Source: Moniliella sp. 'wahieum' (taxonomy: Eukaryota; Basidiomycota; Moniliellomycetes; Moniliellales; Moniliellaceae). From it: a DNA stretch of 64,000 nucleotides. The position numbers were made by a program, and so were the translations under genes. The first letter of the stretch is position 1; each line of letters starts with the position of its first letter. Positions 1 to 64,000 of this stretch are shown piece after piece. The stretch spans positions 17,501-81,500 of the forward strand of contig RSEE01000135.1 of the NCBI GenBank assembly GCA_003971905.1. The letters run 5' to 3'. The notes below the pieces were generated by a model. It saw only the letters and a list, made by a program, of their open reading frames with translations. It did not search any database and was not told the origin of the DNA.

Positions 1-785
1 AGGCAGGCGCGGGGGTTTTGTGCCGAAGCGTTGGGCGTGAGCCTGCGTGGAACGGCCCCTGGTGCAGATCTTGGTGGCAGTAGCAAATATTCAAGCGAGT
101 AACCTTGAAGACTGAAGTGGAGAAAGGTTCCATGGTAACAGCAGTTGGACATGGGTGAGCCGATCCTAACCGATAGGCTGATGCTGATCCATAGCACCCT
201 TTTGGGGGGGTGTGGTTCGGGAAAGGGAAGACGGTTAAGATTCCGTCGCCGGGATGAGGATGTATGGAGCGGTAACGCAAGCAAGCCAGGAGACGCTGGC
301 GAGTACCCCAGGAAGAGTTTTCTTTTCTGCTTAACCATGCTGAGAATGCGCCGTGGAATCGGGTTATCCGGAGAGACGGTGCAGGGCGTGGGAAGAGTGC
401 TGGCGCTACGCTGGCATCTGGTGTGTGCTCGACGGCCCGTGAAAATCCTGGTGCGTGTCTAGTCTCTCGCCCGGTCGTACTGATCACCGCAGCAGGTCTC
501 CAAGGTGAAGAGCCTCTAGTTGAAACGAGAACGTAGGTAAGGGAAGTCGGCAAATTTGATCCGTAACTTTGGGAGAAGGATTGGCTCCAAGGCTTGGGTG
601 CTGGCCGGGGCGTGCGGGTGGGCGGCCTGGGCTGCCGGGGGCGCAAGCTCCTGGCGGCTGGGCGGCGCGCTGCGGCGCGGTCCGAAAGGTGCGCTGAACA
701 AGCGACTTGGAACTGGTACGGACGCGGGGAATCTGACTGTCTAATTAAAACATAGCATTGCGATGGCCATAACGTGGTGTTGACG

Positions 786-819
<34 letters not shown>

Positions 820-835
820 AGTGAAGAGATTCAAC

Positions 836-897
<62 letters not shown>

Positions 898-945
898 TTA
901 ATTCGTGACGCGCATGAATGGATTAACGAGACTCCCACTGTCCCT
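1..945 (+). rRNA. 25S (LSU) ribosomal RNA, internal fragment
   Basis: The sequence follows the conserved fungal 25S core: the GAAGAGTTTTCTTTTCT block near 313, the CCGCAGCAGGTCTCCAAGG block near 487, GGGAAGTCGGCAAAT near 541, CTCTCTTAAGGTAGCC near 868 and CATGAATGGATTAACGAG near 912. It begins already inside the gene and matches through CCCACTGTCCCT at 945. After that it no longer resembles LSU, where a normal gene would continue for more than a kilobase. The break corresponds to about position 1997 in E. coli numbering by my count. It is therefore a 5'- and 3'-truncated copy within the window; whether it is a real relic or an assembly junction cannot be told. Confidence 0.95.
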
Positions 946-1502
946 CACTGGTGGAAAGGTCAGTCGCGGCCCTGATTAAAGTAGCGAATAGTCGACACCT
1001 CTGCCCCCCCTCTCTTCGGAGAGAGGGGGGCTTTGTGTCCCCCAAAGACAACCCTACCGAACCATACGACCAATTGACAAGGGAAAAAGAGTGGAAATGA
1101 AAGTGAATTTCCGCCCACGCCTATTCAGCCTGGACTATATTAACATCCATGTCCAGCTCGCCTCCATTCCACCGGCCAACATAGTGTTTACTTCGTCAGA
1201 AGGCCTGGAAGGAGAGAAGAACAAAGGGACGGGACGAGGTTGAGGTGGAAGATGCGCTAGAAAGGGATGGCCCAAGGGGAATCCAACTGCAGCTCAATGG
1301 CTGTGCAGGGGGGGTGCGCGGAACAATGCGTGGGCGGGTGATCAAGCGGATGAAAGGCTGAAGAAGGGGAAGTGATTCAGAGAAAGATGTAGAGAACCAA
1401 AATGCGAGGAAAAAACTGTGGAGTGTCTAAATCAGAGGTGCCGTGGTAGTATAATGGTCGCGGGATTGCGCGGACTGATAGAGCGTTCTCATCTTGGGAA
1501 GG
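946..1502. other. Unassigned sequence after the rDNA break, with a strong hairpin
   Basis: No coding region or LSU continuation is visible. At 1005-1030 there is a perfect 11-bp stem (CCCCCCTCTCT with AGAGAGGGGGG) closed by a TCGG loop. A short tRNA-like A-box string occurs near 1446 but without the rest of a tRNA. Confidence 0.5.
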
Positions 1503-2562
1503 CTAACGTAGGGGGTTTTGCGTTCCTCCCGACGGTCCTGTTGACGAGGAGCGCACCCGTGCAGAAAAAGCGGGAATCGGGGAAGCAGGTGCGGATCCGA
1601 TGGACGTGGGAGAATGGGAAGGAGGCGACGTGGACGCCAACAAGTCTTTGGCCGTCGTCCACAACTCGAATGCGGATCCCGAGGTCGAGGCTTGTTGGGT
1701 CTCGTCCCACTCGGATGCGCGCACGGTCGGGACGCTACTGGCCACACCAGCGTCTTCGAGCGGCAGGTAGCTAGCCAGCAAGGTGGCTGGTGGGACGGGC
1801 GACGAAGCAGGGGACGAGGGTTGGTTGTGCGCCGGTGGCGACAGGGGGGGGGCAGCATCGGCGTGGTAGTCGGTGCAGCCATCAACGGCACGGCCGAAGC
1901 AAGCGGCGAAGAAGAAGGGGGAAAGTACGTCCCGGCCGACGTCCCTTCGTACATATGCGGTCCTACGGGCGCCGAGCCTCCAACGGAGTAATACGGCCAC
2001 CCGGTACCGCCGTGCCATGCGGGCAACACCGACGGGTCCAAGTAGGACGTCCATCGGAGGTAAGAGGAGGCGGGCACTTGGTACGCTGCCGCTGCCGCTG
2101 CTGACGCTAGACCGGCATGTGCGGTACGCAGGGGGGGAAGCCTGAAGCGCGCGGAGGGGGTGGCATCAGACAGGGAGTGGTAGGCGGCGGGGTCGGAGGT
2201 GCTGCTGGCGGCCTGGGCGCGCTCGTGCGGAGGGAAGGGGGAGGTGCGATGGTGGGAGGCAAACGGGAGGAGTGAGGTGCGGGGGGGAATGGGTTGGGCA
2301 CAGGCTGCTGCGGCAGACTGAGGTGGCACGTGCATCCCTCGCCCGGGGGCGCCAGCTGGGAGGAGGCGGCAGAGGAAACAGTCTGCGCAGAAGACGCGTG
2401 CCGGCGGCGCACGCGGTGGTCGCGGCAGTACTGACAAAGCTTGGGTGGCCGTCCCCGCGGCCGGATCTCGACGAGCGTGGCTGCGTCCGAGTGGGAGCAC
2501 TTGGCGCTGCGGTGGCCGTTGATGCACTTTTGGCACGCATACTTTTTGCCGTTGAGCATCAT
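1503..2562 (-). CDS. Copper-fist transcription factor (ACE1/MAC1/CUF1 type), frameshifted
   Basis: The N-terminus starting at 2562 (or the adjacent ATG at 2559) is a copper-fist DNA-binding domain: KYACQKCINGHRSAKCSHSD gives the C-x2-C-x8-C-x-H zinc site, and RGRPPKLCQYC is the RGRP minor-groove motif of the family. In known members this domain, with Cys-rich segments that bind Cu(I), activates copper uptake or metallothionein genes in the nucleus. Downstream the reading frame must change twice: near the run of seven G at 2281-2287 and at the run of nine G at 1844-1852. The joined product has a Pro/Ser/Ala-rich tail ending at 1503 and would be about 350 residues. The domain call is secure. 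The tail is inferred, and no second Cys-rich copper-sensing box is obvious apart from GCTC just after the domain. Confidence 0.8.
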
Positions 2563-2631
2563 CCTGCCCGCAAATGCCACTGGCAGGGGGGAGGGGGAGG
2601 AGGCTGTGGGATGGATGTGGCCCGAGCGCAA

Positions 2632-5600
2632 CCGAGGAGAAGAGAGGACGGGCCGCAGAGAAACAGAGTCAGACGGTGGCGGTGGCGCAGACGGTGGCGA
2701 GGGTGGTGGGTGAGTGTGCAGGTGAGAGGGATGGCGATGGTGATGGTACTGGGGGGGAATGGTAGGTCTGGGGGACAGTGGGGGGGCAGGGAGGGCCGCA
2801 GCTGTCTGAGCGGCGTGGGGGCGGGAGGGGAGAAAAGCGGAGCGGAGCGGAAGGGCGTCTCGGCCGTCGCGCGTGGGCGGCTGTGCGCTCAGACCGGGTG
2901 GACATAGTCATCACGCCCCGGGGTTCCGCCCGCGGCTGGTGGCGCAGCGCGCAGGCGCCCCGCCGCCTCAGATGCGCACGGCCACGCACCCTGGCCGGCG
3001 GAGACGACGCCGGGCCGATGCGTCCCACGGTTTCCGCTCATGGGGAAACAGTCGCCGACGCGTGTTTTGCTGCCCGACAAGCGGGGCCACTCGCCTCCTC
3101 CGCCGGGCTCGCACCCTCTGGCAGCAGTCCAGTGGCGCCTATTGGAGAGACGGGTCCGAAGTACTTCCCACACATACCCACCAGTCAGCCCTCTACACGA
3201 CAGCCTCGACTGCTCGCACTCTCTTCCGCGCACATGTATGGGCGATTCTCCGTCTGGCTCACATGCAGACGTTGGTGCTCTTCTGCCACTCTCGCTTATA
3301 TAGAAACGAGTGAAAAGGGAGTATAGAACCCCTTCGAAGATCCGTCTCGACGTCTCCACATACACACCTTCCCTCTGTTCAAAAAGGGGATCTGTTCCTC
3401 TCATACGCGAACGAGGTATACCTTTTGCTCTCGGTGGTTACATATAGTCTCCCACGCCAAGAACCACGGACGACTGTGTCCTATAGCTGGTGACATACGG
3501 ATGGCGGTAATGGGGCGAGGGAAAGAGGTACGAGAGATGGAGAGGACGTGTCGTGCAGTTTGTTCAACGAAAGAGAGCAGGCCTACTCGGCAGTACATTG
3601 ACTCACTAAGCGTGAGCGCTAGTGGCTCTCTCAGTTGGACGCACCAGAGAGCAGGCCTCCGAGGCAGTATCCATCCCCAAGCCTGTGCTCCCCATCTTCC
3701 CCATCAAGCATTGATAGGAACATACTAATGCATGTCACCATTCAGCCTATCTCTCCGTCCACTCTAATCTCTTGGGAGCATACACCACCGAAGCATCTGA
3801 GCACCTGTCATCAGCTGGCAATCATATCCTTCTCCAACAGTGTAACAGCGAATCTTGAACATGTTTGCAGGCTTTCTAGTACGCCCGACTCGGTGAGATA
3901 TTCGCGACGGTGCTGTAACCAACTTTGGCACCGTCTCAGGAGAAAAACAACAACGACTGTCATGGTGGTTTGAACGCCTCAGCAGGGCAGCCGTTACAAA
4001 AGTACCACTGCGGAAACTGCTTTACCAGTGGCTCTCTCAGTACGAAGCACCAGAAAGCAGACCAGCTCGGGAGTACAGTGACTAACTGCTCGGCAGTATA
4101 CATTGACTAACTAAGCGTGAGCAGAAGTGTCTCGCTCTGTGGGAGGCACCAGAGGTCAGTCTGTCGCGGCGGCAACAATTGCTCTGTCTCATCTCCTGAC
4201 TAAAAACATTAGACGCGGGCGCTCCAGGCGGCAGTTATATATGATCTGTCCTCGAGCTTCGTGATCGATAATTTGTCTCGGTGAGCGCTCCCTCCGGCAG
4301 TCCTCTTCAAGCCTCATTAAGCTCAGATGTGTGTCTCAGCCAGCATACCAGGCGGCGGTTGTATGTCTCAGATGTCTCAGGGCGCGCACCAGGCTACAGT
4401 TGTCCGTCTGAGCGGTTGCACCGGGAATGTACGAGTTGTTTCTTATCGAGCGCTTACCCCTTCGCCAGATCTTTAACATTCCGACTCCGTGAGCGCCCTC
4501 GTGACTATAACGGTAGCAGATCTCTGCGACGGTCTCCTCAGCCACATCGCTGGGAGCTCTTCGGCCGGGGGTTCGTGTTGCTCAATCAGCGAAAGGACCA
4601 TGCAATGGTTGAGTGTGTTCCTAACCCCGTTCCCCCCCGCCGCTTGGCGCACATTCCAGGAAGCCAGGCTGACAGGTCCCGCACGAGCGACAAGAAGAAA
4701 CTACGTGCGAACCTGAAGATCAAGAATCAGGAGAACGTCGAGGTCCGTGCTGCAGTCTCTCAGGTCACAGGTGTTGGTACTGTGCTGGTGCAATTGGTTC
4801 GCGGTTGCGAACACTCGAGCAGTGCAGCAACACATGATAGCTACTATTCCAGATAAGGGACTGACAACGACCCAGTCAACAGGTGCTTGGGCCGTCCTGC
4901 TCAGCTGTCCTGCTCGGATCCGGCGTGACTAGGCCAGTGCGCCACAGGTTGCAGGCCGACTCGGATCTTCTATTACCATATGGCAGGACCCACCAAGAAA
5001 TTGCAACCCTACTGCTCCCCCACCTGCACGTGACGGGGCTGGCTGCGCCGACTATCGGGCATATGGCAGAGTCGCGTCGACGCGTCCCTCCACCCACTTA
5101 AAATGCCCGCTACCCGTACTCACCGTCGGAGCCCCCATTGCAGCACCAACGCCCACACTGGCACACGGTGCCCCTTCAATCCACTCCCACGTTTGTGCCC
5201 CCACGGCCGTCGACCTGGCTACAAGACTGCCGCGGAGCGGTGGAGCAAGGAGGAGATGTGGAAAGCAATTGGGGTCTTTGCGACAAAAATAAGGTGGGGG
5301 GGGAAGGACAAGAAGAGGGGGGAGGACAAGAAGAGAGGGGAGGACAAAGTAGATTGGTGGAAGGATGGAGTAAGGATGATCGATGGTCCAGAGGTGGCGG
5401 GCTCGATCCATGTACCGTGAATTACGAGTCGCAGGCGGGCCCTGCCAGGGGTCTCACTCAGGTTGGTGGGGTACAGTCCCTTACGTGAAAGACGGCTCAC
5501 GGTAGTTTCGAGCCTGGGCTACGAGCGAGGAGGAGAAGCCTTTGGGCGTGAAGCCGAGGCGGCTGCACGCGTGGCAAGGCTGCGTATACGTAGATGTTGA

Positions 5601-6689
5601 CAGAGCGAAGCAGACGAAGCTGCTATAGAGTCGACTTGGGAGCACTCAAGATCCTATGAATGAGCTGCAAAGCAGCCTTCAGACATTGCAGGAGTGAAGG
5701 CAAAGGGGTGACCACAAGTCTACAAGCATCTGAAGGAAAGAAGGCAGGCAGGAGAGAGAGAAGGGAGATGGAGCGAGCAGGGCGCGCGCGCCCTGCGAGC
5801 GGAACTCTTTCGGAACTCTTTCGACCGGCTAAGCAAGAGCGTCACCGATTCACTGAGGGGTGCAGGGGAGGCCTAACACTACCACCCCAACAGATGCAAA
5901 CGGAGGCTGCGAAGGGACAAAGAATATCATCCGATAGCACTTCCTCGTACAGAATGTCTGACTAGGCGGGAGGACACTGCTCCTGTTCTCTTTGTAAGGG
6001 AAGCACCCGGGGGGGGTGCGGCTCCGCTACAGTCTAACGCGGCCAGGGCAGCTGGGTCGAGGTGCCTGTCTGCGCGACCGTACCAGGCGCCAATCGGCTC
6101 AAATGCCGCCTCAAGATTTTGACCTCGTCCGCTGTCGGAGCTCATTATCATTTCTCAGTTCATTCAGAGTGTAGAGTAGCGGAGTTTATCAGGCAAGCCA
6201 AAGGGAGTGGGTGTGGTGAAGAATAGCATTGTATACCAGCGAGGGGTCGTCCTACTTATACGCAAAGTAGGGAAAATAAAGAAATAGATAACTCGAGCAA
6301 ATGAACCTTGTAGCTCAGACCACCAAGTCGGTTGGCCCACAAAGCAGGACAAACCAAACCAGTGCCGAACCAAACTGTTGAGTCTCAAATCCAGATGATG
6401 TGGTCCGATACTCAACACAGAGAAAGCTTCCCCCGCGGAAGATCCCAAACAGGACGTGTTCCGAGGAGACGGTCACGTATACGAAAGCCACTGGAGTTGT
6501 GCCCACTGTGTGGCCAGTGGAAGAAGCTCCCTTATCTGTTGGACCGCGTGCTCGTCCACGTCAGGTGTATCCGGTAGACGAAACAAGGCCAGGTCAGCCG
6601 AAGTGAACAGCAGCGTGGCAGGATGGGGAGATGGAGGGGGCACATCAGTTGCGAGTCCGTCGGTTGTGCTCTCTCGGTTGGGATCGGCC
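2632..6689. other. Long gene-free interval with degenerate repeats
   Basis: I see no supportable protein or RNA gene. The first 700 bases are GC-rich upstream sequence of the copper-fist gene. 3541-4160 holds degenerate copies of an approximately 70-bp repeat. 4205-4420 has scattered variants of CAGGCGGCAGTT. 5290-5350 is a purine-rich minisatellite of GGGGAGGACAAGAAGA units. 5802-5823 is a direct repeat of GGAACTCTTTC. Confidence 0.5.
3541..4160. repeat. Degenerate dispersed approximately 70-bp repeat
   Basis: The block at 3589-3656 (CGGCAGTACATTGACT, then CTAAGCGTGAGC, then GCACCAGAGAGCAGG) recurs at 4090-4157 with about 20 percent change. A partial copy at 4025-4100 contains AGTGGCTCTCTCAGTA and CACCAGAAAGCAG. 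Copies lie in the same orientation. No coding potential is seen. Confidence 0.6.
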
Positions 6690-7321
6690 TCAGGGGCGGG
6701 TTGGATCGTTTCGTGAGGGGTATCGGGAGCCCCCCGGGGGGGGTGGGGAAGAACGCAGCACGGACATCCAACTCCCACTGCCACTTTCCAGGCTCTTGCG
6801 GCTGGGTGGGGGCAGCGTGTTGTAGTATACTCCCTGATGCGCCTGCGCCGGCAAATCAGAAAGAGTGACGGAGCGTTGGTGCAGGGCGCGGAATCCCGAG
6901 ACATTGGTGGTAACGATGGCGTCCACTGCCTTCTGGGCTTGTTCCCGGCTCGTCGCGTGCTGCACTGCCGCCTGGGTCAAGGCATTGATCTCCTCCAGAA
7001 ACGCCTCGTCCGCAGCTTGGTCCGCTTCCGTGCCGCCAGCCAAGGCGGGCCAGCCTTCGTCCTGAGTGAACCAGTCCAGCTGCTGCTGCGACATGCGGCC
7101 TGGGCCAAGGTCCAGCAGCTGGACCAGCCATGCGCGGCCGAGCGGGGGGTGACCTGGACGCTGGTCCGTACATTGCTTGCAACGCCGTGGGCGAGGGCGT
7201 AGGCGTGGGCCGCCTGGGCCGCCTCGTGGGCGCGCTCGGGCACGGCGTAGGGCGCACACCGCAGCACCGTCTCCGCCTTGGGCTCTGTCGCGGCGGGGCA
7301 GGAGACGAGGCAGCTGGACAT
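6690..7321 (-). CDS. Hypothetical protein, frameshifted
   Basis: A reading frame starts at 7321 with MSSCLVSCPAATEPKAETV and reads to a C run at about 7143-7148. A one-base shift there leads into a second open frame, beginning near PLGRAWLVQLLDLGPG and containing QQQLDWFTQDEGWPALAGG and an alanine/glutamine-rich helical stretch. The total is about 210 residues with no signal peptide or membrane segment. I do not recognise a family. The acidic and amphipathic composition, unlike the Arg/Pro-rich antisense frames, supports real coding. The extreme C-terminus near 6735 passes another C/G run and may also be shifted. Confidence 0.5.
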
Positions 7322-8104
7322 GAGCGCGGGGGGGCGGTGGGCGGATGGATGGCGTTAGAGAGGCCAGACGGGGAGACAGACAGGCCGAGTGCAGCGCTGC
7401 TCGCTACCAACAATCACATGCCATCACATGCATCCCACTGGGTGTGGATGTGACGTGGGGGTGATGCAGTGCTGGAATCGGCCAGTTGATGCCATCTTTC
7501 ACAAGTCACTAGTCACTCGCCCTGCCTCGCCGCCTGGTCTGCAGGTGGGGTGCTGCCTCCTGCTGCTGCACCACCGCCCGGCTCTGCGCGTCCCTCGCCA
7601 CCTGCGTCCCGCTCGCTGTGCCCGATCAACTAGCCACGTTAGTACCACGCTGCCGTTTCCCTTGCCACAGTTCCTGTCCCCTGCCGGGGTCCAGATCGGA
7701 CCGGCCTAGCATCGCTACGAGGTTGGCCTGCAGCCCAAAGTCAAGACGGAGATGGGGTGTGCATCGAGTGGTGAAGGTGCAAGGGGGTAGGTGCCAAAGA
7801 GAAAAGAGGAGCTGGCAGCGGAGAGGGGGAAAGGGGAGTAAGGTATGATGTACATGCTTCTGCGGTCTAGCTGGCCAGTGCGAAGATCTGATGCCTACGC
7901 GGCTGCCGTGTTCCCGCCCTCCATTTTTTTCCTTCGATCCAGGAAGAGAAGAGCCCGAAGAAGAGTGTCCCGAAGAACAGTGTCCCGAAGAGGAGGGATG
8001 GGGTCCTGGTCGGGCACAGAGGGTGGGGTGGAGGTGGTGCGAGCGCCAGAGGCAACAGCCAAACAGGGCACGGTCTCTTCCCAATCAGCATCCGCGTAGG
8101 GGGG
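7322..8104. other. Intergenic between the hypothetical gene and TIM23
   Basis: No gene is recognised. It contains two tandem AGTCACT units (7504-7517) and, at 7950-8000, three imperfect copies of a unit containing GTCCCGAAGA. Confidence 0.4.
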
Positions 8105-8880
8105 TTAGAGCAGAGATCGTTTGGCCAGGGTCCAGGATCCGGCTGCGGCGGCCATCAGGCCACTGGCAATGACGATGGGCCGTGGGCCGGCGGTGATCTT
8201 GAAGGTGGCGCCGGTCAATGCGCCCGAGGCCATGGCGCCCCAAATGTCGTGCTTTCCGCGCTGGCCATCAATGATGGCGTCGTAGCCCGTGTAGATGAGC
8301 GCTTGGGGAGACGACAGAAGGGGTCAGAGCAAGAAAGGGAGGGCAAGAGAGAGGAAAAGGAAACAGAAGAAACACATACCCAAGACACCACCGCTGTTGC
8401 CGAGGAAGGAGCCTCGCCTGGTGACGGCGTTGAGGACGGCGTTGAGGCGCAGGCGGGCGGTGGGGTGTTCGACACCGAGCGGGCGGGTAAGGCCCTCGCG
8501 GATGCCCAGCAGGGCGCCGAGGAACTGGCCGCCGAGAAAGGCGGTGCCGGTGCCGTAGGACAGGTTGTCGCTCCAGCCGCGGGAGGGGGGGCGGTGGGGT
8601 CGAGCTGGGAGGGGGCGTCGTCGACAATGTCGAGGAACTCGAGGTCGTCCTTGCCGAGCCCGGCCATGGGGTACATCTTGGTCAGGTCGAGCTGGTAGGC
8701 GCCGGCGCCGAGGATGTCGGCGGTCGAGGGCGCCTGGGCGACGTTGACGGCGTACGAGGCGGGCGGAGCAAAGTGCTGCGCGTCGAGGTCGGCGGGCACG
8801 GCGCCCACCGCTGGCTCGCCCGATGGCGGCTGGCTGGTGGTGGGGGGGGGGGAGGAGGAGGAGGAGGAGAAGGGCCACAT
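8105..8880 (-). CDS. TIM23: TIM23 mitochondrial inner-membrane translocase channel subunit
   Basis: This encodes the channel-forming subunit of the TIM23 presequence translocase. The N-terminal half (start 8880) is hydrophilic and ends in YPMAGLGKDDLEFLDI, matching the LxPLAGLDKGxEYLDL box of fungal Tim23. The membrane domain follows: SRGWSDNLSYGTG, RRGSFLGNSGGVLAL, RGKHDIWGAMASGALTGA and the final helices, ending RSLL-stop at 8105-8107. A 78-nt GT-AG intron at 8302-8379 interrupts the GGVLA/LIY region. One base must be skipped at the run of eight G at 8585-8592 to join the two halves. Because the gene is essential and otherwise perfect, an assembly indel is more likely than a pseudogene. Length, about 230 residues, is normal for the family. 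Confidence 0.9.
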
Positions 8881-9331
8881 GGGGGGTTAAGGTGGTGGTT
8901 ACACTCAATCTCCCCTCAAAAACACAGCAGACCAGAAGAAGGATGGGCGGAATGCAAAAACCACGCCGGGCGGAATCCCACTCCCCCCCAAAACCCCCGC
9001 CACCCATACGCAGCCTCCCCGACTCGAACCAGGGGGAAGATAAGGTTGAGGGTGGGGCAGCGGCAGTGTCAGCGATCCATGTCACCCATCAGCCTCCGAG
9101 CTGCTCCGCTCCCACCCGCATCCACGCGTTAGCACCGCCACCCGCCTCCCACCACCACTCCCACCACCACCACCACCACCACCACCACCACCACCACACA
9201 CCACCACCACCACACTCCCTCTTCCTTGTCCACGACTGGCTCGTGTTGTTTCTAGAACCCCTTTCATCCCCCTTGCAATGTACGTGCCCCCCCCCCCCCC
9301 CGCTCGCTCCCCGCGCTGACCCCCCCCCAGC
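8881..9331. other. Intergenic with CCA microsatellite
   Basis: This lies between TIM23 (minus) and the zinc-ribbon gene (plus) and probably serves as a divergent promoter. It contains a CCACCA tract at about 9150-9215 and C runs at 9289-9300 and 9321-9328. Confidence 0.5.
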
Positions 9332-9499
9332 ATGACCTCCACCTTTGCTGTCTGCGCCAACTGCGGCTCCGTCACGCGCACCTTGACGGGCATCTGCGTC
9401 TTTTGCGACGCCAAGCTCGTCAATGCCCGCCCTGTCAGCCGCACTGCCTCCTCGCATGCCCACCGTCACTGCGCCGACGACGCCTCCCACCGCCACTAA
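9332..9499 (+). CDS. Very small zinc-ribbon-like protein (55 aa)
   Basis: A short open frame from ATG 9332 to TAA 9497-9499 encodes 55 residues with two CxxC knuckles, CANCG near residues 8-12 and CVFCD near residues 23-27, spaced as in a zinc ribbon. The remainder is Ser/His/Arg-rich. The ATG directly follows a C-rich stretch ending in CAG, so this could also be a second exon whose first exon lies upstream. No family is recognised. Confidence rests only on the paired cysteine motifs and a clean start and stop. Confidence 0.45.
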   Translation: MTSTFAVCANCGSVTRTLTGICVFCDAKLVNARPVSRTASSHAHRHCADDASHRH

Positions 9500-10477
9500 C
9501 ACCATCATCCACCCCCTCTCTCCCTCTCTGCCCATCTCGTCTTCTGCCCGGCGCAAAGGCCTCGCTCCCATTTGCCCCTGATCATACCATACCCTGATGC
9601 ACCCCCCAGCACGTACCGTGTACAATCTCGCCGCCTTCTCGGCTGCAGCTGTCCTTGGGGGGGGGGTGCTTCACATGTTTTGCATCGTGGCACTTGTGCC
9701 TCCCATTCGCTTTCGGATCGCCATGATCCTTTTCGTTTGTTTCTTTGTTTGTTTGTCTGTACCCTGGCTGGTCCCATGGGTACTGTCCAGAGTGGCGAGA
9801 CAAGCCTGGCGCTTCTCTCTCTGCCTCCAAGAGCATGTCCCATCTACCTGGTGCTGGTATTGGTGTTGGTGTAGGCGTTGGTATGTGGCAAGTACGCGCC
9901 CATGTCCGGTGCCCCACCATCCGTCGTCGTTCTATCTGTCTCTCGTTTTGCCATGGACCAGGCTGTGCCTCGGATCCGTGCCTAGCAGTCTCGGCTGGCA
10001 AAGGTCTGGCGGGGGGCAGCGCTGGCGCTGCATCCTGACCTGCCGCCTGACCTTGACCCCGCTTGCCCCGCTATCAATCTTGAAGCATGCTTCCAGTCCT
10101 TGGTGTCTCTGCCCGGCTCCACTCTGCCGGACAGTGCCGTAGCGACGTAGGTTTTTTCTGATGTATGTGAGAATTGGGTCGGGCCCGGACACCGTGTGGG
10201 GAGAAAGAGGCCGAGGTGGGGCACTGATCAATTTGCCACATTCGCCACCTTGGATGTCTGCCCTCGCCGCTGTTCCGCCCCTGTTCCGCCACTTGCGCCG
10301 TCACAGCGACCGGTCAGGTGACCTGATACTGCGTGCTCCAACCCACCAGCCCCACCTCGTGTGCTGTCTGTCGGCGGTCACCGCCACCGCCACCACGACC
10401 AATTCGGCATCCATCGGCTGGGCCCACCTCGGCCGACGGTGCTGGCGGCTGCTGGCTGCTTGTGCGCACAGGCCACC
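9500..10477. other. Intergenic, nothing recognised
   Basis: There is no supportable gene. It contains short simple-sequence stretches (TTTG units near 9738-9760 and a TTGGTG-rich tract near 9850-9880). Confidence 0.4.
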
Positions 10478-11520
10478 ATGTCCGCCCGCTTCCCATCCGC
10501 GCGGGCTGCCGCTGCGGCCGAGCTGGTCCAGGGTCGGGTGCGGGAGGACGAGGTGGCGATGACGTACGACCAGCTGATCGCGTGTCTGGCCAGCGCCCTG
10601 GAAACGGCGATGCATGTCGTGTTGTGTTTGCGCCGCGTCTACCCGCCCGGCGCGTACGCCGCCCACCGCCTCACCGCCCGCCGACCGCGTTCCTTTTCCC
10701 CCCAGGCAAGGGGCGCGCGTGCCAGTGCAAGTACCAGTGCAAGTACCAGTGCTGGCATGGAGAGTACCACCGCCACGGCAACCAGCTTCGCCCCGCTGCA
10801 CCCGGGCTTGCAGACGTACTTTGCAGGGGTGCGTGCCCGCTGGAGCGGCAGTTGGCCCACCAAGATGTGGCGGCTGTGGCGCTGGTGCTGCACTTGCCCC
10901 AGTCGGGGAGGGTGGTGGAACGGTACGTGTTTCGGTTGGCGTACCAATGGCCTGAAGCGCCGCCTGCGCACCACCGCTCGGTGCCCATCACAGATGGATG
11001 GAGCGAGGCCGAGTTTGAGTATTGGTTCACCACGCTCTTGGCTCGTTTGACGGCGCAGGTAGCCACCCTCGCCCCGCTGCCTGGTGCGACAAGGCGCACA
11101 CGCACGCCGCCCGCGCACCGTCCACACGCGCAGCATGTGCAACCGCAGGACGAACGAGAAGAAGGTGAAGAGGAAGAGGAGAGACGAAGTTTCGTTGGCC
11201 ATTGTATTGCAGCTGCAAGATGCTTCGGCACGGCCGTCGGCGCAGGCAGCGGGAGCGAAGCGCGGATGCGCACCACGCTCCCGAGGGCGCCTGGGTCCCG
11301 CTCGATGCGACGCTTGCGCGGGCTGCCCCATCGCGCCGCCGCCGCCGAGGGGGGGCGCAGCACGACAGCGGCGGCACCGGCGGGCGGCGCGGCGCGGACG
11401 GAGATTGTGCCGGTGCAGTCGTTGGGGACAGGGGTGGTGGATGTGAGCTTCTATGTGGAGGACCACCGGCGCACCAAAGCGCGCCGACGCTCCGAGGCAC
11501 AGCCCCCCATCGAGTGGTAA
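10478..11520 (+). CDS. REV7/MAD2L2-like HORMA-domain protein, several frame breaks
   Basis: The start at 10478 (context CACCATG) opens with a HORMA N-terminus: YDQLIACLASALETAMHVVL then RRVYPPGAY, matching the LxxFLExAVHLILYxREVYPxGIF pattern of Rev7. Later pieces in other frames also fit in order: LHPGLQTYFAGV, HQDVAAVALVLHLPQSGRV with ERYVFRLAYQ, EGAWVPLD, and a C-terminus with VVDVSFYVEDHR just before the stop at 11518-11520, like the LYVEERAHK end of human REV7. Rev7 bridges Rev3 and Rev1 in DNA polymerase zeta for translesion synthesis. At least three frame changes are required. An intron may lie at about 10648-10703 (GTACGC...CCCCAG), and the acidic stretch after 11085 may be another. 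The family call is good; the exact structure is not resolved. Confidence 0.65.
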
Positions 11521-11630
11521 TCAGAGAGAGAGACAAGAATAGCGAGGTGGATCGTCCAGCGTGTAATTTAATTCAGATGGCCTACCCACGCATAGATCCA
11601 CCTGCCCATATTCCCACAGCGCGAGCAGCA

Positions 11631-11638
11631 TGACGTCA
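11631..11638. promoter_or_regulatory. CRE/ATF-type palindrome upstream of tandem copy 1
   Basis: TGACGTCA lies 110 bases before the copy 1 ATG and is repeated at the equivalent place before copy 2. It matches the binding site of fungal bZIP factors of the ATF/CREB family. Binding here is inferred. Confidence 0.4.
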
Positions 11639-11747
11639 TGCATCGTTGCCGTTGCAGCCAGCTGGCTACTCGACCCACCTCGGGTAATCCACGTGTCCAC
11701 ATGCCTCCTCGCCACCACCACTCCCTTCTAGCCCCCCCCTCGTTACC

Positions 11748-12463
11748 ATGGCCACCACCACACTCACCATCCCCACCCCTCCCTTTGCCCTGGACCAGAA
11801 GACAAAGGTGATGATTGTGCGCGAGGACGCTGATGGATCAGAGGGCATATGGACCACCATTGCCGTCCCGGGCCCGCAAGAGGACTTCTCTACGACAGCC
11901 AACACTTCTCTTCAGAACTCGCGCATGCACCAAGGGACAAAGGAGGTGGTGTAGAAGTGCTGACCGCCGTAGTGGCTGGCCTTTTTCTCTTTACGATGGG
12001 GTATGCATGTGTGTTGGCGTATTGGGATTAACTCCACCAGTATCCCGCCGGACCAAATCGTGATCGTGACGCTGTACACCGTTCGCCTGGTCCTTGTGGA
12101 TATTTGTTTTCCCTTGTACCCGAAATCAAGTATCGTTGTCGGCCTCCCTTCCTATGTCCTTTTCTTGCTGGGCACCTTGGCCTGGTACTGGCCTGCGATG
12201 CGGACCGCCCGAGCTCAGCACCTCCCTTCGCATTCCTACCCCTCCTCGTAGGCACTCCCGAACCTCTGTTCCGCATTTTCCTCGTGTCAGAGGTGCCTCC
12301 CGTGTTTTTGTGCATGTGGCTGGCAAGGCAAGTAGCACCGATGCTGTTTAAGCTGGAAAGCAAGCTTTTTTCCTCCAAGTCCACCGAGCTGAAATCATTC
12401 GAAACGTATCCCAAGAGTAAGCCGGAGATGGACGTCAAGGCGGAGAAGGAGGAGACAGCATAG
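11748..12463 (+). CDS. Tandem membrane-protein family copy 1, disrupted
   Basis: The N-terminus (MATTTLTIP, then DQKTKVMIVREDADGSEG) is nearly identical to that of the intact copy 3. The frame stops at 11954 and must shift at least twice to recover the membrane part (DQIVIVTLYTVRLVLV, FPLYPKSSIVVGLPSYVLF) and the tail ending in KAEKEETA at 12463. It shares PLYPKSSIVVGLPSYVLFLLG exactly with copy 2, so copies 1 and 2 are the closest pair. This is either a decaying paralogue or one damaged by assembly indels. Function is unknown. Confidence 0.6.
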
Positions 12464-13592
12464 GACCTTTCCTCCGTGTGTTACGATTCCCCTACCTATA
12501 CCAGGACGGGACGTCTGCTGTGTTTGCTTCTCATCCACCCAACCACGCGGACGCCAGCTCTCTTTTTGGGTGATGCCCCTCAGTTCATGAAGCTCCTCCC
12601 GCCCTCCTTCCCACGACCATCATACCATCATTATCCGCACTCTCTTCCCGCACGAGATCCACGTTGGAATCAATCCATCTCCTTGTTTCCTGATTCTCTC
12701 GACGAATCTGTGTGTTTGTGGTGAGTGCAAGAAGGTATATATTTAACTTGGAAGGAGAATGCATGGTGACAGAATGGGGCTAGGGCGAAGCCACTGCACT
12801 GGACGACCAAAGGCTGAGTGCGATGCACTGGTCAAATGGGGGCCCTGAACGTCTGAACGTTGATCGCGGATGTCCGGTACCTGAGAGAGGATAGCTTCGC
12901 TACCAAGCGAGGGACGATGGCACTGGTGCAGGACGAAAACCGTCAGGAAGAGCTTCGCAGTGGAAGCTACTTACGGACGCTGGTCCGACGGCTGGAGTGC
13001 CACAGGGAGAAAGAGAAAGGAGGGATACGAGGCGCACCGGATTTGATCCGGAGCGCGCTGTCAGCGCCATCACACATGTAGCTCACCACACATTACCTTC
13101 GATGCTGTTCTTCCCCAACCCTCCCCTCTGTTCTGCCCCTGACGGGCTCCTCTCCTGGAATAGCACAACCATCTCCTTCTTACGCGCCAGTCGCGAGCCC
13201 GTTCCGCTTGGTATTAGGGCAAGTGACCATGTGGTTTGGTCCAAGCAAAGTGGCATGCCTGAGATATGCCGACACGACTTGCCAGCGGCGTGGCCGATAC
13301 AGCCATGCCGAGGGGTGTCCCATGGCCCATGTCACAGTGACTTGCTCTTCTAGGGTGTTGCGAGGCGCATCGCCCAAAAAAAGATAGCCAACCCAACCGC
13401 ACAGTGCTCCCACACACCCTTTCCATATTCCCACAGCGAACAGCATGACGTCATGCATCGTTGCCGTTGCACGCCAGCTGGCCACTCGACCCACCGCGTG
13501 CAACCGACGCGCTTCCTCCCCCTTCCACGCGCAACCTCCACCTGCCTCCTCGCCACCACCACTCCCTTCGCCCCCCACCCCCCCTCGTTACC
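12464..13592. other. Spacer between tandem copies 1 and 2
   Basis: There is no independent gene. The 3' flank of copy 1 (12650-12760, with CTCTCGACGAATCTGTGTGT) recurs after copy 2 and, partly, after copy 3. The 5' flank of copy 2 starting near 13440 matches that of copy 1. Confidence 0.6.
13446..13453. promoter_or_regulatory. CRE/ATF-type palindrome upstream of tandem copy 2
   Basis: TGACGTCA sits within a conserved context (CATGACGTCATGCATCGTTG) about 140 bases before the copy 2 ATG and is shared with copy 1. Copy 3 has only a diverged GCGTCACGTG at the equivalent place. Confidence 0.4.
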
Positions 13593-14316
13593 ATGGCCAC
13601 CACTACGCTCACCATCCCACCCCTCCCTTTGCGCTGGACGACAAGACAACGGTGATGATTGTGCGCGAGGACCCCGACGGTCCAGAGGGCATGTGGGAAA
13701 CGAAACATGCTGGCATTGCCGCCTCGGGTCCGCAAGAGTACTGTTACGCTGCCGCCAATCGCTCTCTCGAGCAAGCGCACATGGACCAGGCGACAAGCCA
13801 AGCGGCAGGAGTGGTGGGCGCCATGGTGGCTTGCTGTCTCGGTGCGGCGTATATGATTTTGGTGATGGTATGGGCTCAGTACAACTACCACGTCCTCCCG
13901 TTGGACCAAATCGTGATCGTGTCCCTGTACACTCTTCGCCTCTTCCTGGTCGGTCTCTGTTTTCCCTTGTACCCGAAATCAAGTATCGTTGTCGGCCTCC
14001 CTTCGTATGTCCTTTTCTTGCTGGGCACCCTCGGCTGGTACTGGTCTGAGATGCGCGAATTCCGAGCTCGGTCCCGTTGCACCCTTATACCTTCTCCTTC
14101 TTGGTAGGCACTCCCGACCATTTGTTCGACATTTTTCTCGTGTCGGAGGTACCTCTGTTTTTGTGCGTGTGGCTGGCAACGCTAGTGACGCCGATGCTGT
14201 TCAAGCTGGAAAGCAAGCTTTCTTCCTCTGGGTCCACCCAGCCGAAGTCGTTCGAGGCGTATCCCAAGGGTAAGCCGGAGGTGGATGCCAACGCGGCGAA
14301 ACAGGCGGAAGAGTAG
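13593..14316 (+). CDS. Tandem membrane-protein family copy 2, two frame breaks
   Basis: ATG 13593 opens MATTTLTIP. A single C is missing relative to copies 1 and 3 near 13617 and throws the frame off. In the next frame the family continues: DKTTVMIVREDPDGPEG, GPQEYCYAAANRSLEQ, a membrane helix GAMVACCLGAAYMILVMVW, then FPLYPKSSIVVGLPSYVLF. A second break near 14090-14105 precedes EVPLFLCVWLATLVTPMLF and the tail ending in AAKQAEE-stop at 14314-14316. About 230 residues would be restored by the two corrections, the same as copy 3. There is no known family. Confidence 0.65.
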
Positions 14317-14871
14317 GTCTTTGCCCGGTATTTAACCCCCCCCCCCCCCACCTACCAGGGTTAGCTGTGTTTGCTTGTCATCAACCACGCGGACGCTAGC
14401 TCTCTTCTTTGGGTGATGCCCCTCAGTTGACGAAGCTCCTTCCAGCCTCCTTAATTGTCTGCACTCTCTTGCGGACGAGATCTACGTTGGAATCCAATCC
14501 ATCTCCTTGTTTTCCTGATTCTCTCGACGAATCTGTGTTTGTGGTAAGTGCAAGAAGATATGTTTAACTTGGATGGCAGAATGGGGCTAGTAGGACCAGT
14601 CGCCCACCAGTTCTGCTTGCTAGGCCTTATCGGAAGTGCTAGTGAGAGATCGCTTGTGACATGTGACTAGTGACTAGTGAGATCTGACAGATGGAGGTGT
14701 AGTTCATTTAGGGTGATATATGGCGTCACGTGTCTTCATGGATCGTTGCCGTTGGACGTCGGACAACATCGGCCCACCGCGTGCAACCGACGCGCTCCCT
14801 CCCCCCTCCACCCGCAACCCCCACCTGCCTCCTCGCCACCAACACTCCCTTCGGTCCTGCACCTTCTCTCC
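14317..14871. other. Spacer between tandem copies 2 and 3
   Basis: There is no gene. It holds the shared 3' flank (14468-14560), a tandem GTGACTA tract at 14663-14680, and the diverged promoter of copy 3 with GATATATGG near 14713. Confidence 0.5.
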
Positions 14872-15558
14872 ATGGCCACCACCACACTCACCATCCCCAC
14901 CCCTCCCTTTGCCCTGGACCAGAAGACAAAGGTGATGATTGTGCGCGAGGACCCTGACGGTCCAGCGGGCATGTGGGAGGCCAAGCATACCGGCACTGCC
15001 GCTTCGGTGGGCCCACAAGAGTACTCCTATACGGCAACCAATCGCTCTCTCGACAAAGTGCGCCTAAATACCAAAGACCGTGTGAGCAAGGGGATGACCA
15101 TCGTGTTGGGGTCCGGGGTGTTGTATCTGTATTTCACCGGATTATCCTTCTGGTTGTCGCAACGCGCCGATTGCCCGCCATTGGAGGTAGGGCTTTTGGG
15201 TTTCTATACAATTCGCCTCTTCCTCGTCGCGTTCTGTTACCTGATCGGATTCCCTCGTTCAGCCTTGGTTCTCGGCACAGCTTCCTATGCTTTTTTCTGG
15301 CATGTCATATTGCAGGTCTGCGGGCCAGAGTTTCAACGGTTCAAGGCCGGCGGCCAGCGGGTCCCCTCTTATCCGTTCCCTCTGTTTTTCCTGTCAGAGG
15401 TGCCTGTGTTCTTGGTCGCCTGGTTGGCGGGCCAAGTTACACCGTTGCTCGTCAAACTGGAACGGATACTTTCGTTCTCTAAGAACCCTCGCCCGCAATC
15501 CTTTGACGCCTATCCCAAGGCTCAGCCGGATGCAGAAAAGAACGCGACCAAGGAGTAG
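14872..15558 (+). CDS. Tandem membrane-protein family copy 3, intact (228 aa)
   Basis: The frame is uninterrupted from ATG 14872 to the stop at 15556-15558. A hydrophilic N-terminus of about 70 residues carries the family signature KVMIVREDPDGPAGMWEAKH and GPQEYSYTATNRSLD. Four hydrophobic segments follow, roughly at residues 79-100, 104-128, 130-150 and 172-195, then a charged Lys/Asp/Glu tail with SFDAYPKAQPD. No catalytic motif is seen and I do not recognise a family. Because it alone is intact and is the most diverged of the three, it may be the functional member. A membrane-protein role is inferred from hydropathy only. Confidence 0.8.
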   Translation: MATTTLTIPTPPFALDQKTKVMIVREDPDGPAGMWEAKHTGTAASVGPQEYSYTATNRSLDKVRLNTKDRVSKGMTIVLGSGVLYLYFTGLSFWLSQRADCPPLEVGLLGFYTIRLFLVAFCYLIGFPRSALVLGTASYAFFWHVILQVCGPEFQRFKAGGQRVPSYPFPLFFLSEVPVFLVAWLAGQVTPLLVKLERILSFSKNPRPQSFDAYPKAQPDAEKNATKE

Positions 15559-16529
15559 AGCCTAATTGGACCGTGTTTAACGGTTCCCTCGCCTGCCAGG
15601 GAGGTTCGTCTGCTGTGTTACTTCAAGGGATTCACAACGACACGGACTTGAGCTCTTCGTTGGGCCATGCCCCTCAGTTAAAGAAGTACCTTCCGGTCCT
15701 TCCGACGAGCTTCATTCCACCGTCATGCACCCTCCCTTTCCCCTACGAGATCCACGCCGGAATCGAATCCATCTCCATGTTGGTTTCCTGACTAGCTTCA
15801 AATGACGACGAATCTGTGTGTTTGTGGTGGATGCCCGTGTAGGGATGTGGCCCATTCTCTCCAATAGTACTAAGCTGGTAACGCTCCATGCGGAGGGGGA
15901 CTGATGCTTCCCACCGGCTCTGCTGCCAAGTTCTCAATCACATCTTAGGAGCCCCACGTACTAAATGCCTGTGACATGTGATGGACGCCAGAAGAGATGT
16001 TTAATTCGTATTACGGCCGACGCGAGAGAGAGAGAAAGAGATAAGCACTCGGTGCCAGCCAGGGGCAGGCGCTGGCTCGAACGAGGGACTAGTCCCTAGA
16101 GACTAGCTAGTGACTAGGGAGGAGGGAGCAGACGCACTGGCAGGCAGCCCAGCGCAACCCCTAGTCGCAGTCTGTTCCTGGTGCAGGCACTGCCCCCGTG
16201 CGGCTGCCCATCGCATGGCCTCCCTTCACACCGCGCGGCTGCCCGCCACCGCCCCACGAGGCACAGGGGCAGTCTCCATAAACGGCAGGGGGGCGCTGTT
16301 GCTCCACCTCCTGCCTCCGCCTGCCTGCGCTCCCCTGCCATGGCGCCAGTGTTGCCTGTGCGCTCGCGCGCCACGGCCCCCGCGCAGCCTGCGGAGCTCC
16401 TGCCCAAGCCATGGCCACACCGCCTACCTGGGACGCCCCCATCGCCAGCGTTTGTTGTGCCCCCACCTCCACCTGCCTCCTTCTTTTCCCCCCCCCCACG
16501 ATCGTTACCTCGGCCCTGCGTGCCACGAG
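15559..16529. other. Intergenic, nothing recognised
   Basis: The first 270 bases are the diverged 3' flank of the tandem family. 16020-16041 is a GAGA-rich tract and 16084-16119 has repeated ACTAG/GACTAG motifs. The GC-rich stretch 16140-16500 is upstream sequence of the next gene. Confidence 0.4.
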
Positions 16530-17902
16530 ATGCAGCTCGCTCCTCTTTTCCTTGCCCTTGCTGCTGCCGCCCCGGCGCTGGCCAAGGAGGCCAAGTCCTC
16601 CGAGGCGAGTACCGTCGCCACAGCCTCCACGGCCGCCACTGCCTCCACGGCTGCTGCCAGCGCTGGCAGTGCGTCCGACAGTGGGGCGGTGCCCAAGTTC
16701 ACCTACTCGCGGCCTACGCACAACTACCCCGGTGTGATTGGCAGCCACAGGAATGGCCCTACCAACCCCAAAGCACCCTCGCTCAACACGCCCATCAACC
16801 AAACCAGTGTCGCCCGCCTCGCTTCGCTCAACTCGATTGACGATTGGTGCACCTTTGGGCCCGAGCCGCTCCACAATACCGATACCCTCGGCGACTTGGA
16901 GGCGACCACGGTGGCCTACTGCACCAAGCCACGCAACAATGCGCGTGTCATCGTACGTATCCATGATGGCCAAAGATTTGGATTTGGGTGCGTCAGGGGT
17001 ACCGGGGTGGTTGGGTAACTGACAGAATTGGTATCCACTTAACATACTAGCCGGACGGATCGGTGAAGACAGCTTCGTTTGTGCGTACGCCGCTTTACAT
17101 TCAGCTGCACGCGACGGGCGACTTTACCTCGCTCAACTTTGCCCCGGGCGACACGGGTGGAGAGCTGGACCCGCATGGAGCGACGAACCAGGGCAACCCT
17201 GTGGGCGGGAACGTGACGTCGAACATTGTGGACGGCAAGACGGATGTGTTTTACGAAGAGTGGATGAACTATGTGTCGGCGACGGAGCTGTGTTTCCGAG
17301 TGTGCATTGCCGGTTCGGCCGATGCGACGCCCGGGGAAGTGTGCCAGCACACGCTCGACGAGGTGGGCTGTGCGTGGGTCATGCCCCAAGCACCGGCACA
17401 GTACGACTTTGAAGTGTGCGATGCCGATGCAGCCTACCCGCCTGGTCTGTACCCCGACGGAACAGGCAAGACGAGCACGTTCCAACAGTACTTTACCGGT
17501 GTCTACACTGCCGGCAACCAGGTCATTAGTTACACCAACGGTGCCTCTACCGAAACCACCCCGACGGCCGCTTACTCCATCCCCTCTTCCAGCAACTGCG
17601 TCAGCCACACATCCATCAGCAACGGAATCCAATCGCTTGTCAGCTCCGCCTCTGCTGCCCCCAGCAGCAGCAGCAGTAGCAGTGCCGCTACCACCACCGC
17701 CAAAGCAAGTGGCAAGGGCAAGTCCTCGACCAGCGCTGTCGCTGTCGCCGCTACCACCTCTGTCGCTGGCACGACGGGGTCGAGCTCTGACGCCAGCAGT
17801 GGCATTGGTGCTGCCGCTTCGCACTCGCCCGCGAACCATGTGCGAGTGGGCATGAGCATGTTGGCGCTTACGGGGTTGGTGGCGGGTGCGGTGTTGTTGT
17901 AG
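16530..17902 (+). CDS. MP88/macrophage-activating-glycoprotein-like GPI-anchored protein
   Basis: Two exons, 16530-16952 and 17051-17902, encode 424 residues; the 98-nt GT-AG intron has a CTGAC branch site near 17021. The product starts with a signal peptide (MQLAPLFLALAAAAPALAKE). It carries the conserved ectodomain seen in basidiomycete mannoproteins of the MP88 type: DDWCTFGPEP, DLEATTVAYCTKP, ARVIPDGSVKTASFVRTPLY, GELDPHGATNQGNPVGGNV and PPGLYPDGTG, with many paired cysteines. It ends with a Ser/Thr/Ala-rich stalk and a hydrophobic tail (MSMLALTGLVAGAVLL) typical of GPI attachment. It is probably a heavily mannosylated cell-wall or surface protein. The frame is fully intact, unlike most neighbours. 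Confidence 0.85.
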
Positions 17903-18762
17903 AATCCGGATACCCACTTGTTTTTTTGTCCCTTTCACGGACCCTGTTCCCCCTCCTTTCCTGCCGAGCAGAGCACGATCCCTTCTCCTATGGCTGAAGC
18001 TGTCCTGCCCTCTGGACCGCTACGTACTGTGGCAGTCTGCTCGCCCTCTTGGATCGGCCCGGATCGGCACGGGTGTGGGTCGGGATGGGTGTTTTATTCT
18101 TGGAATTACCTTATTTTTTGAGCCCCCCTTTGTGGCCTCTTCCCCCTTCCCTCCCCCCATTGCACTCTAAATACTTCTCTCCCCGCTACGGATCGCATTC
18201 GTTTGCTTTTGATGATATCATCTACGTCCCAATTTACTTTTTACTCTCACGTCCACACTTGCTCCCACCTTGATCCACCGGTCATTGCCCGGTCGGTCGG
18301 GGGACGTAATCGTACTTGCTGTGGAAGATTGACATTGATAGTCATACCACGCCCACACTGCTTATCCCTTGCACATTGCCCAACCGTCGCTTGGTGACGA
18401 GAAGAGTGGGTAGTGCGTGACGTTGTGACGTGTGACCGGAGGGGTGTGCAACAACAGCGGAGATAGGGAGGAGGCGGATGGGGGTACGTACCACCAGTCG
18501 ACACCCCACTGCGCCCCAACGGATGCCCCAGCCTGGCTCCACCGCACCCTGTCTCTGTCCCGAGGCTGGCCGAGGCCGACCGGTGTCTGGCAACCCCACA
18601 GTCCATCGATGGAGGAAGGACGACGTGAATGGGAGCACCATTGATTTTCGCCTGGCTGCGATCCGCACGCGTGTGCTGCGAGTGTCCTGGGCCAAGTGGA
18701 TATATACCCGTTCTCCATCTGCCCCTCACCCCCCCCCCCCGCTGCGCCTCCAGTCGACCGAC
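17903..18762. other. Intergenic, nothing recognised except a TATA box at its end
   Basis: No gene is seen. It is pyrimidine-rich up to about 18160, then mixed sequence leading to the promoter of the hydrolase gene. Confidence 0.4.
18701..18706 (+). promoter_or_regulatory. TATA box of the alpha/beta hydrolase gene
   Basis: GGATATATAC lies 57-62 bases upstream of the ATG at 18763. Confidence 0.5.
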
Positions 18763-19824
18763 ATGAGCATCGCCGCCGCCACCGCGAGCGTGGCACCCCT
18801 CACCGGCACAGCTGCTGTGCGCAGGGCTACCCTACCTGCGCGGGAGGACACTGTGTTCTACTCGCACGGCGTGCGCTGTGCTGCGTGGTGGTACCCGACC
18901 CCGCTGGCGCACAAGGGCCCCGCCATCGTCCTGGCCCATGGGCTGGGTGGCACGCGCGAGATGCGGCTGGAGGCATATGCACGCGTCTTCCAGGCAGCTG
19001 GGTACAGTGCGTTGGTGTTTGACTACCGGGTGCAGCGGTGCCTCGGACGGTTTCCCCCGCTTCCTCATTGACATTGGCATGCAACGGGAAGATTGGGTGG
19101 CGGCACTGACGTATGTGCGGTCGCTAGCGCTGGTGGACGCGGATCAGGTGGCGCTGTTTGGCACGTCGTTTAGTGGTGGCCATGTCCTCGCTGTTGCTGC
19201 GGACGATGCGAATGTCAAAGCTGTCATTTCGCAGTGCCCTTTCACCTCGGGACAAGCCAGTGCGTTCACCATTGGTTTCGGGTCTCTTCTCCGGCTTGCC
19301 TGGGCTGGAATCCAGGATCGCATTTGGGGCGCCAAGGTCGGCGATGACAAGACGCCCATCGTCACTGTTCCCGTGACGGGCACACAGGGCCAAGGTAGGT
19401 TCCCTGTTTCTGTTTCTCTCCCTCGTCTCCCTTTGCGTGTTGTCCATTCTTTGCTCACGCTGGCTGTGCTCATGCAGTTGCGTTCCTCAACGCTGCCGAT
19501 GCAATCCCGGGCTATGCGGCGCTGGGGCAAACAAACGAGACCAACAGGGTCGCGACTCGGCTTGCGCTGCAAATCGGCTTGGAGGAGCCCGGGCGGTATG
19601 CGCGGCACGTCCAGGCTCCCATCTTCTTTGGCGTGTGCGAGACGGATAGCTGTGCGCCCGCCAAGGCCACGCTGGCGTATGCCAACCAGGCCCCCCACCC
19701 GACGATCCAGGTGTACAAGAACACGGGCCACTTTGATATCTATGTAGGAGAAGCGTTTGAGAAGGCGTCGAAGGATTATGTTCAGTTCCTTTTTCGTCAC
19801 CTTCCAGTCGAGCAAGGGGTGTAG
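18763..19824 (+). CDS. Alpha/beta hydrolase (S33/dienelactone-hydrolase-like)
   Basis: Start 18763. The N-terminal strand pair and oxyanion region are seen in AIVLAHGLGGTREMRLEAYA and GYSALVFDYR. One extra G in the GGG at about 19030 breaks the frame just before GASDGFPRFLID. The nucleophile elbow is LFGTSFSGGHVL (Ser of GTSFS); the acid is likely Asp in FGVCETDSCAP and the base His in NTGHFDIY. An 83-nt intron at 19395-19477 (GTAGGT...TGCAG) joins GQ to VAFLNAAD. The stop is at 19822-19824, giving about 320 residues. The substrate is unknown. The fold and triad are clear; the enzyme class is not. Confidence 0.8.
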
Positions 19825-20885
19825 GCGGTTCCCACGCTCCGTTCGGCTGTCAGCGCGCATCTTCGTGCTTAACTTAAACTGGCAGTCTAACCGGCTAACA
19901 CAACTAAGGGCCCGTCGCCAATGTAATCCGACGTCTTTGCTTTGCCACTACGGTGAACAGTTACCACCGCACAGTGTTGGCTTCCTTAAACACAAAAAAC
20001 GTGTACCGATTTGGATTCCTTCTCCCAGAGTGCGTGCCGCATGCTCTTCCCCCCTCGCTTCACTACCTTCACCGTTTCCATTGTTCTTCTGCGTGCCGTT
20101 GCCCTGGTGAACAAGAGCATACCGGGAGCTCATCCAAGAAGACGCCGAGTACTGGTCGCACGCAAGTATGAAATGACGTTTTACTTGCAGAGCCAATGCC
20201 ACTTCCTGTCCTGGCTGAGGTACATTCTCTTGTGGTGGTTGATCGATGATCGTATCAGTCTATCCGTTTGTTCTCCTCTTGCGTACGCTCACCAAGCCAA
20301 AACTCGTGTTCTCTCCCCACTGAGGGTGTATAAGCCCAGCTGCCAACTCGCACGGGTCGACACCTCTTTGAGCGTTCGGCCTTGGTCTCTCTTTTCCTCA
20401 CAGCGTGTCCATTCCGGTTTCCAAAAAATAACGCGTGCGCTGCGTCTTCCCTTGCATCGTTTCTCCCCTTTACTGCAGTCTTATCGACGTAACGGACGAC
20501 CTGGGTCGTCTCGGTTGCTTGCGGCGCTTCGAATTGCCGCAGCCCGGACACACCGCGAACGCAGCTACAAGCGGGGGATCTCTACGCCTTAGGAACGGTA
20601 GGGAAGCCTCCACGCGAAGCAAGTTTTAACTGGTCACATGCATCCGTCGCGTCGCATGGGTGTACGCTTGCACTTTTCTCTGTTCTATGCCCGTTTTTGC
20701 ACAGTAGCATGACTTGTAGACGAGCAAACATATCGTGGCGCTGAAGAAATGTGAATGGTGTGGGATTATCGAGAACATCTGCGTGGATAGAGTGCGATTT
20801 GGCCGGCCTAGTACACGCCACTGTCGCATGCCGTATACCGTAGGCCGTATGCCGTGTTGCATGCACCTCCCGCCCGCACCGCATC
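19825..20885. other. Intergenic between convergent genes, nothing recognised
   Basis: No open frame with plausible protein composition and no tRNA-like B box are found. Sequence composition is closer to 50 percent GC than in the genes. Confidence 0.4.
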
Positions 20886-22220
20886 CTAGCACCAACCTGA
20901 CCACCTTGCCCTGCCCTCAAACAGCGGCGCGGGGGAGACCGCATGTACAACGTGAGGGCACCACGTGCAAATGCAACGACCGAGCAGAGCGTCGTACCGA
21001 TACAAACACATCACAACGCCATGTGCCCAGCTGCGACGGGCCTGACGGTGTCGGTACTCCGCTTGGACTTCCTCTTCGAGCGCATGGGACAGCTGGTCGA
21101 ACCATGCCGACGCATCGGCCGCTTCTAACGTCTGGTCCGGGTCGGTCTCGTCCTTCGGAAGAGAAGGGAGAGGTAACCCCTTGCCCATTCGGACCAGAGG
21201 TTCTCCCACTGCTTGCGCCACGCGCATCAAGCGCGTGTTCACCCACACCGATAGCGCACTGGGCGTCGCCTTTCCCGCAGTGGCGGTTGGAGTGTCGGTT
21301 TCACCCCCGGTTTGGGGTTCGTGGTCCGTCTCGTCTAGCTCGTCCGACCCGGCCGGCGGGGGCGGGATGGCGAACGGTCCATGGTCCTGCACGTACTCGA
21401 TAAACTCATAAATCTACTCAGCGGACAAATATCAGTACCCCGTACCTGTGCGCTGTCCATGTGCGCCCATACGACCCAACGAAAGCAAGAAAGCAAAAAG
21501 ACAAAAAGAGGGAGGTAGGAACGTACGTTGGCAACGCCCAGTACGCGACGCAAAATTTGCCATCCCAGGACCGTTGACGCACCCACAATCGCCAGTGACA
21601 CAGCAAACGCTTGGAACGCCATCTGGACCGCATCGCCCGACACTTTGCTCGTCTCTTCCGCGTCGTCCCCGCCGCCACCCAAGGGCGACCGTAGGCTGGC
21701 CAACAACGCCGCTCGCGCCGCTGCGTTCTGCGCTGCGTCACTTGGTTCCCGCACGCCTGTCTGTTTGGGGTGCGACGGCGGGCGTCGGGTCAGCGCCGAG
21801 GGGGGCGAAGAAAGTGACGAATGGGAAGGGACCACTGGGGCCGCTGGGGCGGCAGTGGCGGGGGGGGGCGCTTTGCGCAGGGACGCTACGCCGGGTGAGG
21901 CGGTGTGGTGCGCGTCGGCAGCGAGGGATTCGAGGATGGAGGCGGCTTTGGGGGTGCGGATGCGGCGAATCTGCCACAGCGTGGTGGCGGCAAAGGCGAC
22001 GGTGGCGGTGAGGCCGACGGCGACCAGGCGGTGCTTGGCGTAGGGCGGGAAGGGGGTGGTGTGGGAGCGTGCTTCGGGGGGCGTGTGGAGCAGGGCGACG
22101 ACGCGTGAGCGTGCCTCGTCACTCGAGGGTGGTGGTGGTGGAGGGGGTGGCGATGGCGGTGGCGGCGGTGCTGGTGGTGGTGGGGGACGAGGAGGAGGCA
22201 AAGGGCCACAGGGCAGGCAT
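20886..22220 (-). CDS. TMEM242-like two-helix mitochondrial membrane protein (tentative)
   Basis: Start 22220 (MPALWPFASSSS). A frame change in the CCA-rich tract near 22125 leads to DEARSRVVALLHTPPE, then a first membrane helix RLVAVGLTATVAFAATTLW. A Pro/Ser-rich linker follows, then a second helix within AFQAFAVSLAIVGASTVLGW and LRRVLGVAN. A 113-nt intron at 21414-21526 is followed by IYEFIEYVQDHGPF and a soluble C-terminus of about 140 residues. The helix pair with the ALxxxGWGSLxAWxG / WKALGVxSxxEF pattern resembles TMEM242, a mitochondrial inner-membrane factor for ATP synthase assembly in animals. That resemblance is my reading and is weak in the C-terminal extension. Confidence 0.5.
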
Positions 22221-22374
22221 GGTGTTGGTTGTGTGTTGGTTGTGTTAGGGAAGTACAGAAGTACTGTTGGTGCATGGCGGAATGGCGGGCGGAAGGGAAT
22301 TGAATTTGCCCCAGATTGGGTGCTGGTGCGCCGTGCCAGAATCTCTAAGAGATACCGATAGAGAGACCACCACC

Positions 22375-23620
22375 ATGCCCGACCTCTGCCCGCTGCCCGT
22401 CGTGGGCGCGCTGGCCACCGACAGCGCCAGCCCACCGTCCTCCACATCGCCGTCGCCCAGATCCTGCCCTCCACCGACGGCCTGGCTGGCGCCGGCGGCG
22501 TGCCGAAGCTCGCCGCGCTCACCGCGTACGCCGCCGCCGCCGGCGCAGACGTGGTGGTGGTGCCCGAGTACTTTAGCGGCGCCACCCACGACGAGTGGCG
22601 TGCTGTCCGCCACACGGGCCCTTCCGCTGCCCCGCCTGGGGGGGTACGTCTTCCACACACACATACACATCTCCTTCTCCTTCTCCTTCTCCTTCTCACG
22701 CTCACTCTGCTCTCCAGACGCCGCTGCCGGCGGACCACTGGCTCGCCGAGGTGCAGCAGCTCGCGCGCCAGCACAACATCAACATTGTCGCCGGCACCGT
22801 CGTCGAGACGCGCGCCCAGGACGACGACGACGACAAGAACGACGCTTCTCCGCTGTACAACACAGCCTACTGCGTCTCGCGCCACGGCACGCTCGCTGGG
22901 CGCTACACCAAGCGCAACCTGTGGCACCCTGAGCGTCAAACGCTTACCGCCGGCTCCGATGCCACCCACACCGATCCGCCCGTCTTTGACCTCGACACAC
23001 GTCGCGGCCACCGCTTCCGCGCTGCGATGGCTATTTGTGTACGTTCTATCCCCCCTCGTTTGCCTCGATGTTCTTGACTCACACTCTTCCCCCCCAGTGG
23101 GACATGGCCTGGCCCGAAATGTTCCGCCGCATGATCACCCCCTCGCCCGATGGCGCCGGCATGGTCGGTCCTGATGTGTACGTCCCCCCCTGACACCACC
23201 CTTGGTGCTGCTGACTCGAGTGTGTGTCGTAGGGTGTTTCTGCCGACATGCTGGTACGGGTCGGATGCGTCGCCGCTGGGCCTGCAGTGGAACCAGTACG
23301 GCGGCGAAGCGCACCTGCTCGACTCGATCGTGTTTGCGCGTGCGATCGAGACGGAGGCCGTGATGGTGCTGGCCAACATCAGTGGTCCCGCCTGGCCCGA
23401 CGACGTGACGACCAATGCGGAAGCAGCCGCGTATGTCGCCAAGGGCGGCGTTGCCGGTGTCGGACGCTCGACCATCGCCGCGCCGTTTGTGGGCGCGGTG
23501 GGCAGGGTCGACGGGCCAGGAGAAGCTCTGCTGCTCGGGTCGGTCGACTTGGCGCTCCTGCCCGACGCGCGCTCCGTCTTTCGCATCCGCCACGACTTGC
23601 ACGCCGCCGCTCCGGCATAG
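22375..23620 (+). CDS. Nitrilase-superfamily carbon-nitrogen hydrolase 1
   Basis: Start 22375; the 154-bp gap to the divergent gene on the left is a shared promoter. Three GT-AG introns at 22644-22717, 23039-23097 and 23178-23232 give consistent splicing. The Glu-Lys-Cys catalytic triad is visible: Glu in VVVPEYFSG, Lys in RYTKRNLWHPER, Cys in AAMAICWDMAWP (the second intron falls exactly between Cys and Trp). The last exon has FARAIETEAVMVLAN and ends at 23618-23620. One frame change near 22430 is needed to link MPDLCPLPVVGALATD to VLHIAVAQILP. The enzyme would hydrolyse a nitrile, amide or carbamoyl substrate in the cytosol; the substrate cannot be predicted. About 340 residues. Confidence 0.85.
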
Positions 23621-23753
23621 AGTCCTCCTGTAGTCACTAGGCATACTTCAAACGCTTTTCTGTCACAGACCGTCGCGTAGCGCGCTTATCTTATCCAAAT
23701 ATACTTCTCTTGCCCCACACGCAAGCACCCACCCCACTACCACCACCACCACC

Positions 23754-24810
23754 ATGGACCTTCCGCTCCCCACCACCGGCCACTTCGTCCCCTCCGAGTC
23801 GAAGCGCGTGGTGCACATTGCCACGGCGCAACTCGCGCCCGCGCCCAAGGGACTGCACGACCCAGCCGCGGCTGGGCTGGCGCACTTGGCGCGCGTCGCG
23901 GCGCAAGCCGCCCAGGCCGGCGCAGATATCCTCGTGGTGCCAGAGTACCACTTGTCCGGCGCGACGCCAGAGGAGTTGGTGTCGGTGCGGCAGCATGGCG
24001 GTCCACTTCCCTTGCCCGTGGGCTCGGTCCCGCGCACGCCACCGCCGACCCACTGGCTCGCGACCGTCGCTGCGATCGCCCAGGCCGAGCACCTGCACTC
24101 ATTGTGGGCTCGGTGGCCGAGGTGGGCGAGCACCCGGATCCGAATCCGGATCCGACGACGGCACAGAAAAAAAAGTTGTACAACTCGGCGTATGCGGTGG
24201 CGAGTACGGGGCAGGTGGTCGGGCGGTACACCAAGCGCCATCTGTGGCATCCCGAGCGACATGCCTTTTCGCCCGGCACGGACCAAACCCATCCCGACCC
24301 ACCGCTCTTCTCGCTGCCCATCCGCGGCGAGAGATCACCGTCGCGATGGCCATCTGCTGGGACCTGGCCTGGCCGCGCGCCTTTGCGCGCATGCTCGTCA
24401 AGCGCAATGGGCACCAACAGGTCGACGGTCCGGACGTGGTGTTTGTGCCGTCGCACTGGAACGCGACGGACGCCGGGGCGCAAGGGCTGCGGTGGGAGGC
24501 GGCGGAGCAGAAGCTGGTGCAGGCTGCGCTCGTCGCGCGCGCGGTGGAGACCGAGGCGTACATTGTGTTTGCCAACGTTGCCCACGCGGCGGTGGCGGCG
24601 GGGACGAGTGGCGAGCAGGCGGCGGCGCAGTGGGAGACGACGTGCGAAGCGCAGGGTCTGGGCCACTCGGCTGTCGCCGCGCCGTTCCAGGGCGTGCTGG
24701 CCTGCTTGCCCGACGCCGAGCCTGGCCTGCTGCTCACCACGCTCGACCTCCGCCTGCTCGACGCCGCGCGCGACGTGTACCGCATGCGCTTCGACCTGGC
24801 GCACATGTAG
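23754..24810 (+). CDS. Nitrilase-superfamily carbon-nitrogen hydrolase 2 (intronless paralogue)
   Basis: Only 133 bp downstream of the first hydrolase and clearly its paralogue. It starts at 23754 and contains IATAQLAPAPKG, Glu in ILVVPEYHLSGA, Lys in RYTKRHLWHPER, Cys in AMAICWDLAWPRAF, GPDVVFVPSHW and ARAVETEAYIVFAN, ending at 24808-24810. Unlike copy 1 it has no introns. Two one-base shifts are needed, near 24100 (after AEHLHSL) and near 24330 (before ITVAMAICW). About 350 residues. The gene pair arose by tandem duplication followed by intron loss in copy 2 or intron gain in copy 1. Confidence 0.85.
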
Positions 24811-24884
24811 TCTCTAAGTCTTCTCTCGCGAATGCTATTCATTCGTCCATGCGTATCTTTACTTCCCTACCATAGTTAGCCCTT

Positions 24885-27800
24885 TCACGCCGAAAGGCGC
24901 GCCGCGACCACCACCTCGTCCAGCGGCAGCAATCGCGCGTCGGCCCAGCCGAGCCGGTGGTGCGGCGCCGCAGCGCGCGCGAGGACCAGCGCGCCGGCCT
25001 GCACCGCCGCCGCAATCACAAGACGCATCTCCACCCCATCCAGCGCAGCGTGCAGCGCCTGCGCCACCTGCGCCAACGGTGTCGGCGGTCGGAACGTCAG
25101 CCACGCCACCACCGCCACCACGGCCGCCCGCCACACCGTCTCGTCCGTCCCGCCGGGCGCCATCCAGCTTGCGGGCTGCACCCAGTGCGCAACAGATCCA
25201 TCTGTTCTGGCCGTCTCGTCGTTCGTCTCGCCCATGGGAACGGACATGGGCACGGGAACCGGCACGTTCACAGCCCAGTCGGGTACAAAGCACGATGCGA
25301 CCAGGCGTTCTTGGTCGTAGCCCGTGGAAAACACGTTGCCGCTCGCTTCGAGCTGTTGGACCACCTCGAGCGTCGCGCCCTGCACCGCAAGGCCCAGTGG
25401 GCCCTTTTCTCGTACCCTCGCAACCTCAGCCTCAGCTCCAGCACCAGCACCAGTACCTGTCCAACCGGCATGGTCGTGCGGGACGAGCACAGTGGACGGG
25501 GCCGGGCACGCGTCGGGGCCTGCCGAGGCCCAGGTGTGCGGGGCAGGAACGGCCGCGGGGGTCAAAGGACGGTAGTGCACCGGCACCTCGACCATCTCGT
25601 CCGTCAAGAGTTTGGCCGAAAACGCAATCCCCGTCACGGTCGCCGGGAGGTGGGTTAAGTCCACGTCTAGCTCGGCGTGGCCGTGGGCCACAGCCTCGAT
25701 CAAGGCGAGTGCCTGCGCATCGGGCAAGTCGAGCCCCACTGCGCCCGGCGCGAACGAAGGCAGCTCCGACGCAGCTTGGCGCCACACGCTCAGTCCCAGT
25801 GGCGGTTCCACCATGGAAAGTGGGTCTTTGCCCAGCTTGTACCGTGGACCCGCGGGGAGAGGCGCAGCCCCCTGAACGCCAGCATCCACGTCAACATACA
25901 TTGCCATCGCCATCGCCATTACCAGCGGCGTCAATGTGGGGTTCCACAGCAGCCAGCGGACGAACAGCAGACGTGTCGCGCTGCAGCAGGCCGTCGGCCA
26001 CGAGCGCGTCCAAGGCGGCCTGGACGCGGTCGGGGGTGAAGCGGGGATTGAGCCGCACCAACTCGGAGGGCGCGACAGGCTTGGTGTGGCGCACATACAT
26101 CCGGATCGCCGAGCGGAGCAAGAGCTCCTGGTTGGTCTGCTGCTGTGCCGACAAGGACGGCTGCGGCGGCACACCACCACCGCCGGGGTCCATTCCAAGT
26201 CCTCGCGCACGCCCTTGGCCGCGGCGCGGTCGCCGGTGAAGAGCGCGGTGAAGGGCGCGTCCCACGCGGGCTGCGGGACGGGATGGAGGTGCGAATCGGC
26301 GGGCGCGTGTGCGGGCAAACGCGGAACAAGGGTTTGCCGACGCAACGCACGCTTGTCGACGTGGCGGCGGAGGAAGAGGACATGCGCGCGGAGATCAAAG
26401 ACGGGCGAGAGCGGGTCCGGGTCCGGCAGGGCGGGCGTGCCGGCGTGGGCGGGCCAGAGGGCGAGCCAGGCGTGGGTGAGGCGGGCGAGGTAGGTGCGCT
26501 GGCGGATGCTGTGCTGCACCATCGCCGCCACCTTGCGCCGGCAGGTGGGCGCCGGGTGCTTGAGGTCGGTGAAGAGCTGCGCGAGCGCGATCCACGACGA
26601 CTTGCCGCGCGCACGCCGTCGCGCGCACGCAGGATCGCCACGCAGTCCCGCAGCACCTCCTCGATCGCGCCGGTCCAGGCGTACTCCTGGTCGGTTTTCA
26701 GCAGTCCAGAACGCTTCGTGCGCGTCGTGCGTGTCGTCTTGCCCGTGCTCTTGCCCTTCGTGCCCACCACAACGCGCCCGCGCCGCCGCACCACCGACTC
26801 GGCCGTCTTCTGCACCGTCAGGCGGACCATCGCGCGCGTCTCGACCGCGCTCAGCGCCACGTCGCCCGCGGCCCACGCGGCGCGGTGCGGTCGCAGATGG
26901 TTGCGCAGAAACGCCCGTTCCTCCTCTGCCGCCGGGAAGCGCGAAAGGTACTCGTCCAGCCGCGCATCGAACCACCGGAACCGGCTCCGACGCACCTCCC
27001 ACGCCTTCATGCCCACGCGCACGCGCAGCGCACGCCGGTCTGCCGCCGCCTGCTCGGCCCACACGTGCTGCTGCAGCGGCTCCGAGTCGGACAGCGCGGC
27101 TTCGTACTCCCCGCCGTCGTCGTCCTCTTCGTCCTCCTCCTCCTCCTCGGCGTCCGACGAGGCGGACTCACGCTGGCGTCGCGCACGCTTGCGTCGCTGC
27201 GCGCGCGCACGCGCCTTGGCTGCCGCCGCGGCTTCCTCCACCTGGGCCAGGCGCGAGACGTAGTTGACCACGACCCAGACGGGCGCGGCAATCGCATCGG
27301 CCAAAGCTTGCAGCTGCGCCGGGTCCGACTCCAACTGCGACGCGCCGACCAGGTCGCGGAACTGCCGAATGCGAGCCAGCTGTCGCTCCACCATAAAGTA
27401 CCCGCGCCGCCACGAGTGCGAATGGAACCGAGGAAAGTTCTTGTTGGTCGTCCGTGGCGCACCGAGCTCCGGCGGGCACCGCCTCGGGCTTGACCGTCAG
27501 CGGGAGCAGGTTCCCGCGTGGGTCCTCCCCAGTTGGAGTCCCAGTCCCAGTCGCCGTGGGATGGAACAGGCGAGAGCGCGCGTGCGAGTGCGACGTGGAT
27601 GCGGACCCCGACCCAGCGGATCCAGACGGTGGCGCGTCGGGCGGGCGCCGGAAGGCGAGGAGAGACTGCTGCTCCATCGTGTCCCAGTAGGACCGCACTT
27701 GGTCTGCGTCGAGGAGATCGGTGGTGCCCAGCTGGGGCGGCAAGCGTTCCTTGTCCCACCCCTTGGCCCAGTCATACACGGGCACGTCGCGCGAGACCAA

Positions 27801-30800
27801 CACCCACTGGGCGGGGGGCTTGGCAGCGCCGGTGGTGGGGATGGTGTTGATGGCGGTGGGGACGGTGTTGGTGGTGTTGGTGGGACGCACGAGCCCCAGG
27901 GCGCGGAGGACGCGGGTGTGGCTGGCGAGCACCTGGCGGAGGCGGGCGGGGTTGAGGAAGGAGGCCTTGACGTGCTCGGGCAGCTGGTGGACCGGCAGGG
28001 ATCGCCAGCGGTCGCTCTCGACAAACTGCTTGGCCTGGTACGCATCCGCAAAGTAGTTGGGCGGCACAATCTGCATCAGCCGCTCGAACGGCACGTCGAG
28101 CCACACCGTGTCGAGGCAGAACGCACGACCTTCTCCGTCGCCATCGCCATGTCCATTGTCATTGCCATCACCTTCACGCTCGCGCTCGCCATCGCCCTTG
28201 GCGTACGTCCGCAGCGCATCGTACGCCGCCTTGACGCGCGCCATCGTGCCCGGGATCAAGCCCAGCGCATAGTGCACCTCCTCCGTGCCCGAGCGCACCG
28301 ACTCGGCCCATCGCGCCAGCAGCTGGTCCGGCTCAGTGATGACCTTCTCCTCGACCGCCGCGCGACGGCGCGAGTGCGTGCGGAACGACACGGAGCGCTG
28401 CACTTTGTCGATGAGCATCGGCGGTGTGTCCAGTGCCAGTGGTGGTGGACGGCCCTCCTGCGCCACCTGGGCTAGATACGCATCTTTACGCTCTGCATCC
28501 ACATCGGGAAGAAACACCACTGTCCGCTGAGTGCCCGTGAGCGTGCTGAGCTTCGTCGAGCCCACGCGCGCTTGCCGTTCCAACGACCCCAACGCCGTCC
28601 GACGCGTCTTGAGATCGGTCAGACTCAGTGCGCGGTCACTCGCCTCGGCCTGCCGCGCCGCCACAACGGCAAACGCACTAGCCAACTGCACCGTGTCGAG
28701 GATCCCACCGTGGTCCTGCAGCGCTTCCAGCAGCAACGCTTCTCGTCTCGCAGCTACCTGCCACCGCCCCGCGCGCGCCGCTTTCACTTTGGCGTTGGCA
28801 TTGGCTTTCGCCCCCTCGGCCAGCGCGGAGGAGCGCCCTGGAGACCCGGCAGCGGCCACGGGCGTGCTGGACGACGCTTGCGTCGACACGTGCACGTGCG
28901 ACTGGGACATGGCCATCGTCGCGGCGTACGCAAGCGGATCGGGATGAGCGGCAGCACCGGCCACTCCAGCGGCCGCGCTCTCCTCGGCCTGGGCGGCAAG
29001 TTGCTCACAGGTGGACGCCGACGTATCCGGCGGGACAGAGGGGGGGACTGGAACAGCAGCAGCAGTTGCAGTTGCAGTTGCAGTTGCAGTTTGCCGCGCT
29101 GCGGGCGGAGGCAGCGCCGCCCCTTCGTCGGTTTGTGCCCGCGCGCGTTTGCGTGTAGCGGCGCGGGGTGGGGAGGGGGCGTGCTCCGGCGTGGGTGGTG
29201 CCGCATCGGCATGGCCAACTTGGCCAACTGGATCAACTTGATCAACTTGGTCGGCGTTGGCGTCGGCATGGGCGTCGGTGTGGGGGGACGATCCGTCTGC
29301 GCAGGGAGAGACGGAACGGAGTCCGCATCGAGGACGCGATCGACGGAGCTCGTCTCGGCCGGCTGCGGCGTGGCCAGCGGCGGAGGGAGCGTGGACGTGG
29401 ATGGGCGAGTGGAGGTGGAAAGACGTGCGCGTGAGCGCGAGGGCCGTGCGGGACGGATGGGCTTACCATTCGCGTCGCGCGGATACTTGCGTGGCCGACC
29501 GAGGATGGGCACGCCACGCTCGTCCACCCGCACGGGTTTCTTGGTGGTGCTCGAGATGCGCAACTTGGGCTCGGAGGAGGCGTTACTGGTGGTGGTGGTG
29601 GTGGGAGGGGCACGACGGCGGGGGGGGGGTGCACCTGGCTGGGACGCAGGCCGAGGTGGTGGTGAGGGCGCAGACGCAAGCGGCGCAACGCCTCTTCCGG
29701 GCCAGCATGTGATCCCGACCGTTTCGTCCGCGTCGCATTGCCGGCCGAGACGAGGGAGAGCATGGCCTGCCGCCCGGCCGCGCCGTCGAGCACGACCTCC
29801 CCGGGGACCAACATGTCGTTGGGGGTACCCTCGGCGGCGGTGGTGGCGTTCCCCTCGGTACCCTCGGGGGCGGTGAAGTACTGGACAAAGACACGCTTTT
29901 CTTGGCGCATGGTGACGGTGAGCGCGCGCGTGTCGACCATCTGGGCGAGCAGGTCGGCGAGGGAGCGCTGGAGCGGGCGCGTGTCGGTGATGCCCATGGC
30001 GCGGAGAAGCGCGCGGGCAGACAAGCCGCCGTGATGGTGGTGGTTAGCAGCCAGACGACGGATGTGCGCTTCGAGCCCGCGTTCGCGCGCGAGCAAAGGC
30101 GTCAAGGCCAAGTGCAGCTGCGCCGCGAGCGGCGCCGAAGCCTCCTGCGACGCCGCCAAAGCGCGCTCCTCCATCTCCACCACGGCGGTGCGCCCAGCGG
30201 CGGTGATCTGCAAGCACCGGATTGGCATCGACATGGAAGTGTGCGCCGCCACCACCATCTGCACCCACCCGCACGCCACCAGCTTGTCCACCGTGCGCGT
30301 AAACATGCCCTGCAGTTCGCGGTTCACGCGGCGGTACCCCTGGGGGAAAGTGTCAGCATCATCACCACCACCACCATCACCACCACCATCAACGACAACA
30401 TACCAGTCGGTGCAGCACGCGGAACCGCTCCACCGCCCCGTTGGGCGACGCAATGCACAGCTTGAGCAGCCGGATCTGCGTCACGAGGCGGTTGAGCATC
30501 AGCCGCGATCCCTCGGCGGGAACGAGTTGCGGGTAGGCATAGAACGCCGCGTCCTCCGTAGCATCCGTAGCATCCGCATCAGCAGGAGGAACATCCCCAC
30601 CGTCACCAGCAGGAGGAACGTCCCCACCATCACCAGCAGGAGGAATGGCCATCGCCTCTGCCGTGTCGGGCAGAGCGTCGTCGGGCGCCTCGAGCTTGAT
30701 GGCGGTGCGCGCACTGCGGCGCGGGCGCTTGGCCTTGGCCCCGCGCGCGGGCGGCAAGAGTCGAACGGGTTCTGGGTCCTGGATCCAAGTGCGGATCTCA

Positions 30801-31564
30801 GCCAAGGCCTCTTCGCCTGGCGTCCCCTCGGCGTTACCTTCCTCCTCCTCTTGCGTTTGCGTTTGCTTGGCGGAGGGCAACGCGGAGGATGACGAGGCAG
30901 CAGAGAGATGTTGGGCGGGATCGGACGCGCGCGTCGGCCTCAGCACCATGGAGGGAGCGCAGCAACGCGTCGGCCCACGGCGCATACACCGCCAAGGGCG
31001 CCGGACTGCCGCCCGGACGCATGGGCACCGCGAGCTTGACGGCGAGCGATTGGTTGAGCAAGGTTTTGAGTTGAGAATGTGCCTTTTTCGCAGGGAAGCC
31101 CGCCTGGTGCGCGAGGTGGGTGAGAAAGATGCCCTGGGGACCAGCACGCGCGACGAGCTGCAGACACCGCCAGTTGTCCGCCGACAGACTCGAGGGCGGC
31201 ACGGGGCCGGCGACACCAGGCGCGCGTACACGTCGTCGGGGGCAAGCACCAGCCGGAGGTGTGTGTGTGTAGCTGCCAGCTCGGGCAGCGGCACAAACGG
31301 CGTCGCTGGCAGCAGCTCGACGGCGGGAAGCGCATCGGCATCAGAGGTGGTGGTGGTGGTGGTGGTGGTGGTGGCGGCACGCGCACCTTGGGTGGCGAGC
31401 AGACGCCAGACATGGGCGACGTACGCAGCGTCGACGAGCTGCGGCTCGTCGGGCGTGAGCGCGTGGTGGTGGGCAATGGTGGTGGTGAGCTGGGGCAGGC
31501 TCAGGCCGGGCGTGCCGCCGTGGGCGAGCGCGGCGAGGCAGGCGCCGACGAGAGCGGCGGCCAT
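24885..31564 (-). CDS. TFIIIC B-block-binding subunit (TFC3/sfc3-like), several frameshifts
   Basis: A very large minus-strand gene (about 2,200 codons) starting at 31564. The N-terminus has a helical domain followed by a winged helix (RAGPQGIFLTHLAHQAGF, near 31150), the B-block-binding type of TFIIIC subunit 1, which recognises tRNA gene B boxes for RNA polymerase III. Further winged-helix pieces lie near 30330-30050 (GYRRVNRELQGMFTRTVDKL) and 28780-28600 (LLLEALQDHGGILDTVQLA). An AT-hook-like ILGRPRKYPRD lies near 29495. A central RKRF/W-type module, RSRFRWFDARLDEYLSRF, lies near 26980, and another DNA-binding-like helix set near 26080. A 64-nt intron at 30340-30403 is well supported (GTATGT, CTGAC, CCCCAG). 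At least five one-base shifts are required, yet every segment continues the same order of domains. Acidic and Pro-rich linkers are long, as in basidiomycete homologues. The stop is at 24885. Confidence 0.75.
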
Positions 31565-31684
31565 GAGCAAGCCAGGTCGAGGAGCAGAGCGAAAAGGTGG
31601 TGGTGGTGGCGAATGTGCACATTGAATTAAAAAGTCCACCAACCACCACCACCACCAACCACCACCACCACCACCACCTGGCGG
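31565..31684. promoter_or_regulatory. Short divergent promoter with CACCAC tract
   Basis: Only 120 bp separate the start codons of the TFIIIC gene (minus) and the Zn2Cys6 gene (plus). 31637-31678 is a CCACCA repeat. No TATA box is visible. Confidence 0.5.
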
Positions 31685-34141
31685 ATGGGCTCGACGGGCA
31701 AGCCGATGGCCGCCGCGTCCAAACCGATGGGCAAGGCCAAGGCGACGGTGCTGCGTGCGTGCGACCAGTGCCATCTGCGGCGGGTGCGGTGCAGCCACGA
31801 GGAGCCGTGTGCGCACTGCGTGCGCCTCCACATGGCCTGCACCTACCGCCACGCGCGCCAGCCCAAGCTCACCACCGGCAAGCGCATCCAGCATCTGCGC
31901 CGGGGGAGCGCAGTCGTCGTCGTCATCTCCAGCACCGTCAGCACCACCGCCAGCGCCGCCCCCACCATCCGACCTGCTCGCCACCGCCATCAGCCTGCCC
32001 GACCTGGACCAGAGCCTGGCGGCCTACTTCAATGCGCAGCCGCCCAGCCTGCGCGACCACTTTTTCGACTGGGACTTTTTGCTCCAGGCCGAGCCGCCGT
32101 CGTCGTCGTCGTCGTCGTCGTCGTTGGGTCTGCTCCCCACCTCCATGTCCACCACCCTGCCCGCGACGCCACCGCCACCGCCACCGCCCCTCGGGATGCT
32201 CGGTGGCGGCGGGGAGCTGCTGGGGTTTGGCGCGCACGGCCCGCGGCTGCTGGACTCGCTCAGTGCGCCGATGGCCACCGCGCCGCGTGGCCTCCTGGAC
32301 AGCCCCTCGAGGGGTGCGGTTCGACCCGGTGCACGAGGCGGTGCCGACGGCGGCGCTGGCGTTGGCGCTGCCCGAGCTGGCGGACGCGGTGCTGCTGCCG
32401 CGGCTGGCGGTGTTCTTTGAGCGGCTGCAGCCGGCGCTGCCGGTGTTTGCACCCGAGTGGCTGTATGCGCGGGTGCGCGGGGCGAGCACCGGCGGGATGT
32501 GGGCTGGCGTCGATGCTGCTGGCGCTGTCGGCGCTGGTGTTGATCCAGCCGGTGGGGGGCGGGGACCAACACCACCACCAGCAGCAACGCATGCGCACCG
32601 CACGCCACCTGATGGAAACGTGCGTGCGGGTGCGCGCGGACGTGCTGATGGGCGCGGCGGCGTCGGTCGAGGCGTGCCTGGCGTCGTTCTACCTGTTTGC
32701 GTGTCTGTTCGGCCTGCGGCAGGACGCGGCGGCGTGCTTCCGGCTGGCGGAGGCGATCAGCCTGGGCGCGCTGCTGCGCCTGCCCGACGCGGCGGCGTAC
32801 GCGCCGCTGCCGACGGCCGAGCAGGAGCGCCGCCTGCGCCTCTACTGGCTGCTGGCCATCACCGAGCGCGCGTACGCGCTCCAGCGCGGCCACCCGCTCG
32901 GCCTCCGCGGCCACCCGCTCGCCGCCACCACCGCCCTCCGCGCCCAGCTGCCCGCCGGCGCTCGCCGACTTTCCCGCCGCCGTGCTCGCGCTCTTTGAGC
33001 ACGTCGACGAGCACTTTGTCGACTGCTGGAACGCGCGCTGCCCGGCGCACCAGCACCCGCCGCGCACATGTCCCGTGCTCACCGCCGCCACCGCTGCCAC
33101 GCTCGCCGGGCACTTCACCGAGGGGTTCGATCTGGCGGCCATCTTCGCCACCGCGGAGACCACCTCCGCCTCCGGCGCATACACCCGCACCACCGTCCAG
33201 CTCGCCGACGTCGAAGTCACACGCCAGTGGCTGCTCAACCGCCTCTGGCTCACGTGCTGGCGCCACCGCCTCGTCACCCTCGACGCGCCCCAGCCCATCC
33301 TCCGCCCCGCCCACGCCATCGACATTGCCCACACTGCCTGGCCATTGCCCAGCGCCTGCCCCTGGCCAGCATGGAGGCCCATGGCATTGGCCATGCCGAA
33401 AAGTTGTACGACATGGCCGTCACGCTCACCATGCTCTACCTCCACTTTGCCAACAGCAACGTTCGTACGCCCACTGCAGTGTCGGCGCGCATGCCCCCAA
33501 CGGGGACGCTCCACGATGGCATTCAGCCGAGTATGGCGTTGGCCTACGCGTCCCCCTCGACCCACTCCACCCTTTCCACCCACTCGACCCACTCGACGCT
33601 GTCCAGCTCCAGCTCGCTGCCGTCACTGGCGACTGGCGGGCCATCCTGCCTCTCTGCCTCGTCGTCCCCAGCGTCCACGCGGGTTATCCGTCCCATGCGC
33701 AACCCTCTTCCCTGCCCCACCACTATCGCCCCCGCCCCGCAACGTTCGCCCCGACATCCACGTCCCCCTCAGCCCCGCACTCTCTAGGCATGCGGAGTAC
33801 CGCACGACCCCCACCTTTCCTCTCTTCCATCCGGGGGTGCTACGGGGCTACCTGTTATTTTTCGTGTGTTTCGACAAGGTCATCATCCGTTTGGTCCGCG
33901 GCTCGCCCAGGCCATCCAGCAGATGGCACCGCACCTCGACCGCGCGACGTTTGCCGCGCTCCAGGCCGAGGTGGGCGTCGACTTGTGCGCCGGTGTGGGC
34001 GTGGGCGTGGAGGTGGAGGGGAGGGGACGTACCCGCCGTGACAAGTACCGGGTTTTGGTTTTGGTTTTGTTTTTGCTCTGTGCTGTGTGGATTGGATTGC
34101 ATGTGCTAGGCGTTGGAGGAGCAGTTTTCACACACAGATAG
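31685..34141 (+). CDS. Zn2Cys6 transcription factor 1 (MAL/AmyR-like), frameshifted
   Basis: Start 31685. The zinc cluster is canonical: CDQCHLRRVRCSHEEP followed by CAHCVRLHMAC (C-x2-C-x6-C-x5-C-x2-C-x6-C), near residues 26-52. A Ser/Pro-rich linker and then fungal-specific regulatory-domain pieces follow in order but in different frames: DFLLQAEPPS near 32070, LPRLAVFFERLQPALPVFAP near 32400, SLGALLRLPDAAAYAPLPTA with RRLRLYWLLAITERAYALQ near 32850, TRQWLLNRLWLTCWRH near 33230, and LAQAIQQMAPHLDRATFAAL near 33930. The ERRLRLYWLLAITERAYALQ and QWLLNRLW boxes resemble regulators of maltose/amylase genes, so carbon-source regulation is a plausible guess. The C-terminal end is uncertain (stop used: 34139-34141). 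Nuclear DNA-binding activator or repressor. Confidence 0.75.
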
Positions 34142-34233
34142 AGGAGTGGTCTAGCCAGCACTCATAACGCACTTCTCTCTTGTCCATTTCTCCATTTCTC
34201 CATTCGTCTGATTCCCCCCTGGGCATGTGGGCG

Positions 34234-35816
34234 TCATCCGCGGTTCATCGTGTTGCCCTCGCCCTTACGGTGCACTTCGCGGAAGGTATCCCACGCCACA
34301 GTCTCTCTGCGCGCCTCGTCCTGCGCCTCCTCGGCCTCACGCGACCCATCCATCTCCGCCCGCACGGCCCTCTGCTCGCGCGGCGTCAACTCAGCCATCT
34401 GCGCCGGCCCACCACCGCTAATCACATTGCCCCTTCGCTGCTCTTCCGCGAGGTACTCGTCAATCGTCATGCTGGGCAGCCGGTGCGACGGACGAAACAC
34501 GTTTTCCGCCAGACGCTGCCGCGCACTCACATCCACACGGCTTCCCCCCGCCTGTCCCTGCCCAACAGATGGGCCGGACGTGGCGGATGCGGATGCGCCC
34601 CCGCGCGGCAGGGACAACGATGTAGATGTCAATGTGAATGGGCGTAGCGGCTTGCCCTCGTGGTCGAGCAACGGGCCCGACGAGGCAGTGAGCGAGCGGT
34701 CCAGACGCCACTCGTTGTCCCCATTACGGTTGCGGTCGGGACCGCCCTGCTCGCCGGGGTGAGCGGGCATTTGACCTGGGGTTCCTGGTGGTGGCAGCGG
34801 GTGGGCAGGCAAGGACCGGAGTAAGCTCAGTTCCTGCGTGGCCGCATCCACTTCGCTCGCACATCGAATCGCATGGAGCGTGAGTAACATTAGCACGTAT
34901 GTCCGGATCGTGCTCGGTACCCCGTCGGAACTGGATGTGGAAGGTCCCTCGTCCTCGTCTTCGTCTTCATCTTCCTCATCTTCCTCCTCATGCTGTTCTT
35001 CCCCGTCATCGCTATCCTTCTCGTCCTCCTCATCGTCATGCGCATCGGCACCGACCCGAGCGCGGGAAGACTGTGTGCGAACCGACCCCCCACCGCGAGC
35101 TACGGCCGCACGGGGCACCAAGAAAAACGCATCGAACAGCACGTCGGAGGGGGGGTTGACATGGCGACCGCGGTAACGCGGGGACGCATCGGCGCGCGTG
35201 CGAAACGTCTCGAGTGCCGTGCGCAGCGCACGCTCCGTTTGGAACAGAGCGATTTTGCGGTGTCGTCGTTGTGCGGCTGAGAGCAGTTCCGTACTCCCTC
35301 CCTCGGCGGTTGGCTTACGGTGCTCACTCTCGGGCTCACCCTGGGGGTGGTCGTCGTCAGAGGAAGGGAGGAAGGGGGAAAGCAAAGTCCGCGTGGAGGC
35401 GGGGAGCAGACGCAGCCGGTCGATCGAGCGGAAAAAGCGCGTGGCAGAGAGCGTAGCAGAGGTCAGGTGGTGGTGGCGCGCAGCATGGTCCAGGCCTGGG
35501 GGAAGCGCGTATGGGCCAAGCACAACAGCGAAGGCAGGAACAGACTCCGCAAAGACGCTGTGGATACTTCTCGCAACGTATCGGAGGAAGAGACGAGCGA
35601 GGCTGCGATGCGCGCTGCTCGGCGAGAGTGAGGAGCGCCAGCAGCTGCTCGGCAGCGGCCAGCGTGGGGGGTGGTGGTGGTGGGTGTGGTGTTGCTGGTG
35701 GTGGTGTTGCTGGTGGTACTACTAGGGAAAGGCGCGGCAGACTGGCGGAAGCACTGGGCGAGCAGCGCGCCAAAGCCGAGCGAGGCCGCCTGGGTTGCGT
35801 CGAGCGTGTCGGGCAT
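34234..35816 (-). CDS. TAP42: TAP42/alpha4 (IGBP1) PP2A-associated protein, frameshifted in the N-terminal half
   Basis: TAP42 binds the catalytic subunits of PP2A-type phosphatases and acts in TOR signalling. The C-terminal signature is clear: GKPLRPFTLTS, then ENVFRPSHRLPSMTIDEYLA followed by EEQRRGNVISGGG. The N-terminal all-helical domain starts at 35816 (MPDTLDATQAASLGFGALLA) and continues in other frames with LAAAEQLLALLTLAE, STASLRSLFLPSLLCLAHTR and ATRFFRSIDRLRLL. At least three one-base shifts are needed between about 35700 and 35500, several next to CCA tracts. An acidic run of Asp/Glu (about 34930-35030) and a Ser run precede the C-terminal box. The stop is at 34234. Full length is about 520 residues, longer than the yeast protein because of the acidic insert. 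Confidence 0.8.
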
Positions 35817-35989
35817 AATCAGAATCAGAATCAGAATGGCGGCGAGCAGAAGGCAGAACTAAATCCACTTACTCCTCGATACGGCCACTCCCTCCACGTC
35901 ACCACGCCCCCCGGCGGAACACACGCGCCCCCGGGCGGAATGGGGCGCAGGGCAGCGTGGTTGGCTAGCTACCACCACCACCTCCTTAA

Positions 35990-36835
<846 letters not shown>

Positions 36836-36912
36836 TGAACGCGTGGGAGACAGAGAGAGCCAGAGAGAGAAAAGAGAATATATACATACACCCGTGACAG
36901 GCAAACCATCAA

Positions 36913-38305
36913 CTAGGCGTACCGGTGGGGCAGTGGGACGAAATGGTCGAGCTCGTGCGAACTGGGGTACGTGCCGATCAACTCTTCGTAAAACCGGCGC
37001 AACTCGCGCGCACAGGCTGGACCATAAATTCGTGCAGGCCCATCTCGTCGTTGATCGTCAAAAAGGTCAAGTTGGCCTCGAGGGCACGGAGGACGGTGCC
37101 GCGGGTCCGCGTGTTGGCCACGGGGTCCGACCGCCACTTGGCCAGCAGGGCAAATGACGCCCCTTCGTCTGGTGGCATGACCCAGTGCGACTGGTTGCAG
37201 CATGCCTGTGACTCGGCCATGGTTACGCCATGGAACAGGAACGGTGTCACGCCGTCTTGCGCATTCCGGTTCTTGTGGTGCCGCGTGCGCGCGAGAAGTG
37301 GCCCAAACGCCGTATGCACCTGGTTCATCAGCGTGCGCGTATACACAAACGGTGCGTGCTTGACAAAGTGCACGTCGGGGGGCCCACCAGGCAGGTCACG
37401 GTAGCGCTCCTGCACGGCGCGCACCGAGGTGTACACGGACTTTTGCCAGAGCGTGTAGAGCATGGAGCGATCGAATTGCCCCTTGGAGGGTGGACCGACT
37501 TGGGCTCGATGAACAACTTGATCCCGCGGTCGCGGGTGAAGAACGTGCTGGGATGAACGGGCCGGACAAAGAGGTAATCGTCATTGATGTGGATGTAGTG
37601 TTCGGTCAGGCCGGGGATACGGTCCAGCACCTGCTCAATCACATTCGAGTTGAACGTCGGCTGGTCCTCTTCGGGCACGAGGCGGTTCTGGTCAATCCAC
37701 TCCATGCGTCCGCCCGTGGAAGTCAAGTTGGCCCAGCTGGGCGGCGAGGGCGACACGACGTAGATCCTTCCGCGGTGCCACGGCATCAACCTCTCCACGG
37801 AGCGGAGAGAAAATCGCATATCCTCATTATCGCGATCACGATTACCGCCAACGCGGGAGCCATAGTCTTTGCGCAGCTTGCGGTTCTCACGTCCGAGCCA
37901 TTGACCCACGTGTAGACGAGCGCCACGTCGGCGGCCCAGCGCCACTCGGGCTCGAGTGCCTCGTAGGGCACACCGGGGGTGGCGGTGGCCAGGCCCCAGC
38001 GTGGCGGGGCCGGCGGTGGAGGGGCGGCGGCGGCGGGGCGACATGGCGTCCTGGGCCCACTGCGGGGCCCAGGCAGGCGGCGGGCGGCGGGTGTGGCGGA
38101 CAAGCAGGCCGAGCGCGAGGAGCGCGCAGCTGGTGGCGGCGGCGAGGAGCGCGAGGCGGCGCAGCCACCGGAGGGAGAGCGAGAAGGACGAGCGCGGGGC
38201 GTGGCGGCGGTGGAGGGAAGCGGAGGTAGAAGAGGCGCCCATGGGCAGCAGCGCGTACGCCGTGTCGTCGGCGGCAGGCCGGGGGATGCGCAGCGCAAAG
38301 CGCAT
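36913..38305 (-). CDS. Stealth-family sugar-phosphate transferase (GNPTAB/capsule-type)
   Basis: Start 38305. It is a type II membrane protein with one anchor near residues 45-70 (RRLALLAAATSCALLALGLL). All four Stealth conserved regions are recognisable. CR1 is LVYTWVNGSD near 37915. CR2 is DNEDMRFSLRSVERLMPWHR, FNSNVIEQVLDRIPGL and HYIHINDDYLFVRPV, near 37825-37560. CR3 is HFVKHAPFVYTRTLM near 37350. CR4 is FLTINDEMG near 37055. Members transfer hexose-1-phosphate groups in bacterial capsules and GlcNAc-1-phosphate onto lysosomal glycans in animals; a Golgi glycan role is likely here. Frame changes are needed near 38090, 37900, 37480 and 36990. The stop is at 36913. Confidence 0.85.
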
Positions 38306-38505
38306 GGCTGGAGGAGGACTAGGGGGGGCTATAGGAATCAGTAGCCAGGTGGTTATACCCCCATCACGTGCATCACGTGCTGTTACCTCAGCATGTCAGC
38401 CTAGATGACCCCCCGCTGAGTAAGCAGGCTGGGCGTGTGGGGGTGGCGTTGGTGGGAATCTAATAATAATACACCCCCACACTCGCATTCACATCCATCC
38501 CACCA

Positions 38506-41500
38506 ATGCCACCGCCACCACCACCACCACCACCCGCATTCATCCCCACCATCAGCAACAACAACACATCAGCACCACCACCACCACCCACCACTCCCCC
38601 CCCCGACGATCAAAACCCCCACCACACCGTCGCCGACGAGATCGTCGAGGTGCTCGGCGCCAAAAGGAGCGCAAGCGCAAGCGCGCCCACTACAGCTGCG
38701 CCGAGTGCCACCGCCGCAAACGCAAGTGCGACCGCCAGGTGCCGTGCAGCGCCTGCATCCAGCACGGCTCTGCGCCGCCTGCCGCCCCTTTGAGCAGGGC
38801 GACCAGCACGGCGACATCAAGGACCGCGTCCTCCGCCTCGAGGACATTGTCGAGGGCCTCGCCCTGGCCCAGACCACCCTCGCACGCGGCCTCGCCGACG
38901 CCAAGGGCCTCCTCGCCGCCGGCGCCTCGGGCAAGCATGTGCTTGCTAGTCTGGTGGTCTGGCACAGATTGCCTTGCCTGCTGCCGCTGCGTCGGCCTCT
39001 GCCGACGACGACGACGACGACAACGACGACGGCACGGACAATGACAATGACAAGGATAACGCCGCACCCTCCGCCAAACGCGCCCGCCCTCCCGACCGCA
39101 CCGACCCCGATGCGCACGAGCTGGAATCGAGCGGCGGACGCTCGACGGCCAGTTTGCCAACGACGGCGATTCGTGGTTGGCGCACTGGCCTTGCCCTCGG
39201 TCAGCCGCGTGATCGAGACGGAGATTCGGGGGAACGACTGGAGCTGGGCGCGCATGCCGCGGTACCCGGCCTCGCACAAACTCAATCGGCTCATCTACGA
39301 AGGTGGAGCGCCAGCTGACATTTTGTCCCAGCTCATGGCGGGCTTGCCTCCGCGCGCCCAGACCGACCAGCTACTCCACCTCTACTTTCGCGATATCAAC
39401 TGGACCGTTTGCCGATCCAGGAATCCGACTTTCGCGCGTCGTACGAAGAGTTGATGGCGTTTCGTTGGGGCGACGCGGAAGAACGCTTAGGCGACGATGG
39501 CGCTCGTCACTTGCCTTTCCTCTCGCTCTTGTATGCCATCTTGGCCATTGCCAAGCAGGCCACGCCCGAAGCCACCGAGCCGTCGAGTCGGCCGCACGCG
39601 GCGCTACGCGCTTCTACCACCTCTGCCGGAAATGTACCTTGGTCGCGTCGGTGATCCGGGTGGACCATGTCGACCTCGTCCTGACCCACTCTTCACTGCG
39701 CGCTTCTTGACGGTGCAGCGCAAGTCGGCCGAAGCCTGGTCGCAGCTCGGCACGACCATTCGCGCCGCACAAGCGATCGGACTGCACCGCGACGGCTCCA
39801 AGCTAGCATGGACGCCGTCACGACCGAGCGTCGTCGACGTATTTGGGCATTGATCTTTTGGATGGACAAGACCACGTCGATTCTCCTTGGTCGGCCTCAG
39901 GCGATCCAGGAAATGCACTGCGATACCCTCCCTCCGTCCGATATGGACCTGGACACGTTACCGCGCTACACGCACCCGCTCCCACCTACCCCACCTTGCG
40001 CCGACCCTGACAACCCCCGGCGTGATGGCCTATATCGCAATCCGCGACCAGCTCGCCAAGTTGACCGGACGCATCGTTGAGCATTTCCAAAACTTGTCCA
40101 GCCCGCGCAAGTACTCGGACTGCCTCGACTTGGACCGCGACTTGGAACGCTTCATCCAGCACCTCGCCCCGCCGTACCGCTGCGAAGCAGCTGGCGGACA
40201 AGATCGTCGTTTCGATGCGGTTTGTCCTTGGTTGCCCTTGCATCGATGTACGTCTCCTGTCCCTTCCATTTGTCCTCTTTTTTTTCTTTTCTCCTTTGTT
40301 GTTTCTTGCTTCCCTCAGCAGCACACTCAGGGGGGGAGTGTGTGTGTAGTGGGAGACTAACCCGCTCGTGCTTTGCTTGCGCTTTGCCTGTACAGACTTG
40401 CTCAACATCGAGTACCATTAGTGCGCGCATTGCGCTGCACCGACCGTACGTGTTACGCAACAGTGAAAGTACGCGCAATCCCGCACCGCCGCCTTCCAGT
40501 CCGCCAAGATGGACCAACGGATTCGGAGCGAATACCAACGTGACGTATCGTGGCCTGCGGACCGAGCACGTAAAGTCCACATGGGCGGACTGTACCGCTA
40601 TTCAACGCAACCATGATGATGGGTGTTGCCCTCTGCTCGATCCGAATTCAGAAGAAGCTCCGGAATACGGCATCGCCTAGACCAGTTCATCGAACAACAT
40701 CGCCAATCCGAGTACCCCGACTTGTGCTCCAAACGCGAAGTACGTATCATCCAACTCTTTCGCACAAAAGCTCGTGACCCCTACTTGGCGCGCAGCTACT
40801 GTCCCCCTCCCGGGATACCGGAACCACCGGTACAGACCGGTACAGGAACCGGATCAGGAACCGGCACAGGTACCCCAGGCACCAAACTTCGTCCACCCCA
40901 AGCCGCTTCGACCGAACACGCTTCATCCCCCACGCTCCCCACGACCACGGCAGCTCCCGCACCCACAGCCGCACCTGCTACCTCGTCGTGCACGCAGTGC
41001 GTCCCGTTCCGCCCACTCGTCTGCGCTCCACCAGTGCGACGGGCGGGTCTGGTGGCCCTGGCCCGTCTGGTGCGACGGGCGAGGAAGATCCAGGCGCTGC
41101 AGCCACGCCCACGCAGCGGGTGGGGCTTTCAGGCACCCCCGAGAATGGCAGTACGACCAGCAGCCATGATGCCAGAGCGGACGTGGCGCAAAGTATCTTT
41201 GATCAGTTACGCGGGACGGAGAACTTGGCTTGTACCGTCCCCGCCCCTGTACGGCATGGGTATGGGTATGGGGATGGGGATGGGGATGGGGATGGGTATG
41301 GGTGCGGGTGTGGGGGGGACGGGTACGGTGGGGTGTGGGTGCCCATGAGGACGGGGATGGCGTAGCACCTGTCCCAGCTGAGGGAGGTGTGGGCGCCATG
41401 GGCGGTATGGGCGCGGGATGACCGACGTACATGACCCTGGACTCGATGGGCGACGGGCTGGAAGATTTGTTTTTGGATTTGTGGAATGCCGGAGCAGGAG

Positions 41501-42197
41501 GTGGGACGGTGGGAGGCACGTTCCCTTCGTCCTCCTTATCTGCTGCTGCTACTGCTACTGCTGCTGCTGGTGGTGTTACTGGTGGTGGTGGTGGAGGTGG
41601 TGGTGGAGGTGGTGTGGAGGTGGTCCTGGTGCACCCGCGGGGGAGAATGAGAGTGAGAATGAGAATGAGAAGGTTCCCCTCCGTTCCCCGTCTGTCAACG
41701 CCATCTTCCCCCCGCTTGCCAACCCTTCTCCGGCGACAGCTCGCCTGGGCAGTCAGCGCCTTCTACTACTACTACTACTACTACTGCTACTACTGGTAGT
41801 GGTGGTGGACGTCCGCCTCGACTGTGCCTGCCAAGCCCGACCCGCACTCCGCATCAGCGTCCAGGTCAGGATCCGGGGTTGGACCAGGCGGTGGATCGGC
41901 ACCTGGCTGTACCCTTCCCTGTCGAGCGACAGTAGCAGCACCGATGCCGCTTTGGTTCCGTGGTGTGGTCTGATTGATGCGATTCAGTCCGTGTCCAACC
42001 CGGCGTCGTCTGCGGCCGCCGCCGCGACGGCACCGACACTGGGGCACCGACACCAGGAGGGGCACCCGGACCGAGCGGCGGCAAGAAGGCCAAGCGCAGC
42101 ATGCTCACCCCCACACCACCAACCGCACCACTCGCAATGGCCACAGCCACAGCGGCAATGGCACCAAAAGGCCGTCGTTGTGAGATGTGAGGCCTGA
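38506..42197 (+). CDS. Zn2Cys6 transcription factor 2 with fungal-specific domain, many frame breaks
   Basis: Start 38506 opens a Pro/Asn-rich stretch ending in VADEIVEVLGAK. The next frame carries YSCAECHRRKRKCDRQVPCS and ACIQHGS (near 38690-38770), a Zn2Cys6 cluster with KRKR-rich flanks, followed by a coiled-coil-like DIKDRVLRLEDIVEGLALA. The fungal_trans regulatory domain follows in pieces: SHKLNRLIYEGGAP near 39280, LHLYFRDINW near 39385, PFLSLLYAILAIAKQA near 39520, TVQRKSAEAWSQLGTTIRAA near 39720 with GLHRDGSK, and RRRRIWALIFWMDKTTSILL near 39830. DLDRDLERFIQHLAPPYR is near 40140. The tail to about 42197 is low-complexity (Gly, Met-Gly and Ser runs, with LEDLFLDLWNAG near 41450). Some breaks may be introns. 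The end is uncertain. Confidence 0.65.
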
Positions 42198-42568
42198 GGG
42201 CTGGTTTTCATCATTCTTTTCTTGGTATCTTCATAGCGCGCGGCTTAGGTCTCTCTGTGTATGTCTCTCTTGCTCGCTTGCTCGAATGATATCCTCTGCC
42301 TAGTGCGTTGAAGCGAAGCGAGCCGCCAGACGAGTCACTAGTCGCCATCAGATCTCAGCGAACAATGCGGGGTGCAAAAGACAAACGAACAAAAAGAAAA
42401 AAGAAATGTCCGCCAAGAAAAAAGGAAAAAAAAAGTCCGCGTGTGCTATCAGTGGGGGTGCTCGATCGAGGGACGGAGTTTAGAGTGGATGGCCTGTGCG
42501 GGCGAACACCCCAAGTCTTCTCCTTTCCCCCCTCCGTCTGTGGATTGGGCTGACTTGGTTGCCTGGGA
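42198..42568. other. Intergenic upstream of ARG5,6
   Basis: Contains AGTCACTAGTC near 42334 and an A-rich tract at 42380-42435. No uORF or known operator is assigned. Confidence 0.4.
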
Positions 42569-45445
<2,877 letters not shown>

Positions 45446-45499
45446 CTCGTGCTTGCTTCGCGCCGCCCCAGATCCGGATCCAGATCGAAATGGAGATGA

Positions 45500-45590
45500 A
45501 GACCCAAGTGACGATCAAGATGGAGATGGAGATGGAGATGGAGATCGAAGTGGAAATGGAGATGGAGATGGAGATAATGAGGGTGATTGA
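45500..45590 (+). repeat. GAGATG hexamer microsatellite
   Basis: Consecutive GGAGAT/GGAAAT units begin just after the ARG5,6 stop and mark the start of the repeat-rich island. Confidence 0.8.
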
Positions 45591-48062
45591 ATAATGAGGT
45601 CGCGACGGAGGATCACCGTAACGTACCGATCGATAGGAGCCGATGGAGCGCTTCCGTTTAGCACGAGGGACACTCCGTTCTGATAGTCGTTTCCCGCACC
45701 CCACCAACCACAGGACGAGACTGGACCTACCAGCAGCTCTGAAGTGCCTTCTGGACGGTGCCAGACAGACGGCCTTCAAGCTTCGCGTTTATTAGACGAG
45801 GAAAACTGTACTATCTATGCCAATCGGCATTCGACAGTAATAGAGGACACCTAGTACTGAGGTCCGGTCTCACTTCTCCCTCGTCCCAGCCTACCTGAGT
45901 GGATGCCTATCCATCCGTTGGTCCTTCGCTCCTTAATGATCGCCTGCAAGCTACACCCCTACGTGGTCCCTCCACTTGAGAGCCCACGACGCACGTGCGG
46001 CACCCGCCCGCCGCAGAGGGAAAACGTGTCCCGTCATGGTGCTCTTTTATTCAGGGGGGACACCTTCGACCTCCCATCCTACGAGCCATACTAGTCTTGA
46101 GTTGGATGAGGTGCGTCGTGTGCCTGATTCACGCAAACGGCCCACGACATGGTGCGGAGGACCGGTCTACCGTCCAAAATGTACATGTTGGCGCGATTGA
46201 TGGCTAGTCAGAAGGTGGTAGTGGTACTGTGCAGATGGATCGGTCTGGTCGTCCAATCAGGCTGAAGCTTTGTGGCCAGAAGAGTCTGACACGGAGGTTG
46301 CGTGGGGAGGCGGACCGTCGGATGTGTGAGAAAGGGTGAAGGTAGGATGGGTCCGAAGAGGATTGAGTCAAAGCAGAAACTTAGTAACTGAGGGGATCGC
46401 CACTGAAAGGTGGATTTGGAAGAGAATAAGATTAGTGAGCGGGGTTTGGCTATGCCATGTGGGACGATCCCAATTGGGGGATCAAGAACCAACCCACTGC
46501 TGGCATTGAGTTCGAAAGGGAAATCAGCAGGGAGAATGGTAGAAAGATGGCGGTATCGAGAGGTCAGATCAGATCTCACAGATCTCATTTTGCAGCGCTC
46601 AGAGACGGAAAGATCGAGATGAGAAAACGATTCAGACGATGCGGAGGTACTTGAGAGTGGATGAGATCTGAGAATCCAACAGGACGTCGAGGGGAAGAAG
46701 AAAGAAGAAACGAGGTGAAAAGAATGCCAAAAAGTGGCTTGTGAGGGCTCAAATTATTGGTTGGCCCCTGGGACAGCAGCAAAGAAGGGATCTGTGCAGG
46801 GGTGCGCGAGTATAATGCATCTACAGGAAGTCAGGCCCCTTCCTCACGCGTCATGGGGAGAACTTGGGCCAGGGGACCGTTTGACGTGTGCACAACTGCA
46901 TCTTTCCCCTATTCTTCTCGTGAGGCCAATAGGGGTCATAAAATATGGTCTTCCTATCTCTCATCCATCCTTGGTTCCCGACCGCTTGGTCGGGAGTGTC
47001 GTTTGCAATGTATGGGCCGTATGAGTCGTGAACGCGTGAACCGTCGTCGGAGGAGCGGATGGACACAGGGAAACTGGCTGTAGGGTCGCAAAACACGGCG
47101 TACCTGAACCGATGGCGGGACCGACAACACGCAACACTTGGCGAAGGACCCCTCAGTCTAGCTGAGATCCCTAAGTGCATTATCTCATTTGTGTTATGTC
47201 ACTTGGCCCATGCCCCCTGTCGGTCCTTTCCTCTTCTCACATCTCAGATCTCACATGGGCTACGGTCGTACATATGGACCGTAGACTGCAAGCCCAAAGC
47301 TTTCTCAGTTCTTCGTGCACATTCATTCTTCGCTCATTTGTGGGATCGATTCACATAGGATAGTACTAGGGGTACACAGTGTATACCGCGGTCTTTTCCC
47401 TGCGACACGACAAACCAATTTATCGATACATTGTTTATCAGTCTAGCCTAGTCCATTTTGTGGGTGGGCGAGTACGGAGGGAAGCACGTCAATCTCGTTC
47501 CACGTGCCTTCCCTGAGAAATGATTAATCGATTAATGAAGGGGAAGGATGGTATAGTGTTGTGGCGCCCACAATCGACTGGGGTGTACGCTCTTCTGGTA
47601 TCCGAGAGCCAGGCGAGCGGGTCCCCCTCTCTTCCCTCCTTGGTTTTTTAATGCCTCAGCTGACCATCGCGGTGAGATGGGCCGATTGTGAGAGTAGAGG
47701 TGGGAGTGACTAGTGACTAGTGACCAGGGATATAGCAAACTCAGCCCTGAGCCTCAGGCCTCAGGACTCTGGGATCGCATAGATCTTCGATCTTATCGGC
47801 CTTATCCCTCCAAAAGCGTCAAGGTTCAAGCTGTTCAAGCCATAGTAACCGGTACCGAGCAAAAAGCCTGTAATCGATCCAAGGCACCAATTTAGGCTTG
47901 CAAGGGCCAATGTTAGGCCAGTCAAGCAATAGTCAAGCTTCTGCATGGGATGGAGCCCCACAGGGAATCTCAGCGGCTGAGCGGATGAGCGTCAACGAGT
48001 ACTGAGTGGATGAGCTGATCTGACATTCCGAGCGCCCAAAGCTCTGTCTCGGTCTTCTTCGT

Positions 48063-48098
48063 AATCGATAACCGATAATCGATAATCGATAATCGATA
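48063..48098 (+). repeat. ATAATCGAT short tandem array
   Basis: About four copies of an 8-9 bp unit built on ATCGAT, each a palindrome in itself. Confidence 0.8.
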
Positions 48099-49278
48099 CT
48101 CACTCGGAAAAAGAGAAAAAAAGCCGACACTGCAAAAGCGTATTTCCCAGGACGTACCTCGGCCTAGCTCGGGTTGGACAAGGACTCATACTCAAGTTTC
48201 AAGCTCAAAGGCTCAGTACTCAGTGCTGTTGAGGCTCAGCGCTGAGGCTCAGCGCTCACGCGCTCACAACTCAAGCTCAAAGATCATGGATTAATCGGCC
48301 ATCGATCTCAAAATCCAGAGGCGGACGTGTCGATGCGAAGAGGGCCCGTCGGGCATGTCATCGATGCTGAGCGCAGCTGAGCGCTCCGTGATGGTCTTGT
48401 TGATCCCCGGAGTGCATGACCAGGACCGTTGGCACGGTAGCGCTTAGCGTTACCGGAGGGGCGACCAGCTAAGCACTATGGCACTAGCGCAAAAGTGCTG
48501 AGGCCCCCAGAGCTCCAAGGGTCCCAGCTCCAAGCAAGCTCCAAAACCTTGAAGCTTCAAGCTTGAAGGTTCAAATTCAAACGCTTCTCGGAGCTTGAGA
48601 CTAAGGTCCGAGACGCCGTGATGGATGAGATGGATGATCCGAAGGAGGGGGGTATATATAGAGGGTACTGACAGGTTTTGTACGTAGATGCCACAAGAGG
48701 GCTGCTTTCACGCGTCACGCGCATGCCCATCTGAGATCTGGCTCCAGCCGAGCGTCTGAGCGTCTGAGCGCCTGTGTGGCTGAGGCTGGGTATACCACGG
48801 AGGTACGTACGGTTGAAGGTTGGACGTTGGAGCACCAAAGGTCAAACCGTCCTCCATGCCGCCGGGACGAGAAAAACAAAAAAGGGAATTCAAGTTGAAC
48901 GTTACAACAGAGTGTAGGAGCATCCGCACCGGAATCCACACTTGAGATGCTTGTGAAGCCATATATATGGCTTGAAGCTATAGCAGCTTGTTGCTCGTTG
49001 GTTGCTTGGACCTTGGCCAATGCTAATGCACTAGAAGAATGGGCGAGCCTATCATCATCCACATCATTGTGAAAATGTCTCTGTGCGTGTGTGGCATGCG
49101 CGATGCACAGATGTGTGGTACGTGAAGCTTTTTAACTTCATCGAGACGCTATTATACAAAAGAAGTCAAAAGCTTTTATTGAGCGGCCGGGCAAACGGGC
49201 CAGGCATGCCACAGTGAGAAGTGAGATTTGAGCCTGAACTCAGAGCTTACCATATAATGTCACTGTGACATATATGCA

Positions 49279-49312
49279 GTAGACGTTAGACGTTAGACCT
49301 TAGACGTTAGCT
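49279..49312 (+). repeat. TTAGACG tandem array
   Basis: Four imperfect copies of GTTAGAC(G/C) in tandem. It resembles no telomere repeat known to me. Confidence 0.75.
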
Positions 49313-49675
49313 TAGCACCTCTGTCTTGCCTATTCACACTCACGGGTCACTCGGTGGAGAGGAAGCGGTGCGCAGCTGCTCTTCCCGCCGCGTTTTGCCA
49401 GTGCTACCGGGAGCAAAGGGGAGCACCGCCCAAGGTACACAGCAGAACAACAATGGGTATACCTATAGCAATTGACTCGATAGATAGCCGAGGGTCACTA
49501 CTACGTCATTACGAGAGTCACTTTTCTAGTCATCTAGTCATAGCATCCTAGACGGCAAGGGGATGAAAATTTGGGCACAGGACGTGTACCAGCGTGGAAG
49601 GTGTACGGTGCACGTCCTCTCACCAACCTGAAGAGAGGTGGGCACAGACCTGGTTGGCAACACAACCTTCCTCTC

Positions 49676-49735
49676 CAACGTCCAACGTCCAACGTCCAAC
49701 GTCCAACGTCCAACCTCCGAAGTCCAACGTCCAAC
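49676..49735 (+). repeat. CCAACGT tandem array
   Basis: Four direct copies of CCAACGT, followed by CCAACCTCCGAAGT variants and further copies. Unit length is 7-8 bp. Confidence 0.8.
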
Positions 49736-50827
49736 CTCGGAGCTTCAAAGCTTCGATCCGCCAAGGGTGTGGGATGGTCGATAGATAGTCACCCGGGTGT
49801 CTTTGAGCAAGGCACCTTGTATATACACGCTCTGTGAGCATGTGAATGAGGCAAAGAGTAATCTAGTCATTAATCAGTGTGAGATCTGTGAGAGAGGATG
49901 CGACACATGTGATGGCTTTTTCCATTTTGCCACGCTCAGTCATTAACCAGACAGCTCCTGGGGTTTTTTCACGGGGCTGAGCCGCTGATGAGCTGATGCA
50001 CTGATTCGATGACCTACCAAAGTGCACATGCGCTCGCTCAGCGCTCAGCCGGTCACCTCGCGAACAGCCGCGTACCAACGCGCGTGTCCGCGCGTTAACC
50101 GAACGTGTTTAACTGGCTGGCCATACTGAGGTCCACCCGCCGTGATTACCGAAATGGCCATCACCACTCGGTCACGTCGAACCGACGAAGTACTAGTGTG
50201 GCACGTGGGCGGGCAGATGGACCGGACCACATAATCCTACCACAACAGGGGGAGGTCTATGTTGGATGAGCCTCATCGCTATGGTCGGCTTTCTGCGAGG
50301 CGCCTGGGCTCCTCGCACGACGCAAGACGCAAGACGCAAGCCTCAGGGCGGTCAGCATGAGCTCCTGTACGGACCGCACAGGAGAGAGCCATGCTGCGTG
50401 CAGGGGCAATGGGTGTGGGAGAGCGTGAGCGGGACCGCGGCTCGGGGCGATGAGGCGGGAAGCTGCGCATGTGATCTCTCAGAGTATGCCGCAGAACGCA
50501 TGTCGCATGTCGATGTGCGCCTGGTGGGCTGATCCGCAGTGTGAGGGGGGTAGTGAGGAGATGGAGAAGGGGAGTGTGGCTGTGGCTGTGGCAGCCAGAA
50601 GAGGCAGGAGGCGTGTGTGAGGGGGGGATGCGTATGTGAGATCTGAGAGGTACGTACGATGTGCTGGGAAAGCGGAGCGTGAAAGCGGCGGGCCATCTCA
50701 GACCATCATCCATCCTCCCATCCATCATCCATGGGCTCAGCCTCAGCCTCAGCCTCAGAACGCTCAGCCATCCATCAGCCATCCCCCTCCTTCTTCTTCC
50801 GGCGGAGGCACGCACACCCCACCAGCA

Positions 50828-50833
50828 TATATA
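50828..50833 (+). promoter_or_regulatory. TATA box of the lipocalin-like gene
   Basis: GCATATATACAC lies about 175 bases before the ATG at 51007, with a long CT-rich stretch in between, as often seen in fungal promoters. Confidence 0.4.
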
Positions 50834-51006
50834 CACTTGCCCCCTCCGGTCTGTGCGGCTGTCGTAGCCTCCTTCTGCCCCTCGCCTCCCTCTTGCGAAC
50901 CACCAGTGCCTGCGCCACTTGTCCCGCCCCCAACTGTCTGTCTGTCTGTCTGCGCCTGCTTCCACCACCTCCTCCTCCACCTGCCCCACCCTTACCTCCC
51001 ATCACC

Positions 51007-51752
51007 ATGCCCTCCGTCTCCACGCCGCCATCGTCCATGTGGGAGAACACCTCCGCCAGCACAGAAGCGACCGAGTGTGCGGACGCCGATGTGGAACTGG
51101 ACTTTAACCCGATGCACCCGTCGCAAGCTGGACTCTTCCGGCGGCTGGTGGGTACCTGGAGCCTGGAACGCGCTGTGGCCAGCACGTCGACGGGCGCAGT
51201 GGTGTCCGATGCACTGGGCACGTGTCCGCGTGGCGTGCTGATCTACAGTCCGGACGGGTACGTCACTGCCTCCCTCGAGGCAGATTTGGATGCCCACCCG
51301 TTAGCCCCACGCACAATGCTCTACACGGGCCCATTTGAGTTGTGCGCCCCTAAATGTCCAGAGGAAGAAACGTACCAAGGCCGATTCCCCGACGCACTCT
51401 GCTTCGACCTCCTCGACTCGTCCATCCACGCCAACGAGATTGGTTCCATCTACACACGCGAACTCAAAATTGGTCATGGGCCCAATCGTAAACTGGCCAT
51501 GCACATGCCCAATCTCGTCCCCACTCACCTGTCTCCCCACGACAGGAAAGATGTACGTGTACGCCCCCCCCTCCCCCTCCCCTCTTTGTCCCCTCTGTTC
51601 ATCGTACCCACACTCCAACAGGGGGTAACACGCGTTACGTGTGCGAGGAGGCTTGAGCACTGAGTTCCGAGTACTGACTGCCTATCTGTGGTTAGGATAC
51701 CGCCATCTCGCTCGACTTGCAATGGAAGCGCGAGGAAGCGTTTTCGTTTTAA
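51007..51752 (+). CDS. Lipocalin-like domain protein (Lipocalin_5 type)
   Basis: Two exons (51007-51552 and 51696-51752) with a 143-nt intron carrying GTACGT, a TACTGAC branch site at about 51671 and TTAG. The 200-residue product has the lipocalin start LFRRLVGTWSLERA near residues 42-55, then PRGVLIYSPDGYVTASLEA, and the terminal strand ISLDLQWKREEAFSF. These match the LVGTWxLxS and GxLxYxPDGYMSAxL boxes of the family, which binds small hydrophobic ligands in other proteins. The reading frame is intact. There is no signal peptide, so a cytosolic location is inferred. Ligand and pathway are unknown. Confidence 0.75.
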
Positions 51753-52335
51753 GGATGGCCTTTTCGAAGGCCACGTTTTACACGTTTTGTCTTAGACCGT
51801 TCCTGGTGTTTTTGTATACCCGCCCAGCTCGCCTCATCCCCCTCCACTCTCGGACATGGCGCCCTGCGTCTCCCCCCCCCTCCTATCCCGACTCTTGGCT
51901 TCCATCCTCGGCTGGCTAGCCCCTTCTGCCTCTATTCTCTCTTTTGGCTCGATGGGACTGGCGTCCCTCTCCCGGTTGTCACTGTCATGGTCATCGGATC
52001 TATATCTATATCTATTTGCTACCTCACCTTCCTCTCTCGCCTGTTTCGTTACGATGCATTGCTAGTTTTCCCGCAAGCTCACTCCCACCCCCTCCGTTTT
52101 GTACATCTTAGGATTGGTGAGATCTGGTGGCGGTAGGGGAGAGTGGAATGGGTTCAACCTATCGCACCCCCCCTGTTCCCCCCTTGCCCGCTATGCGAGG
52201 TAGATGAGAAGTGGGGACGCAGTACCTGACTGGTTCTTACGCGCAGCAAGCGACGGCGCGGTTCCTTTCCCCCTGCCATGTTGGAATCGTGTGAATGAGT
52301 GATGAGTAACGAGAAACGATTGATGATTGGTGGCC
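51753..52335. other. Intergenic left of the retroelement
   Basis: 3' region of the lipocalin-like gene; no gene recognised. Contains GTGAGATCTGG near 52125 and a tract of alternating TATATC near 52000. Confidence 0.4.
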
Positions 52336-52340
52336 GGTGG
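52336..52340. repeat. Target-site duplication, left copy
   Basis: GGTGG flanks the left LTR and is repeated at 56066-56070 after the right LTR. Five bp is the usual size for Ty3/gypsy integration. Confidence 0.85.
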
Positions 52341-52520
52341 TGTCACAGTCGGGGCTAAGGCGAGGGAGACCAGGATCAGACTAGGCCAAGGGTGTAGCAA
52401 TCGTTCGTGGGGAAGAAGCAAGAACAGAGGACATGGTGCGAAGTGGAAGGAACAGGGAAGGAGCGAGACGCTCGAGACGAAGAAATTGGAAATGGGAGCG
52501 AGATCAGCCAAACTATGACA
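52341..52520 (-). repeat. Left LTR (3' LTR of the element)
   Basis: 180 bp; begins TGTCACAGTCGG and ends AACTATGACA on the plus strand. Differs from the right LTR by one substitution (ACTAGG/ACTAAG) and one G. Confidence 0.95.
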
Positions 52521-52540
52521 TTGCCCCCTTTCAGACCTCA
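52521..52540 (-). other. Polypurine tract
   Basis: On the minus strand, CTGAAAGGGGGCAA directly precedes the 3' LTR. This is the expected plus-strand primer. It overlaps the stop codon of the integrase frame (52531-52533). Confidence 0.8.
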
Positions 52541-55500
52541 TCTCCCGGGCGGCGACGGAGGCGAGAGAGGGCGAGTCGGCGGGCATGGGAGACAGGCTTA
52601 TCGGGGTAGAGGGCGTGGAAACGGACCACTGGCTCGGCGTCATGAGACATGTCCGCAGCGGGTACCCACTCCCTCTCGTGGACAGGATAGCCCCGGAAGT
52701 GAACAAAGTACTCAATGCGGCCTCCACGACCCTTGCGGCGAGAGTCGAGAACATGTTCGACCTCGTGATGAACCGCACCATCATCAGCATACTCGGGGAG
52801 AGGAGGCGGGGGCTCGATCAAGCGGGCAGGGACCACGTCACCAAGGGTGTAGGCTCGCAAGCGGGACACATGGAACACGTCATGGAGGTGTAGGTAGTCG
52901 GGGAGGCGGACCTGGTACGCGGCGCGGCCCACGGCGCGGACAATGGGGAAGGGGCCGATGTAGCGATAGTCGGGGCCGTCAGAAGGCCGCTGGCTGGGCA
53001 CATACCCGTCCCGACGGACCAAGACAGGCTGGCCAGCAGTGAAGGAAGCCGCCTCGGTGCGCTGCTGGTCGGCATAATGCTTGTAGCGTGCTTGGGCCGC
53101 GGCGAGCGTGCGGTGGGCCACCGCCTGGGCCGAACGCAAATCCTCCAGATATGACGCAGCAGCGGGCACGGGCGAAGTGGAGGGCTCCAACTCCCCCCGG
53201 GGAGAGTAACCATAGGTGAGGACAAAGGGGGACTGGTGGGTGCTTGAGTGGGAGGACGAGTTGTAGGCGAATTCGGCCGTGGGGAGGAGGTCGAACCAGT
53301 TGGACTGCTGCTCGTCGAGGTAGCAGCGGAGGTACTGTTCGAGGATCTGGTGGAGTCGCTCAGTCTGGCCGTCCGTCTGGGGGTGGGACGCGGTGCTGAG
53401 GCTCGACTTGATGCCCAAGTCGGCACACAAGGCTTGCCAGAAGTGGCTTGTGAAGGTCGGTTCCTGATCACTCACCAGATCCCGGGGAAGGCCATGGTAG
53501 CGAAAGACATGGTGTACAAACTGGCGTGCGAGCTGGGGCGCAGTGTCCGTCGTGTGGGCGGGAATGAAGTGACCCATTTTGGTAAAACGATCCACCACCA
53601 CCAGAATCGCGTCGTAACCATTGGATCGGGGAAGCTGGGTAATGTGGTCCATCGTCAAGTGGGTCCACGGGCCTTGGGGAGGGGAAAGGGGCTGAAGGGG
53701 TCCGGCGGGTTGGTGGCAAGGCGCTTTGGTCCGTTGGCAGCGGTCGCACGAGCGCACGTAGGCCCACACGTCGGCTGACAGGCGGGGCCACCAATATTGA
53801 GCGCGGACACGGGCCAACGTCTTGTCGCGCCCTTCATGGCCCGCCAATGCCGAGTCGTGGGCGTGGTGGAGAATGGCAGCGCGGATCGGCCGGTCGCCGG
53901 GGACGTAGACCTGGTTTCCGTGCCACAAAAGACCGTCGCGGACCGTCAAAGCATGGCGAGGTGGGCTTGGAGCCGTAGCAAGGGACCAACGAGGGTCACG
54001 AGGCACGAGTTGGCGGATGCGCTGTCGAATCTCGTCGGCAGACACTCGCTCCACCACCGGTGTATCGGGGTCCGCCGCCATGAGCTTGAGGGCGGCGGCA
54101 GAACGTTCGGACATGGGCTCCGCCAGTACTTGAGGTGCCGCGCCAGCGGGCCGGGAGGGAACCGAGGAGGGAAAAGGAATCGAGTTGACAGAGGGGGGCG
54201 AGATGGGGTTAGATGAGGAGGTGGACTTGGGCCGGGGCCCGGGCGAGTGCTGGTGCTGGTGCTGGTGCGTAGTCTTGGTCTTGGGCTGGTCTGGGTGCTG
54301 GGGCTGGTCTTGGGGCTGGGGCCGGTCTTGGTGCTTGGGCTGGTCTTGGTGCTTGGGCTGGTCTTGGGGCTGGGGCTGGTCTTGGGGCTTGGGTTGGTCT
54401 TGGGGCTTGGGCTGGTCTTGGGGCTTGGGCTGGTCTTGGGGCTGGGGCTGGGCTTGGGGCTTGGGCGGGAGTTGGGGCTTGGGCGGGAGTTGGGGCTTGG
54501 GCTGGGCTTGGGGCTTGGGCGGGAGTTGGGGCTGTGGCCGGGGTACAGTCGTGGAAGGTATATGGTGATCACGGCACTGCACCTTGAGCGCGGCGCTCGG
54601 TGCGCCGGGCCGCCGCTTCAGCGGTGGCGGTGACTGCGCTGAGGTCCATGGGCTCCGCTTCGGGCGACGAGGGCCGAAACCAATGATTGCCGCCCGATCC
54701 CGGGGAGATTGCGGTACCATGAGCGCCCAGCGATTGCGATTGGTCGATGTCAATGGCCGCTGTGCGCAGTTGTTCGAAACTGATCCGTCCCAGTGAGCCG
54801 ACTCGCCGCGGGAGGCGATTGCGTCACGCACCCGCGGCTTCAAGCCGTACAGAAAGCAATAGTAGCGGTCCTCATCCGACGCGTTGGGGTTCCAGCGACG
54901 CAGCAGAACCGTGAACGTAGCGGAATAGTCCGCTGCAGATCCCGTCTGCCGAAGACGACCAAACTCCTCAAACGCCTTCAGCGCCGGGTTGCGCTCGCCC
55001 CACTGCTCCAGGAAAGCTGCGCGAAACGCAGGCCAAGACTGGAGGGCGGGTGTGGTGCGCGCCTCCAGGGGGAGGGCCACCTCCGAACCGAACTGCTCGA
55101 CCCAAGTGAGGGCCTCCCCCTGCAGCAGGCCCATGAAGCGGTCAATCCATGCCGCCGCGCCCATATGCGTGAGGGCGACGCGCGCGTAAATCTCGAAGGA
55201 GGTGACGACGTGCTGGGCCTGGACCCGGTCACGAGATGTGGGGTTCGCACCAGACGACGGGTGGAAACGAGCGGGCTCGAACATCTTCGGCTCTTCCGAC
55301 GCCTTGTTCGGGATGGCGGTCAGATCACCATAAGGCCCAGGGGCGGGAGCGGGGGCGGGGGCCGAGGACACCACGCCAGTCTGAGCCTCCCGTACCGAGG
55401 CGGCCAACCGGGCCTCTTCCGCGGCGAGCGCCGCCTCCTCCCGCCGCTGACGGAGGCGGTGCTCACGGCGCTTCGCCTCTTGCTCAGCCTCGAAAGCGCG

Positions 55501-55843
55501 GCGCTGGTCCTCCTGGGCTGCAAGGTAGGCCTGATTTTCCCGGGCCTCCGTCACAGAAGCTGGCGCATTCTGCGGGCCTCATCGACCCGGCGCTGAGCGG
55601 CCTCGAGGCCCAGCCCGGACAGGTCGGAGGCAGGCAAGGTATACCCCGGGGGCGCGGGCGCAACAGACGGCGCTGCATGGGGGGGTCCAGAGGGCCAGCC
55701 GGGTGGAACCACTCCGGGCCATCGTCGTCGAACGGAGCGTCAGAGGGGGGGTCGGACGGGGGTCGGATCGGGCCGCGCCGCGCGATGGGTTGCGGCGCGC
55801 TAGGGTTACTGGGGTCAGGGGGGTTGTCGTGGATCGAGGACAT
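52531..55843 (-). CDS. Gag - integrase - chromodomain polyprotein of the retroelement
   Basis: The frame probably starts at 55843 (MSSIHDNPPDPSNPS) and, after one shift near 55570, runs open for about 1,000 codons to 52531. It has an Arg/Glu/Ala-rich coiled coil, then a retrotransposon Gag domain (MGAAAWIDRFMGLLQGEALT, WPAFRAAFLEQWGERNPALK, RRWNPNASDEDRYYCFLYGL). A neighbouring frame near 54690 shows EPMDLSAV, the usual Gag tail, so a second indel is likely. Next is a tract of Pro/Lys/Gln repeats. Then come the integrase zinc site (HHAHDSALAGHEG with CDRCQRTK), the catalytic DDE core (LTMDHITQLP, DLVSDQEPTF, HPQTDGQTERLH) and a chromodomain (IEYFVHFRGYPVHEREWVPA). No protease DTG, no reverse transcriptase YxDD and no RNase H are present. 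Confidence 0.9.
54240..54545 (-). repeat. Pro-Gln coding minisatellite inside the retroelement
   Basis: About 300 bp of an 18-bp unit (plus strand CTGGTCTTGGGGCTTGGG) encoding repeats of PKPQDQ. It lies exactly where the protease-reverse transcriptase region should be. Confidence 0.9.
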
Positions 55844-55873
55844 CTCTGGTCGGGCTCGCCTGTTGACGGTTAG

Positions 55874-55884
55874 ACGAACGATAA
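55874..55884 (-). other. Primer-binding region, probably self-primed
   Basis: Two bases inside the 5' LTR the element reads ATCGTTCGT (minus strand, 55882-55874). The exact complement, ACGAACGAT, occurs inside the LTR itself (minus strand 55953-55945). This is the arrangement of Tf1/sushi elements, in which the RNA 5' end folds back as primer instead of a tRNA. Confidence 0.65.
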
Positions 55885-56065
55885 TGTCACAGTCGGGGCT
55901 AAGGCGAGGGAGACCAGGATCAGACTAAGCCAAGGGGTGTAGCAATCGTTCGTGGGGAAGAAGCAAGAACAGAGGACATGGTGCGAAGTGGAAGGAACAG
56001 GGAAGGAGCGAGACGCTCGAGACGAAGAAATTGGAAATGGGAGCGAGATCAGCCAAACTATGACA
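55885..56065 (-). repeat. Right LTR (5' LTR of the element)
   Basis: 181 bp; TGTCACAGTCGG to ACTATGACA on the plus strand, followed at once by the GGTGG duplication (56066-56070). Confidence 0.95.
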
Positions 56066-56369
56066 GGTGGTCTCGTCTGTTCGTTACGCGACAGACAGCT
56101 AGAAAGAGATCCATAGAGAGATCCACGCCGGCGCGCTTAGTAGCTTAGTAGCTACGCAGCACCTATCTCTCAGTGCCTTCTTGCATCTACCATGCCTTCC
56201 CGCCTTGGCCCACACCCACACCCACACCACAAACGAATACCCGTGACTGGTGACGATGCAATCAGCAAAAGCAGTCTCCCCTCCTCCCCAAAGCGCGTCG
56301 CCATATTATTCTCTTGGGAGCGCGTGCTCTCGCGCTCGCATCGCATCGCTTCCTTTCCCTTTGAGGTTG

Positions 56370-56963
56370 CTAGCGGCGCAGATCCACCACCTGGACTGGT
56401 GCGTGGGGCAAGAGGGCGACATGGGCAAACGCATCGGTATACAGCCCCTGGACCTCGCGTCCATAACGATCGAGATGGGGATGAAACGGTGCTTGATCGC
56501 GACAGGCCTGGACGTAGGCCAAGCCAAACGGGGTCAAGCGGAACAGACCGACCTTGGGCCCCGAGCGCGCATGGGGCGCACACACGACAGCCACCGCTTC
56601 GGGCAGACTGGCTTGGTACCCTGCGTGGGTGTGCAGGTCGGCCGAGGAGAGAAAAGCGGTCTGGGTGGGATGGGTGTGGATCCACCCCACCACAATCACA
56701 CCCAACTGCATCTGCACCCCCACCCACGATTCTTCCCCCATAGTCGTACACGTGTCGCGCGTGCCGTGCTGCTGCGGCACAACGAGGTGGGTGACAGTCA
56801 ACTTCCCCCCTTGCCCCGCGAAGGCGGCGCCATGAGCACCGCACACGTCTCGATCCCACGGGCGGTCTGCGCACTGGACAGACGCAGAAAACGATCCACC
56901 ACCGCGTACGGCACCTCCACCACCCGCAGCGCCTCGCCGGCCGGGGGAGGGGCGGGGGGGCAT
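56370..56963 (-). CDS. AMSH/STAMBP-type JAMM deubiquitinase, catalytic domain only
   Basis: About 195 residues with the full AMSH-type MPN+ domain: LRVVEVPYAVVDRFLRLSSA, Glu in TARGIETCAVLM, LTVTHLVVPQQHG, then the JAMM metal site in GWIHTHPTQTAFLSSADLHT (H-x-H-x7-S-x2-D), LPEAVAVVCAP and FRLTPFGL, ending at 56370. SSxDLHTH and the GTRDTC segment are diagnostic for the K63-linkage-specific endosomal group (AMSH, fission yeast Sst2). The usual N-terminal ESCRT-binding domain of about 200 residues is missing, and only 230 bp separate this start (56963) from the next gene. Two homopolymer shifts are needed: seven G at 56954-56960 and six C at 56805-56810. Confidence 0.85.
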   Translation of the reverse strand: MPPRPSPGRRGAAGGGGAVRGGGSFSASVQCADRPWDRDVCGAHGAAFAGQGGKLTVTHLVVPQQHGTRDTCTTMGEESWVGVQMQLGVIVVGWIHTHPTQTAFLSSADLHTHAGYQASLPEAVAVVCAPHARSGPKVGLFRLTPFGLAYVQACRDQAPFHPHLDRYGREVQGLYTDAFAHVALLPHAPVQVVDLRR

Positions 56964-57138
56964 GCTCAGCTCCACCACCACCCACCCCACCCACACCCAC
57001 TCTTCTATCCCTCCACGTCACACCCACACGTCACACCCACACGTGACCCCCGCACAGACCATCGATTGCGCACTCGGGGTCTTTGTCGCCGAGTTGCGTA
57101 GTACTGCGCCTCGCCCCACTTTAACCCCATCCAGCACG

Positions 57139-57147
57139 TATATATAT
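57139..57147 (+). promoter_or_regulatory. TATA box of the GST gene
   Basis: GTATATATATG lies about 50 bases before the ATG at 57195. Confidence 0.6.
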
Positions 57148-57194
57148 GCCCCAGCCTTAGCCTCATCCTCTTCACCACCCACCCCCATCCCACC

Positions 57195-58147
57195 ATGGTC
57201 CTCACGCTGCACCACCTCCAACAGTCGCAGTCGCAGCGCATCCTCTGGCTGCTGGAAGAACTCGAGGTGCCGTACCAGCTCAAGGTGTACGCGCGCGACC
57301 CAGTCACCAAGCGCGCGCCCGATCGCTCAAGCAGATCCACCCGCTCGGCAAGCGCCCATCCTCACTGACGATGACTTGACCCTCGCCGAGTCGGGCACCA
57401 TTGTCAATTACCTCATTGCCACCTATGGCCACGGACGCTTTGTGCCCCCAGCTGCCAAGGCCAAGGTCATGGATGATTACTGTATGTTGACCTGTCTCCT
57501 CCTCTTTCGTACTCGTACTCGTACTCGTACTGGACTTTTCCATGTGGCTTCTCGTTTGGTTGGATGGTGTATGGAAACTGACCGGACGACGCTGTGCCTC
57601 CCCCGTCCACCTTTCCCCCCCAGGGAACCAATTCGCCAACGCCACGGCCCAGACCTGGCTCATGGCTACATGATGTTCAAGTTTGTCCCGAGCTTTTTAC
57701 CAGCGGAGGAAAAAAAGAGCAGGCTGCGCTCTGCTGCCGCGCTGAGCCAAATGGAAGACTCGTTCATCGCACCGGAAGTAGACAAGTTCACTGCTTACCT
57801 CGCCGACACGTTGTTGCCTCGTCCAACGGCTGGATCGTCGACGGTGACGCGCAGGGCAATCCACCGGCGCAGTTTCCAGCTGAGCTGGGTCGCAGAGTTC
57901 TTGCCCTCGCTCGGTAAACCTCCTGCCTGAACCACTCGAACGCTACCTGGCCAAGATCCATGCTCGGCCCGCTTGGGCCCGCGCGTTGCAAAAGGGCGGC
58001 GAGTTTGATTGGGTAAGCTCACTGCGTAACTGTGGTGTGGAATGCGCAAGCCACGTGCGGTGCGCTGGTGGTGGTGCGATGCGCTGCCCCCCCCCTGGAT
58101 CGATCCTTGGTCTGCTCCAAGGTAAAAGCAAAGAAAGAACAAGGTAG
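57195..58147 (+). CDS. Glutathione S-transferase, frameshifted
   Basis: Start 57195 (CACCATGG). The thioredoxin-like N-domain has LHHLQQSQSQRILWLLEELE, VPYQLKVYARDP and IHPLGKAPxL-like text broken by a shift near 57330-57355. It continues with TLAESGTIVNYLIATYG and KAKVMDDY. A 142-nt intron (57482-57623) is followed by WNQFANATAQTWLM and the helical C-domain: MMFKFVPSFLPAEEK, DKFTAYLADTLLP, NGWIVDGDAQ, PEPLERYLAKIHARPAW and KGGEFDW, with shifts near 57665, 57825 and 57915. After GEFDW at 58012 there is a good donor (GTAAGC); splicing to GTGCAG at 58228 would place a TAG directly after, an alternative end. Otherwise the frame stops at 58145-58147. A cytosolic detoxification enzyme is expected. 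Confidence 0.8.
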
Positions 58148-58323
58148 TACACATGCCTAATGCAAGAAGAAACGATGCATCCCATGTGGGGATGCTTGCG
58201 ACTGCATCTGTGGTGTGGGTTGTGCAGTAGACATGCGATAGGATGGATAGGATTGCGCAGTGGGGGGGTGGGGGGTGGCGCTTACTACTTCCTGGTCGTC
58301 TGACGGCTAAGAACCACAAAAGG

Positions 58324-58331
58324 AAAAAAAA
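58324..58331 (-). terminator. RNA polymerase III terminator
   Basis: Eight T on the minus strand, seven bases after the tRNA 3' end. Confidence 0.85.
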
Positions 58332-58337
58332 TAATGA

Positions 58338-58431
58338 CGACGAGAGTGGGATTCGAACCCACGCCCCGGAGGACTACGGTTAGGAAGTAAGCAACCTGAA
58401 CGTAGCGCGTTAACCACTTCGCTATCTCGCC
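58338..58431 (-). tRNA. tRNA with anticodon CAG (leucine codon CTG), intron-containing, discriminator G
   Basis: Read on the minus strand. Acceptor GGCGAGA/TCTCGTC pairs over 7 bp (one G-T). The D arm has GCG/CGC stems with GTGGTTAA in the loop. The anticodon stem CTACG/CGTAG closes a loop TTCAGG-C interrupted by a 15-nt intron (58394-58380) at the canonical position 37/38. Intron bases CCT can pair with AGG of the anticodon loop. The variable arm is 11 nt (class II, as in Leu and Ser). T arm is GTGGG-TTCGAAT-CCCAC. The anticodon CAG reads CTG and position 37 is G as in Leu tRNAs. The discriminator base 73 is G, the serine type, and the T arm and acceptor resemble tRNA-Ser(GCT). CTG codons encode conserved leucines in ARG5,6 and RAB6 here, so leucine is the expected amino acid. 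Confidence 0.9.
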
Positions 58432-58542
58432 TGGGCTGGTCAGGTGGGGGGACGTTGTACCATGATATGTACCCTTTAAACTGAGGTGAGTAGAAAGAGA
58501 GTGCTTACCCCCACCGGGTGCTGGTTGCGCCTCCACTCCACC

Positions 58543-59817
58543 ATGGCCACCGAGACCGAGACGACGCCCAAGGGCTTCGCCACGCCGCCCGTGTCGCATC
58601 TCCCTCGAGGCGTGCTGAGCACGTGCTGGCCTCCGCCCCGCCCTCGACGCGACCACGCACTGCAGACGCTCCTGGCCTTGCCCGACGCACCACGGCTCAC
58701 CGGCACCCCCCCCCGCGCCCAGGCCGCCGTAGCTGCCATCTTGGTCCATTCCCCCTCGCTGTACTTGGGCCCCGGATGCTTGCCTGTCCCCGGCGCGCGA
58801 TTGCTCTCCCTCGGTACCAACCGATGGCGCCACGTGCCCCTCCCGCCCCACACGCCCACACCCACTCACCACAACAAGCACGCTACCAAGCACGAGCAAC
58901 CGCCTGAGACCGAGGAGGAGGATGAGGCCAAGGAGGAGGTTCAGAACGAGGACGGGCAGTTGCAGCTGATCTTTACGACACGCGCTATGAGTCTGCGGTC
59001 GCACCCGGGCCAAGCGTCGTTGCCGGGAGGCAAGGTGGATGGCACGGATGCGTCCCTCGTCGACACGGCGTTGCGCGAGGCCGAGGAGGAAATCGGATTG
59101 GATCGGTCTTGGTTCGGCACTCGGTTGTTTTACCTCCACACGGGCGAACCTTGTACGTCCCCTTGTTGCAACCTTTGTTTTGTCCCGAAGGATACTAACC
59201 AACCTGTGGTTCGTGTGTGGTTCGTGTGGTTCGTGTGGTTCGTGTGGTTCGTGTGGTTCGTGTGGTTCGCCTTGGCGGGGGGGATGCACTGTACTGCAGT
59301 CTTGTCCAAAACGTGTTTGCTCGTCCACCCCGTGGTGCTGTACTTGACCGACCCATCGCTCGTGCCCACTCTGCACGCGGCCCCGGCGGAAGTAGCGTGT
59401 ATCTGGACCTTCCCCGTGCGCGCCTTTCTCACCTCGCTCCCACCGACGCACGTGCCGCTGCAGGATCCGACCAAGGTCGATCTGCACCGCGACCCACAAC
59501 GTGCGTTTCGAACGTACTCGGACGTGCCCTGGATCCAGCACGCGCCCTACCGTCTGCACCGCTTCCGCTCGTCCCAGCAGCTCATCAAGGGCTTGACGGC
59601 CGACATTTGTCTCCACCTCGCGGCGGACCTGGCGGGCAGCAGCACGCGCGTGGCGTATGCCGTCTACGCGCCCGGGCAGCCGCCGCGGGCGACGTGGGTG
59701 CGGGCGGTGCTGGCGGGAAAGATGCGCACGACGCGCTGGGGCGACGGCGAGGGCGAGCGGGAGCTGCTGCCGTCGGCGCACAAGTATCCCACATGCGAGG
59801 GGGTGGATGAATACTAA
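58543..59817 (+). CDS. Nudix hydrolase (CoA diphosphatase/PCD1-like)
   Basis: Start 58543 (CACCATGG). N-terminal HPGQASLPGGKVDGTDASLV leads into the Nudix box (GGKVDGTDASLVDTALREAE and EEIGL), with the metal-binding REAEEE. The upstream RAMSLRSHPGQ(A/V)SLPGG context is characteristic of peroxisomal or mitochondrial CoA diphosphatases (PCD1, NUDT7/8). A 147-nt intron (59153-59299; GTACGT, TACTAAC, CTGCAG) contains nonamer repeats and is a multiple of three without stops. The second exon has VHPVVLYLTDPSLVP and ends at 59815-59817. A Glu-rich spacer near residues 120-145 is unusual. Without the intron the protein is about 375 residues; the frame is otherwise intact. Confidence 0.85.
   Translation: MATETETTPKGFATPPVSHLPRGVLSTCWPPPRPRRDHALQTLLALPDAPRLTGTPPRAQAAVAAILVHSPSLYLGPGCLPVPGARLLSLGTNRWRHVPLPPHTPTPTHHNKHATKHEQPPETEEEDEAKEEVQNEDGQLQLIFTTRAMSLRSHPGQASLPGGKVDGTDASLVDTALREAEEEIGLDRSWFGTRLFYLHTGEPCTSPCCNLCFVPKDTNQPVVRVWFVWFVWFVWFVWFVWFALAGGMHCTAVLSKTCLLVHPVVLYLTDPSLVPTLHAAPAEVACIWTFPVRAFLTSLPPTHVPLQDPTKVDLHRDPQRAFRTYSDVPWIQHAPYRLHRFRSSQQLIKGLTADICLHLAADLAGSSTRVAYAVYAPGQPPRATWVRAVLAGKMRTTRWGDGEGERELLPSAHKYPTCEGVDEY
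59212..59270 (+). repeat. TTCGTGTGG nonamer array inside the Nudix-gene intron
   Basis: Six tandem copies of a 9-bp unit, mostly perfect. If read through, it encodes repeated Phe-Val-Trp. Confidence 0.9.
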
Positions 59818-59987
59818 CTATTGGGTGCACGTGATGATAGGCGGTAGGGTTGGTGCGGTGGGGCGCACAAGGGCACAGGGGCAGTGTGGGTGTGTGGCGC
59901 TGCCACGTGGCGCAGGGCAGCACTTCTAACCTCTAACCAGCAAGGTTGCTTTTTCTGCTGCGCCACTAATACTAACTTGGCCTGAGC

Positions 59988-62351
59988 ATGGCCGCCAGCG
60001 AGCTCAACATGCCCGCCAGCGAGCTCAACATGCCCGCCACGCAGCCCAACATGCCCGCCACGCAGCCCAACATGCCCGCCAGCCAGCCCAGCATGCCCGC
60101 CACGCCGCCCGACATGGCCGTCGCAGCGGACATTGCGGCGATGCATTCCGCCCTGCTGCGCCGCCAGCAGCAGGCCGAGTCCCACACCGAACACGCCCTC
60201 ACCGCCGCCCGCCGCCCGCGCGACCCGCCGCTCCTCCCGCGCCCCCCTCTGCCACGCCCTCCGCCTCGTCTGTCCCAGGCACCCACACCAGCATCCGCAG
60301 CACCCACACCAGCACCCACACCATCGACGTCTCCACCCCCAGCCCCATCCCCGCGCCGCCACCGACGACGACGTGCCCGTGCCCTGGGGCGTGCTGACCC
60401 CCGCCGAGGTCGAGTACGAGTCGTACGTTTCGCCCAGTCTGGCCAGCCACGCACCGCTGCCGTCGTTGCTCTCGCTGCGATCGCTGCTGGTGCGCCGCTT
60501 CCCGCAACTGGGTACGCGCGCCATGGTCGGCCTGCAAGGTGGCGCGAGCGGGAGTGGCAGCTCGCCTTCGCCGTCCAAGAGCGACGCACATGCCCACGCG
60601 TGGCCGCTGGGCGTAGTATCCACCCCACTGGGCGTGCGCGTGGACGAAGATGCCTTGCCTTTGTCCCTGTGGCGAGCGGAGGAACCAGGGAGCGCAGCGG
60701 GCGACTCGGTCGGGGCGCTGTTCCCCCCGACCAGCTGGGCCGCGTGCCGTCCACCGCAGCGGGGCTGTATGCCCAGGCCGAATCCTACTCCGATGCGCGC
60801 GGGGAAGAAGTGTATGGTCCGCTCTGGCCCGGCGTCAAGGCCGAGGCTACAGACAAGGTGCGCGGATACCCCCTCTCGGACAAACAGCGCCGACGCGTGC
60901 TGGATAAACTCGCCCAACGCGAAAAGGACTTGGTCTTGGAAGCCACCTCGAAACAGGAACGCGCAGAGGTGCTCTTGACCATCTATACCGAGCAACGCGA
61001 GGGCCACTGGAAGGTCCGCAGGCCCGTCGAGGTCGGCTTGGGTATGTTTTTTTCTCCCTTCTTTTGTCGTCTGTTCTTTTCTGGTGTTCTGGTGGTAGAA
61101 ACTGACAGCCGATCTTGTCCCCCCTGTCTGCTTGCCTGTTTGCTTGCTTGCTTGCTTGCTGTTGGTGCGCGCGCAGAGGACCAGATTGCGATGGAGACAC
61201 CACATGCGATGGACCCATGGAGCGTGCCCATCGACGCACGCGGCATCTTGGCGCGCAACAAGCTGCGCTCCATGATCGAGTTGAGCGCAACACGGATGAA
61301 CGTGCAGTGCACGTGCCAATCCCACCCGGACGGCCCGCTAGGCTCCGACGGGGAAGAAGACGCGGTGCGCGCACAGCAAGCGAACGAATGCTCCATCTGC
61401 CAAGGCACCCAGGCAGTCGAGATGAGCTTCGTAATCACCGTCACGTTGCGCGTCGCCTCGTTCCTCCCACTCACCATGCCCTCTGCCCACTTGGCCGGCC
61501 AACGCGAACCTCATCTCCGGTACGACGACGACGACCCATCCGCGCCGCACCACCTGCCGCCTTCCACGCTCGACCCAGCCACGAGGGAAAGCACGGTGCA
61601 CAAGCTGGCTGTCGAAGGCGCGCTCAACGCCTCGGCCCGCGTGGGGAAACAACACTTTTCACTTCACCGCGCGCGGCTCCTGCTCGCTTCGGCCGTGGTA
61701 CGGCGTACGCGCGGGGTAAGCGTATTGGTCCACAGTCACAAGGCCCGATCTACTCGCTCGTTCGATTCCATCGACCCGTTCCCTGCTCTCCCCCCCCCGC
61801 CCCGCGGCGGAGATCCCACGTCCGAAGCGTACGTCCGCCAGTGGCCTCGCCTCGTAGATACCGCCCCGGCTATTGCGCGTGCGCGCGCACACGCCTTTGT
61901 CCTCCACCACCAACCGACCACCCAGGGCAGTGCAAGTGCGAATGCAAGTGGGCACGCATCGGGCTCGGGCTCGGGGCTGGGACTGGGACTGGGACTAGGG
62001 TGGGGACCTACATCGCCACTCTCACTCTCGTCCCTACACTCGCCCGGCGGGTCCGGGTCCGGCTCGGGCTCTGGGTCCGCCACCGCCGCCGCCCACGGTG
62101 GCGCAGGGACATCTGTCCCAGGAAGCTATTTCCCCCGCTCACGCGGATCTAGCCTCCGCTCCTCACGCAGCGCCACCACCACACGCCCAGCGTCGCCCCC
62201 GCTGCCCCCGCCTGCCCCGCCGGGTACAGGACTGGGCTTGGGCTTGGGCGCAGGCTTGGGCGCAGGGGCGGGAGGGGGAGGCCTCGCGCCCCCCCATCCC
62301 CCGCAGGCTGGCCTTAGTCCCCGAAGAGGGTTTCGCGATTTGTTCCGCTGA
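59988..62351 (+). CDS. Unknown protein with N-terminal NMPA repeats, low-complexity tail
   Basis: Start 59988. The N-terminus is a 7-residue repeat (variants of ELNMPAS and QPNMPAT), about six copies. A shift near 60250 and another near 60730 bracket VPWGVLTPAEVEYESYVSPS and LLSLRSLLVRRFPQLGTRAM. The first frame then resumes with EEVYGPLWPGVKAE, RGYPLSDKQRRRVLDKLAQR and KQERAEVLLTIYTEQREGHW. A 135-nt intron (61042-61176) with TTGC repeats is followed by DPWSVPIDARGILARNKLRS, a CTCQ...CSIC cysteine pair and a Ser/Gly/Pro-rich C-terminus ending at 62349-62351. I do not recognise a family. The ordered middle segments and consistent intron support a real gene. Confidence 0.6.
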   Translation: MAASELNMPASELNMPATQPNMPATQPNMPASQPSMPATPPDMAVAADIAAMHSALLRRQQQAESHTEHALTAARRPRDPPLLPRPPLPRPPPRLSQAPTPASAAPTPAPTPSTSPPPAPSPRRHRRRRARALGRADPRRGRVRVVRFAQSGQPRTAAVVALAAIAAGAPLPATGYARHGRPARWREREWQLAFAVQERRTCPRVAAGRSIHPTGRARGRRCLAFVPVASGGTRERSGRLGRGAVPPDQLGRVPSTAAGLYAQAESYSDARGEEVYGPLWPGVKAEATDKVRGYPLSDKQRRRVLDKLAQREKDLVLEATSKQERAEVLLTIYTEQREGHWKVRRPVEVGLGMFFSPFFCRLFFSGVLVVETDSRSCPPCLLACLLACLLAVGARAEDQIAMETPHAMDPWSVPIDARGILARNKLRSMIELSATRMNVQCTCQSHPDGPLGSDGEEDAVRAQQANECSICQGTQAVEMSFVITVTLRVASFLPLTMPSAHLAGQREPHLRYDDDDPSAPHHLPPSTLDPATRESTVHKLAVEGALNASARVGKQHFSLHRARLLLASAVVRRTRGVSVLVHSHKARSTRSFDSIDPFPALPPPPRGGDPTSEAYVRQWPRLVDTAPAIARARAHAFVLHHQPTTQGSASANASGHASGSGSGLGLGLGLGWGPTSPLSLSSLHSPGGSGSGSGSGSATAAAHGGAGTSVPGSYFPRSRGSSLRSSRSATTTRPASPPLPPPAPPGTGLGLGLGAGLGAGAGGGGLAPPHPPQAGLSPRRGFRDLFR

Positions 62352-62906
62352 TTGGTGGGTTGGCGGTAGGGTGGGGGATCATCGATCAGTGCGACGTGGG
62401 TGTCGTGTGAAGGGGGTGAGGGGGTGAGGAGCAGGTACGGGGAGAAGGCAACGGGTTCATCTGACATGGCGAAATGGCATGAAATGGGTTTGCATTGCAT
62501 TGCATCGTATTGGGTCGGGTGGCTTGTTGGGTGATGAGCGAGGGAAGGGAAGGGAAGGGAAGGGAAGGGAAGGGAAGGGAAGGGGACTGGGTGGGGATGC
62601 CCTTGTGCTGATTGATTCTAGTTCGATGGGTTCGATTGATTGGCTATAGAATGAAGTTCGATCGATCTCTCCCGGCTGCGTGCTGCCGATCTTCCAACTA
62701 TACGACCAGTCAAAACATGTTTGCTTTTGTTCGATTCCTCCACCTCCCCCCGTGGCGTCCATTCCTACCCCCTTGCCCACCGCGCATCACACCAGGGACG
62801 AGCGGCACGGCAGGCAACAACGGAACGCAAAACGTCGGACTAAGAGCGAATGTGGGGCGAGAACGCCAGCAGTGGCAAAGAGGTCTCCCTGGTTGGTGCG
62901 GGTTGC
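62352..62906. other. Intergenic between convergent genes, with GGGAA microsatellite
   Basis: 62539-62583 is a run of about nine GGGAA units. 62484-62505 repeats GCATT. No gene is recognised. Confidence 0.6.
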
Positions 62907-64000
62907 TCAAGCGGAGGCCGATCGCTGGTACACCCGTTCGCCCATCAAGTACGTCTCTTGCACCTTGGCGTTCAAAATCGCGTGCTTGTCGCCCTCGGCT
63001 GTCTTGGCAAAAATGTCCGTGTCGACAAGACAAAAGTCGGCCGACAAGCCCTGTTGGATCGCGCCACAGACATCTTCTTTGCGCACCGAGTACGCCGCCC
63101 CACGACTCGCCGCCACAAGCGCCGTCGCGAGCGGCAGGGCAAATTGCGGCGTTACCACCGTCTCACACTGCGCGTCCAGCGCCGAGGTCCGGTGCACAGC
63201 AATGTGCATATTCGGCAAAGCCCAGTGCGGCGCCGTAGGCGTATCCGTGCCCAACGCCAAGGGCGCCCCAGCTTCCACAAAGTGCCGATAGGCAAACGCT
63301 CGTGCCGACCGTCCTTCGTTCGGCTTGTCCCCGAGCATCGCCCACCAGTTCGCTGCGCAGGTCCATCCATTCCGTCCATTTTTCACGTGGGAGCAGCGGG
63401 TCGTACAGTGTCAGCAGCGTGCTCAACAGCCCCTTCAGCAAGTAATGGTTACGATGGGGGACGTACGCAGAATGACGGGGTCGACATGCACGGGCTGGAC
63501 ACTGGTGATGATGCCGAGCTTGCCCAGACGCTCAACGTCGTCGGGATGGGAGAGTTCGAGGTGCTCGATGCGGTGGCGTCGGTCGCGCAGCGCTTCGGAC
63601 GCAGGTAACGCCGCATACGCCTCGACGGCCTTGTGGATGGCCTTGTCGCCAATCGCATGCGTGGCGACTTGGAGACCCAGCTGGTCCGCACGCCCAATCA
63701 CCGCTGTCAAATCCTCCTGGGTCCAAATCCCATCGCACGTCTTGCCGTTCGCATACGGTTCCGACACGGCCGCCGTGCACCCATCGATCACCCCATCGGA
63801 GATGATCTTGATCCCGACCGTTTGGAAGTACGCGTCGGGCGGTTCGGTTTGCTTGTGCTGGGCCACCTGCTCCACTTGGGCCAGACGCCCAGCCAGGTCG
63901 GCCGACGGATCGACAATCCAATACGCCGACACGCGCAACGGCAACTTGCCGCCCAACTTGGCCTGTACCCGCCGCACCGCCGCATACGCAGCCGGCGAAA
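62907..64000 (-). CDS. Metal-dependent amidohydrolase (YtcJ-like), 5' end beyond the window
   Basis: The frame enters from the right edge and ends at 62907. Recognisable amidohydrolase_3 features are KIISDGVIDGCTAAVSEPY, VATHAIGDKAIHKAVEAY (metal-binding His), RHRIEHLELSHPDDVERLGK (metal-binding His), ITSVQPVHVD, then EAGAPLALGTDTPTAPHW (metal-binding Asp) and the terminal DFCLVDTDIFAKTAEG strand. A 114-nt intron (63353-63466; GTACGT...GCGCAG) joins DPVIL to PNWWAMLGDK in frame. No frameshift is needed. Such enzymes hydrolyse N-substituted amides; the substrate is unknown. The N-terminal third is missing from the window. Confidence 0.85.

Follow-up and report, generated by a model that had tools for sequence, protein, structure and literature searches.

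A Single-Origin Short Form of a Fungal Ty3/Gypsy Chromovirus That Is Very Probably Mobilized by a Helper

How can an LTR retroelement that codes for Gag and an integrase, and for no reverse transcriptase (RT), have moved recently? This question is raised by an element of Moniliella sp. 'wahieum', which is located within the window analyzed here (64,000 nucleotides from contig RSEE01000135.1). An earlier note, based on the window alone, had proposed an unusual kind of non-autonomy, with retention of a targeting integrase of its own and borrowing of RT. Very probably, the element is a member of a non-autonomous subfamily that arose once from a fungal Ty3/gypsy chromovirus, is mobilized by a helper and carries its integrase as a passenger. 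Several parts of this explanation are directly supported, namely the shared junctions, the independent insertions, the recency of movement, the mosaicism and the contrast in substitution ratios. From these, we infer mobilization in trans, co-packaging, a passenger role of the integrase, and template switching as the process behind the mosaics.

Structure of the Element

The element (3,725 bp, window positions 52341-56065, minus strand) is structurally complete. The LTRs, target duplication and polypurine tract described in the earlier note were confirmed, and the near-identity of the two LTRs agrees with recent movement (Table 1). The TG...CA LTRs and the short target duplication are those of a Ty3/gypsy chromovirus, as is the domain order in the full-length copy L061 (RT, RNase H, rve, Chromo). 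A long ORF (52531-55578) contains Retrotrans_gag, H2C2, rve, a Tf2-1-like SH3 domain and a chromodomain (Pfam). Protease, RT and RNase H were not detected in this ORF (Pfam, E <= 0.001), which upholds the domain content that the earlier note had reported.

Tf1/sushi-type fungal chromoviruses have a Tf2-1-like SH3 domain, a chromodomain integrase and an LTR segment that is complementary to the primer site. The element shares the SH3 domain and the chromodomain and has a candidate self-primer segment in its LTR, but is devoid of protease, RT and RNase H; the likeness is one of features. None of 2000 shuffled LTRs gave a complementary stretch as long (9 nt). Self-priming of the Tf1 type would also fit two odd insertions (C190 and C16).

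Table 1. Features of the element, in window coordinates
Feature	Position	Strand	Basis or remark
5' LTR, 181 bp, TG...CA	55885..56065	-	LTR comparison
3' LTR, 180 bp	52341..52520	-	1 substitution and 1 indel relative to the 5' LTR
Target-site duplication GGTGG, copy 1	52336..52340	.	
Target-site duplication GGTGG, copy 2	56066..56070	.	
Putative primer-binding site (Tf1-like self-priming)	55874..55882	-	9 nt complementary to LTR 113-121
LTR segment ACGAACGAT, candidate self-primer	55945..55953	-	
Polypurine tract AAAGGGGGCAA	52521..52531	-	
gag (capsid, Retrotrans_gag; without zinc knuckle)	54569..55843	-	two 1-nt losses in the window copy
Junction A, 7-nt shared AAGGTGC	54579..54585	-	zinc knuckle and protease deleted
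18-bp Pro-Gln minisatellite	54272..54533	-	ancestral protease-RT linker
Junction B, 10-nt shared TCCCRGCCCG	54147..54156	-	RT and RNase H deleted, ~1.7 kb
Integrase (H2C2, rve, Tf2-1-like SH3) and chromodomain	52531..54146	-	

A Zn2-Cys6 cluster protein is encoded elsewhere in the window, which points to a fungal host.

Copies in the Host Genome

The host assembly (69.5 Mb, 223 contigs) was searched for copies. A 191-bp probe spanning junction B gave 37 matches, all of which were scored. The whole probe is matched by 12 of the 37, including the window copy, and the others match its left or its right part. At 10 loci, both parts are present, ~1.7 kb apart. The short form has 12 copies, each at a site of its own, distributed over 11 contigs. 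All 12 have junction A. The junction B pattern was found in 11; the remaining copy (C18) has a 1-nt gap inside the pattern and aligns across it. Exact 5-bp target duplications flank 10 of the 12 copies. LTR pairs were compared for nine short copies (all except C22, C6 and C3), and eight of these pairs have no substitution, with one substitution in that of the window copy.

Three more probes were used. The gag probe had 36 matches, 24 of them with at least 93% identity (12 short copies, 10 full-length loci, the partial copy C65, and C104). The RT probe had 30 matches, with at least 96% identity in 11 cases (the 10 full-length loci and C45, where the match starts within RT). For the integrase probe, 24 copies with at least 90% identity were obtained among 40 scored of 42 candidates. 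DNA of the zinc-knuckle/protease region and of the RT region is present at all 10 full-length loci. The full-length copies are candidate helpers: Pfam analysis of pieces of two of these loci detected protease, RT and RNase H, and also a zinc knuckle (below the Pfam cut-off). Taken together, a defect is common to several independent sites, and 10 related full-length loci occur in the same genome, which is the pattern of a non-autonomous subfamily with a helper.

The earlier note had called for a search for full-length relatives and for other copies with the same junction. Both were found, as 10 loci keep the missing DNA and 12 copies share both junctions, each at its own target site. The note had also considered that the window copy might be an artefact, either of a collapsed assembly or in the sense of a unique random deletion. 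The assembly has many 1-nt indels, which would be in line with such a view, but both junctions recur at 12 loci on 11 contigs, exact target duplications of their own are found at 10 of the 12, and the missing sequence is kept at 10 other loci of the same assembly. A lone random deletion is at odds with 12 of 37 matches that span the whole B junction, and collapse of the assembly is ruled out by the 12 independent loci. We thus consider the probability of an artefact to be negligible. Because 12 short copies with the same junctions coexist with 10 full-length loci, the deleted form itself propagates.

Other partial or deleted copies (C12, in which the LTR is joined to RT, C65, C36 and C45) were each seen once.

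Two Deletions and the Pro-Gln Minisatellite

The earlier note had assumed a single missing block, marked by the Pro-Gln minisatellite. Neither assumption holds. Comparison with full-length copies revealed two separate deletions, one (A) affecting the zinc knuckle and the protease, the other (B) affecting RT and RNase H. Measured against 10 full-length copies, deletion A amounts to 504 nt in 4 cases and to 499-506 nt across all 10. Deletion B comprises ~1.7 kb, with a measured length that differs among the indel-bearing copies. Each deletion is bounded by a short direct repeat, AAGGTGC (7 nt) for A and TCCCRGCCCG (10 nt, R being A or G) for B. The full-length copy L061 has the minisatellite as well, between protease and RT, and the tract thus is not a scar of deletion. 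In the short form, deletions A and B are found on its two sides. Among the 12 short copies, tract lengths lie between 187 and 354 nt.

The length of deletion A (504 nt) implies that the reading frames were kept. Deletion B probably also keeps the frame, judging from the open pol frame of the short form, in which the Pro-Gln tract continues into the integrase. In the unshifted frame, gag ends with ...AQGAVP-stop within a few codons past junction A.

The single, largely open frame described for the window copy does exist but is peculiar to this copy. It is caused by a 1-nt loss near element position 1239, which shifts the gag tail into the pol frame and which occurs only in the window copy among the aligned copies that cover this place. 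Among 18 copies compared, the window copy is also the only one with another 1-nt loss, near position 513. In the full-length copy C48, gag and pol are organized in overlapping frames with a +1 offset: gag with its CCHC motif is in one frame, and protease and the domains that follow are in the next (+1), with a long overlap. The short copy C18 has noisy frames, and many copies have indels, several of them more than one, but zero substitutions relative to their own group. These 1-nt indels may be assembly noise, as expected from a long-read assembly, and the coding state of single copies therefore cannot be judged here. When gag is translated from its ATG, the frame stays open throughout the examined stretch (~180 codons) in only 1 of 12 short copies and in 3 of 5 full-length copies. 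The breaks may reflect assembly noise or real decay. If they are real, most short Gags are broken, which speaks against a working short Gag.

Origin and Mosaic Structure

In trees of a gag segment and of the integrase segment, one branch separates all short copies from all full-length copies plus an older relative (support 0.88 and 0.997, respectively), though trees alone leave the short form unrooted. Four groups were set by eye from these trees before sites were tested, and the run test follows this grouping. Group S1 consists of the window copy, C22, C17a and C3, and S2 of the other eight short copies; the full-length groups are F1 and F2. There are 36 sites that split the four groups two by two (16 flank-type, 20 core-type), and these are arranged in only 3 runs. 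S1 goes with F1 and S2 with F2 at 6 sites in positions 748-1106 and at 10 sites in positions 2918-3392. At positions 1209-2679 (20 sites), S1 goes with S2. The third possible two-by-two pattern is found at 0 of the 36 informative sites. Three or fewer runs result from 36 of 7.3e9 orderings. A further switch is located within positions 248-640, where five short and five full-length copies were compared: at positions 276-532 (6 sites, and also at 248, which has three states), the short copies are united again, and position 640 is flank-type.

The mosaic can be illustrated with the short copy C18. Relative to the full-length copy C27, it has 0/412 and 0/641 substitutions in the flanks but 9/285 plus 17/651 (26/936) in the core. 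Relative to the window copy, it has 34/1056 substitutions in the flanks and 6/935 in the core. Blocks that are identical to full-length copies and surround a short-specific core are found in eight of the 12 short copies. These are the S2-type copies, which have one common mosaic structure at the 36 scored sites. This indicates that the recombinant was formed prior to amplification or in its course. A third combination is present in C17a, whose right flank is closest to that of the full-length copy C17b (8/635 differences, compared with at least 13/640 for four others). C130 has the full-length-type base at element position 457, perhaps due to one more exchange, which may be locus-specific.

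The core substitutions common to the short copies indicate a single origin of the short form. Independent origin in two backgrounds is rejected on account of the 20 shared core sites and both shared junctions. The simplest and best explanation for the mosaics would be template switching between co-packaged short and full-length RNAs.

It is conceivable that the deletions were made by splicing, followed by re-copying of the spliced RNA. Deletion A is compatible with this, since its ends allow a GT...AG placement (AAG|GTGCGT ... GATAAG|GTGC). For deletion B, a base-by-base reading gave no GT...AG placement inside its 10-nt repeat, so that splicing is rejected as a source of both deletions; also, the shared substitutions point to a short core that arose once and not by splicing time and again. 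We consider a contribution of splicing to be very improbable. The mosaics could also have been generated by integrated DNA copies that exchanged sequence through gene conversion or ectopic recombination, in place of template switching in particles. The copies are dispersed and mostly more than 95% alike, exchange at the DNA level yields similar blocks, and the base at position 457 of C130 may represent at least one locus-specific exchange. A mosaic structure common to all eight S2-type copies at 36 sites argues against this process, as does the frequent recombination, ascribed to co-packaged RNAs, that is reported for Onsen (PMC5668417), and we regard exchange between integrated copies as unlikely.

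With template switching as the preferred explanation, the following course of events is proposed. Two deletions at short direct repeats probably arose by jumps of the reverse transcriptase, and both appear to have kept the frame. They left the LTRs, a putative self-primer site, the polypurine tract, the capsid part of Gag, and the integrase. The short RNA would most likely be packaged together with RNA of full-length relatives. Protease, RT and RNase H of the helper, and presumably also its nucleocapsid and integrase, would then copy and insert the short element. Template switching with full-length RNA would have repeatedly swapped helper sequence into the short element. The borrowing of RT from full-length relatives is inferred but well backed, because such relatives are present in the genome and have exchanged blocks with the short copies.

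Selection on Integrase and Gag

Substitutions in the two lineages were polarized by older relatives, using group-majority states; the tests share data. Sites were omitted if the four group states were not exactly two, if a group consisted entirely of gaps, or if the outgroup majority matched neither state; 14 more sites were put aside as class x. The selection alignments exclude rows X_C65 and X_C36. In the integrase, the short lineage has 12 non-synonymous and 4 synonymous changes (P of so few non-synonymous changes under neutrality 0.66), whereas the full-length lineage has 4:20 (P rounds to 0.00000). The neutral expectation is 2.7:1, and the two lineages differ (Fisher p = 0.0003). The contrast persists when the outgroup set is changed and S2-core changes are counted for the short lineage (p = 0.007 for the nearest, 0.0013 for the far and 6e-5 for all outgroups). 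In Gag, the ratios are 4:7 for the short lineage (P 0.013) and 5:6 for the full-length lineage (P 0.054), at a neutral expectation of 2.6:1. There is no contrast between them (Fisher p = 1.0), nor was there one for Gag under the other settings. An earlier count with gag and integrase pooled had given 16:11 versus 9:26 (p = 0.010). It should be noted that part of the short-lineage divergence may predate the deletions, which would blur the test.

The Tyr of the motif TAYHPQTDGQTE (as in L061) reads Ser in the window copy. At the base responsible (position 2679), 9 of 9 full-length copies have A, and the short copies have C in 11 of 12 cases (C7 has a gap). It falls outside the selection test, as the outgroup majority from the three older relatives (A, T and T) matches neither state.

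These ratios suggest that the short-lineage integrase evolves near-neutrally, with no upkeep by selection visible in the counts, and the integrase appears to be a relaxed, decaying passenger. Short Gag has changed at a ratio like that of helper Gag, with small numbers, which is suggestive of constraint on Gag.

As to the claim that the element retains its own targeting integrase and borrows RT, the borrowing is backed by the full-length loci and the exchanged blocks, but functional retention of the integrase is not supported, given 12:4 versus 4:20. A short element that uses a working, self-targeting integrase in cis and borrows only protease, RT and RNase H would agree with the continued detection of H2C2, rve, SH3 and the chromodomain by Pfam, and with the ORF of the window copy, which is open from the Pro-Gln tract through the integrase end. 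The substitution ratios argue against it, as does the replacement of the motif Tyr by Ser in the window copy. Furthermore, unshifted gag stops just past junction A, so that the integrase would need a frameshift or a start of its own. Use of the integrase in cis is thus improbable. A variant of the helper model is a parasite that depends on capsid only. The Gag without zinc knuckle would be under selection, the integrase would decay, and parts would be renewed by recombination with the helper. Short Gag may join helper particles and favor its own RNA. We consider this doubtful, though less so than use of the integrase in cis. If true, a non-autonomous retrotransposon of a fungus would be renewed module by module in a cycle.

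Relation to Known Systems

TRIM and LARD elements are defined by the absence of coding domains. The short form does not belong to them, since Gag and integrase were detected by Pfam.

Plant TR-GAG elements are described as having LTRs and a Gag gene, with pol functions thought to be provided by full-length relatives, and transposition was shown for one case from Arabidopsis (PMC8704663). They have a single Gag ORF, with Gag as the sole coding domain, whereas the short form still carries an integrase-chromodomain (Pfam) and has a Gag without zinc knuckle. Mouse IAP 1Δ1 works alike: one 1.9-kb deletion results in a gag-pol fusion, which acts in cis (PMC6466679, PMC7411935). The short form differs by having two deletions, by gag and integrase that are unfused in the unshifted frame, by being a fungal chromovirus, and by its relaxed integrase. 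A fusion of the IAP 1Δ1 kind would exist in the window copy solely through the 1-nt loss, which was seen in none of the other aligned copies and may be assembly noise.

The grass centromeric elements CR2-Sb-B and noaCR5-Sb come from families that include non-autonomous subfamilies and prolific recombinants (PMC4079200). RT and integrase are absent or truncated in most CR2-Sb-B members, whereas the short form keeps its integrase sequence and has defined, shared junctions. New insertions of Onsen from Arabidopsis are mosaics of family members, which is ascribed to co-packaged RNAs (PMC5668417). In the part of the report at hand, this exchange is not described as one between a helper and a deletion derivative, unlike that of the short form. 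In a survey of fungal LTR elements, incomplete pol genes are noted for most elements that entered its analysis of the most successful ones.

A protein search for relatives that have only Gag and integrase scored the 7,992 candidates sharing most words. It gave 6 matches at E <= 1e-10, each with a precomputed RT domain, and thus yielded no relative that has the short layout. No fungal Gag-plus-integrase family of this kind was found in the literature searched, which mostly comprised journals accessible without subscription. The principle is already known from IAP 1Δ1 and TR-GAG; the short form is set apart by two shared deletions around a linker, by blocks exchanged with the helper, and by a retained integrase that resembles a passenger.

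The helper and its parasite represent a natural experiment, with the same genes evolving in both roles within one genome. The pair offers a view of the proteins that are still required by the parasite, perhaps Gag but apparently not the integrase. This also calls for caution, as a domain that is retained in a young element is no proof of retained function. That sequences of helper and parasite recombine is evident from the clean exchange blocks, and 8 of the 12 short copies belong to a single recombinant type.

Rearranged LTRs and other variant copies

In the insertion at C190, a complete LTR is followed by two bases and then by LTR segment 121 to 1 in inverted orientation, with GGCCT on each side. 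The point of turn coincides with the candidate self-primer (LTR segment 113-121), and the structure is what copying of the primer strand might leave. In the similar insertion at C16, the inverted part runs from LTR position 121 to 92 and is followed by the first approximately 25 bases of the LTR, which are also inverted. This insertion may mark the transcript start near LTR position 92. In the full-length copy at C48, the inverted 3' LTR stands after the polypurine tract, and its sequence does not differ from that of the other LTR.

Features of the element family in the host assembly (G000)
Feature	Locus	Position in G000
LTR plus inverted-LTR insertion	L003 507-810	C190:507-810
LTR plus inverted-LTR segment, resembling the C190 insertion	L030 1501-1737	C16:520156 onward
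Full-length copy with inverted 3' LTR	L012, L013	C48:440942-446706
Older deletion derivative, unlike the short form	L066 2375-5564	C12
LTRs without further element sequence	L004, L008, L010, L014, L020, L022, L025, L026, L029	

The deletion derivative at C12 joins LTR position 109 directly to the reverse transcriptase region, and this joint was seen once. At least nine LTRs stand alone, having no other element sequence within 1.5 kb to each side, and seven of these nine have exact 5-bp duplications. In the LTR search of the assembly, 40 of 448 first-look candidates were scored. Several family copies (e.g., L073 and L076) carry 1-nt indels; because these come with few or no substitutions, they suggest long-read indel errors of this assembly.
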